Assembly (NCBI GenBank): GCA_002254365.1
Contig: NIUT01000098.1
Coordinates: forward strand, 1 to 45,333
Length of the DNA: 45,333 nt
Direction: 5' to 3'
DNA from: Nitrospira sp. UW-LDO-01
Lineage (GTDB): Bacteria; Nitrospirota; Nitrospiria; Nitrospirales; Nitrospiraceae
Below the pieces are notes generated by a model. It was not told the origin of the DNA. It did no database searches and saw only the letters and a list, made by a program, of their open reading frames with translations. Below are positions 1 to 45,333 of the stretch, one piece after another. How positions within the stretch are numbered: the stretch's first letter is position 1; each line of letters opens with the position of its first letter. The translations under genes and the position numbers were made by a program.

Positions 1-319
1 CGGCTGCCTTGATGATCGTGCGCAACTCGGGCACACCGCCGGTCACGGCCGAGAATGATACAAACTGGGCCTTCGTATACCGGGCGATGAGATGGGCGAG
101 CGTCGTCTTCCCCGACCCGGGCGGACCCCAGAAGATGACGGAAGAGAGCTGATCGCCCTCGATCGCCCGCCGTAGCGGCCGATCCATTGCCGCGATGTCG
201 TCTTGCCCCACGAAATCACTAAACGCACGTGGCCGCATCCGCTCTGCAAGCGGAGCATCATCGTCCTGTTCCTGATGCACGGTGAATAGATCTGGGGCCT
301 GATCACGAGCGCGGGTCAT
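1..319 (-). CDS. rarA: RarA (MgsA) AAA+ ATPase, 5' part only
   Basis: Replication-associated recombination protein A, a clamp-loader-like AAA+ ATPase acting at stalled replication forks. Only the first ~106 residues are in the window; the gene runs off the left edge. The translation shows the family's opening block ERMRPRAFSDFVGQ at about residues 27-40, then LRRAIEGDQLSSVIFWGPPG leading into the Walker A motif GPPGSGKTT near residue 70, and the RarA-typical FVSFSAVTGGV. The ATG at 317-319 (complement) has a GGAGTGAG ribosome site directly upstream. It is divergent from the hydrolase that follows. The family assignment is strong; function is inferred from homologues. Confidence 0.9.
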   Translation of the reverse strand, partial: MTRARDQAPDLFTVHQEQDDDAPLAERMRPRAFSDFVGQDDIAAMDRPLRRAIEGDQLSSVIFWGPPGSGKTTLAHLIARYTKAQFVSFSAVTGGVPELRTIIKAA

Positions 320-429
320 CTCACTCCTTACAAATCTGGGGGAATTGTATACGCCGGGGCACCTCAGCGCAAATGACCTCTTGACCATGCAGGCAACCGA
401 TGGTACGACGTTCGACAGGGACGGATTGA

Positions 430-1227
430 ATGATGCTTGCTCAAGTCAATGGCATGACCCTCGCCTTCAATGATCAGGGAAGCGGATTTCCGCTCGTCTT
501 TCTTCATGCCTTCCCGCTTAACCGCAGCATGTGGACGGAACAAGAGAACGCCCTTTCCTCACAGTTTCGCGTGATGACGATTGACCTGCGTGGACACGGC
601 GAGTCCGATGCGCCACTCTGGCACTATACTCTGGACCAAGCAGCCGATGACGTGTGCGGCCTGTTAGACCATCTGTCGATCAAGCAGGCTGTCTTTGTCG
701 GACTTTCTATGGGAGGCTATATCCTCTTTGCGTTCTATCGAAAGTACGCTGAGCGCGTGAAAGGCATGGTTTTAGCCGACACAAGAGCTCAGGCAGATAC
801 AGAGGATGGAAAACGGGCACGATTCGAGATGGCTCAGATTGCCTACAAACGGGGGTCGAGCGCGATTGCGGACATCATGATCCCGAAATTATTGAGTCCT
901 GGAACGATCCAGACGAGGCCGGAGTTGGTTCAACGGGTACGCGGAATGATCGAGGGCAACCAAGTCAGTGGCATTGCCGGAGATCTCATGGCAATGGCAC
1001 AACGGCCTGACTCCGTCCCGTTCCTACAACAGATACACTGTCCGACTCAAATCATTGTCGGTGAGCTGGATGCACCGACTCCACCTGCCGATGCACGGCT
1101 CATGGCGGAGAGTATTCCCAATGCCCGTCTGGCCATCATTCCGGGAGCAGGCCATCTCTCGAACCTGGAGCAACCTGACCGGTTCAATGAGATCGTCCGT
1201 GCTTTTGTTTCGACTGCCACGCGGTAA
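430..1227 (+). CDS. alpha/beta-fold hydrolase
   Basis: 265-residue serine hydrolase of the alpha/beta fold, the size of small esterases and 3-oxoadipate enol-lactonase relatives. The oxyanion motif HAFP is at residues 26-29, the nucleophile elbow GLSMGG puts Ser at 93, and the acid and base fit Asp214 (GELDAPTP) and His242 (GAGHLSN), so the triad is complete. DLRGHGES at 52-59 is also typical. There is no signal peptide, so it should be cytoplasmic. Two adjacent ATGs (430, 433) follow a purine-rich AGGGACGGA. The substrate cannot be told from the sequence; it stands alone between rarA and a repeat copy. Confidence 0.85.
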   Translation: MMLAQVNGMTLAFNDQGSGFPLVFLHAFPLNRSMWTEQENALSSQFRVMTIDLRGHGESDAPLWHYTLDQAADDVCGLLDHLSIKQAVFVGLSMGGYILFAFYRKYAERVKGMVLADTRAQADTEDGKRARFEMAQIAYKRGSSAIADIMIPKLLSPGTIQTRPELVQRVRGMIEGNQVSGIAGDLMAMAQRPDSVPFLQQIHCPTQIIVGELDAPTPPADARLMAESIPNARLAIIPGAGHLSNLEQPDRFNEIVRAFVSTATR

Positions 1228-1283
1228 CTTGGCCAACAGGGCGATCAAAACGGCCTTGTTCCTTACCCACCCAACCCCGGCGC

Positions 1284-1410
1284 GCCACGACACGCTGTTC
1301 TACGAGTAAGGCCGCAGCAAGCGAAGGGGCGAATCGTACTCTTCCTGTACGGTGAGCTGCTGAGCAATGTGAGAACGAAGGTGGCAGGCCTTTTTCAACG
1401 CCCTGCGAGA
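1284..1410 (-). repeat. palindromic intergenic repeat, family R1, copy A
   Basis: Read on the minus strand, this shares the word order of three other stretches of the window (28934-29058, 39882-40009, 41754-41878). It opens with a GTTGAAAAA-type end, then a CTTCGTTCTCACAT block, an internal GTAC...GTAC mini-hairpin, and a CGCTTGCTGCGGCC block near the far end. It lies directly behind the folE stop codon and may carry its transcript end. The far terminal arm (around GAACAGCGTG) is diverged, so the outer boundary is approximate. Confidence 0.6.
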
Positions 1411-1412
1411 AA

Positions 1413-2060
1413 TCACTCTGGATCGCCGACGCTCCCCCGCCGAATCAATTTCAAAAACTCCTCGCGTGTCTGTGATTGACTGCGGAACGCTCCCAGCATC
1501 GAGCTGGTAACAGCGATGGTATTTTGTTTTTCCACTCCCCGCATCATCATACAGAGATGTCTGGCTTCCACGACGACGCCGACGCCATGGGCATTCAGCT
1601 TTGTACTCAACGTTTCCGCGATTTGCACAGTCAACCGTTCCTGAACTTGCAGACGCCTGGCGAACATATCGACGATTCGCGGGATCTTGCTGAGACCGAC
1701 CACTTTCTTATTGGGCAAATAGCCGACATGGACTCGGCCAAAAAACGGCAGGAGGTGATGTTCGCACATACTGAAGAAGTCGATGTCTTTGACGATGACC
1801 ATTTCATCGTATTCGATCGGAAAGAGCGCCCCGTTCAAGAGATGGTCGATATCACGCTGATACCCCTGTGTCATAAAGGCCAGGGCTTTGGCCACTCGCT
1901 CAGGGGTCTTGAGCAGCCCATTTCGACTGGGCTTTTCACCGAGGGCGAGCAGCATCTCCGTGACCAGCGATTGAAGGACCGGTAAGTCCGGAGGCCGTCC
2001 ACTTCCGTTTGTGTCTTCCACCGATGTCGCTCTTTTCGCTCGTTTTGGTGACTTTCTCAC
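1413..2060 (-). CDS. folE: GTP cyclohydrolase I (FolE)
   Basis: Type I GTP cyclohydrolase, which converts GTP to 7,8-dihydroneopterin triphosphate, the first step of folate and biopterin synthesis. The Zn-binding CEHHLLPF and the later RHLCMMMRG supply the Cys, His and Cys ligands, and [13 protein letters not shown] is the usual substrate-site block. The frame is open further up to a TTG at 2120, but that would overlap the upstream gene by 44 bases. The GTG at 2060, 16 bases after that gene's stop and behind AAGG, gives a 215-residue protein of normal length and is preferred. It forms an operon with the PTPS-like gene upstream. Confidence 0.92.
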
Positions 2061-2076
2061 GATGTTTCCCTTCGCC

Positions 2077-2481
2077 TTAGATGGCGCCCGTATATTCAAA
2101 ATAGTTGTCTCTCGTTTCAATGACCCCGACTTTGCGCAGACGACCGGGAGGCAGCAGCGGGTTCAGAATGCCCCAGATCACCATGACGAGATTCTCTCCC
2201 GTCGTGGTCAATGCAGAGAACGCCGGGTCACTGTTCAGATCCTGATGATCAAACCGCTCGATGATCGTGTCGGTGACGAGGCGGTCAAGAGAATCCAGAC
2301 TGCTCGTGCTCTCTCCCGTTCCGGCACGAATCGTCACCAGGACCACATAGTTATGCCCGTGACCATTCGCATTATTACATTTGCCGAAGGCAGCCCAGTT
2401 TTCTTCAGGTGAGAGGAGATCAGTATGCAGCCGATGGGCGGCGCAAAAGCGATAGCGTCTGGTCACAAATAGCTGTGACAT
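2077..2481 (-). CDS. 6-pyruvoyl-tetrahydropterin synthase-like protein
   Basis: 134-residue member of the PTPS/QueD fold. Zn ligands are the His of CAAHRL near residue 16 and the HGH pair in [13 protein letters not shown]. The putative catalytic Cys lies five residues before HGH (C-x5-HGH), the spacing of biopterin-type PTPS rather than the C-x3-HGH of QueD. DHQDLN and the pterin-binding Glu of [11 protein letters not shown] near the C-terminus are also in place. It is immediately upstream of folE, so both probably act on the same dihydroneopterin triphosphate pool. The product could be 6-pyruvoyl-tetrahydropterin or a folate intermediate; sequence alone does not settle it. Confidence 0.85.
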
Positions 2482-2515
2482 TCAATCCGGTGACTCGTGG
2501 TGTGGGTGAAAAAGC

Positions 2516-2544
2516 TAAGACTGCTCGATGTTCGAGCAGTCTTA
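2516..2544 (-). terminator. Rho-independent terminator
   Basis: Perfect 13-bp inverted repeat (TAAGACTGCTCGA / TCGAGCAGTCTTA) with a 3-nt loop. On the minus strand it is followed by GCTTTTTC. It lies about 50 bases past the stop of the Fe-S carrier gene and should end that transcript, separating it from the pterin genes. Confidence 0.85.
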
Positions 2545-2593
2545 GACGGGAGAGTTCATGATCGGCATTCCTACGGTCATCCCGTAGCCACGC

Positions 2594-2914
2594 TTAGGCG
2601 CTAAAGGAGCTGCCGCAGCCGCACGTCGTTTTGGCCTGGGGGTTCTTGATCGAAAAGCCCGAGCCCTGCACGCTGTCGACGTAATCCACTTCCGCGCCCT
2701 GCAGCAAGGGAGCACTTTGTGAATCCATGATGAGTTTCACCTCACCCTTTTCGATGATGGTATCATCCTCGGCCATCTTGGATTCAAAGGCCATCCCATA
2801 TTGATAGCCATGGCATCCACCGCCGCGTACATAGACTCGCAACCCGACGATATCCTTTTCCTCGGCCATCAATTCCTTGATTTTTTGTTCCGCCACCGCC
2901 GTAATATTAACCAT
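2594..2914 (-). CDS. A-type Fe-S carrier (ErpA/IscA/HesB family)
   Basis: 106-residue HesB-like Fe-S cluster carrier. The three conserved cysteines are present: one in RGGGCHGYQYGM near residue 34 and two in the C-terminal CGCGSSF. The family delivers 4Fe-4S or 2Fe-2S clusters to apo-enzymes. Two in-frame ATGs occur; the ribosome site GAGGAGG touches the first (2920) but lies six bases before the second (2914), so 2914 is chosen. It sits 75 bases behind the ferredoxin and diaphorase genes, all Fe-S proteins, which fits cluster supply. The choice between ErpA and IscA cannot be made by eye. Confidence 0.9.
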   Translation of the reverse strand: MVNITAVAEQKIKELMAEEKDIVGLRVYVRGGGCHGYQYGMAFESKMAEDDTIIEKGEVKLIMDSQSAPLLQGAEVDYVDSVQGSGFSIKNPQAKTTCGCGSSFSA

Positions 2915-2989
2915 TGTCATCCTCCTCTATGGATCGTTCCAGCCTGCTCGGCTGGCTAGAATGTTAGTCTAACACCTCTTCTTCCAATA

Positions 2990-3325
2990 TCAACCCCTTG
3001 CCTCTGATGCCGCTCGCTGCGGCTCCTCCCATTTGGCTTCCGGCACGCGCACCACGACGTCTCCCAGCACACGAGCCTGACAGGCCAACCGATGCCATGG
3101 TTCCGTCAATGCTTCACGGTCCAGCAGGTCTTGCTCGTCGAAATCGATCTCTGAGAGATGCTCCTGCCCCATCTGCACCTCGACCCGACACGTCGTGCAG
3201 GACGCGTTCCCACCGCAATCGTGATTCAGGCGAAATCCCAATTCCTTGGCGGCATCAAGCAGCGAGATGTTCTCGTCAACCTCTCCACTTCGCCCGTCCG
3301 TGTGAAGAAACGTCACTCGTGGCAT
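2990..3325 (-). CDS. 2Fe-2S ferredoxin
   Basis: 111-residue plant/adrenodoxin-type ferredoxin. The cluster ligands are C-x5-C-x2-C (CGGNASCTTC, about residues 37-46) with the fourth Cys in RLACQ near residue 80. The start is fixed by AGGAGG four bases before the ATG at 3325, eight bases after the stop of the NuoF-like gene. An upstream in-frame start would overlap that gene. The tight pairing suggests it is the electron partner or a small subunit of the diaphorase. Confidence 0.9.
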   Translation of the reverse strand: MPRVTFLHTDGRSGEVDENISLLDAAKELGFRLNHDCGGNASCTTCRVEVQMGQEHLSEIDFDEQDLLDREALTEPWHRLACQARVLGDVVVRVPEAKWEEPQRAASEARG

Positions 3326-3333
3326 GACGCCTC

Positions 3334-4638
3334 CTAGGAATGGGTGACGATCCCAGGCGGTGTTCCCTGATAGGGACACCGCTGCAGCCGAATATGGTCT
3401 TCGTATTCGTGACGGAACAGCTTCAAACTGCTTTGCACCAATACCGACGCACCGGTGACAAGCGTGCAGTACCCCGTGCCTTTGACGAAGCCACAGAGTT
3501 GCAACATGCTGTCGAGGTCTTTTTGAGTGCCCTCTCCGGATTCAATCTTGGTCATCAAGATGGCCAGGTTGTTCGTACCCATACGGCACGGAGGACACTG
3601 CCCACAACTCTCATTCTTGAAAAAATTTGAAAAGTGCAGCGTCTTGGCCACCATGCACGTCGCATCGTCCACGACGATCATTCCAGCCGAACCTAACCCC
3701 GTCCCGGCTTTTTTCAGTGAATCGAAGTCCATCATGAGATCAAGCTGATCCGCCGTCACCATTGGGAAAGCCGGACCACCTGGGAACACGGCCTTGATCT
3801 TGCGACCGCCTGCCACACCACCGCCGCATTGTTCGATCACCTCACGGATAGTTACGCCCATGGGCATTTCATACACGCCAGGTCGATTAACCGATCCGCT
3901 CAACGAAAACATCATCGTCCCTGGACACTTCTCCGTCCCTACCTGCGTGAACCACGAGGCGCCCTTATAGAGAATCCGTGGAATGTTGCACAGCGTCTCC
4001 ACGTTGTTGACGAGGGTCGGCTTGCCATAGAGGCCGAAATCCGTCGGATAGAACGGGGGCTTCTGCCGCGGCATCGCGGGACGGCCCTGCATCGATTCCA
4101 ACATCGCGGTCTCTTCCCCGGCGACATAACTCCCATGACCGTCAAAGAGTTCCAACTCGATATCGACACCGCTGCCCAGGACGTTCTTCCCCAATAATCC
4201 ATGTGCCTTCGCTTGAGCGATGGCTTTCTTTAAATTTTGCTGTTCCTCATGGTACTCATGGTTCACGTAAATGAAGGAAGCTTTCGCTTGCACCGTGAAA
4301 GAGGCGATCAGACAACCTTCGATCAATTGGTGCGGAAGCGTTTTTAGTAAATGTCGGTCTTTAAACGTACCAGGTTCATGTTCACCGGCATTGCAGACAA
4401 AATATCGCTCTTTGACCCGATGATTCAGAACCTTGTCCCATTTGATCCCGGTTGGAAACCCAGCTCCACCCCGCCCACGCAGACCGGACTTCTTCAGCTC
4501 ATCAATGACTTGAGCCGCGTTCAGCTCCTTGACACAACGCTTCCATGCCTCATAGCCGCCGACCTTGAGGTACCCCTCAATCTCCCAGGGAGCCCCATCT
4601 AACTTTTGAACAAGGCGTGGTTCCGTAGCAGTAGACAT
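3334..4638 (-). CDS. NuoF-like NAD(P)H-oxidising flavoprotein
   Basis: 434-residue homologue of the 51-kDa subunit of complex I, HoxF and NAD-dependent formate dehydrogenase beta chains. FMN/NAD site motifs are GLRGRGGAGFPTG near residues 52-64 and GSYVAGEETA near 170. The 4Fe-4S motif ESCGQCPPCRMG lies near 345, with the fourth Cys in the later LCGFVKGTGYC block. An upstream GTG lies inside the ribosome site, so the ATG at 4638 (AGGA five bases before) is used. No other complex I genes are adjacent. With the co-transcribed ferredoxin it may form a small NADH:ferredoxin module; that role is inferred. Confidence 0.88.
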   Translation of the reverse strand: MSTATEPRLVQKLDGAPWEIEGYLKVGGYEAWKRCVKELNAAQVIDELKKSGLRGRGGAGFPTGIKWDKVLNHRVKERYFVCNAGEHEPGTFKDRHLLKTLPHQLIEGCLIASFTVQAKASFIYVNHEYHEEQQNLKKAIAQAKAHGLLGKNVLGSGVDIELELFDGHGSYVAGEETAMLESMQGRPAMPRQKPPFYPTDFGLYGKPTLVNNVETLCNIPRILYKGASWFTQVGTEKCPGTMMFSLSGSVNRPGVYEMPMGVTIREVIEQCGGGVAGGRKIKAVFPGGPAFPMVTADQLDLMMDFDSLKKAGTGLGSAGMIVVDDATCMVAKTLHFSNFFKNESCGQCPPCRMGTNNLAILMTKIESGEGTQKDLDSMLQLCGFVKGTGYCTLVTGASVLVQSSLKLFRHEYEDHIRLQRCPYQGTPPGIVTHS

Positions 4639-4813
4639 AGCTGTCCTACCAGTCACTCCTCACAATAGAGGCAGTACTATACGGCCCTGCCTCTTCCTCC
4701 GTCAAGGCAACCAGTTGTAAATGGGCCTGAATCTCAACCAGTTAGTCCTAGGAGACCTAGTCAAAACCTAGGCAAGGAGGGGCAGAAGACATGAAAACGA
4801 GGTGATGGAAACT

Positions 4814-4842
4814 GCGCCGGTAGGGGATATCCCCACCGGCGC
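4814..4842 (-). terminator. strong hairpin, probable terminator
   Basis: GC-rich inverted repeat: GCGCCGGT pairs with ACCGGCGC, then after a one-base bulge GGGG pairs with CCCC around ATAT. It begins 17 bases past the stop of the PuuD-like gene on the minus strand. The following T-run is weak (AGTTTCC), so termination efficiency is uncertain. Confidence 0.6.
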
Positions 4843-4858
4843 GAAAGATCTGAAAATT

Positions 4859-5446
4859 CTATCGGAAGTGGCTGCCGGCTCCCATGAAGAACAGCATGGG
4901 AATCGAAAGCATGAAGTTCACGCGGGAAGCCAGCAAGGCTGTGCGGCCCCACTGCGCCATCTCGGGCGGCGCCGGAGTGCCCTGCGCAGCTGCGGTGACA
5001 GCGGCAATAATCTTCTTCTGGTTCGGCCAGATAATGCCGTGGACGTTGCCCATCATGATGATGCCGAGCAACCCACCGATCGCTAAGGCCACCGCTCCGG
5101 TGCCACCTTTGTGATACATGTGGCCATACAAGAGCACGCCAGCCAGCACCGTCACGGTGGCTCCATGCCGGAACCAATTGAGCGCAGCCGGCATCAGCTT
5201 CGGTATCACGATGTTCTTCGTCGGCCCATCCAGGCTTTTCAAGAACGAGGCATTGATCAGGTTGAAGAAATACAAGAGCCCGATCCAGGTGATGCCGGCT
5301 AGGAAGTGCACCCAGCGGAGGATGATCTGGCCCCAGTCTGCCTCACCTGCGCCAATACCCGTTAACCCCATATATATCATGATCAACACGACGGTCATGG
5401 CAAAGCCCACGCCCATCGTCTGCATCGGATCTTCAAGAAATTTCAT
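4859..5446 (-). CDS. PuuD-like urate oxidase N-terminal family membrane protein
   Basis: 195-residue integral membrane protein with about four to five helices. It resembles the membrane domain of PuuD (urate hydroxylase N-terminal family): LRWVHFLAGITWIGLLYFFNLI near residues 43-64, an NWFRHGA segment near 90, and a helix with MMGNVHGIIWPNQ near 130. The cytochrome c domain that full PuuD proteins carry is absent (no CxxCH), so urate oxidation is doubtful; the histidines may bind haem. It has its own terminator-like hairpin and appears monocistronic. Function unknown. Confidence 0.75.
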   Translation of the reverse strand: MKFLEDPMQTMGVGFAMTVVLIMIYMGLTGIGAGEADWGQIILRWVHFLAGITWIGLLYFFNLINASFLKSLDGPTKNIVIPKLMPAALNWFRHGATVTVLAGVLLYGHMYHKGGTGAVALAIGGLLGIIMMGNVHGIIWPNQKKIIAAVTAAAQGTPAPPEMAQWGRTALLASRVNFMLSIPMLFFMGAGSHFR

Positions 5447-5591
5447 AGCTCCCTCTCGTTAAAACTGTTGACGGTCTATGCGATGTCTGTACGACAGCTT
5501 TTCTCTGAATGTCAAGCGTAGGAATCGGCGTGGTCGACACATGAGGTAGCGACCAGCAAACCCATCGATACCTGGTTGAGGAGATGTACTC

Positions 5592-6533
5592 TTAGGCCAT
5601 CAGTCGATCGACCGTGCTGCAGAGCTCTCGAACGGCATTGGCTGATACGTCCAACGCAGCTCGTTCCTCGCTGGTCAGTTCGTATTCCACAATCTGTTCG
5701 GCGCCGCCCCGTCCAATCTTCGTCGGCACCCCCACGATGACGTTCTTGAGGCCATACTCACCCTCGCAGAGCACCGCGCAGGGCATCACCCGCTTTTCAT
5801 CTTTGTGAATGGCTTCAACCATCGCGACGGCTGAGGCAGACGGTGCATAAAACGCACTGCCCGTTTTCAACAGGCCCACGATCTCGGCTCCCCCATCACG
5901 CGTGCGTTTGACAATGGCCTCCAGCTTGTCTTTCGACATGAGTTCGGATACCGGTTTTCCCTTCACGGTCGTATAGCGTGGCAGCGGGACCATCGTATCC
6001 CCATGTCCCCCTAAGACCATCGCCTCGACCTCCGTCGATGGTACGTTCAGTTCTTGGGCGATAAACGTGCGCATTCTGGCCGAGTCCAATACGCCGGCCA
6101 TCCCGATGATTTTCGATTTGGGGAGCCCACTGACAGCACGCGCCACGTGCACCATGGCATCCAAGGGATTGGTCACGAGAATCAGGATAATGTTTGGCGA
6201 CCGGGATACCAGCTCCGTAACGACGGATTTCACGATCTTCGCGTTCGTCGCCAACAACTCGTCGCGACTCATACCGGGCTTTCTCGCCATGCCGGATGTG
6301 ATCACGGCGATCTCTGACCCAGCTGTCTCCGCGTACCCATTGGTGCCAACTACTTGGGTGCTGTACCCACAGACCGGCCCCGCCTGGGAAATATCGAGCG
6401 CTTTACCTTGGGGAACCCCTTGCGCAATATCGACGAGTACGACGTCGTAGAGATTCTTTTCGGCCAATCGTTGCGCCGTCGTTCCACCGACGTTTCCTGC
6501 CCCCACCACTGTGATTTTCGATCGTGTCATCAT
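5592..6533 (-). CDS. mdh: malate dehydrogenase
   Basis: NAD-dependent malate dehydrogenase of the lactate-dehydrogenase-like class, about 313 residues. The Rossmann motif VGAGNVGG is near residue 10, the mobile-loop block [13 protein letters not shown] carries substrate-binding arginines that favour malate over lactate, VTNPLDAMV follows, and the catalytic His is in [12 protein letters not shown] near 175. It interconverts malate and oxaloacetate in the oxidative or reductive TCA cycle. Two adjacent ATGs (6533, 6530) follow GAGGTGG; either is possible. It lies 62 bases behind a conserved unknown gene, probably in the same transcript. Confidence 0.95.
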
Positions 6534-6595
6534 TACCACCTCATAAAACGTGAAGCGTGAAGCGTAACGTCCCCTGACTCCTCACTTCTGACCTT

Positions 6596-7003
6596 TCACG
6601 CGTGTTCATGTTCAGTCCAGCCTGCAACCTTGAAGTTGATCGTACACACGAAATTATCGTCGTCGTAGAAATTGACCTTGATCTTCTTTTTGCCATAGGT
6701 GTTTGCCAGAAACTCCTCCGGATTGTCCACAAGAGCCTGAAAGCTACCCGGGGGATACTCACCGAGATCATGAAAGACCACGATCATGCCTTCTTTCACT
6801 TCTTGTAATACTTTCACCCGACAACGTGGATAGACTTCCCAGAATTTGGTCTCGATCATGTCCTTCGTCGGCTCCGGGCGATCCTCACCCGGTTTCACGG
6901 TCTGACCGAACTTGGCAAGTCGGCGCACATAGGGGTATTGATGGCCCGTGAACAGCTTATAAAGCCATGGAGGAACCGTGGGCCTGTCGATTGAATTTGT
7001 CAT
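6596..7003 (-). CDS. conserved hypothetical protein
   Basis: 135-residue soluble protein that I do not recognise. It has no signal peptide or membrane segment. It is rich in aromatic and charged residues, with PPWLYKLFTGHQYPYVRR near the start, FWEVYPRCRVKVL in the middle, and an acidic patch FYDDDNFVC before the His-containing C-terminus. It starts 12 bases after the stop of the VWA protein and precedes mdh, so the three are probably co-transcribed. Coding is supported by the tight spacing. Confidence 0.75.
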   Translation of the reverse strand: MTNSIDRPTVPPWLYKLFTGHQYPYVRRLAKFGQTVKPGEDRPEPTKDMIETKFWEVYPRCRVKVLQEVKEGMIVVFHDLGEYPPGSFQALVDNPEEFLANTYGKKKIKVNFYDDDNFVCTINFKVAGWTEHEHA

Positions 7004-7015
7004 GCTCGTGATCCG

Positions 7016-10000
7016 TTACGCCGTCAATCGCTGGTAGATCCTTGGCAGTTTGGTGGGAAGGGCATCGATGCTGTCGATGACACGGTAATGTACCTCCCCA
7101 TACATGCGGCGCAAATAGTTGTCGGCTTCCTTGTCAACCGTCACGCAGAACGTCTCGACTCCCCGTTGCCTGGCTTCTCGGAGTGCCACCTTCGTGTCTT
7201 CCAAAGCATAGTCGTCTTTGTACTGCTCATCTAGCGGCCGTCCGTCACTCAATAAGATAAGGATGCGAGTTTTCACCGAGCGCGCCAATAATTTTGCCGT
7301 GGCATGGCGGATGGCTGCCCCATCTCGGTTCTGGTGGCGAGGGGCCACGCTTCCTAGCCGGTGAGCCGTCGCCGCGCCCAGCCGATCATCAAAGTCCTTG
7401 ATCGTCAGAAACTCGACGTGTGCGCGCCCTTGGCTGGAGTAGGCATAGAGGCCGTATTGATCGCCGACTGCTTCAAGGGCTTCACAGAGCAGCACGAGTC
7501 CTTCCTTTTCAATATCAATCACCCTCCGCCCGTTGTCGAGCGTGCGACTTGTTGAGCCGCTGATATCGACCAGGAAGGCGACCGCCACATCGCGCTCGTG
7601 CTTTTCCCGCCTGATATACACATGGTCGTCTCCCTCGACCCCGACCCGTTGTTCTCCGATCCGTCGGACGATGGCATCGAGATCCACGTCTTCCCCATCC
7701 ATTTGTCCCGCGATACGGCGGAACGCAGCAGGACGTAACTGCTCAAAAAATCGGCGCAGAGACTTGACCGTGCTCTGACGAGCGGCGAGCGTTGTCGCTA
7801 CGAATTCATCCGATCCGCGCTCAGCCGGCCCTTCCACGACACGGCACCAATTCGGCCGATAGTCGTCGATTCGACAGTCCCACTCTGGATAGAAGATCAC
7901 CCGCTCGTCTTGAGAGGCCGCCTCCTGAAGGGGTTGCCGCTCACCTTCAACCGCGAGACACTCCTCCACGACCGACTGTAATGAGCGCCCACCACCCATG
8001 ATCCCAGATGCCCGACGTTCTTGATCGCTGAGTCTGCCTTGGCTCGGCAGTGGGTCCGACTCCACCGATTGCCCTTCGACGCGCTCCTCACTCCACGTGA
8101 CGAACTCCGGATGCATCGCACCGCGATAGGCTACTTCCGCCACAGCTTGGTAGGTCTCGCCCGTTTGTTTGGGTTGTGTCTCTTGTGGTTCCAGCTCCTT
8201 TGCTTCTTCCTGCTGCTCCACGGTGATCATCTCGCCACGAGCCACCAGTAGCTCTTCCATGCGAACATAAACGGCATCAACCACACGAACCGTGTCTTCT
8301 GCTACTGCGGTGGGCTTTAAAACGGACTGGCACATGCCCCACAGTAGCGACACTTCTTCCCGCACCGCCTTGGGTACGACAGCTTCTTCTGCTTCACCCG
8401 TGGAGAGCCTCAAGAGACAATCAACTATCAGTTCTTTCGCGGTCACCCCTTGGGCCGGATCACGCGGCGTGATCGCCTCGCCTGCCAGCCGCACGAGGTC
8501 AGGCCGAAGGCCTGGATATTCGGTTTGCAGCAGATACTCAACGCGTGCGTCTTCCAAGACGGTCCAGAGGTCTCGGGCAAGAGCGGGATGCGGGTAGCAC
8601 TCCAAGAGGGCTGCGAAGGTATCGGGTCTTCCCCTCTTTGACTGACCATACCGGCGCTGAACCGTTTCGACAAGATCCGCCAGCGATTCAAGCTTCAGTC
8701 CGTACGTACCAAACTCCAAGTGCCCGGCCTCATGAGCCGCCATCACGACATACAAGCGCTCGTTCTCCACAGCCGTTGGATATCGACGCAGCAGCGCCGG
8801 CAATGAAATGGTCCGACCGTCGGCACTGACCGTCGCGCGAGCTTGGGAAGTGACAGAATCTGGGAGCGCCGCCACGGCAACCTCGGTTCCGCAGAGTCCT
8901 TGTACGAACAGCTTGACCCTTCGTGCAACCTGTCGAAAGGGGACACCGCTCAATGCGACTTCAACTGAACCAAGAGCCTTCTGTGATTCCGCCGCAAAAT
9001 AGGCTCGGGCCCCGTCCGGACTATACGCGAGCACCTCCATGCCGGCTTTGAACCAATTCTCAAATCGCGCGGCCGCTTCGGGCCCGCCCCCGATGAGTCC
9101 CACGAGTTCCGGAGCTCGACGAAGATACTGGACAGTCGCTTCGGCGTCCTTCTCGGCCAGCAAGACCCCGTATTGCAAAACCTTGATCCGCCACTCCAGT
9201 GACGGCAGGACCCGCATCGCCTCCGGCGATACGGCAAGCCACGTGAGACTCGACTCCGGTGAATGGTCTGCGAGCGCGAGACACAGAGCTATGACCCGCC
9301 CGCGAACGGCCTCGTCCTCAATGTCTCTGAGGATCATCGGGCTGGTCCTGAGAAATTCCATCGTCGCCATATAGTCCGGTTTTCCCAGACTATTGGTACC
9401 CACAAGCTTCATTCCCAGCATCGTCCAGCTGCGCACGTATTCGAGCGAAAGCACGGACACCAAGGTGGAAATGTGGTGGATAAACTCAAGTCCGACGACG
9501 ACATTGATGTGCGTCAGCTCAATCCCAACGTCGAGCCACCGTCTCAGTTGGTCGGAGGGAACAGAGGCGACAATTTGTGGAGCCTGGCGCATGAACTCCA
9601 GTGTGACGTTGGCATCTTGTTCAGCAATCTCAAGACCGATCGTCAAGACTTCGGATCGGGCCTCAGGCTGTTCAATCAGTCCAAGGACCAACGGGCTTTC
9701 CTTGAAATACTTGAGTGCGGATGCGCCGGATGATTCCGCTAATGCAATGCCAAGGTCCAGCCACAATATGAGAGGTGACAGTCCGCTCCTTCGGTCCAGT
9801 TCCGGAAGTGCTCCTATCGCCGCGCAGGCGGCTTTGGGGGAAAACTCCTCGAGTTCGTTCAAGAGCGTCAGGACCTGTGCACACACGTCTGGTTTGCCCG
9901 TCTCATGGACCAAACGCGTCACAAGACTTTCCGCAACCGTCGGACCCAACTCCGACGCCAACCGGTCTCGCAAAATCTGTCGACTCGACACGTCCGTCAT
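7016..10000 (-). CDS. NorD/CbbO-like VWA protein with helical repeats and HExxH
   Basis: 994-residue protein. Residues ~60-340 are a run of helical repeats of roughly 35-40 residues, each with a W-x3-G-x2-LA pattern and a 'FLR.SP' turn. Near residue 422 is HEAGH within MAAHEAGHLEFGTY, a zincin-like HExxH. The C-terminal ~200 residues form a von Willebrand A domain with the MIDAS motif DISGS near 810 and a later LSDGRPLD. This matches NorD and CbbO, which work with MoxR-type AAA+ partners (NorQ, CbbQ) to activate metalloenzymes. No such AAA+ gene and no nor or cbb genes are in the window, so the client is unknown. Divergent from the FTR gene. Confidence 0.85.
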   Translation of the reverse strand: MTDVSSRQILRDRLASELGPTVAESLVTRLVHETGKPDVCAQVLTLLNELEEFSPKAACAAIGALPELDRRSGLSPLILWLDLGIALAESSGASALKYFKESPLVLGLIEQPEARSEVLTIGLEIAEQDANVTLEFMRQAPQIVASVPSDQLRRWLDVGIELTHINVVVGLEFIHHISTLVSVLSLEYVRSWTMLGMKLVGTNSLGKPDYMATMEFLRTSPMILRDIEDEAVRGRVIALCLALADHSPESSLTWLAVSPEAMRVLPSLEWRIKVLQYGVLLAEKDAEATVQYLRRAPELVGLIGGGPEAAARFENWFKAGMEVLAYSPDGARAYFAAESQKALGSVEVALSGVPFRQVARRVKLFVQGLCGTEVAVAALPDSVTSQARATVSADGRTISLPALLRRYPTAVENERLYVVMAAHEAGHLEFGTYGLKLESLADLVETVQRRYGQSKRGRPDTFAALLECYPHPALARDLWTVLEDARVEYLLQTEYPGLRPDLVRLAGEAITPRDPAQGVTAKELIVDCLLRLSTGEAEEAVVPKAVREEVSLLWGMCQSVLKPTAVAEDTVRVVDAVYVRMEELLVARGEMITVEQQEEAKELEPQETQPKQTGETYQAVAEVAYRGAMHPEFVTWSEERVEGQSVESDPLPSQGRLSDQERRASGIMGGGRSLQSVVEECLAVEGERQPLQEAASQDERVIFYPEWDCRIDDYRPNWCRVVEGPAERGSDEFVATTLAARQSTVKSLRRFFEQLRPAAFRRIAGQMDGEDVDLDAIVRRIGEQRVGVEGDDHVYIRREKHERDVAVAFLVDISGSTSRTLDNGRRVIDIEKEGLVLLCEALEAVGDQYGLYAYSSQGRAHVEFLTIKDFDDRLGAATAHRLGSVAPRHQNRDGAAIRHATAKLLARSVKTRILILLSDGRPLDEQYKDDYALEDTKVALREARQRGVETFCVTVDKEADNYLRRMYGEVHYRVIDSIDALPTKLPRIYQRLTA

Positions 10001-10099
10001 GATTTACTACCAGAATCAGCGTGAAGGGCGGATTGTAAAGGAGCGAATTATCCTTGTAAACTAGCGGTTCTGCCCATTGTGGCTCACAGGAGAAGATCC

Positions 10100-10534
10100 A
10101 TGGCGGAACCGACACCAGAAAGCCTCGAGAAAATCCAGAAGTTCATCACGGGGTTTGCAGAGAAAAGTGGAACGACGATGCATCCCAATGCCGCCGTGAC
10201 GGAAGCGGTGGTCAAGGGATTGGCGTCCCATATCGATGAACTAGGGAAACCGCTCTGTCCATGCAACTTCTATAAGGACAAAGAGGCCGAAGCCAAGCTC
10301 CGACGCTGGATCTGCGCGTGCGACGAAATGCAGATCTACAAATACTGTCACTGCCTCCTGTTTGTGCGGGAAGATGGAATGCCGATTACGGAATATTTGC
10401 CGGAGGGTCACGAAGGTCGCGAGGTGTACGGGGTGATTACGGATCCAACTCCCGACAAAGGTCGTGCCCTCAAACACAAGGCGCTCCCGGTTCTCACTGC
10501 CCAGGACGAGTCAGCTACGGCGTCATCGACATGA
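10100..10534 (+). CDS. ferredoxin:thioredoxin reductase catalytic chain
   Basis: 144-residue homologue of the FTR beta chain, which uses a 4Fe-4S cluster next to a redox disulfide to reduce thioredoxin with ferredoxin electrons. The signature is exact in spacing: CPC-x16-CAC-x8-CHC at about residues 53-84 (the second CPC is CAC). The ATG at 10100 is preceded by AGGAG. No variable FTR subunit is nearby, as is usual outside oxygenic phototrophs. Its stop overlaps the start of the next gene (ATGA), so the two are translationally coupled. Confidence 0.92.
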   Translation: MAEPTPESLEKIQKFITGFAEKSGTTMHPNAAVTEAVVKGLASHIDELGKPLCPCNFYKDKEAEAKLRRWICACDEMQIYKYCHCLLFVREDGMPITEYLPEGHEGREVYGVITDPTPDKGRALKHKALPVLTAQDESATASST

Positions 10535-11148
10535 TACGGTGTCATTGTGATTTGAGATACTGGCTGGCCTGCTTCCTGCTGATAGGCTGCGCGCTCGTGG
10601 CCTCAGCAGAAGCCGCTGCCCCGAGCCCTCCGAATCCATCGACCTTTAATGAGAAAGAGTTATTCGCCTACAAAGCCAAAGGACATGGGAGCGCGGCAGG
10701 ACAGGTGTTTTTGCGTGCCGTTTCAGGCAAAGCCGTCACGCAAGCCGGTGCATCGATTGTGTTGATTCCTACCTCATCCTATACTCGCGCGTGGTTCGAC
10801 AAGCAAGTAAGGGAAAGCGCGTGTCCCTCAAAGAGTGGATCGTCGTCCACTGAAGTCCCTACGGCTCAGAGCTCGGTGGTCGAGTGCCTTCGGACAGTCA
10901 TGGACCACGTGCTGACGGACAAACGCCTGCTTCCCTATCTACGTGTGACACGAGCCAACCCGACCGGTCACTTTTGGTTCACGAAAGTTCCCGCAGGCCG
11001 CTATTATGTGGTCAGCCTGCTCGAAGGCAGTGGTGGAGCTCACCAAGATGAGCGAGCGGTGGGGATCGCCTGGTTGACTCTTGAGCTTGATGCCGATGAA
11101 AAGGCGATAAACCTGGTGGTCACCGATTGCAAAAGTAGCCTCTGCTAA
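10531..11148 (+). CDS. secreted protein, carboxypeptidase-regulatory-like fold
   Basis: 205-residue protein with a signal peptide: a short basic start, hydrophobic LACFLLIGCALVASAEA, and likely cleavage after an Ala near residue 25. The mature part contains GQVFLRAVSGKAVTQAGASIVLIP and, later, GHFWFTKVPAGRYYVVSL, the pattern of a small beta-sandwich of the carboxypeptidase-regulatory/CNA-B kind. Cysteines near residues 95, 113, 201 and 205 could form disulfides. The start ATG overlaps the FTR stop. A redox link to the coupled FTR gene is tempting but untested, since FTR is cytoplasmic. Confidence 0.75.
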   Translation: MIRCHCDLRYWLACFLLIGCALVASAEAAAPSPPNPSTFNEKELFAYKAKGHGSAAGQVFLRAVSGKAVTQAGASIVLIPTSSYTRAWFDKQVRESACPSKSGSSSTEVPTAQSSVVECLRTVMDHVLTDKRLLPYLRVTRANPTGHFWFTKVPAGRYYVVSLLEGSGGAHQDERAVGIAWLTLELDADEKAINLVVTDCKSSLC

Positions 11149-11200
11149 GCGACCGCCTCCGTCATTGCTGGTCTGTCCGGTTCACCTATAGAGGTAGGCG

Positions 11201-11884
11201 ATGAGAATCCTACTAGTCGAAGATGATGCGGATTTGGCTCAGTTTATCCGAAAAGGATTGAAAGAAGAGCAGCATGCTGTCGATGTGGCCAATGACGGTG
11301 AAGCGGGCTTAGCACTGGCGTTGGACAACCCCTACGATCTCGTGATTCTCGACATCATGCTGCCAAAACTGGACGGTCTGACTGTCTGCCGCCGGATCCG
11401 TGACAAAGGCCTCTCCACCCCCGTGCTCCTATTGACGGCGCGTAACACGGTTGAAACGAAAGTTTCTGCCTATGATACGGGTGCGGATCAATTTTTGGAG
11501 AAGCCGTTCGCATTCGTGGAATTGCTCGCCCGGGTCCGAGCCCTCTTGCGGCGAAGCAACTCCCAACAACTTGCCCATCTTCAGGCAGCCGATCTTCGAT
11601 TAGATCCGGCTGCACACCGTGTCTGGCGAGCCGGTCATGAAATTGCCCTCACCAATAAAGAGTATGCGCTCCTCGAATTTCTACTGCGGAACAAGAATCG
11701 TGTGCTTACTCGAACGGCGATCATCGAGCATGTGTGGGATATCAGTTATGACCCGATGACGAATATCGTCGACGCCCATATCCGCGCCCTCCGTGCCAAG
11801 ATTGATCGAGATTATTCCCCTCCTTTGATCGCCACGGTTCGCGGCGCCGGGTACATGCTAGAAGAGCCGGACGCCTCCACATGA
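11201..11884 (+). CDS. OmpR-family response regulator
   Basis: 227-residue two-component regulator. The receiver domain has the acidic pair Glu7/Asp8 with Asp9, the phospho-acceptor Asp51 in LVILDIMLPKLDG, the switch Thr in LLLTARNT and Lys in FLEKPF. The C-terminal winged helix (from about residue 125) contains ALLEFLLRNKNRVLTRTAI and the recognition region ending in VRGAGYML, the OmpR/PhoB type closest by eye to QseB and CusR. Its stop overlaps the kinase start (ATGA). Its targets are not evident in the window. Confidence 0.93.
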   Translation: MRILLVEDDADLAQFIRKGLKEEQHAVDVANDGEAGLALALDNPYDLVILDIMLPKLDGLTVCRRIRDKGLSTPVLLLTARNTVETKVSAYDTGADQFLEKPFAFVELLARVRALLRRSNSQQLAHLQAADLRLDPAAHRVWRAGHEIALTNKEYALLEFLLRNKNRVLTRTAIIEHVWDISYDPMTNIVDAHIRALRAKIDRDYSPPLIATVRGAGYMLEEPDAST

Positions 11885-13320
11885 AATCGTTGCGCAGTCT
11901 GATCAGTTGGTCCGCCTTCGTCCTGATGGCCGGACTTCTCCTGTTTTCCGGGCTCGTGTATGCCGCCAGTGAAACGCTGTTGCAACGGTTCGTCGACGGA
12001 CGTCTGCTGGTCCTGGCGGAGAGTCTGGCCGAGTTTGTTGAGCAATATCCGGATATCCTCGAACGGCATGACCGTACCATTGCCCCCACGAATGAATTGA
12101 CCCAAAGTCCGACGGAACAGCATGTGCTGCCCGATGTCACGCACGCCCTTCGAATCTTTTCGACTGACGGCCGACTCCTGTGGAGCAGTCCCCATGCTTC
12201 CCCACAAGACTCGCTGTCTCCCCGCGTACTGGAGCGAGTTCGGATTTCAACCCTCGTCTTCGACACACTGACCGCGCCGGACGGCACCCCTGCTCGACAT
12301 CTCTTCCTCCCTCTTGTCGTACAGGGTGGTCGCCTCCGGTACGTGCTGCAGGCGGAAACATCCTTGCTGCACCATCATGAAACGCTCCGTGGGCTCGTGT
12401 TTTTACTCAGCCTTGGATCCGGCGCCACGTTGTTTATGGCTTGGGTAGGAAGCCTCTGGCTGGCCAAAAAAGTGCTGGCTCCGATCGAAACGCTGTGCAA
12501 AGGAGCCGAGACCATGTCGGAAGCCGATCTGGGGAAACGCTTGGCGCTCGATTCACCCTATCGAGAATTTCGGCGACTCACCCAGGCGGTGAATTCTGTC
12601 TTGGATCAATTTCAGCGTGGGAGTGAAGTTCAGCGAAATTTTTGTGAAATCGCCGCCCACGAAATGAAAACACCCTTGACCATCCTCCAGGGAAATCTGG
12701 AAGTGGCCCTCATGAAAGCCAGGACTACCGAAGAGTATCATGAGGTCCTGCTCAACAACCTCCAACAGGTCGACCGGCTCATCGCCTTAACACGCCCCTT
12801 GCTGACCCTGGCGAAATTCACCAGTAGCAAGCCGCCCGTCAATCTCCTCCCGCTTGCGTTGGAGCCGTTGATTCAGGAGCTCATCGATGAATTGATGCTC
12901 TTGGCGGATGACCGTCAGATCACGTTGACGTTCGAGCCTCAACCGGTACCGTCTGTGCTCGGCGACGCACAGTGGCTCAAGCAAGCCCTGATCAACCTGC
13001 TGGACAACGCGCTACGGTACACACCTTCAGGCGGATCCGTGACCGTTCGTCTGCAGACAGTTGGACGTGAGGTCTCCATCGCCGTCGAAGATACCGGCCA
13101 TGGCATCGAACCGGAGAATATCCCGCATCTCTTCGAGCGCTTCTACCGAACTGATTGGGCGCGGGCGAAAGATGCCGCCGGGACGGGTCTTGGGCTCCCC
13201 ATTGTGAAGGAAATCATGGAAACCCACGGCGGAAGCATCTCCGTCACCAGTGAAGTCAACAAGGGCTCCGTTTTCACTCTGCGACTGCCGGCGCTTAGTC
13301 AGCAAACACCTTCGGCTTAA
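11881..13320 (+). CDS. sensor histidine kinase
   Basis: 479-residue membrane kinase, cognate to the regulator it overlaps by four bases. A first membrane helix lies near residues 10-28, a periplasmic sensor of about 125 residues follows, then a second helix (LVFLLSLGSGATLFMAWVGS) near 160-180 and a HAMP linker. The HisKA box AAHEMKTPLT puts the phospho-His at 260. The ATPase domain shows N (LINLLDNALRYTP), G1 (VEDTGHGI), F (LFERFYR) and G2 (GTGLGLPIV) boxes. The overall layout resembles CusS/QseC-like kinases; the stimulus is unknown. Confidence 0.93.
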   Translation: MKSLRSLISWSAFVLMAGLLLFSGLVYAASETLLQRFVDGRLLVLAESLAEFVEQYPDILERHDRTIAPTNELTQSPTEQHVLPDVTHALRIFSTDGRLLWSSPHASPQDSLSPRVLERVRISTLVFDTLTAPDGTPARHLFLPLVVQGGRLRYVLQAETSLLHHHETLRGLVFLLSLGSGATLFMAWVGSLWLAKKVLAPIETLCKGAETMSEADLGKRLALDSPYREFRRLTQAVNSVLDQFQRGSEVQRNFCEIAAHEMKTPLTILQGNLEVALMKARTTEEYHEVLLNNLQQVDRLIALTRPLLTLAKFTSSKPPVNLLPLALEPLIQELIDELMLLADDRQITLTFEPQPVPSVLGDAQWLKQALINLLDNALRYTPSGGSVTVRLQTVGREVSIAVEDTGHGIEPENIPHLFERFYRTDWARAKDAAGTGLGLPIVKEIMETHGGSISVTSEVNKGSVFTLRLPALSQQTPSA

Positions 13321-13737
13321 CTGACCATCAACACGCGACACTCCTCCACAAGCCACTTTCTCGCGTCTTTGCTTTCTGCTCGGCGAAGTGATTTGGTTAA
13401 TGTGACGGTTTCACTAATACCTTCCTCGCCACCATGTTCCCACCGCTGCAGGCTGGAGGTTTCAGGAAGACTCAGGGTTGAGCATCCGCAAACTACTTAG
13501 GGTTAGACCACAGAACGAATTCTGGACGGGTTTATCGGTACCGCAAATCCGAACAGACATCGGGTCGGCGAGCGACTTTTATTTACCGGTTGGGGAGATA
13601 ACGAAACCCATTCGTACATGATGGAGGTTATGGCGTACTCTGGGCAGGGTCCGCCGTTAGATGAGACAGCTCATCACATATTGAGCGGGTACTGACCCAA
13701 TACAATATCTGGCAAGAAAGTGGCTGATTTCGTAGAG
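13321..13737. other. intergenic region, no gene seen
   Basis: No open frame with a ribosome site or recognisable motif was found on either strand between the kinase stop and the palindromic element. The stretch may be decayed sequence. Confidence 0.5.
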
Positions 13738-13882
13738 GCTCTGGCAGTCTGCTGAAAAACTCAACATATGTGCTTCGACAAGCTCAGCACGAACGGGAAA
13801 CTCTCATAGGTTCAATGCTCTTCTCGCTCATCCTGAGGCGCTCGAAGGATGAGCAGAGGGTTTTTCAGCAGACTGCTAGAGC
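13738..13882. mobile_element. MITE-like palindromic element, 23-bp terminal inverted repeats
   Basis: A 145-bp element bounded by inverted repeats that match at 22 of 23 positions (13738-13760 and 13860-13882; both contain CAGTCTGCTGAAAAAC). Inside are a CTTCGACAAGCTCAGCACGAACG segment and a hairpin CTCATCCT...AGGATGAG at 13828-13853. It encodes no protein, so any movement would need a transposase from elsewhere. I see no clear target duplication. It overlaps the 3' end of the DUF898/M48 frame and supplies that frame's last residues and stop. Confidence 0.75.
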
Positions 13883-14705
13883 TCAACAAGGCTAACCGCT
13901 GAATGCGGGCCTCTGTGGACGGGTGAGTCGAGAGGTAGGCCCAGACGCCAGATGGATTGAGGGTCTTCTCATTCATGATCTGGTAAAAAGCGATCATGTC
14001 TTGCGGATCGATGCCAGCGGCCTGCAGCATGTAGATGCCCAGTGCATCAGCCTCCTCTTCAAATTGTCGACCGTACTGCAACCGACCTAAGGGGCGCGCC
14101 CCCTCTAATCCATAGGCCATCGCCCCAGAAAAGTCTGTTGTCGACGCCGATTGCAGCACCTGAATGAGTGTATCGAGATTGGCGGGCCCCGTGAAGGTCG
14201 AGTGGTCCAGGATAAAGTGTGCATTCCGAATGGTGGTCCACGGCCATGCAAACCCCAAGGTGAACACGAGCAAACACACATTCGCCAGTTTCAGGCGGCA
14301 CAACTCCCCCTCGGTTCCCGTGAAGGCAAATCGGCTCTCGGCGAAGAAGGTGTGTTCCCAGTAATACCGCTGTCGCTTTGCGCTGTGCCAAAACCAGTTC
14401 AACCCGAATGCGAACGGGGTGAGCAAAACAGCCAGGCAGAAGTCCTTCGCCAAATCCCGGCCCTGTCCGTCAAAGTGAAACGACTGATTGCCGACATGGG
14501 AATGGGAAATGAGAAAGGTCTGGCCGCGGGCATCATAAAATGGGTAGTACGTCCCCACCGTGATCACATTCAAGAGTGCGCCGGCGAGATAGAGTTTGAT
14601 GTATTGCCAGGCAGATCCCACAAACAAGCTACGAATGCCCCGCCAGGACGTTCGTGAGAGACGATACCGACGTGCTCCCACGGTGGCGATAGGAATAAAG
14701 ATCAC
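13812..14705 (-). pseudogene. DUF898 (YjgN-like) fused to an M48 peptidase remnant
   Basis: Residues ~1-180 are a YjgN/DUF898 membrane protein (YRLSRTSWRGIR, IKLYLAGALLNVITVGTYYPF, KRQRYYWEHT, LGFAWPWTTIRNAHF). Residues ~215-275 are the end of an M48 metallopeptidase (RQFEEEADALGIYMLQAAG, WAYLSTHPSTEARIQRL). The HExxH part of M48 is missing, as if a deletion joined two neighbouring genes. The final ~21 residues (SSLLKNPLLILRAPQDEREEH) come from the palindromic element. A TAG lies two codons before the GTG at 14705, and the upstream frame still reads as plausible protein (AWIQASARFLGGA), so the 5' end is probably broken too. Confidence 0.65.
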
Positions 14706-14998
14706 AAACTAGGCCCCGCCCAGAAACCGCGCAGAGGCCTGTATCCAGGCCTCCATAGCGCATCTATGGGCGGATCGTGCGGCTGCGGAAGAATCTCTGA
14801 CGGAGAAGAGATTGAGATCCTCAACTTTCTGAGCCTAGAGTCTGGTACCGATGGTCAAGGAGGTCAGGCAACTCAACGGCGGATTGAATTTGCCGAAAGC
14901 CGTCTGGTATGTATTTTTGAGGAGCTGCGAACCCTCACGGGCAGGAATTCGCGCATTGTCCGCAGGTACCCAGCGGATCAGCGAAGGGAACCTGTTCC

Positions 14999-16558
14999 AT
15001 GCATCCCATTGATCTCAACTACCGAGCTCTGCTTGAAGTGACGAATGTCCTCAATTCGCAGCGGGACACGGACAGCCTCTGGCGGGCCATAGCCGGACAG
15101 ATCAAACAAGTGGTGCCATGGGAGCGCGCGGGTATTACCCTCTATTGTCCGGAGTCCGACTCCTTCCACTTCTACGCTGTCGAGACCAGCCTGCCCGCCC
15201 GTGTATTGCAGCGCGACGCCGTGATTCCTCGGGTCGGCAGCGCTGTAGGCTGGGTCTACAAGAATCACCGCGTGCACATCCGACCCGACCTAAAGATGGA
15301 ACGGCCCTTCAGCGAGGATGATTTGTATTGGAAAGAAGGGCTGGGACGGATGATCAATCTTCCATTGCTGACCGGTGAGCGGTGTCTGGGCACGTTGAAC
15401 ATCGGAAGCATTCAATCAGGGGAGCCGGACCACGACGATGTGGAATTTCTCTGCCAGGTCGCGACGCAGATCGCCTATGCGATCGCGCACGTGCAGGCCT
15501 ATGAGGAGATCGACTTGTTGCGTCGGCAACTGGCACACCAGAATGCCTATCTGGTCGAGGAGATCAAGCTCACGCACAACTTCGGGCCAATAGTGGGAGA
15601 AAGTCACGCGTTACGCAAGACTCTGAGCCAGGTGAAGGCCGTCGGCCCGACCTCGACGACGGTGTTGATCACAGGAGAGACGGGAACCGGGAAGGAACTA
15701 CTCGCCCGGGCGATCCATGAGTTGAGTCCGCGCCGAAACAAACCCTTCATCCGCGTGAACTGTGCGGCCATCCCGACGGGTCTCATGGAGAGTGAATTGT
15801 TTGGCCATGAACGGGGGGCGTTTACGGGAGCCGACCAGCGGCGGATCGGCCGCTTCGAGCTGGCCGACGGTGGAACGCTGTTCCTCGACGAGATCGGCGA
15901 GCTACCTGTTGAAGCCCAAGTCAAACTACTGCACGTGTTGGAAAACGAAGAGATCGATCGGGTCGGGGGAACCCACTCCGTGCCGGTGGATTTACGCATT
16001 GTCGCAGCCACGAATGTCGATCTGCTGTCGGCGATCGAAGAAGGGCGGTTCCGATCGGACCTGTACCACAGATTGCGCGTGTTCCCGCTGGTTTTGCCTC
16101 CGCTGCGGGAACGACCCGACGATATCCCTCTCATAGCCCGACATTTTCTCGAACGTTGCCGGGTCAAACTGAAACGGCCTCTGCTCGAATTGAGTGAGAG
16201 CACAATCGAACGGTTGTTGCGCTACTCGTGGCCCGGTAACGTGCGTGAGCTTCAGAACGTCATTGAGCGAGGAGTGATCCTATCAAGCTCGTCGGTCGTC
16301 GATATCGACGACCAGTTCCTCATCCCTTCTGCATTCATGACGCACGTGCCTCCGCCGAGCAATCTTCAAGACGTCGAGCGCGAGCATATCAAATGTGTGT
16401 TGGAGCAGACCCAAGGGCGGATCTACGGTCCGTATGGCGCTGCAACTCGACTTGGTCTCAACCCCAGTACGCTCAGGAGTCGTATGAAGAAACTGGGAAT
16501 CAGCCGAACGGCCGGCTTTAATCTTCAACCACCCATGCATTCCTCAGGCAACGCCTAA
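14999..16558 (+). CDS. sigma-54-dependent activator, GAF-AAA+-Fis
   Basis: 519-residue enhancer-binding protein. A GAF-type sensor fills about residues 15-165, followed by a short coiled linker. The AAA+ domain has Walker A GETGTGKE near 225, the sigma-54 contact loop GAFTGA near 274 (intact), Walker B GGTLFLDEIGE near 291 and the arginine-finger region RFRSDLYHRL. The C-terminal Fis-type helix-turn-helix (residues ~455-500) includes GAATRLGLNPSTLRSRMKKL. Order and length match FhlA/NorR-class regulators; the ligand is unknown. Sigma-54-type promoters before the next two genes make these its likely targets. The 293 bases upstream show no clear promoter. Confidence 0.93.
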   Translation: MHPIDLNYRALLEVTNVLNSQRDTDSLWRAIAGQIKQVVPWERAGITLYCPESDSFHFYAVETSLPARVLQRDAVIPRVGSAVGWVYKNHRVHIRPDLKMERPFSEDDLYWKEGLGRMINLPLLTGERCLGTLNIGSIQSGEPDHDDVEFLCQVATQIAYAIAHVQAYEEIDLLRRQLAHQNAYLVEEIKLTHNFGPIVGESHALRKTLSQVKAVGPTSTTVLITGETGTGKELLARAIHELSPRRNKPFIRVNCAAIPTGLMESELFGHERGAFTGADQRRIGRFELADGGTLFLDEIGELPVEAQVKLLHVLENEEIDRVGGTHSVPVDLRIVAATNVDLLSAIEEGRFRSDLYHRLRVFPLVLPPLRERPDDIPLIARHFLERCRVKLKRPLLELSESTIERLLRYSWPGNVRELQNVIERGVILSSSSVVDIDDQFLIPSAFMTHVPPPSNLQDVEREHIKCVLEQTQGRIYGPYGAATRLGLNPSTLRSRMKKLGISRTAGFNLQPPMHSSGNA

Positions 16559-16601
16559 CCGCTTTATATCGCGACTTTCTCGCTCGATTGACCACGACTA
16601 T

Positions 16602-16613
16602 TCGTGATCACGA
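16602..16613. promoter_or_regulatory. palindrome, candidate activator (enhancer) site
   Basis: Perfect 12-bp palindrome TCGTGATCACGA, about 110 bases upstream of the -12 element of the sigma-54 promoter and thus at typical enhancer distance. The word CGTGAT(C/G)AC recurs at 21863 before the second sigma-54 promoter. Assignment to the adjacent activator is inferred. Confidence 0.45.
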
Positions 16614-16700
16614 TTTCTTACGCCTCAGTATTGACCGCTCGGGACAACAAAACACGCTGAAATTTCATTCGATTCGCTCAACAGCGAGCGCGAGATGAAG

Positions 16701-16715
16701 GGGCATGGCAGTTGC
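16701..16715 (+). promoter_or_regulatory. sigma-54 promoter (-24/-12) of the multicopper oxidase
   Basis: GGGCAT-N5-TTGC matches the consensus TGGCAC-N5-TTGC: the GG and GC pairs are exactly 10 bases apart and TTGC is perfect. It lies about 80 bases before the oxidase start, next to a sigma-54 activator gene, which raises confidence. Confidence 0.65.
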
Positions 16716-16793
16716 GTTGGGTCTTGAGAGGCCCCATCCGGCTTTTACAAGATGAGGCCGGTGATTCTATATCCAGGTGAAGGAGGATGGCCG

Positions 16794-18023
16794 ATGCACA
16801 GGAAAAGATATTGGTGTGAGGAGCGACAAGCAGGGGTGCTGAAGCTCGTGAGCTGGTCTGTCTGTGGTCTGATATTGACAGCGCTGCTCGACGTAGGAAG
16901 TATAAAAGCGGAAACATCTCTTCCTCATCATGAAACCGGCGCAGAACAGAACATGACACCTGCTGTTCACGCCATGACCCATCAGCCCACACCTTGGGCC
17001 GAGCAGCTCAAGGGTCAAACAATCGTCGAAGATACGTTGGAAGGGCGGCCGGAACGGACCGCCATGGTCGAACGTCAGCACCGGCGCATCATGGAACAAA
17101 TGGAGAAAGATACGCAGGTCCAACGGACCGACGGCTACTTCAACAACGTGAACATGATGCATCAGTACGGCGCGGGCGGGCAAGATGTACTGCTCATGTC
17201 GAATTCCGGCGTGGAGCCGGTCTCGACTCTGGGTGGGCACTGTCCTGCCGCGGCACCGATACGGCAGTACGATATCTCTGCGATCAACGTTGAAATCTCG
17301 CTTAACATGTGGCTCGACTTCTATCCCGGCTACATGTACGTACTCACCGAGCATATCGACAAGGTGCGCGATGAGGAAGCGAAGAACCGCGAGTCCCGCG
17401 AAAAGGACGGCTATGATCCCGGGGCGGTGAAGAACGGATTGCAAAGCCAGTGGATTCAACCGTTGGTCATCCGAGGCAATCAGGGCGATTGCGTCAAGAT
17501 GACACTTCGCAATCAGTTGGAGGGCGGCGAAGAGGTCAGTCTCAACGTTCACGGTTCCAGCATGGTAATCGCATCAACCGGCCAGCCGGCGACCACGACG
17601 AATCCGGACAGCATCGCGACCAAAGAAAAAGCCGTGGAACTGGAGTGGTACATCCCACCGACCCAGCAGGAAGGCGGACGGCAGTTTCACTCGTACAGCA
17701 ATGACCGGGAATTGACGGTCATGGGCCTCTTCGGCACATTCGTGATCGAGCCGAAAGGATCCGAGTACCTCGATCCGTTGGGGACTGGGGAACCGACGAC
17801 CATGAAGAGCGGGTGGCAGGCGATCATCAAGAACGGTACGGGTCCGGATTTTCGGGAGTTTGTCATCATCTACCATGAAGTCGGCGATGAGGCGTTCCGT
17901 CCGCTCAACAAGAAAGGCGATTTCCTTCCGCAGCGGGATCCCCTGACCGACGTCTATCGGCCGGTGGCCCGCGCGCTGAATTACCGGAGCGAGCCCTTCG
18001 GCGTCGACAATATGCAGGCGTAA
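16794..18023 (+). CDS. giant multicopper oxidase, N-terminal part up to in-frame stop
   Basis: First 409 residues of a large periplasmic multicopper oxidase. The ATG at 16794 follows AGGAGG and starts a signal peptide (hydrophobic LVSWSVCGLILTALL, probable cleavage near ...SIKA). An in-frame ATG at 16752 lacks a ribosome site. One cupredoxin unit is complete, with GLFGTFVIEPKGSEYLDP near residue 310, a block repeated twice in the downstream part. Its copper motifs are degenerate (QFHSYSND where the active unit has WHDHALG). The frame ends at TAA 18021-18023, ten codons before the next ATG in the same frame. Alone this fragment has no full copper site and is unlikely to be an enzyme. Confidence 0.85.
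   Translation: MHRKRYWCEERQAGVLKLVSWSVCGLILTALLDVGSIKAETSLPHHETGAEQNMTPAVHAMTHQPTPWAEQLKGQTIVEDTLEGRPERTAMVERQHRRIMEQMEKDTQVQRTDGYFNNVNMMHQYGAGGQDVLLMSNSGVEPVSTLGGHCPAAAPIRQYDISAINVEISLNMWLDFYPGYMYVLTEHIDKVRDEEAKNRESREKDGYDPGAVKNGLQSQWIQPLVIRGNQGDCVKMTLRNQLEGGEEVSLNVHGSSMVIASTGQPATTTNPDSIATKEKAVELEWYIPPTQQEGGRQFHSYSNDRELTVMGLFGTFVIEPKGSEYLDPLGTGEPTTMKSGWQAIIKNGTGPDFREFVIIYHEVGDEAFRPLNKKGDFLPQRDPLTDVYRPVARALNYRSEPFGVDNMQA
18021..18023 (+). other. in-frame TAA interrupting the multicopper oxidase
   Basis: Codons on both sides are in one frame: ...GVDNMQA-TAA-HEYFGFEDESMAYSAY.... The block across the stop aligns with a repeat later in the same protein, where NYRSEP is likewise followed by ...DPATPLI and a GDP turn. 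So the ten codons after TAA are protein sequence, not spacer. A single C-to-T change in a CAA (Gln) codon would produce it. TAA followed by C is a comparatively readthrough-prone context. Confidence 0.85.
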
Positions 18024-18053
18024 CACGAGTATTTCGGATTTGAAGATGAGTCG

Positions 18054-21000
18054 ATGGCCTATAGCGCGTATACGTTCGGTGACCCAGCCACAACCATCCC
18101 GCGCAGCTATTTAGGCGATCCGGCGAAGTTTCGACTCGTACATGGAGGGTCGGAAGTGTTTCATTCCCACCATCCCCACGGCGGATCCATCCGTTGGCCG
18201 CGCAGTCCCCGTGCCATCGACGAAATGCCGCTCTGGCACACCGCTAAGAACGGACCGGTCAAATACCCAGTCATTCGCACGAAGTCCGACCGAGTGGATG
18301 TCGAAGTCATTGGGCCCTCAGAGACCATGGATCTGGAAACGGAATGCGGGTCGGGCCTTTGCCAGCAATTGGCCGGCGATTTTCTATTTCACTGCCATGT
18401 TGCCCATCACTATATCGCCGGCATGTGGGGCTACTGGCGTGTGTACAACACGCTGCAACAAGAAGAGCGCCACAACGACGTAATGCCTGATCTTCGCGAG
18501 CTTCCTGATCGAGCAGGCCGACTGAAGAACGGAGTGGGTTCGGATGAGCTGATCGGTCAGACGGTTGACTGGTTCGGCAAGCAGTTCAGGATCGTCGAGA
18601 AAGGCAAGACCGATTGGAAGGCCGATCCGGCTGTCGTCACGATCAAAGATTGGGTGACCATGCAGTTGCCCCCTCAGGGTAAGCCCGGTCACAAAGATGA
18701 TGAAAAGGGGCAAACGCTTTCGTATGACGCGAGCGTCCTCGATTGGGCCTGGCAGGGCAATCGCGCGATGACGGAACGGGAAAATGCCACTCCGAATCCC
18801 CGCTACCAATCGGCGACCCCGGGCCAGCGTCTGCCCATTGTTTTCGAGTCGGCCACGGGCAAAATCGCGTGGCCTCATCTGAAGCCACACTTCGGGCGGC
18901 GTGTCCCGTTCTCACAGAATCATAATCCTTCTCCATGGCTGGATATGATTCATCTTGATGAGGATGGGCTGCCCAGTTCTTACCCGGCAAAACCGGGGGA
19001 GAACGGCCGCTGGAGTATGTGCCCTGAAAACGCCGGATCGAAAACATACAACGTGCACTTCATCAAGACGCCGATGAAGCTGGCTGATAAGCAAGGTGAT
19101 ACACCGGCGATCGTGGACGCAGACGGGCTGATTTACGTGCTGCACGAGGAAGAAGCTCAAGCTCGAAAGAGCGACGTCAAATATCCGCTGGTCGTGCGCG
19201 CCAATATTTATGACTGCATCGACTGGATGTTGACCAGCGAATGGGAGGACGACGACCACATCAACTTCCATGCGTCGAAGATCAATACGCACTGGCATTT
19301 CTTGCAGTTCGACAACCAGTCTTCGGACGGGGTCATTACGGGATTCTCGTATGAGCAATCCGTGCGTCCGTTCACGATGCTGGAAAAAAAGGTAAACAAA
19401 GGTCTTCCCTTGCCGATGAATACCACTTTCACCAAGCCAGCTAAGAAAGGCGACCGGGTCATTACGGTCAAGAACGCCGCGCAATACCAGCCCAATGTCG
19501 AAATCTTGATCGGGGCGGATAACGTCGAAGGCAATGAGATCGGCCGCGTAAAATCCGTTACCGGCAATCAAATTACCCTCTTCCGGCCACTGAAACACGG
19601 TCATCCGGTGAAGGATATCGTGACGGTGGAGTTCGTCCGGCAGAGATTCTGGGTCGATTCCGACGTCGGAACGGTTTTCTGGCATGACCATGCACTCGGT
19701 CGGGTCACCTGGCCGCATGGAGGGTTCGGCACGATCATCATCGAGCCCGTCGGATCGACCTATCATGACCCCAAGACCGGGAAGCAGATCCGGAGCGGAC
19801 CGATTGCCGATATCCGTACGACCGAGCCTGTTGGGCATGGCGTGAACGGCAGCTTCCGGGAGTTGATGGTGCAGCTCAATGACACGGTGCCGCATACGGT
19901 CAACATCGTCACGGCAGGCAATCCTCCGGGGCAGCCTATCGAAGTGGCCCTGGAAGCTGGCAAAACGGTTTCGTTTCCAATGCCCGAAATCATACCGATG
20001 ACGCCGATGGCCTTCCTCAATGGCGGGACCCATACAACCGGAGGTGGCTTGAACTTCAAAGCCGAGCCAATCTCCAGCCGTCTAACGGCCAATCCGAATG
20101 CCTCGAGGCTCTTCAGCAGCGTCGTCCACGGCGATCCCTATACGCCGATGGTGCGGGCCTACCTAGGAGACACGGTGGTGTTCCGTCTGCTGCAAACCAT
20201 GGCGAACGAGACGATGGTCTGGACGCTCTCCGGTCACACATATCTCACCGAGCGGTATGCAGGAGATGCGAACCGGAAGAACTCCATTCATATCGGCATT
20301 GCCGAACGCTACGACCTGGTAGTGCCGCAAGCGGGCGGTCCGCGGCTCCAACCGGGCGACTATATCCATTTCAACGGCCGTGCTTCCAAGTTCTCCGAAG
20401 GAGCCTGGGGCATCATGAGGGTGCTGGACAAGGAGGCCTCAGACCTACAAAAGCTGCCCGCCGGCTATAGCCGGAGAAATGAAATCCCGAAGCCGCTGGC
20501 AGTGTGCCCATCGGAGGCTCCGGTGAAAAGCTTCAACGTCGTGGCGATGGATTATCCCTCGATGAAGCTGAACCCCAAAGCGCCCGATACCATTGAGATC
20601 GACTTTGAGCGGACGATTCAGCTGACGAATCCACACGCGAAGATTTATGTCTTGGAGGACGAAATCTCGACGGTCGCTACAGGCCTCCAGCCGATGCCGC
20701 TCACCTTGCGGGCTAATGTGGGGGACTGCATCAAGGTGAAACTCACGAACCGGATGAAAGAAGGGCGCGCTTCTTTCTCGGCTATCGGGTTGGCGTTTGA
20801 TCCCAAGGATTCACTGGGGGCGAACGTCGGCAACAATCCCGGCGAGCAGACGGTCGCACCGGGAGAGAACCGGATTTATACCTATTATGCAGATCCTTTC
20901 CTTGGTGAAACGGCCTCACTGGTGTGGGATTGGGGCAATGTGATGACCCATCCGCGCAACGGTCTCTATGGGGCGGTGGTGATCGGCCCCAAGGGCGCGA

Positions 21001-21701
21001 AGTACCGGGATCCGAAGACCGGTGCGGACCTTTCGAACAAGAACAGTTGGACGGCCGACGTCATCGTGGACCGGACGATAGCGGGATATGAGCATCGGGT
21101 GAACTACCGCGATGTGGCCCTGTTCTTCCAGGATGAAGATAACATCATCGGAACGAGTTTCATGCCCTATGTGCAGAATACCGCCGGTCTCACAGCGGTG
21201 AACTACCGATCGGAGCCGTACAAATTACGAGAGGGAAACGGCTGCACGCTTGGCAAGATGTTCCAGCCCTGTGTCGCCGACAAACCGGAGGATCCGGCGA
21301 CCCCCCTGATCGAAGCACATGCGGGAGATCCGGTGCGTATCCATGTGTTCGGCGCGAGCAACGAGCAGAACGGCATGTTCAGCGTCGAGAGGCACGAATG
21401 GCCGATCGAGCCGTTCATGCAGGGGGCGGACATGATCAGTGTCGTGGAGTTCGCCGGATCGGAAACGATCGATGCCTTTATTCCGAGCGCCGGTGGTCCG
21501 TTCCGCATGCAAGGAGACTATGTCTGGAGTAATCAGCGCTTGCCCTATTCCCAGTCTGGACAATGGGGCTACCTGCGGGTATTGCCATCCGGTGACCAGC
21601 GCATCCTGCCTCTTGCCGGGGTTACCCCTTCAATGAAACGGACTGATGCGGCACCCCCAACCTCAAGCCTAGGCTTGAGCCGTGTGTCCGCGATTCAGTA
21701 G
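18054..21701 (+). CDS. giant multicopper oxidase, copper-binding part
   Basis: 1,215 residues in the same frame as the upstream fragment; read through, the protein would be 1,635 residues with three two-domain cupredoxin units. Numbering from 16794, the copper motifs are H-x2-H-x-H at 457-462 (FHSHHPHG), HCH-x3-H-x4-M at 533-544 (complete type 1 site, Met axial), HWH at 833-835 and HDH at 964-966. This is order III-IV-I-II, so the trinuclear cluster would form between units 1 and 2. Unit 3 has lost its ligands. The family includes large MnxG-like oxidases, but the substrate is unknown. No ribosome site precedes the ATG at 18054, and this part alone has no signal peptide. Confidence 0.85.
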   Translation: MAYSAYTFGDPATTIPRSYLGDPAKFRLVHGGSEVFHSHHPHGGSIRWPRSPRAIDEMPLWHTAKNGPVKYPVIRTKSDRVDVEVIGPSETMDLETECGSGLCQQLAGDFLFHCHVAHHYIAGMWGYWRVYNTLQQEERHNDVMPDLRELPDRAGRLKNGVGSDELIGQTVDWFGKQFRIVEKGKTDWKADPAVVTIKDWVTMQLPPQGKPGHKDDEKGQTLSYDASVLDWAWQGNRAMTERENATPNPRYQSATPGQRLPIVFESATGKIAWPHLKPHFGRRVPFSQNHNPSPWLDMIHLDEDGLPSSYPAKPGENGRWSMCPENAGSKTYNVHFIKTPMKLADKQGDTPAIVDADGLIYVLHEEEAQARKSDVKYPLVVRANIYDCIDWMLTSEWEDDDHINFHASKINTHWHFLQFDNQSSDGVITGFSYEQSVRPFTMLEKKVNKGLPLPMNTTFTKPAKKGDRVITVKNAAQYQPNVEILIGADNVEGNEIGRVKSVTGNQITLFRPLKHGHPVKDIVTVEFVRQRFWVDSDVGTVFWHDHALGRVTWPHGGFGTIIIEPVGSTYHDPKTGKQIRSGPIADIRTTEPVGHGVNGSFRELMVQLNDTVPHTVNIVTAGNPPGQPIEVALEAGKTVSFPMPEIIPMTPMAFLNGGTHTTGGGLNFKAEPISSRLTANPNASRLFSSVVHGDPYTPMVRAYLGDTVVFRLLQTMANETMVWTLSGHTYLTERYAGDANRKNSIHIGIAERYDLVVPQAGGPRLQPGDYIHFNGRASKFSEGAWGIMRVLDKEASDLQKLPAGYSRRNEIPKPLAVCPSEAPVKSFNVVAMDYPSMKLNPKAPDTIEIDFERTIQLTNPHAKIYVLEDEISTVATGLQPMPLTLRANVGDCIKVKLTNRMKEGRASFSAIGLAFDPKDSLGANVGNNPGEQTVAPGENRIYTYYADPFLGETASLVWDWGNVMTHPRNGLYGAVVIGPKGAKYRDPKTGADLSNKNSWTADVIVDRTIAGYEHRVNYRDVALFFQDEDNIIGTSFMPYVQNTAGLTAVNYRSEPYKLREGNGCTLGKMFQPCVADKPEDPATPLIEAHAGDPVRIHVFGASNEQNGMFSVERHEWPIEPFMQGADMISVVEFAGSETIDAFIPSAGGPFRMQGDYVWSNQRLPYSQSGQWGYLRVLPSGDQRILPLAGVTPSMKRTDAAPPTSSLGLSRVSAIQ

Positions 21702-21729
21702 GACAAGCACATCTGTTGTACGGGCTTCG

Positions 21730-21767
21730 TGCTGCGAAGGAAGTTGATCTACACTTCCTTCGCAGCA
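21730..21767 (+). terminator. 15-bp stem-loop after the oxidase gene
   Basis: Perfect inverted repeat TGCTGCGAAGGAAGT / ACTTCCTTCGCAGCA with an 8-nt loop, 29 bases past the oxidase stop. No T-run follows on either strand, so it may stabilise the mRNA end or act as a weak terminator. Confidence 0.6.
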
Positions 21768-21936
21768 GGCTGAGATTCATTGTTACTCCGTTTCCAATTC
21801 TCCATCGCGACCCTTCGCTGTTTTTCACGATACTTCGCGGTCGACGACACACGACGTGCAGGCGTGATGACCGACGCAATTTCGTTTCTCTTCGATAACT
21901 CAAGCGCTTGTCGTTATGAACACTGGTTGAGTCGAG

Positions 21937-21951
21937 AGGTACGGGGGTTGC
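21937..21951 (+). promoter_or_regulatory. sigma-54 promoter (-24/-12) of the bd-like oxidase
   Basis: AGGTACG-N4-TTGC against the consensus TGGCACG-N4-TTGC: GG and GC are 10 bases apart, with mismatches only at the first T and one C. The predicted start of transcription is near 21963, some 59 bases before the ATG at 22022. Upstream, TCACGA (21825) and CGTGATGAC (21863) resemble the palindrome before the multicopper oxidase. Confidence 0.7.
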
Positions 21952-22021
21952 TTGCTCCTCCAGTAAGACTGCTCTCGCGGTAATTCATGTGCCCCGAGAC
22001 AACAACGAGGAGGGTCAGGCT

Positions 22022-23941
22022 ATGACACGCTTGTCGAAGCGATCGTTTTGGAGCAGGCACTGGATCATGATCCCCTGGCTCTTGGTCCTATCGATTTTGC
22101 TGGTTCAGTCCGTAGTCGTAGAGACACAGATTTGGGCGGCGGAGTCCGCAGCGACCGTCGATGCAGAGTCGAAGACTCAAACAGGGAGGGATGTCTACTA
22201 TAAAACCGAGGGGATCGTGAGCGGGCAGCCGGCCCCCAAAACATCCGACGACAGCCATCATTATCCTCGGTACAACTTCGAAAGTCGTGTGCTGATCTGG
22301 TTTGCGAACCAGCAACACTTGTACTACGGGAGCTTCGTGTTGGCGGTTCCGATTTTTTGCATGATCATCGAGTTCCTCGGGGTGGTCACCAAGGATCGAA
22401 CTCTCGGCAAACGTTACGACCGGCTAGCCTACGACTTCATCAAGATCAGCCTCACGGCCTATTCGCTGACCGCGATTCTCGGGGGCATTCTCTTATTCAC
22501 ATTTATCACGTTATATCCCTCTTTCTTCGGCTACCTCTCCGGTATCTTTCGGCCCGTCATGCATCTCTATGCGCTGCTGTTCGTCGCGGAGAGCGGTATT
22601 TTGTACATCTATTACTACGGTTGGGACAAGATGAGCGAAGGGTTTCTGAAATGGATTCACCTGAGCATGGCGGTCGTGCTGAACATCGTCGGCACCGTCC
22701 TGATGTTCCTCGCCAACAGCTGGATCGGATTCATGATGTCCCCGGCCGGTGTGAACGAGGAAGGTCGCTACCTCGGCAACATCTGGCACGTAATCCACAC
22801 GGCGCTCTGGAATCCGCTGAACCTCCACCGAATGCTGGGCAACATGGCGTTCGGTGGAAGCGTCGTCGCCGCCTACGCCGCCTACCGGTTTTTGGCGGCA
22901 AAGACCAACGACGAGCGAGCGCACTATGACTGGATGGGCTACGTCGCCATGTTCATCGCGGTCTTGTTTCTCATTCCGCTCCCGTTTGCCGGCTACTGGC
23001 TGATGCGGGAAGTCTATGCGTACCGACAACAGATGGGAATCACATTGATGGGAGGCCTGCTGGCCTGGCTGTTCATCATCCAGGCGACGATGATCGGAGC
23101 CCTCTTTCTCACAGCCAGTTATTACCTCTGGCAGTGCATGTTGCGCATGCGCGGGGCCGAAAAGTATCTACGCTACGTGAAATACCTGCTGTTCCTGATG
23201 GCGGCGGGTTTCTTGGTGTTCATCACGCCGCACACGATGGTCATGACGCCGGCTGAGCTCAAAGCGATGGGTGGTCAGCAACATCCGGTACTCGGCAACT
23301 TCGGGGTCATGTCGGCGAAAAACGGTGGGATCAACGTCATGATCGTCACGACGGTCTTGAGCTTCATCTGGTACCAACGCGGCAACAGCATTCCGACCGT
23401 GTCGTGGGCTAAATTCGGCAACATCTTCATGGGAACGTTTTTCACGATGGCCTATATCAACATCATTTGGCTGTCCGTGTACGGGTATTACATCCCCGCC
23501 AACGTGCGGGTCGGGCTCTCTGTGCCGCAAGTCGCATCTACGCTCTCGTGCCTCTTCTTCATGACGGCTATCAACCTCGTTATGCTCCGCGGCGCTAAGC
23601 GGGAGGGGCCCGTCGAATGGGGGCGGATGACCGTGCGCTCTCAGTATGCGCTCATTATGCTCGCGACGGAGTTTACGTGGATGATGGCTCTGATGGGCTA
23701 CATCCGCTCGTCGGTGCGTCTGTTCTGGCACATCAACGAGATTATGCGCGACAACTCTCCGTGGGCGTACACCCATACCGTGGGCTTTGCCGCCAACATG
23801 ATTTCGTTCAACGTCCTGTTCTTTTGGATGACCATTCTGTTCGTGTTCTGGCTGGCGTCGCTGGGCACAAAGACCGCTCCGCAGGACACGATGGTCGTGG
23901 TGCCTCCGGCATGGTCCCCGCCATACGCCGTCAAACAATGA
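22022..23941 (+). CDS. cytochrome bd-like oxidase (CydA-like membrane subunit)
   Basis: 639-residue polytopic membrane protein related to cytochrome bd subunit I, longer than CydA (~520). A signal-like segment (IMIPWLLVLSILLVQSVVV) is followed by a periplasmic stretch and roughly a dozen helices. Haem-ligand candidates are His99 (ANQQHLYYGSF) and His269 (NLHRMLGNMAFGG). CydA hallmarks include a helix AESGILYIYYYGWDKMSEG with Glu190 and the ANSW...SPAG block. No separate CydB is adjacent. The ATG at 22022 follows GAGGAGGG; an earlier GTG (21989) lacks one. Nitrospira encode such bd-like proteins, some proposed as terminal oxidases; here pairing with the multicopper oxidase suggests shared electron flow. 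Confidence 0.88.
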   Translation: MTRLSKRSFWSRHWIMIPWLLVLSILLVQSVVVETQIWAAESAATVDAESKTQTGRDVYYKTEGIVSGQPAPKTSDDSHHYPRYNFESRVLIWFANQQHLYYGSFVLAVPIFCMIIEFLGVVTKDRTLGKRYDRLAYDFIKISLTAYSLTAILGGILLFTFITLYPSFFGYLSGIFRPVMHLYALLFVAESGILYIYYYGWDKMSEGFLKWIHLSMAVVLNIVGTVLMFLANSWIGFMMSPAGVNEEGRYLGNIWHVIHTALWNPLNLHRMLGNMAFGGSVVAAYAAYRFLAAKTNDERAHYDWMGYVAMFIAVLFLIPLPFAGYWLMREVYAYRQQMGITLMGGLLAWLFIIQATMIGALFLTASYYLWQCMLRMRGAEKYLRYVKYLLFLMAAGFLVFITPHTMVMTPAELKAMGGQQHPVLGNFGVMSAKNGGINVMIVTTVLSFIWYQRGNSIPTVSWAKFGNIFMGTFFTMAYINIIWLSVYGYYIPANVRVGLSVPQVASTLSCLFFMTAINLVMLRGAKREGPVEWGRMTVRSQYALIMLATEFTWMMALMGYIRSSVRLFWHINEIMRDNSPWAYTHTVGFAANMISFNVLFFWMTILFVFWLASLGTKTAPQDTMVVVPPAWSPPYAVKQ

Positions 23942-23983
23942 GTAGCGAGAGCGATCAGATGATGAGAGGTGGGTTAGCGAAGC

Positions 23984-24005
23984 CCCCCGTCCTTGGAGGC
24001 GGGGG
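23984..24005 (+). terminator. GC-rich hairpin after the bd-like oxidase
   Basis: CCCCCG-T-CC pairs with GG-CGGGGG around TTGGA, 42 bases after the oxidase stop. It is followed by ACTCCTTAC, a poor T-tract. A probable transcript end with modest support. Confidence 0.45.
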
Positions 24006-24208
24006 ACTCCTTACAATTCCGAAGGGCGGTCTTACGGCATCTGAAAGGGATTGGAGAGCGACTCATTTTTCATGCGATGAATCGTTGTAATGAAGGCCTC
24101 TCCCTGCCTAGTTAAGACCATGTCTTCCCACGGGTCGTACGATTGAGAATAGGAGACCAGGAAGTACCAAGGTTATAGATACGGTGGCTGACCTCACTGG
24201 AGGAAATC

Positions 24209-24367
24209 ATGAACGTCGTGGGTATACCAATTGGAGGATTGAAGACCGTGTGGCCGAATATTTTCGCCATTGCCATAGACAATACCCATATTTCCCAGGC
24301 AGTTTCCCCCGGTTCCCGGACATATGTCGCGCTCTGCCCTCCGCCAGCTAACTCCGCAGTTTCTTGA
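24209..24367 (+). CDS. possible 52-residue protein
   Basis: Short frame with GGAGG seven to eight bases before the ATG. It has a mildly hydrophobic stretch (PNIFAIAID) and a Pro/Ser-rich tail. No family is recognised. Support is only the ribosome site and the plus-strand location behind the oxidase. Confidence 0.25.
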   Translation: MNVVGIPIGGLKTVWPNIFAIAIDNTHISQAVSPGSRTYVALCPPPANSAVS

Positions 24368-24471
24368 ACAGATATGCGTTCCATAGATGAAGAACTCTTC
24401 ATGATCTTCTCATGGTGGCTTCATCTTGAAGGGGTATCTTTGTAGAAACGGAAGGGGGGTGAGGAACAATC

Positions 24472-24552
24472 ATGGTGTCATTTATAGAAGTATTCATATT
24501 GGTCAGCATTGTTGGAGTGTTGTACGCGATGTTGCAGCTTTCGCGCGGGTAA
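24472..24552 (+). CDS. possible 26-residue single-helix membrane peptide
   Basis: MVSFIEVFILVSIVGVLYAM followed by LQLSRG: almost entirely one membrane helix, preceded by a GGGGTGAGGA-type ribosome site. Small one-helix subunits (CydX, CydH) accompany cytochrome bd oxidases, so an accessory role for the bd-like protein 530 bases upstream is possible. There is no sequence proof, and the gap is large for an operon. Confidence 0.35.
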   Translation: MVSFIEVFILVSIVGVLYAMLQLSRG

Positions 24553-24854
24553 TCGCAGTCGCCAAGTTGTTGGGTAGTGGCCCTACCTGGACGGCAGACC
24601 GCAGTATTAAAGTGGGAAGGTCTACCTCACTTGGAGGTCCCAGGAGAAACCTATCGAGGTTTCATTGGGGAGAGGACGGGCAACATCAGAAACGGATCCT
24701 TTCTGACCTTCCCGTAGGATCAAACTGGGCATACAGAACGCACGGTGGGGTAGTGCCAGCAGCGGGGGATGTGACTCGATCACTAATGACCGGAATGTTC
24801 TCTGTTCTCTGACCATGAAACCATCCATCCCTTAAACGACGGTCGCTCTCCCTA

Positions 24855-25328
24855 TTACTTCCTCTCCTTGATTGCCCGTTCTACTTCACGCCCTGCTTCA
24901 CGAGCCTTGATTGAATCACGGCGATCATGCTGCTTCTTTCCCTTCGCCAATCCGAGTTCAACCTTCGCCTGGCCTCGTTCTGAGAAGTAGATCCGGAGAG
25001 GAATCAGCGTGAGCCCTTTCTGCTGCGTCTTTCCGAGGAGCTTGTTGATCTCCTTGCGGTGAAGCAGCAATTTGCGGGTTCTGACCGGGTCATGGTTCAT
25101 GATATTGCCGTGGCTGTAGGGGCTGATGTGGCAATGGTAGAGAAAGACCTCGCCGTCTTTGACACCCGCATAACTGTCTTGTAGGTTCACGCGTCTGTCC
25201 CGAAGCGATTTCACCTCAGTACCTTTGAGCACAATCCCGGCCTCGAATTTTTCTTCGATAAAATAGTCGTGATAGGCCTTCCGATTGGTAGCCACCACTT
25301 TCTGCTGATCCTCTTTGTCTTTCGCCAT
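24855..25328 (-). CDS. smpB: SsrA-binding protein SmpB
   Basis: 157-residue tmRNA-binding protein needed for trans-translation of stalled ribosomes. Typical blocks are [20 protein letters not shown] at the start, [19 protein letters not shown], the HISPYSHGN segment, and the basic tail [20 protein letters not shown]. The ATG at 25328 is preferred over a TTG two codons earlier. tmRNA itself is not visible in the window. Divergent from dciA with a 52-base gap. Confidence 0.95.
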
Positions 25329-25380
25329 ACCCAAACACCAATACCTTGATCTCGATCACCGCTCGCGCCTATGATGCGAG

Positions 25381-25884
25381 ATGGCTCGCCCCGGCACCCT
25401 TGATTCCTTCGGCACGATTCTGTCCGGTCTATCCAAACGGCTTGGCCTTGAATCGAGGCTGGTGGAACTACGCTTGCAACATCAGTGGAGCGATATCGTC
25501 GGCGAGCCTATGGCGTCCCACACCTGGCCGGCCAACATTCGCTTCAAAAAGCTGTATCTGATCGTCAGCAACTCCGTCTGGCTTCAACAATTGACCTTTC
25601 TCAAACCGGCTCTCCTGACAAAACTACAGGCCGATGCCGGCCCGGAACTTGTGACGGACATTGTCGGTCGCGTCGGAGAGCTTCCGCGCGATCGGGAGGC
25701 ACCCACCGGTGATCTCGATCCTGATATCCGACCGGTGCAGTCTGAGAGCGCATGGGCTGAGGTTGTTACACATACCACGACCATCCAAGATTCCTCGCTT
25801 CGTGAGCGATTTAGAGAGGTGATATCGCGATACCCCGCTCAGGTTCCGCCTCGATCGGCAAAGGGTCCGTCACGCGCCCCTTGA
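25381..25884 (+). CDS. DciA/DUF721 family protein
   Basis: 167-residue member of DUF721, the family of the replicative-helicase loader or activator DciA. The core lies at residues ~30-100: QHQWSDIVGEPMASHTWPANI, then KLYLIVSNSVWLQQLTFLKP, the W-x2-IVG...HT and SxxWxQQL signature. The C-terminal part is low in recognisable motifs. Location close to dnaA, dnaN and gyrAB agrees with the family's usual context. Its last 74 bases overlap the convergent gene on the other strand. Confidence 0.8.
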   Translation: MARPGTLDSFGTILSGLSKRLGLESRLVELRLQHQWSDIVGEPMASHTWPANIRFKKLYLIVSNSVWLQQLTFLKPALLTKLQADAGPELVTDIVGRVGELPRDREAPTGDLDPDIRPVQSESAWAEVVTHTTTIQDSSLRERFREVISRYPAQVPPRSAKGPSRAP

Positions 25885-26398
25885 ATAAGACCCGGGTGTC
25901 GCTCGAAACTCGTCCGTCCTGTGGCATTGGACCTAGACCACCGTCTTCCTCTTGATCCAGCAATCGATAATATCCGCGCATGGACTTTTCATAGTCTTTT
26001 ACCACCGACGCGTTTCCAGAGAGATACTTGGCGAGGACATCCGGATCGGTCCAGCCATGATCATCAAAGACGTAAATCATGATCTGCTTGTACGGCCCGC
26101 CAGAATCGCCCGGCGTGGTCGGATAAATCTTCATTCGAGCAAAATCATGCGTGTGATGACCGACCTTTCGAAAACGCTTCACGAGCGCCTCCACTTCTTC
26201 ATCGGATGTCCCTCGCGGAACATCCGTCACGACGAGAATGCCTGATTGTGCTCCAACAGTATAGGGAGGAATCGACCGATCCGGGCGGCTCAAATACATG
26301 CCCCCCCAGATTAAGGCGAACGACCCGACAAAGACACTGAGCGCGAATTTGACGACAATGTCGAGGGGCTTCTTCGTTTTTGGGTCACTCGGAGGCAT
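25811..26398 (-). CDS. membrane-anchored hypothetical protein
   Basis: About 195 residues: a basic Lys-rich start (PKTKKPLDIVVK), one membrane helix (FALSVFVGSFALIWGGMYL) near residues 17-35, and a soluble domain with VVTDVPRGTSDEEVEALVKRF and a YVFDDHGWTDPDVLAKYLSG block. No family recognised. The frame is open into gyrA, but a start at 26398 leaves a 46-base gap after gyrA and puts the helix at the N-terminus. Neither possible ATG (26398, 26419) has a clear ribosome site. Probably co-transcribed with gyrA; its 3' end overlaps dciA. Confidence 0.7.
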   Translation of the reverse strand: MPPSDPKTKKPLDIVVKFALSVFVGSFALIWGGMYLSRPDRSIPPYTVGAQSGILVVTDVPRGTSDEEVEALVKRFRKVGHHTHDFARMKIYPTTPGDSGGPYKQIMIYVFDDHGWTDPDVLAKYLSGNASVVKDYEKSMRGYYRLLDQEEDGGLGPMPQDGRVSSDTRVLFKGRVTDPLPIEAEPERGIAISPL

Positions 26399-26444
26399 AG
26401 CAGAGCACGACTTGGGCATGGAACGATCGGTGGGCGTGATCCGA

Positions 26445-28922
26445 TCAGTTCTCGGAGGTGTCCTCCGCCGTTGCATCCTCTCGCTCGGCGGCGTCCGCCA
26501 ATCTGGCCACTGCGACGACTCGATCTCCCTCCCCATCGAGATCGAGAATGCGAACACCCTGGGTGTTCCGTCCGATTTCGCGGATATCATCAACCTTGCA
26601 GCGTAGTACTTTCCCCTGCGCAGCCATCAACATGATCTGATCGTCATCTCGTACTTGAAGGAAGCCCACGGCCAACCCGTTGCGCTCGGTGGTCTTGACG
26701 CTGATAATGCCCTTTCCGCCACGACCTTGCACCCGATATTCGCCTACCGGTGTCCGCTTGCCGTAGCCGCCTTCCGTGACGGTCAAAATCGAGGCAGTCG
26801 AGTCTGGAGTCATGGTTTCCATCCCGATGACCTCGTTGCCCTCTTCGAGTGTGATCCCCTTCACACCATGCGCCATCCGACCCATCGGCCGGACTTCCTC
26901 TTCTTTGAATCGAATCGTAATGCCTTGTCGCGTCCCCATTAAAATTTCTCGCTGTCCGTCGGTCAGCTGCACTCCGATCAACTTGTCACCACCTTCGAGT
27001 CCTAACGCAATGATCCCGCCCTGCCTGGGGTTGCTGAATGCGGACAATTCCGTCTTCTTGATAATTCCTTTTTTCGTCGCCATCACGATATACCGGTCAT
27101 CACGAAACTCTTTGACCGGCAAGGTTGCGGTCACTTTTTCACTCCCGGCCAACGCAAGGAGATTGACGAGTGCTTTTCCTTTCGCGGACCGACTGGCCTC
27201 AGGAATCTCATGGACTTTCAGCCAAAAGACTTTCCCTGCATCAGTAAAAAAGAGCAACGAATCGTGGGTGGAGGCCGAAAAAAGCGTCTCGACGAAGTCC
27301 TCATCCTTGATACCCATCCCGATCTTGCCTTTCCCTCCACGTCGCTGAGCCCGGTAGAGGGACACGGCATTCCGCTTGATGTATCCGGAATGAGAAATGG
27401 TGACGATCACTTCTTCCGCTGCAATCAGATCTTCGAGACTGATTTCGGCTTCTTCCTTGACGATCTGGGTCCGGCGGTCATCTTTGTACGTTTCACGAAT
27501 CTCAGTGAGCTCGTTCTTGATGATGGTGCGCACCAACGACTCGCTGGCCAGCACGGATCTCAGATATTCAATCTGTTTCAGAACCTCCTGGTACTCTTCG
27601 ACGAGTTTGGCCCGCTCCAGCTGCGTCAAGCGCTGCAGCCGCATGTCAAGAATCGCCGTGGCTTGGATCTCGGTCAAGCCAAACTCCCGCATCAACCCTG
27701 CACGGGCTTCATCCGGCGATTGCGATCGTCTGATGAGCGCGATGACGGCATCCAAATGATCCAGTGCGATCTTGAGTCCTTCGAGTATATGCGCGCGTTC
27801 CTCCGCTTTCCTGAGCTCGAAGGCGGTCCGCCGCACGACGACTTCGCGTCGATGCTCAAGGAAATGACGAAGGATCTGCTTGAGAGTGAGAATCTCAGGG
27901 CGATTGTTCACCAGCGCCAACATGATGACGCCGAAGGTCGTTTCGAGTTGGGTATGCTTATACAGATTATTCAAGACCACCAGGGGGATTTCGTTCCGTT
28001 TGAGCTCGATCACCACCCGCACCCCTTCGCGATCAGACGATTCGTCTCGGAGATCGGAGATGCCCTTGATGCGATCGTCCTGGATCAAGTCCGCAATTTT
28101 TTCGATCAATTTGGCTTTGTTGACTTGATAGGGGATTTCCGTGACGATGAGCCGTTCTCGCTCCGTCCGTTCATCGGTCTCGACCACGACTTTTGCCCGC
28201 AGTGTCAGAAGTCCGCGTCCGGTCTCATAGGCTTCCTTAATTCCGCCCATGCCATAGATGAAACCAGCCGTAGGAAAATCCGGCCCAGGGATCTTCTGCA
28301 TCAACTGGGCGATCGTCACATCGGGATTCTCCAACAGGAGGAGCAAGCCATCGATGATTTCACGGATATTGTGTGTGGGAATGTTGGTCGCATAACCGAC
28401 CGCAATGCCCCCCGCCCCATTGATCAAGAGGTTCGGAACTCTCGTGGGAAGCACCAGTGGTTCTTGCCGTGACTCGTCATAGTTCGGGCCGAAATCAACG
28501 GTTTCTTTGTCGATATCGGCCAACATCTCCTCAGCCAGCTTCGTCATACGGGCCTCGGTGTACCGCATGGCCGCCGCTGAGTCTCCGTCCATTGACCCAT
28601 AGTTGCCCTGGCCGTCCACGAGGGGATAGCGCATATTGAAGCCCTGCGCCATCCGCACAAGGGTGTCGTAGATCGCCGAATCCCCATGGGGGTGATAGTT
28701 CCCCATGATTTCACCGACGATTTTGGCTGATTTGCGGTAGGCTCGATTGGAGGCCAAGCCCATTTCGCTCATGCCGAAGAGGATCCGCCGATGCACCGGC
28801 TTCAACCCGTCACGGACATCGGGCAATGCCCTCCCCACGATGACGCTCATGGCGTAATCGAGGTAGGAGGACTTCATCTCGTCTTCGATCGCGATATGAC
28901 CTAACCGTTCATCAGGGGGCAT
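26445..28922 (-). CDS. gyrA: DNA gyrase subunit A
   Basis: 825-residue gyrase A chain, which breaks and rejoins DNA for negative supercoiling. The catalytic Tyr is in AAAMRYTEARM near residue 120, the QRDR reads HPHGDSAIYDT with Ser and Asp as in sensitive enzymes, and the C-terminal beta-pinwheel starts near 510. The GyrA box appears as QRRGGKG, with a second related QGRGGKG in a later blade; their presence argues for gyrase over topoisomerase IV. Start ATG at 28922 follows GGAG. A repeat copy fills the gap to gyrB. Confidence 0.96.
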   Translation of the reverse strand: MPPDERLGHIAIEDEMKSSYLDYAMSVIVGRALPDVRDGLKPVHRRILFGMSEMGLASNRAYRKSAKIVGEIMGNYHPHGDSAIYDTLVRMAQGFNMRYPLVDGQGNYGSMDGDSAAAMRYTEARMTKLAEEMLADIDKETVDFGPNYDESRQEPLVLPTRVPNLLINGAGGIAVGYATNIPTHNIREIIDGLLLLLENPDVTIAQLMQKIPGPDFPTAGFIYGMGGIKEAYETGRGLLTLRAKVVVETDERTERERLIVTEIPYQVNKAKLIEKIADLIQDDRIKGISDLRDESSDREGVRVVIELKRNEIPLVVLNNLYKHTQLETTFGVIMLALVNNRPEILTLKQILRHFLEHRREVVVRRTAFELRKAEERAHILEGLKIALDHLDAVIALIRRSQSPDEARAGLMREFGLTEIQATAILDMRLQRLTQLERAKLVEEYQEVLKQIEYLRSVLASESLVRTIIKNELTEIRETYKDDRRTQIVKEEAEISLEDLIAAEEVIVTISHSGYIKRNAVSLYRAQRRGGKGKIGMGIKDEDFVETLFSASTHDSLLFFTDAGKVFWLKVHEIPEASRSAKGKALVNLLALAGSEKVTATLPVKEFRDDRYIVMATKKGIIKKTELSAFSNPRQGGIIALGLEGGDKLIGVQLTDGQREILMGTRQGITIRFKEEEVRPMGRMAHGVKGITLEEGNEVIGMETMTPDSTASILTVTEGGYGKRTPVGEYRVQGRGGKGIISVKTTERNGLAVGFLQVRDDDQIMLMAAQGKVLRCKVDDIREIGRNTQGVRILDLDGEGDRVVAVARLADAAEREDATAEDTSEN

Positions 28923-28933
28923 CTAGTTCTCCA

Positions 28934-29058
28934 CGAATGCTGAAAATGGTCACCGGCTTCGTTCTCGGCTCGAAAAGTTCCTCAACGTACCCCAGAGGGT
29001 ACGCCTCCGGTCTTTTCTTGCCTACGGCCTTGCCGGATGATCATTTTGAGCATCCTCA
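28934..29058 (+). repeat. palindromic intergenic repeat, family R1, copy B
   Basis: About 125 bases between gyrB and gyrA. Ends are imperfect inverted repeats (GAATGCTGAAAATG and CATTTTGAGCATCCT). Inside are GGCTTCGTTCTCGG, CCTCAACGTACCCC, a mini-hairpin GTACCC-CAGA-GGGTAC, and CGGCCTTGCCGGATG. These match copies A, C and D in order. It sits just upstream of the gyrA ribosome site, so it lies in the leader of gyrA or in the gyrB-gyrA mRNA. Confidence 0.7.
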
Positions 29059-29085
29059 TAGTCAAAGGACATCCGCAGCTACGTC

Positions 29086-31557
<2,472 letters not shown>

Positions 31558-31697
31558 CTACCTATTCCATCCTCGTGATCAGAGGACTTAAGTCAGTTTG
31601 GGACAAAGCTTTCGTCCATGGGGTAACACCTAGGATTCGATCTGTGGAGCCGTCCAGAAATAGAGGAACTATGATCGTGAGTGCGTGCAGCATTCCG

Positions 31698-32831
31698 CTA
31701 AATCTTCACCGGCATGACCACGCACTTGAAACCGGGGCTTTCCGGTTCCTGCACCAGACAGGGACTCAGCGGCGTCTCCATCTGGAGGGAAATCGTTTCA
31801 CCCTCCATCACACTAAAGACATCCAAGAGGTAGCGCGCGTTGAAGCCGGTCGTCAGGATTTCTCCCTCATAGCGGGCGGGCAATTCTTCCGTCGCTTCGC
31901 CGAAATCAGGGCTGGCAGAAAATAGCGTCATCTTGCCGGGTCCAAAGGAAAGCTTTACCGCGCTGGCCTTGTCTTTCGACAGGACCGACACACGACGCAG
32001 GGCACTCTCCAAATCCGTTCGAGTGACACTGATGGTCTTGCCTCCATCTTTTGGGATCACCTGTTGGTAGTTCGGGTAATTGCCCTCCATCAGCCGTGAC
32101 GTCAGGAGCAGGCCGCTCTTTCGAAAGATCATGAGATTTTTCGAAAACCCGATGAGCGGTTCCCCATCTCCGCCTTCTTCCAAGAGATGGCGAATCTCGT
32201 GCGCAGCTTTCTTGGGAATAATCGCTTTCATTTCCTGGGGAGCGCCCGTCGCCTTGGCCCCCGCTTTGCCGACCTCCTGTTCTGCGACAGCCAGACGGTG
32301 GCCGTCCGTGCCGACTAATCGGAGGGTGGTCTTCTTTTCAGTGACAATCAAGTTGACTAGGAGTCCGTTGAGAATGTAGCGGGCATCATTGTCTCCGGCG
32401 GCAAACAGCGTCTTTCGAATCAATTCGAGCAACCCGTCTCCAGCCAACGGCATTAAGCCCTCTCGCTCGATCGCCGGTAACGCCGGATAATCGGAGCTGG
32501 GCAGGCCCACGATTTTGAACTGGCTTCTCCCAGCCTGAATCGTCGTCCAGTTATTGTCCGTCGCCGTCAGCTCGATGTCACCAGCCGGCAACTCCTTCAC
32601 GATTTCAAAGAGTTTCCTAGCGGAGATGGTCACCCCTCCTGTCGACAATACCGTCGCCTTGTACAGACCTCTCATGCCGAGCTCAAGGTCTGTCGCCACG
32701 ATCTCTACTCCGTCCTGCTTGGCTTCCAACAGGATATTCGACAGAATCGGCATGGTGTTGCGTTTTTCCACGACGCCCTGTACACGCTGAAGGCCCGTCA
32801 ATAACTCATCTCGCCCGATCCGTACTTTCAT
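31698..32831 (-). CDS. dnaN: DNA polymerase III beta sliding clamp
   Basis: 377-residue beta clamp that tethers polymerase III to DNA. It begins MKVRIGRDELLTGLQRVQGVVEKR and carries the LPILSN-like MPILSNILLEA, YPALP, DGHRLA and the C-terminal VMPVKI, all standard. The ATG at 32831 has GGGGGAG six bases before; an ATG at 32846 lies inside that ribosome site and is rejected. It follows dnaA by 23 bases, the usual order. Confidence 0.96.
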   Translation of the reverse strand: MKVRIGRDELLTGLQRVQGVVEKRNTMPILSNILLEAKQDGVEIVATDLELGMRGLYKATVLSTGGVTISARKLFEIVKELPAGDIELTATDNNWTTIQAGRSQFKIVGLPSSDYPALPAIEREGLMPLAGDGLLELIRKTLFAAGDNDARYILNGLLVNLIVTEKKTTLRLVGTDGHRLAVAEQEVGKAGAKATGAPQEMKAIIPKKAAHEIRHLLEEGGDGEPLIGFSKNLMIFRKSGLLLTSRLMEGNYPNYQQVIPKDGGKTISVTRTDLESALRRVSVLSKDKASAVKLSFGPGKMTLFSASPDFGEATEELPARYEGEILTTGFNARYLLDVFSVMEGETISLQMETPLSPCLVQEPESPGFKCVVMPVKI

Positions 32832-32854
32832 GGAATGCTCCCCCATCGACGTCG

Positions 32855-34198
32855 CTAACTGCGAAGGATCTGCTCTTTTAATGATTCGATCGTCGTCTGC
32901 AATCCTGTATCGGTCTCCTTGGCTTTCGTCACCTGGCGGCAGGCGTGAATAATGGTCGTATGGTCTTTCCCACCGAATTGCCGCCCAATTTCAGGGTATG
33001 AAGCGTCCGTCAGTTCCCGACAGAGATACATCGCAATCTGTCGAGGATGCACGAGTGTCTTGCTTCGGCGTCGAGATTTTAGTTCCGCGATCTTGACGTG
33101 AAATTGAGCGCAGACGACCTCCTGGATGTCATCCATCGCCACAACTTTTTTCTTATCTCCAATGAGGTCCCGCAGAACAGTTTTTGCCAGGTCGAGACTA
33201 ATGACTTGCCCGGTGAGCGAAGCATAGGCCCCTAGCCGGACGAGGCTTCCCTCTAATTCCCGGATGTTGCTCTTCATGGTGGTTGAAAGAAACTGGATCA
33301 CATCCTCGGGAAGTTTGACTCCTTCATCCTCTGATTTTTTCCTCAAAATCGCGATTCGTGTCTCGACATCCGGAGGCTGTAAGTCTGCGATCAGGCCCCA
33401 CTCAAATCGGGAGCGTAACCGTTCCTCGATATCGGGCATGTCCTTCGGAAACCGATCACTCGACAACACAATTTGTTTATGGCCTTCATAGAGCGCGTTG
33501 AACGTATGGAAAAACTCTTCCTGTGTCCGTTCCTTCCCAACGAGAAATTGAATATCATCGATCATCAGCATGTCGATGTGTCGGTAGCGCTTTCGGAGAT
33601 CCATCATTTTATCGTAACGGATCGAGTTAATGACCTCGTTTGTGAATTGCTCGGTCGTTAAGTAGGCAATTCGGAGGTCTCTCTGTTCCGCCACATGATT
33701 CCCTATGGCGTTGAGGAGATGCGTTTTTCCGAGTCCCACACCGCCATAGATAAACAAAGGGTTGTAGGTTTGCCCTGGTTGCTCCGCCACCGCCATACAA
33801 GCCGCATGGGCAAACTGATTTCCAGCCCCGACCACAAAATTCCGGAACGTATATTTTGGGTTCAGGAGAATACCACGCCGTGGTTTTGGTGGGGACTGAC
33901 CCTTTCCCCCCTGTGGCGAGGATGGTGGCTCGGTCGGAGATGCTGTTGCCCTCTCACGCACAATAAACGTGACAGTCAGAGGTTCACCCCCACTTGCTAT
34001 TGCCACAGCTTCAGTAAGGAGAGCTCCATAGTGTGTCTCCAACCACTCTCCAAAGAACTTATTAGGCACCCCGAGGTAAACTGTTGAATTTTCAGCTCGA
34101 TCGAATTGTACCGGCAGAAACCAGGTATCGAAAACTTGTTTAGGGACCTTCTGTTGAACGTACTCAAGGGCCTCATCCCAGTCAATTTCTATGCTCAT
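32855..34198 (-). CDS. dnaA: chromosomal replication initiator DnaA
   Basis: 447-residue initiator. Domain I is at the start (EIDWDEALEYVQQKVPKQVFDTWF), and a Pro/Ser-rich linker follows near 115-135. The AAA+ domain has Walker A GGVGLGKTH near residue 155 and Walker B MLMIDDIQF. Domain IV ends with the DNA-binding signature GGKDHTTIIHACRQV. It binds DnaA boxes at oriC to open the duplex; a perfect box lies 41-49 bases upstream of its start, which also allows autoregulation. Confidence 0.97.
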   Translation of the reverse strand: MSIEIDWDEALEYVQQKVPKQVFDTWFLPVQFDRAENSTVYLGVPNKFFGEWLETHYGALLTEAVAIASGGEPLTVTFIVRERATASPTEPPSSPQGGKGQSPPKPRRGILLNPKYTFRNFVVGAGNQFAHAACMAVAEQPGQTYNPLFIYGGVGLGKTHLLNAIGNHVAEQRDLRIAYLTTEQFTNEVINSIRYDKMMDLRKRYRHIDMLMIDDIQFLVGKERTQEEFFHTFNALYEGHKQIVLSSDRFPKDMPDIEERLRSRFEWGLIADLQPPDVETRIAILRKKSEDEGVKLPEDVIQFLSTTMKSNIRELEGSLVRLGAYASLTGQVISLDLAKTVLRDLIGDKKKVVAMDDIQEVVCAQFHVKIAELKSRRRSKTLVHPRQIAMYLCRELTDASYPEIGRQFGGKDHTTIIHACRQVTKAKETDTGLQTTIESLKEQILRS

Positions 34199-34518
34199 AG
34201 GCCGGATTCACTCTCTATACACAGGATTACGCACACTTGTGGATAAGTACTCATTTTCTTCGTTTTTCTACTTTAAAGAAGGTCCGCTGAATAGCATCGC
34301 TAGCCACATTCTGTTGAGGTGATGCTCCTTCTTAAAAATCTATTAACCGGATACTCACATATTCTTCCGGCTCTCCACAGAGGATTTCCCCAAGGTTATC
34401 TAGAAGTGAGTGGGGAAAATTTATAAATACTATCAAACACTTTCCCACTATCCACTCTATCCACTCTATTACTCCTAATCCGACGACGACGAATTTTCTT
34501 TATTAAGGAACATCGGAG
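34199..34518. other. candidate replication origin (oriC)
   Basis: AT-rich 320-base gap between dnaA and the sulfur-relay genes. It holds one perfect DnaA box on the minus strand (34239-34247), a one-mismatch box CTATACACA at 34215, and two tandem CTATCCACT words near 34448 (two mismatches each). An AT-rich stretch AAAATTTATAAATACTATC near 34417-34435 could be the unwinding element. Position beside dnaA-dnaN-gyrB agrees with an origin; clustering of boxes is weaker than in classic origins. Confidence 0.65.
34239..34247 (-). promoter_or_regulatory. DnaA box, perfect consensus
   Basis: TTATCCACA on the minus strand (TGTGGATAA on plus), 41 bases upstream of the dnaA start. It could serve both origin recognition and dnaA autoregulation. 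Confidence 0.75.
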
Positions 34519-34740
34519 TTACAGAGTAATAACCTGCTGATTTTCTATAATGACCTCCAGTAGTTCGCTGTATGACAATGCTGTTCCCTTCTCTTTTGAA
34601 CAACCAGGCATACTCTCTACTACCCTTCCTGCTACAGAATTCTTTTCAACTGCAATAACAGTAACGTCCTTTGTTTTTGGATACAAAAATGGCGAGATCC
34701 TCTCTTGTGATGATCGAACTAAATACACAACTGAATCCAT
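34519..34740 (-). CDS. DsrH/TusB-like sulfur-relay protein
   Basis: 73-residue protein with MDSVVYLVRSSQERISPFLY at the start and the family-like ending ALSYSELLEVIIENQQVITL, which parallels the Y-x-x-(F/L)-(V/L)-E-L-(V/I) tail of TusB/DsrH. The frame opens earlier, but the ATG at 34740 fits the family start and leaves 14 bases after the preceding gene. Last of a three-gene DsrE/F/H-like set; the set may pass persulfide sulfur between proteins. The assignment is by pattern and position, so moderate. Confidence 0.65.
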   Translation of the reverse strand: MDSVVYLVRSSQERISPFLYPKTKDVTVIAVEKNSVAGRVVESMPGCSKEKGTALSYSELLEVIIENQQVITL

Positions 34741-34754
34741 GAGAACTCTTCCAG

Positions 34755-35096
34755 TTAAAAAACGAGTGTGCAATCCATAGACTGAATGACAGCAGCCACC
34801 GCATCCTCTGACTCACAATGAACTGAGAATTTCCCACTTAACACTGAAATATCAAATACTTTTGGGACTATAAAAGGGATACCAAGTTGCTCAATAGAGG
34901 GAAGATACTTTTCAAGAATATCAAGATCAATAATGTCATCGATATCGTTAGTTAGTAAGCGGACAGCCTCGCCGAGCAAGATAACGGTCGTAACATGAGA
35001 TCCAGCGACAAGGCCGAGGGCAATCCGTAGTGCCTCAACCGGCCTATGCGTGATACGAGGATCTTCTTGAATGACAACGGCGACGTTTTTGGCCAC
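34755..35096 (-). CDS. DsrF/TusC-like DsrE-family protein
   Basis: 113-residue protein of the DsrE/F fold: a beta strand start (AKNVAVVIQEDP), a helix with PVEALRIALGLVAG, then VTTVILLGEAVRLL. The second half contains LEKYLPSIEQLGIPFIVP. It is the middle gene of three similarly sized DsrE-type genes, the arrangement of TusDCB and DsrEFH. Cysteines occur only late in the protein, fitting a structural rather than sulfur-accepting chain. The GTG start has no obvious ribosome site. Confidence 0.65.
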   Translation of the reverse strand: MAKNVAVVIQEDPRITHRPVEALRIALGLVAGSHVTTVILLGEAVRLLTNDIDDIIDLDILEKYLPSIEQLGIPFIVPKVFDISVLSGKFSVHCESEDAVAAVIQSMDCTLVF

Positions 35097-35113
35097 AGGA
35101 GATTCAAATCAGC

Positions 35114-35431
35114 TTACGTAAAGGAAATAAATGGCTTACAAGCATCAATGAGACCGGAGAGAACGACTAATCCACATAACGTGAATTCTTTTTCAACATT
35201 CACAGTTGAAACGTGATGTTGTTGGCAACCATACGCACAGACAAACATTCGGACTCCTGCCCGAGCAAGATCTTGATAAGGTTGAGACATCATATTTTTG
35301 ACCCCCTCATCGATGAGATAGAGATACACCTCATGACCGGCATCTAATGCCGCGTGGGCGAGTCCAGTAACCGTCTCAGAGCTTTGATCTTCCGGAGGGA
35401 GGGCTAGAAGGAACCCAACTTTTCTCTTCAC
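35114..35431 (-). CDS. DsrE/TusD-like sulfur-accepting protein
   Basis: 105-residue DsrE-family protein. KRKVGFLLALPPEDQSSETV and GLAHAALDAGHEVYLYLIDEGV are the usual N-terminal strand-helix-strand. FVCAYGCQQHHV near residue 63 contains a Cys at the position of the sulfur-accepting Cys of TusD and DsrE; a third Cys follows in TLCGLVVLSG. Such proteins carry persulfide for tRNA thiolation (Tus) or sulfite reductase traffic (Dsr). No dsrAB or tusE is in the window. GTG start, weak ribosome site. Confidence 0.75.
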   Translation of the reverse strand: MKRKVGFLLALPPEDQSSETVTGLAHAALDAGHEVYLYLIDEGVKNMMSQPYQDLARAGVRMFVCAYGCQQHHVSTVNVEKEFTLCGLVVLSGLIDACKPFISFT

Positions 35432-35538
35432 AAGTTAATTCACAGGAATTTATGTGAATATTCAGTGCATTCGATAAGTTATCAACCAATATGAGACTAA
35501 GTGGTTTTGAGGGGAAAGTCAATGGCAAAAAACAGCAC

Positions 35539-36807
35539 TCAAGAAGGCAAAAGAAGAGGTTGTATCTGGTGAGAAAGAGATGACAGGAGAACGTCATACT
35601 GACTCTTGGATTCCATATTCCGGAGCAGAGCCACTCCTTTTGTCACCTCATCGTCGCCGAGTATCAGCGTGAAGTGGCAGCTGAGTCGGTCGGCTTGACG
35701 AAGGTGGGCTTTTAAGGTTGTTGAACGAAAGTCAGAGACCGCTGATATTCCAGAGAGGCGAAGTTCTTCGAGAGCGGTGACCCCAGCGACAGATCCTTGA
35801 GTACCAAAACCCGCCACATAGATAATCTTATCATGAGGCGATAGGGATTTCTGAGAGTCTGGTAACAACATGGCGATACGTTCGAGCCCAACAGCAAAAC
35901 CGACCGCGGGAGTCGAAGTACCTCCAAGTGTTTCCACAAGCCCGTCGTATCGTCCTCCTGCTCCGACAGCATTCTGGGCCCCAAGGTTCGTCGCGGTGAC
36001 CTCGAAGGTTGTGAGGTTGTAATAATCGAGGCCTCGAACCAGCCGATGGTTCAGGGAATACGGTATCTTGATAAGATCGAGCCCGGCAAGAACTTGAGCA
36101 AAGTAGGAACGTGCGGTCTCTGAAAGGGACTCAGAGAGACGAGGGGCCGGTTCCGTGATGCTGCGACATTCAGGAACTTTGCAATCGAGGACGCGCAGCG
36201 GGTTCGCCATGATGCGGTGTTTACAATTCCCGCACAAACCAGCATTGTGTTCTTTTAAATACTCGACGAGGATCGGACGATAGGCTTCTCGATCAGCGGC
36301 CTGGCCTAGGTTATTGATTTCGAGGGTAAGACTAGGAAGGCCGAGGTCGTGGAGGATACGCCATAGGAGCGCAATAACTTCAACATCAGCTCGAGGATCC
36401 GCCATTCCATACGATTCCACACCGAATTGGTGAAACTGCCTCAGCCGGCCAGCCTGGGGGCGTTCGTGGCGGAACATTGGCCCAGTATAGAAATATTTTT
36501 GAGGCACCGGGATCGCAGCGCGATTGTGCTCAACATAAGCCCGAACAGTACCGGCAGTTCCCTCCGGTCGAAGAGTCAACGAGGTGCCGTCCCGGTCTTG
36601 AAATGTATACATCTCTTTCTCAACGATGTCTGTGGATGCACCGATACTCCGTGCAAATAATGTGGTCACCTCAAAGATCGGAATACGAATTTCATGAAAT
36701 CCGTATCTGGTCGCCCATCGCCTCGCAGACTCTTCGATGAATCGCCAGCGAGGGGTTTCTTCCGGCAATAGATCTTTGACGCCTTTAATACCTTTAATCA
36801 CGGACAC
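35539..36807 (-). CDS. hisS: histidyl-tRNA synthetase
   Basis: 422-residue class II synthetase charging tRNA-His. Motif 2 appears as MFRHERPQAGRLRQFHQFGVE, and the histidine-specific blocks are LVRGLDYYNLTTFEV and AVGAGGRYDGLVE, with motif 3 GFAVGLERI. The C-terminal anticodon-binding domain is at about residues 325-422. The GTG start at 36807 has AGGAG eight bases before. The region from hisS towards oriC is visibly richer in A and T than most of the window. Confidence 0.95.
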   Translation of the reverse strand: MSVIKGIKGVKDLLPEETPRWRFIEESARRWATRYGFHEIRIPIFEVTTLFARSIGASTDIVEKEMYTFQDRDGTSLTLRPEGTAGTVRAYVEHNRAAIPVPQKYFYTGPMFRHERPQAGRLRQFHQFGVESYGMADPRADVEVIALLWRILHDLGLPSLTLEINNLGQAADREAYRPILVEYLKEHNAGLCGNCKHRIMANPLRVLDCKVPECRSITEPAPRLSESLSETARSYFAQVLAGLDLIKIPYSLNHRLVRGLDYYNLTTFEVTATNLGAQNAVGAGGRYDGLVETLGGTSTPAVGFAVGLERIAMLLPDSQKSLSPHDKIIYVAGFGTQGSVAGVTALEELRLSGISAVSDFRSTTLKAHLRQADRLSCHFTLILGDDEVTKGVALLRNMESKSQYDVLLSSLSHQIQPLLLPS

Positions 36808-36937
36808 GGAGTCATCTCCTTAACGTATGTGCCTGTCCTGCTGCGGAGTTCGCGCGGACTATAGCGGCGGCCTCGGCGGCAAGTCAACGGCGTGAAGCTT
36901 GCACCGTTCCACATCGAGAGGTATAGTGCCCACTTCT

Positions 36938-38428
36938 ATGAACCAAGATCAATCAGGGCGTCGGGTCTTAGCCTTGGCCCCCATGCCTCCTGAGAAGTCC
37001 GCCTATGCGTTGGCACGGTACAGCCGTTCTCCCGACTCCATCGAGCAGAGTATTCGATGGGTGCATGGACACTCGTCGGAAAATTTTTGGGAGCAGTTTT
37101 ATTTTGATTACGGACATGCGTCGATCGCCGACCTTGGGCACGTCATTGTCTGCTTCGAGGAGATTTCGGAACTGGCCGCGATTCGCCTGGAAGATGAACC
37201 GCTGTGGGACGGTCAGGCAAAATCCAGCCGCTATCAAAACTTTGCTTCGAGCCGATGGTACATCCCAGGCCAAATTCGTGGAAGTGAAACCGAGGCCCTG
37301 TATGAAGGGATTCTTCGAAGCCTTGGTGATGTGTACCGGCTCCTGCACGAGCCTTTGACGCAATTCCTTGGCGACCGCGAGCCACGGCCTGAGTCGATGA
37401 AACAGGCCGACTATGACCGGACGATTGCGGCCAGAGCCTTTGATGTTACGAGATATTTACTTCCCCTTGCGGCCAAGACCAATGTCGGTCAGGTCGTCAG
37501 TATCCGGACGTTGGAGAAACAGATCACACGGCTCCTGTCGTCGCAGCTCCCGGAGTTACGGGCGATCGGGGAAGATTTGAAGGATGCCTGTCAACGTCCA
37601 CCGGTAAATGTATGGAGTGACCTCTGTGGACAGACGGGAGGAGGGCTGAGCGACCCTCTGGCGCCGACCCTGGCCCGGCATGCCAAGGTAAATGTCTACC
37701 AAGAAACCGTGTATACCGATCTTGCTCGCCATGCGAAAGAAGCCCTACGCGGCACGGGGTTGGATCAGCCTGGGACGTGGGGAGCGGTGGAGTCGGTCGA
37801 GCTGGTGGACCCTCATCATCCGGTCGACGAAATTGTCGCGACATTGCTCTACCGTGTCTCACAGGCGCCCTATCGAAAAATCCTCGAGGTGGTGAGAGAG
37901 TGGACTGAGAAGGAAAAACAGGCGACCATCGAAGTGGCCATGAGACAGCGTAGTCCATACGACGAACTGATCAAAGAGTTCCGCAGCGGCTATGCCTTCA
38001 CCTTCGACATCCTGATGGATATCGGTGCGTGGCGGGACATGCATCGCCATCGACGGTGCCAGCAAGTGCAACAGAATTTCACGACCGTACATGGTTACGA
38101 TGTCCCACAGGCGTTGATCGATGCCGGGTTGGATCAGGAGTATCGGCAGGCAATGGATGCCGTGCGCCAGGATATCGAATCGCTGAGGAAGAAGGACCAG
38201 GAAGCCTCGCTCTACGCCATTCCATTTGGCTTCAAAGTCCGGTGCTTGTTTAAAATGGACTATGCGGAAGCGGAATATATCAGCAAGCTCCGGTCCGGCG
38301 TGAAAGGCCATTGGTCGTACAGAACGGTGGCCTGGCAGATGAAACAACAACTGGCCAAGAAGTTTCCCTTCCTCGGCGAACAAATCCAGGCGACCCCGCC
38401 TGATGTCCAAGACGCGCTGACTCGATAA
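36938..38428 (+). CDS. duplicated ThyX-like (flavin-dependent thymidylate synthase fold) protein
   Basis: 496-residue protein with two ThyX-like halves, about twice the usual ThyX length. Half 1 has FYFDYGHASIADLGHVIVCFEEISE and SSRYQNF, then LPLAAKTNVGQVVSIRTLEKQI. Half 2 has YDELIKEFRSGYAFTFDILMDIGAW and RHRRCQQVQQNF. The ThyX signature RHRxxSxNExSxRY is incomplete in each: half 1 keeps only the SxRY end, half 2 only RHR. So it may bind flavin or nucleotide without being a normal dTMP synthase. ATG at 36938 chosen over an earlier alternative start. Divergent from hisS. Confidence 0.8.
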   Translation: MNQDQSGRRVLALAPMPPEKSAYALARYSRSPDSIEQSIRWVHGHSSENFWEQFYFDYGHASIADLGHVIVCFEEISELAAIRLEDEPLWDGQAKSSRYQNFASSRWYIPGQIRGSETEALYEGILRSLGDVYRLLHEPLTQFLGDREPRPESMKQADYDRTIAARAFDVTRYLLPLAAKTNVGQVVSIRTLEKQITRLLSSQLPELRAIGEDLKDACQRPPVNVWSDLCGQTGGGLSDPLAPTLARHAKVNVYQETVYTDLARHAKEALRGTGLDQPGTWGAVESVELVDPHHPVDEIVATLLYRVSQAPYRKILEVVREWTEKEKQATIEVAMRQRSPYDELIKEFRSGYAFTFDILMDIGAWRDMHRHRRCQQVQQNFTTVHGYDVPQALIDAGLDQEYRQAMDAVRQDIESLRKKDQEASLYAIPFGFKVRCLFKMDYAEAEYISKLRSGVKGHWSYRTVAWQMKQQLAKKFPFLGEQIQATPPDVQDALTR

Positions 38429-38444
38429 GATCCTCGTACCGCTC

Positions 38445-39476
38445 ATGCACACCCATCAGGAACAATCCGAAGCCGCCATTGTGGCTGGATCTTGGGACAC
38501 TCTCTTTACCGAGGCTCTGGCTTGGAGCCGAGATCCAGACGGAGCGAAGGACCCGCGCCCTCTCTTTGCCCGGAATGTGGTGTACCTCGTGCAGGGTCGT
38601 TTTGCCGAGGCGTGGAAGACCCATGCGCTCTGTCTTGAAGCCCAGGAACACATCACGACCGTGGGGAGTTGGGTGAATAACTTGCTCGAGCGGTATGGGG
38701 ACAGCGGCTATACCTATCTCGTCAAAGGCTTGTTTCTCGCCCAGTCTGGGCAATCCCAACAATCGATGGGATCATACGCGGAAGCCGCAAGATTGCTTCC
38801 ACAATCTGCCTATCCTCACTACTTCCTTGCGCAGATTCACGAACGGGCCGGCCATCTCGAGATGGCGATCAAAGAGTATCGTGAAGCCGTCCGACTGGCT
38901 CCGGACTATGCGCCAGCCCGGATGAATCTGGGCGTGGCCTATCAAGACCAGGGGCGGCTGGAGATGGCGATCAAAGAGTATCGTGAGGTGATCAAGCTCA
39001 CCCCGAACGATTCCGCCGCGCATTCCAATCTCGGCTGTGCTCTGGCTGAGCAAGGGAAGATGGAACCAGCGGTGCAATCCTACAAGACGGCGTTGAAGCT
39101 GAACCCCCAGGACGCCGAAGTATATTTTGCGTTGGGCGGCCTCTACGAAACACGCGGTCGTCTGGACCTGGCACAACGAAGCTATCAAGATGCGCTCAAT
39201 GCCGATCCGGATTTTGGCGCCGCCCATTCGGCCCTCGGCTGGCTCGCGCTCGGCAAGCATCGACTTCAAGAAGCGGCGGATATCTTCAGCCGGGCACTCA
39301 AGTGCAACGAGGAAGACGCCAGCGCCTACCACGGCATCGCCGAAATCTACGCGATCCGCGGCAAACGCCAGAGCGCGATGGAAAACTACACGAAGGCGCT
39401 GAAGTACTATCGCGATCCAGAAAAACGGAATCAAATTATGAATCAGCTGTTCCAGGAGGGGCAGGTTGGGGATTGA
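38445..39476 (+). CDS. TPR-repeat protein
   Basis: 343-residue soluble protein with at least six tetratricopeptide repeats from about residue 85 to 320, e.g. AHLEMAIKEYREAVRLAPDY and the near-copy GRLEMAIKEYREVIKLTPND, then KMEPAVQSYKTALKLNPQD. The first 80 residues are not obviously repeats. TPRs mediate protein contacts; no specific partner is indicated. It starts 16 bases after the ThyX-like gene, so the two are probably co-transcribed. Confidence 0.88.
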   Translation: MHTHQEQSEAAIVAGSWDTLFTEALAWSRDPDGAKDPRPLFARNVVYLVQGRFAEAWKTHALCLEAQEHITTVGSWVNNLLERYGDSGYTYLVKGLFLAQSGQSQQSMGSYAEAARLLPQSAYPHYFLAQIHERAGHLEMAIKEYREAVRLAPDYAPARMNLGVAYQDQGRLEMAIKEYREVIKLTPNDSAAHSNLGCALAEQGKMEPAVQSYKTALKLNPQDAEVYFALGGLYETRGRLDLAQRSYQDALNADPDFGAAHSALGWLALGKHRLQEAADIFSRALKCNEEDASAYHGIAEIYAIRGKRQSAMENYTKALKYYRDPEKRNQIMNQLFQEGQVGD

Positions 39477-39600
39477 AAACGACGGCTAATCCTTTAGTAA
39501 TGAATTTTTGAGAGCTATTATTATAATGTGCGAGAAGATCGTCTCATGAGTAGGAGGGTAGAATACAGAGGGCGAAGAAGGAGAAAAGCTGAAGAAAACG

Positions 39601-39870
39601 TTACAGCTCCCGGATAGCGCCCTGCAGCACAGTAATCTGTGTCGTGGGATCGCCCGTCGCTTGCAGCTCGTTGCGGATCTGATCCTTGAGATACGATGAA
39701 TAGCCGACGCGGTCGATGAGAAAGTCGAGAAAACGTTCGGCCGGCAACAGGCTCTGTTCCTTGAGTTCGTCGATGGTCTCGTCGCTCACAGGGACGTACG
39801 TGCTACCGATATGGAAAACCACGTTGTAGTGGCGTCCTGTCGCAATTCTCTCAAATCGCAAGCCCTTCAC
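39601..39870 (-). CDS. small conserved hypothetical protein
   Basis: 89-residue protein, start GTG at 39870 with GAGGAGG five bases before. The longer frame upstream runs into a palindromic repeat and is not used. Sequence: VVFHIGSTYVPVSDETIDEL, then LLPAERFLDFLIDRVGYSSYLKDQI and a LQATGD tail. No family recognised; mixed alpha/beta composition without membrane segment. The repeat immediately upstream leaves little room for its promoter, which may lie within the repeat. Confidence 0.7.
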   Translation of the reverse strand: MKGLRFERIATGRHYNVVFHIGSTYVPVSDETIDELKEQSLLPAERFLDFLIDRVGYSSYLKDQIRNELQATGDPTTQITVLQGAIREL

Positions 39871-39881
39871 GGATCCTCCTC

Positions 39882-40009
39882 TGCAGGATGTTGAAAAACT
39901 CCCTGCCAGCTTCATTCTCGCATCGCGCGATACCTCAACATACCCCGAAGTATGCCTCAGCATCTCACTCGCTGCGGCCTTGCTGGATGGTCTTTGTGAA
40001 CATCCTGCA
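39882..40009 (+). repeat. palindromic intergenic repeat, family R1, copy C
   Basis: About 128 bases with terminal inverted repeats TGCAGGATGTTGAAAAA and TTTGTGAACATCCTGCA. Inside are CAGCTTCATTCTCGCATCGC, CCTCAACATACCCC with ATAC/GTAT mini-hairpin, and CGCTGCGGCCTTGCTGGATG. It is the best preserved of the four copies. It lies in the divergent gap between the 89-residue gene and the helicase relative. Confidence 0.75.
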
Positions 40010-40151
40010 AGTGCTCAGAGAAACGGTGCATTCTAGACAAGGTCGAGTCGTGAAGACAAGGGCAACCTTCAGCCCACCGTTGTGGACAGTGATGGCGATG
40101 GGCATTTATCATAACTACCCTGTTGATTGGACGTATCGGTGAGATGAAACT

Positions 40152-41633
40152 GTGATGACCGCGGCGGAGCTGATCGAATCGTGGATCGTAAACCTTGAAG
40201 GCGAGCATGCGCGTCTGCTTGAAAGCGGACAGGATGCTCCGATCACTGCCTCACAGGGACGACTCGTCAGGACGACCGGTGGGCTGCATCAGTACGAATT
40301 TGTCGTACCCAATGGGGTCAGGATGCCGATCGACCTTCCGATCTCGCTCGTCCCTGCCGATGACACGGATACGACCGAGGGAATTGTACTGTGTCAAACG
40401 GGCCAATCGATTCTGGTTCAACTGGTCGATCACCTCGGAAGTGAAGGCCCTTCTGTCACACTAGTTCCAGACCAAGCTGGACTGGTTGGTACGGCGGTGG
40501 CTCGTCTGAAAGAGATTCTGACGAAGCCTGATCTGTACCACCTTGGGCCGGCCGAGCGGTTAGCGGCGCTCCTCCAGATGCCGGCCGTGGAGGTGGGAAC
40601 ATCCTCCGCTAGCTCCTCCGTCTTCACAACTGTGTGGTCAGATGACCGAGCGGTCCGTCGGCAGAAGCTTGGGGCTCTGGCAATGGACCTGGTTCGAGCC
40701 AACAAGCGCATCCTGTTGCTCAGCCCCAGCCATGAAGCCAGTGACGAGCTTGTCGGGATGGTAGGGCGCACCATGAAGGCGGGCGGATTGAACCCCAGAA
40801 CATGGGTGACGCGCTATGAACTGCCGATTGTCCCGCAAGCCGCTGGCCTTGACCTTCAAGAGCTGGGCTTTGAAGCACAGATGCATCAATTCTATGCCAA
40901 GTCACAGGGCGATAAGGCTTCGTTAAGGCAAAAGTACGACCGGTTTCGAGAGTTGGCTCCGTTTCTGTCCCAGAAGGAAGCAAAACAAAGGGATTTGGAT
41001 GAAGTCCGGCTCTTGGAATGGCGCCTGGTGACGCAGTTCCGAGAGTTTCAGGTCAAGCTGGCTGGGGTCGACACCACACTCAAAGAATTTGAAACGCTCC
41101 CACTGTTTCAACGTCTCGCGATGCAGGCCGTTGGGAAAAATGTGGACTCGCTCAAACAGTACCGTGCCCTGTATCAGAGTCAGCTGGATCGCCTGAACAG
41201 CGAGATCGATCTTGCAAAAGGGCGGATTCAGCAGTTGGTTCCGGAAGCCGCAGTGCCTCGAGGACAGCGTGCTGAGTGTGAGGACCTTAAGGAGCAGATT
41301 ACGAAACTCGGTGGGACCAAGAAAGTCCGTGAGCTCCTCGCGGCTGAGGAAAATCCGAATCGCCAGGCCTTTGTCCAGAATCGACGGCTGGTTGCCGCAA
41401 CGCCTACGCGAGTCGCGACCGATCCGTTGTTCGGCCGCGTGCGGTTCGATGTGCTCATGGTCGATGAGGCTCCGCAGATTGCGGTGCCGTCCCTGCTGGC
41501 CGCGGCCGGACTCGTCCGTGAACGCATCATTGTCAGCGGCGATCCTCAGGACATCGGTGCAGCCGGGCAATGGGCGATGCCTGAAGAGGGAGCCCGGACT
41601 GCTTCGGAAACCGCTCCCGTACCTCTTGCTTGA
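40152..41633 (+). CDS. SF1 helicase-like protein lacking Walker A
   Basis: 493-residue relative of DNA2/UPF1-type superfamily 1 helicases. Recognisable are motif Ia (ILLLSPSHEASDEL, near residue 200), a long helical insert (260-385), motif II as FDVLMVDEAPQI near 440 and motif III as IIVSGDPQDI near 470. Where the P-loop should be, the chain reads VFTTVWSDDRAVRRQKLG, with no GxGKT. The second RecA domain (motifs IV-VI) is absent; the protein stops ~20 residues after motif III. So ATP-driven unwinding is unlikely. It may be a decayed helicase or a DNA/RNA-binding derivative. Start GTG 40152 or ATG 40155. Confidence 0.7.
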   Translation: MMTAAELIESWIVNLEGEHARLLESGQDAPITASQGRLVRTTGGLHQYEFVVPNGVRMPIDLPISLVPADDTDTTEGIVLCQTGQSILVQLVDHLGSEGPSVTLVPDQAGLVGTAVARLKEILTKPDLYHLGPAERLAALLQMPAVEVGTSSASSSVFTTVWSDDRAVRRQKLGALAMDLVRANKRILLLSPSHEASDELVGMVGRTMKAGGLNPRTWVTRYELPIVPQAAGLDLQELGFEAQMHQFYAKSQGDKASLRQKYDRFRELAPFLSQKEAKQRDLDEVRLLEWRLVTQFREFQVKLAGVDTTLKEFETLPLFQRLAMQAVGKNVDSLKQYRALYQSQLDRLNSEIDLAKGRIQQLVPEAAVPRGQRAECEDLKEQITKLGGTKKVRELLAAEENPNRQAFVQNRRLVAATPTRVATDPLFGRVRFDVLMVDEAPQIAVPSLLAAAGLVRERIIVSGDPQDIGAAGQWAMPEEGARTASETAPVPLA

Positions 41634-41753
41634 CGTGGGTGAGGAGAATTCAGGATAATCGCCCGTCTCGCGGCATGGCATGCAAGGGGAGTTTATGCAT
41701 GGCTGTCAGTAAGCCGCAAAGGCCACCTGGTTCAGGTGGCAATCGAACTCCGC

Positions 41754-41878
41754 ACAGGCTGCTCAAAATGGGTTCCACCAGGGCCGCAACGAGCGAGGGG
41801 CTAAGGCGTACGGGAGGGTAGTACGTCGAGGATCCGAGCGATGTGAGAACGACGGTGGAAGCCATTTTCAGCAACCTC
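41754..41878 (-). repeat. palindromic intergenic repeat, family R1, copy D
   Basis: Minus-strand copy ending five bases before tRNA-Leu. Read on minus: GTTGCTGAAAATGG, GTCGTTCTCACATCGCTCGG, a GTAC...GTAC mini-hairpin, CGCTCGTTGCGGCCCTGG, and CCATTTTGAGCAGCCTG. Termini are imperfect inverted repeats. The order of words equals copies A-C. Confidence 0.7.
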
Positions 41879-41882
41879 TAGA

Positions 41883-41968
41883 GCCGAAGTGGTGGAATGG
41901 CAGACACGCCAGCCTCAGGAGCTGGTGCTCGCAAGGGCGTCCGGGTTCAACTCCCGGCTTCGGCACCA
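41883..41968 (+). tRNA. tRNA-Leu (anticodon CAG)
   Basis: Cloverleaf of 86 nt including an encoded CCA. Acceptor arms GCCGAAG and CTTCGGC pair fully with discriminator A. The anticodon stem CCAGC/GCTGG encloses CTCAGGA, giving anticodon CAG. The long variable arm (TGCTCGCAAGGGCGT) marks class II, and the T arm is CCGGG-TTCAACT-CCCGG. Reads CUG codons. Confidence 0.95.
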
Positions 41969-42094
41969 CAACACGTTTCCCTTTCCTGACCAAGAAGTGC
42001 ATCGTTAAACCCCTTCAGGTGTCTGGCTGGGCTGAATGGGGAAGTAACTCTTGGGTGAACAGGCCATTATCTACCCAATGAGGAACCGGTGATC

Positions 42095-42361
42095 ATGGTC
42101 TCACCAGGAGTGTACCGTCACCATAAGGGTCAGCAGTATGAAGTCTTGGGGGTTGCCAGACATTCAGAAACGGAAGAGGAGTTTGTTGTGTACCGGGCTT
42201 TGTATGGCGATCGGGGGCTCTGGATAAGACCCCTCGCCATGTTTACCGAGAGCGTCGAGAAGGGAGGCGTCTCTGTTCCGCGCTTTTCACGAATAAATGA
42301 GAACACAGGAGAAGACGAGACGGGAAGGTGGATGAGATCGTCTCAGACTCCTACTTCTTAA
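42095..42361 (+). CDS. DUF1653 family protein
   Basis: 88-residue DUF1653 protein. The hallmark sequence is well kept: PGVYRHHKGQQYEVLGVARH, SETEEEFVVYRALYGD, LWIRPLAMFTE, and the PRF motif near residue 70. The function of the family is unknown. ATG at 42095 lies nine bases after GAGGAA; a GTG at 42089 is the alternative. It follows tRNA-Leu by ~125 bases and is monocistronic. The 293 bases to the next gene hold only an unconvincing 77-codon frame. Confidence 0.88.
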   Translation: MVSPGVYRHHKGQQYEVLGVARHSETEEEFVVYRALYGDRGLWIRPLAMFTESVEKGGVSVPRFSRINENTGEDETGRWMRSSQTPTS

Positions 42362-42654
42362 CCCAGCGACACTCGTTCAAGACGTTCCTTCTCTGACAAT
42401 AGTGAAATCTATCTCGTGTGACGCCTGTGCTGACTCATGGCCAATCAATCACTACTTCTTACAACGTTCCACGTATCATCCGCAGTCTCCAAAATGGTAT
42501 TTTGATGACAGCTCGGTCAGGTTCGACAACAATGAACTGTGTCCTGAGGGATTCACTTGCGGAGAATGGGAAGGTATAAGAAGCCGCTATCAGATTATCC
42601 CTGGCGAGTCGGTCGGCGTCACGAGAAATGATTAGGATGAAAGGTAGGGATGTC

Positions 42655-43209
42655 ATGAGGCGACTTGTGCTCGCAGGAGTTTTACTTCTGATCCATGCGA
42701 CAATTGCGACGGCGGTGGAACCACTGACTAATGCTCCGAAGCCAGTCATCCCTCAGAGATCGATCCCCCTCGCTGGGGAGGAACCCTACGAAGCGTTAAA
42801 GCGAGGAGACTACCGAGTCGCGGCTGGACTCTTCCGTCCGCAGGCGGAAAAGGGGGATGTGCGGGCGCAGTACAATCTTGGGCTTCTCTATGCCAGCGGG
42901 TTGGGGGTGATGCAAGACAACCAGGCAGCCTTGAAATGGCATCGGATGGCGGCGGGCCAGGGCCACGCCGGGGCGCAAAATGAGCTCGCGCAGATGTACG
43001 CCAAAGGGCAGGGGGTTCAACCAGATTCAGTTCGAGCCTATGTGTGGTACAGCGTCGCCGGGGAATCGTCGACCGGCGGATCGAAGACGGAAATCATGAA
43101 AGATCGAGACCATATGGCGAAGCGTATGACGCCTGCTCAGATCCAGAAAGCCGAAGACCTGACCAAACAGTGTCTCGAATCGCAACTGAAGAAGTGTGGT
43201 GAGAAATAG
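42655..43209 (+). CDS. secreted Sel1-repeat protein
   Basis: 184-residue protein with a signal peptide (MRRLVLAGVLLLIHATIATA). The mature part has Sel1-like repeats: GDYRVAAGLFRPQAEKGDVRAQYNLGLLYASGLGV, then NQAALKWHRMAAGQGHAGAQ, and NELAQMYAKGQGVQPDSVRAYVWYSVA. These helical hairpins usually mediate protein contacts in the periplasm. A C-terminal helix with two cysteines ends the protein. The ATG at 42655 follows AGGTAGGG; in-frame ATGs at 42628 and 42637 would lengthen the signal peptide start. Confidence 0.85.
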   Translation: MRRLVLAGVLLLIHATIATAVEPLTNAPKPVIPQRSIPLAGEEPYEALKRGDYRVAAGLFRPQAEKGDVRAQYNLGLLYASGLGVMQDNQAALKWHRMAAGQGHAGAQNELAQMYAKGQGVQPDSVRAYVWYSVAGESSTGGSKTEIMKDRDHMAKRMTPAQIQKAEDLTKQCLESQLKKCGEK

Positions 43210-43354
43210 AGTGCTCACCAGAGCCTGAGGTTGCTGCCTCGATACATGACATCCGGCTCGATTACCGCGATAGCACCCCATCACTCGCAGCTTTTCTACG
43301 ACCGCAGAGTTGCCATGTTACACCGGAGGAGGCCACGGTGTGGCCATTACAACC

Positions 43355-43380
43355 TTGACAGGTGATGCATAGATAATGCA
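43355..43380 (+). promoter_or_regulatory. vapBC promoter with operator palindrome
   Basis: TTGACA at 43355-43360 is a perfect -35 word; the -10 is poor. Immediately after it lies the palindrome TGCAT-AGATA-ATGCA (43366-43380), a likely operator for the ribbon-helix-helix antitoxin, just before the vapB start. Confidence 0.5.
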
Positions 43381-43391
43381 CATTCATGCAT

Positions 43392-43583
43392 ATGCGAACC
43401 ACGCTCAATATTGACGATCAGCTCATCAAGCGGGCCGTGCGACTGACCGGTGTTCAAGAAAAAACCCAGCTCGTGCGTATGGGACTTGAGGCTCTGATTT
43501 CACGCGAAGCCGCGAAGCGACTCGCTCGTCTTGGAGGTACGGAGCCCCATCTCAAAACCATACATCGGCGCCGGTCGGCATAA
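43392..43583 (+). CDS. vapB: VapB-type antitoxin
   Basis: 63-residue ribbon-helix-helix antitoxin: RTTLNIDDQLIKRAVRLTGV is the DNA-binding strand and first helix, followed by KTQLVRMGLEALI. The C-terminal basic tail (LKTIHRRRSA) would embrace the toxin. Start ATG at 43392 is preferred over 43386. The gene ends two bases before vapC starts, the usual coupled layout. It would repress its own promoter through the palindrome upstream. Confidence 0.85.
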   Translation: MRTTLNIDDQLIKRAVRLTGVQEKTQLVRMGLEALISREAAKRLARLGGTEPHLKTIHRRRSA

Positions 43584-43585
43584 GC

Positions 43586-43957
43586 ATGCCAACATTGGTC
43601 GATACCTCGGTATGGGTCGATCACTTCCGCAATGACTTGCCCACGTTACGACATCTACTGGATCAAGACCTAGTCGTCTGCCACCCACTCGTTATTGGGG
43701 AATTAGCCTGCGGTACCATGAAACGTCGGGCAGAAGTTCTCGGATCCCTGACAGCGCTACCGACAGCGCCCACTATCGAATATGAGGAGCTACTGACGTT
43801 CATTGACACTCACAAGCTGTTTGGGTGGGGCTTGGGTTGGATCGATGTGCATCTCCTCGCCTCGAGCGTACTGGAGGGTGTGACGCTGTGGACCCTTGAT
43901 CAGTCCTTGCGTCATGCCGCCAAGAAACTTTGTTGTATCTTCGAAGCGTCAACCTGA
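43586..43957 (+). CDS. vapC: VapC PIN-domain toxin
   Basis: 123-residue PIN-domain ribonuclease. The acidic site is complete: Asp6 (LVDTSVW), Glu39 (VIGELACG), Asp87 (GWIDVHLL) and Asp105 (TLDQSL). VapC toxins cut specific RNAs, typically tRNA or rRNA, when antitoxin is lost. The gene begins two bases after the vapB stop with no separate ribosome site, so it is translationally coupled. Target not predictable. Confidence 0.88.
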   Translation: MPTLVDTSVWVDHFRNDLPTLRHLLDQDLVVCHPLVIGELACGTMKRRAEVLGSLTALPTAPTIEYEELLTFIDTHKLFGWGLGWIDVHLLASSVLEGVTLWTLDQSLRHAAKKLCCIFEAST

Positions 43958-44123
43958 TCAGCCTATCCCATCCGAGTGGCATCGCCAGCTTATCAATGCA
44001 CCTTCACGGAGTAGGTAGTCCCGGTTCTCCTGACAGCCGACCTCATCCTGGTTCCAAATCCTCAGCTTCCCACTTTTCCTTCATCGTGAAAGTGCGTAGA
44101 ATCTGGCGAGGAGACATCAGAAT

Positions 44124-44179
44124 CCGTTCGTGGTGAGCCCTTCGTCTGGCTCAGAACAGGCCAGTCGAACCACGAGCGG
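44124..44179. repeat. short palindromic repeat (second family)
   Basis: CCGTTCGTGGT and ACCACGAGCGG form an inverted repeat with one mismatch, enclosing GAGCCCTTCGTCTGGCTC. The core is related in wording to the TTCGACAAGCTCAGCACGAACG piece inside the element at 13738-13882. It lies ~25 bases before the TIR-FGE gene. Confidence 0.6.
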
Positions 44180-44203
44180 GCAGTACTCGCTATATTGCGG
44201 CCT

Positions 44204-45268
44204 ATGAGCAAAATCCTGATCTCGTATCGTCAAGAAGATAGTGCCGATGTCACGGGGCGGATCTATGATCGGCTTGTCCACCAGTTTGGACGAGAGGCCG
44301 TATTCAAGGATGTGGATTCCACCCCGTTGGGTGTCGACTTTCGGACCTTTTTGGATCAACAGGTAGCCGAGTGCGATACGTTCCTTGCGGTGATCGGGCG
44401 AAACTGGATCAAAGCCAAGGACCGCAAGGGAAAGTCCAGGCTCGAAGACCCTGGAGATTTTGTGAGGATCGAAGTCGAGTCGGCGCTAAAGCGGAATATT
44501 CCAATCATTCCTGTGCTTGTCGGAGGGGCCTCCATCCCACCAGCTGCTCTGCTTCCTACCAGCATTCAAGACTTATCATATCGCTACGGGATCGCCGTCC
44601 GACCTGACCCAGACTTTCACAAAGATATGGATCGGCTGATCGCGCACCTTAGGAAACCGGGTCAGGACATCACCGAACCTCAGGCGAAACCAGTTTCTCC
44701 ATCCACGCAGGTTCCTGGTAATGAAATGCATGCCGGTTCTACCCAACCAGTGGACATGGTGAAAGTACCGAAAGGGCCATTTCTCTTCGGTAGTGAAAAA
44801 ACACAAACGACAATCGACCATGACTACGGGATCGATAAATATCCCGTGACCAATGAGAAGTATCGAGCGTTCATCGAAGCAGGTGGTTACGACAATCTGC
44901 GGCACTGGTCAGAGGACGGTTGGAAATGGAGGGTGGCGAATAGAATCATTGGTCCCGCGTATTGGAATGACACGAAATTGAATATTGCGGATCGCCCCGT
45001 TGTTGGTGTCAATTACTACGAGGCAGAGGCCTATGCCAAATGGGCCGGTAAGCGACCCCCTACCGAGCAGGAATGGGAAAAGGCCGCGAGGGGTGAGGAC
45101 GGACGTGACTATCCATGGGGCCAGGAGTTTGATAGGGATCGATGTAATAGTGAAGAATCTGACATAGGTCATACGACCCCAGTTAGCCAGTATCCCAACG
45201 GAGTCAGCCCTTACGGTTGTTACGACATGGCAGGCAATGTCCGGAAATGGTGCTCTAGTGGACTGTAA
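44204..45268 (+). CDS. TIR-FGE fusion with truncated FGE domain
   Basis: 354-residue protein. Residues 1-140 form a TIR domain: KILISYRQEDSADVTGRIYD, then VFKDVDSTPLG, CDTFLAVIGRNWI and VRIEVESALKR with a Glu that may be the NADase residue. A linker of ~35 residues leads to an FGE/SUMF1-type C-lectin-fold domain from ~185: MVKVPKGPFLFGSE, DKYPVTNEKYRAFIEAG, PVVGVNYYEAEAYAKWAGKR, LPTEQEWEKAARG-like PTEQEWEKAARGEDG. It ends GCYDMAGNVRKWCSSGL; the usual RGGSW and GFR blocks after this are missing, and none is found in other frames to 45333. TIR effectors often serve phage defence; here that is inferred. Confidence 0.8.
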   Translation: MSKILISYRQEDSADVTGRIYDRLVHQFGREAVFKDVDSTPLGVDFRTFLDQQVAECDTFLAVIGRNWIKAKDRKGKSRLEDPGDFVRIEVESALKRNIPIIPVLVGGASIPPAALLPTSIQDLSYRYGIAVRPDPDFHKDMDRLIAHLRKPGQDITEPQAKPVSPSTQVPGNEMHAGSTQPVDMVKVPKGPFLFGSEKTQTTIDHDYGIDKYPVTNEKYRAFIEAGGYDNLRHWSEDGWKWRVANRIIGPAYWNDTKLNIADRPVVGVNYYEAEAYAKWAGKRPPTEQEWEKAARGEDGRDYPWGQEFDRDRCNSEESDIGHTTPVSQYPNGVSPYGCYDMAGNVRKWCSSGL

Positions 45269-45333
45269 CGATTAGATAGGTAGTGCTATCGTGACCGTAG
45301 GAAAACATGATCTGGCCTTTGATTATTTGGAGT

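Follow-up and report, generated by a model that had tools for sequence, protein, structure and literature searches.

An in-frame TAA in one of three MnxG-like multicopper oxidase genes of Nitrospira sp. UW-LDO-01

Positions 1 to 45,333 of contig NIUT01000098.1 of Nitrospira sp. UW-LDO-01 (GenBank assembly GCA_002254365.1), referred to here as the window, were analysed. An in-frame TAA at positions 18021-18023 breaks an otherwise open frame of 1,650 codons (16752-21701), whose predicted product is, by its sequence, a giant multicopper oxidase of the periplasm and a distant relative of the manganese oxidase MnxG. The stop is probably a very recent, isolated nonsense mutation in a redundant gene copy, either fixed or polymorphic in the sampled strain. 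Most likely the case is one of a broken spare copy, a strain variant or a sequence error rather than of a new way of making the protein. The finding is ordinary. The features of the locus are listed in Table 1.

Table 1. Positions, strand and supporting evidence for features of the oxidase locus in the window.
Feature	Position	Strand	Basis
GAF / sigma-54 activator gene, directly upstream of the oxidase	14999..16558	+	Pfam PF00158, PF02954, GAF
Sigma-54-like -24/-12 element GGGCATGGCAGTTGCG	16701..16716	+	GG and GC kept, 3 mismatches to consensus; putative function
Shine-Dalgarno-like region before ATG 16794	16780..16787	+	Anti-SD duplex energy
Upstream oxidase piece: leader and degenerate Cu-oxidase_3 domain	16794..18020	+	PF07732 match on 16752-18020
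In-frame TAA	18021..18023	+	Gln codon in all 111 relatives read
Downstream oxidase piece with four copper-binding motifs, to the natural stop	18024..21701	+	ORF 18054-21701
Cytochrome bd-like oxidase gene, directly downstream, uninterrupted	21989..23941	+	Pfam PF01654

The initial annotation had described the TAA as splitting a single unbroken frame, and this was borne out: the open reading frames 16752-18023 and 18054-21701 share the frame of the stop and give one continuous protein of 1,649 residues if the TAA is read as a residue. The TAA is codon 424 when counted from ATG 16752 and codon 410 when counted from ATG 16794. The latter, which has a strong GGAGG-type Shine-Dalgarno sequence, is likely the better start of the oxidase, with an anti-SD duplex energy of -11.7 kcal/mol for the 20 bases before it, compared with -1.7 kcal/mol for ATG 16752. 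The residues to either side of the TAA can be aligned with those of orthologues without a gap, so the stop is not merely a misread gene end. The closest relative, the orthologue at locus L008, was 88% identical to the upstream piece (residues 63-409) and 93% identical to the downstream piece.

The read-through protein passed the gathering cut-off of the Pfam family Cu-oxidase_3 (PF07732; 50.6 bits against 21), and the upstream and downstream pieces each passed it separately. The upstream piece carries a signal-peptide-like leader and a degenerate Cu-oxidase_3 domain with NVHG and FHSY, while all four His-rich copper-binding motifs (HSHHPHGG, HCHVAHHYIAGMW, INTHWHF and FWHDHA) lie 3' of the stop in a piece with no export signal. 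The contrast drawn earlier, between an upstream piece with a signal peptide and no complete copper motif and a downstream piece with all four motifs and no signal peptide, was therefore upheld. The codons after the TAA had also been said to resemble an internal repeat of the same protein, and three copies of NYRSEP/NFKAEP type were indeed found: NYRSEP...FGDPATTIPRSYLGDPAKFRLV reappears as NFKAEP...HGDPYTPMVRAYLGDTVVFRLL and as NYRSEP...KPEDPATPLIEAHAGDPVRIHV.

The sole strong match among solved structures was MnxG of the Bacillus manganese oxidase complex (PDB 9bxa, phmmer E 2.9e-83). Several stretches match, and the HCHxxxxxxxGMW motif and the motif preceding it align, but the window protein has about 1,630 residues compared with 1,227 in MnxG, and it did not reach the cut-off of the NCBIfam MnxG equivalog NF041487 (140.7 bits against 3100). 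Such oxidases are common in Nitrospira: a search with query residues 70-1060 found a relative in 169 of 175 genomes, all from the taxonomic family of the present one, and N. moscoviensis and Ca. N. defluvii are among the named relatives. The Nitrospina gracilis genome paper describes a multicopper protein of the periplasm, conserved in Nitrospina and Nitrospira, that resembles a Mn oxidase of Bacillus SG-1, clusters with a cytochrome bd-like oxidase and was speculated to act against reactive oxygen (PMC3578206). The predicted window protein is likewise large, periplasmic and from a nitrite oxidiser, and a bd-like oxidase adjoins its gene too; it differs in the in-frame TAA, and the likeness is one of kind and of neighbour, not of traced orthology. 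An AlphaFold model of residues 70-1060, with the TAA as Gln and an alignment of 42 sequences, had a mean pLDDT of 55, worst at and after the stop, and was set aside.

The sigma-54-like element upstream of the gene aligns with one-mismatch sigma-54 elements upstream of the orthologues at L008, L037 and L098. Sigma-54 elements with 0-1 mismatch were found within 1.6 kb upstream of the oxidase at 12 of 90 loci (L008, L032, L033, L035, L036, L037, L049-L051, L098, L099 and L107), compared with the roughly 1.4 that the background rate of this genome would predict; some of the 90 loci are from the same genome or from close kin. The sigma-54 activator gene adjoins the oxidase in some orthologous loci and is 70-71% identical in L037 and L098. 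At these two loci, which belong to N. moscoviensis and one MAG, a gene for a NirK-like two-domain copper protein, recognised by eye, stands between the sigma-54 element and the oxidase (L037:4560-5576 and L098:2783-3805); the window locus lacks this gene, whose sole match in the genome is on contig C77 at 47% identity. The first 55-70 residues of the window oxidase (window 16794-16960) do not align with the leaders of the orthologues, which points to a different origin or to fast divergence. A fusion after deletion, with a leader from the NirK-like protein of N. moscoviensis, was considered; the match to the window leader was weak (score 25) and such an origin is not claimed. On the other side of the oxidase, the bd-like gene has paralogues elsewhere in the genome, the best of them 80% identical on contig C151. 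Further downstream, gyrA, dnaN and dnaA, together with an open reading frame of gyrB size (29086-31554, assigned by size), occupy window positions 26445-34198, which places the oxidase locus close to the likely replication origin.

Orthologues had been proposed as a check for Gln at the site of the stop. Each of the 111 other copies read, paralogues as well as orthologues, had a Gln codon at the aligned position (94 CAG and 17 CAA); a few of them are the same gene from two collections, so that independent copies are somewhat fewer. The four TAA rows in the aligned-codon table all come from the window, in overlapping copies. In the search of the 175 same-family genomes with query residues 70-1060, an internal stop was present only in the window copy among the approximately 150 matches listed. 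The TAA is thus private to this genome. None of the relatives listed from these genomes is split into two genes at the site, which refutes two separate genes as a family arrangement. Separately, in some other Nitrospira genomes (G034:C135, G019:C12 and G029:C5) the oxidase appeared as consecutive partial matches, which may be frameshifts or assembly errors in those copies.

Selective constraint was compared on the two sides of the stop. Against 11 orthologues, dN/dS was 0.05-0.10 before the stop and 0.04-0.06 after it (0.057 for the downstream piece against L008), the same range as between intact orthologues. Alignment of the oxidase gene to the orthologues revealed no frameshift and no second stop. 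Where all other orthologues agree, the window protein departs at 14 residues besides the stop, and that of L008, its closest relative, at 31. The features of a pseudogene are therefore present in part: the gene carries an inactivating lesion where orthologues are intact, and further decay or relaxed selection was not seen, dN/dS being unchanged, as expected if the lesion is very recent. Since the rest of the gene is unchanged in constraint, the gene was lost either very recently or not at all, and as neither a second inactivating lesion nor relaxed selection was seen, nothing independent says that it is dead. Two statements of the initial annotation, that neither half has other stops or shifts and that any inactivation must be recent, agree with the frameshift-free alignment and with an undecayed gene whose dN/dS is that found between intact orthologues.

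Two uninterrupted paralogues of the oxidase, 75% and 66% identical to it, are present in the same genome on contig C122, so that loss of the window copy would be easy to tolerate. The closest orthologues carry CAG at the site, from which TAA would take two changes, and the 75% paralogue carries CAA at the very site of the TAA. Of the 43 Gln sites that are retained in the window and encoded by CAG in L008, 13 are CAA in the window and 30 are CAG. Because CAA is frequent where L008 has CAG, and is present at the site in the paralogue, a single C-to-T step from CAA is reasonable, and a two-step path from CAG is less likely. An invariant Gln codon has become TAA in one of three paralogous MnxG-like oxidase genes. 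We infer that translation would then stop at the TAA and yield an exported fragment without any complete copper site, the remainder of the oxidase would not be made in exported form, and the window copy would be a very young pseudogene, tolerated through redundancy. Recent single-nonsense pseudogenes in multi-copy genes likewise have one stop, no other decay and intact paralogues in the same genome; read-level confirmation apart, the window case, as a putative one, differs from them in nothing but the identity of the gene.

The main rival to a recent nonsense mutation is a fault of sequencing, polishing or assembly, or else a base from a minority strain taken into the draft consensus, with the gene intact in the organism. 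A sequence error would look the same as a very recent nonsense mutation, and we regard it as possible, if rather unlikely. It is consistent with a draft assembly of 230 contigs, with an otherwise pristine oxidase gene under strong purifying selection and with the lack of a stop at the site in any relative among the matches listed. However, the TAA is a lone substitution outside any homopolymer, and modern assemblies more commonly contain errors of another kind. Split genes were also sought in the same genome with a heuristic codon-score scan of 1.44 Mb of N-free sequence, approximately 37% of the genome, in which the TAA ranked fourth. The other high-scoring long-frame cases that were read look like pairs of adjacent genes, the second starting just past the stop, one such junction resembling ribosomal proteins L11 and L1 (identified by eye), and no other long gene in the 1.44 Mb was clearly split by a single stop. 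No cluster of interrupted genes was found there, so errors do not seem to be widespread in the assembly.

It is very improbable that the two pieces are made separately, by reinitiation at ATG 18054 or GTG 18156, and cooperate, or that the downstream piece functions alone in the cytoplasm. GTG 18156 sits just 5' of the first copper motif and is preceded by a GGAGG-like sequence (-9.8 kcal/mol, compared with -7.5 for the 5% tail of random 20-mers). However, that stretch encodes the conserved residues HGGSEV, while the bases themselves are free to differ from one relative to the next, so it is not conserved as a site. ATG 18054 has no Shine-Dalgarno sequence (-3.3 kcal/mol), the downstream piece would not be exported, and no relative among the matches listed has the gene divided at this position. 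The earlier statement that the downstream piece has no ribosome site therefore holds for ATG 18054, but not so clearly for GTG 18156 with its GGAGG-like sequence.

It is less credible still that the TAA is translated, whether as Gln or as some other amino acid, through readthrough, a suppressor tRNA or an altered code, even though an open and constrained frame lies to either side of it. The draft assembly was searched for tRNA genes with the Rfam tRNA model, the hits were typed with ARAGORN, and none of the 43 genes found had a UUA anticodon, although a draft may lack a tRNA gene that the organism has. TAA serves as an ordinary terminator for 7 of the 19 listed genes of the window, RNA structure downstream of the stop was not significant (z -1.29), the stop is kept in no relative among the matches listed, and the 1.44 Mb scanned gave no clear second case. 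Among the explanations first offered, namely readthrough or suppression, a newly dead gene and a base error, the second is the most likely and the third its main rival, whereas readthrough or suppression is not supported. Least credible of all is that low-level readthrough yields a little full-length oxidase, the stop being a down-regulating switch on one of the three paralogues.

Caution is needed with automatic gene models at this locus, as annotation would divide it into a truncated exported protein and a leaderless oxidase, neither of which should be taken for a natural form. If the nonsense mutation is real, one of the three giant multicopper oxidases of this Nitrospira can be lost, which would bear weakly on their role.
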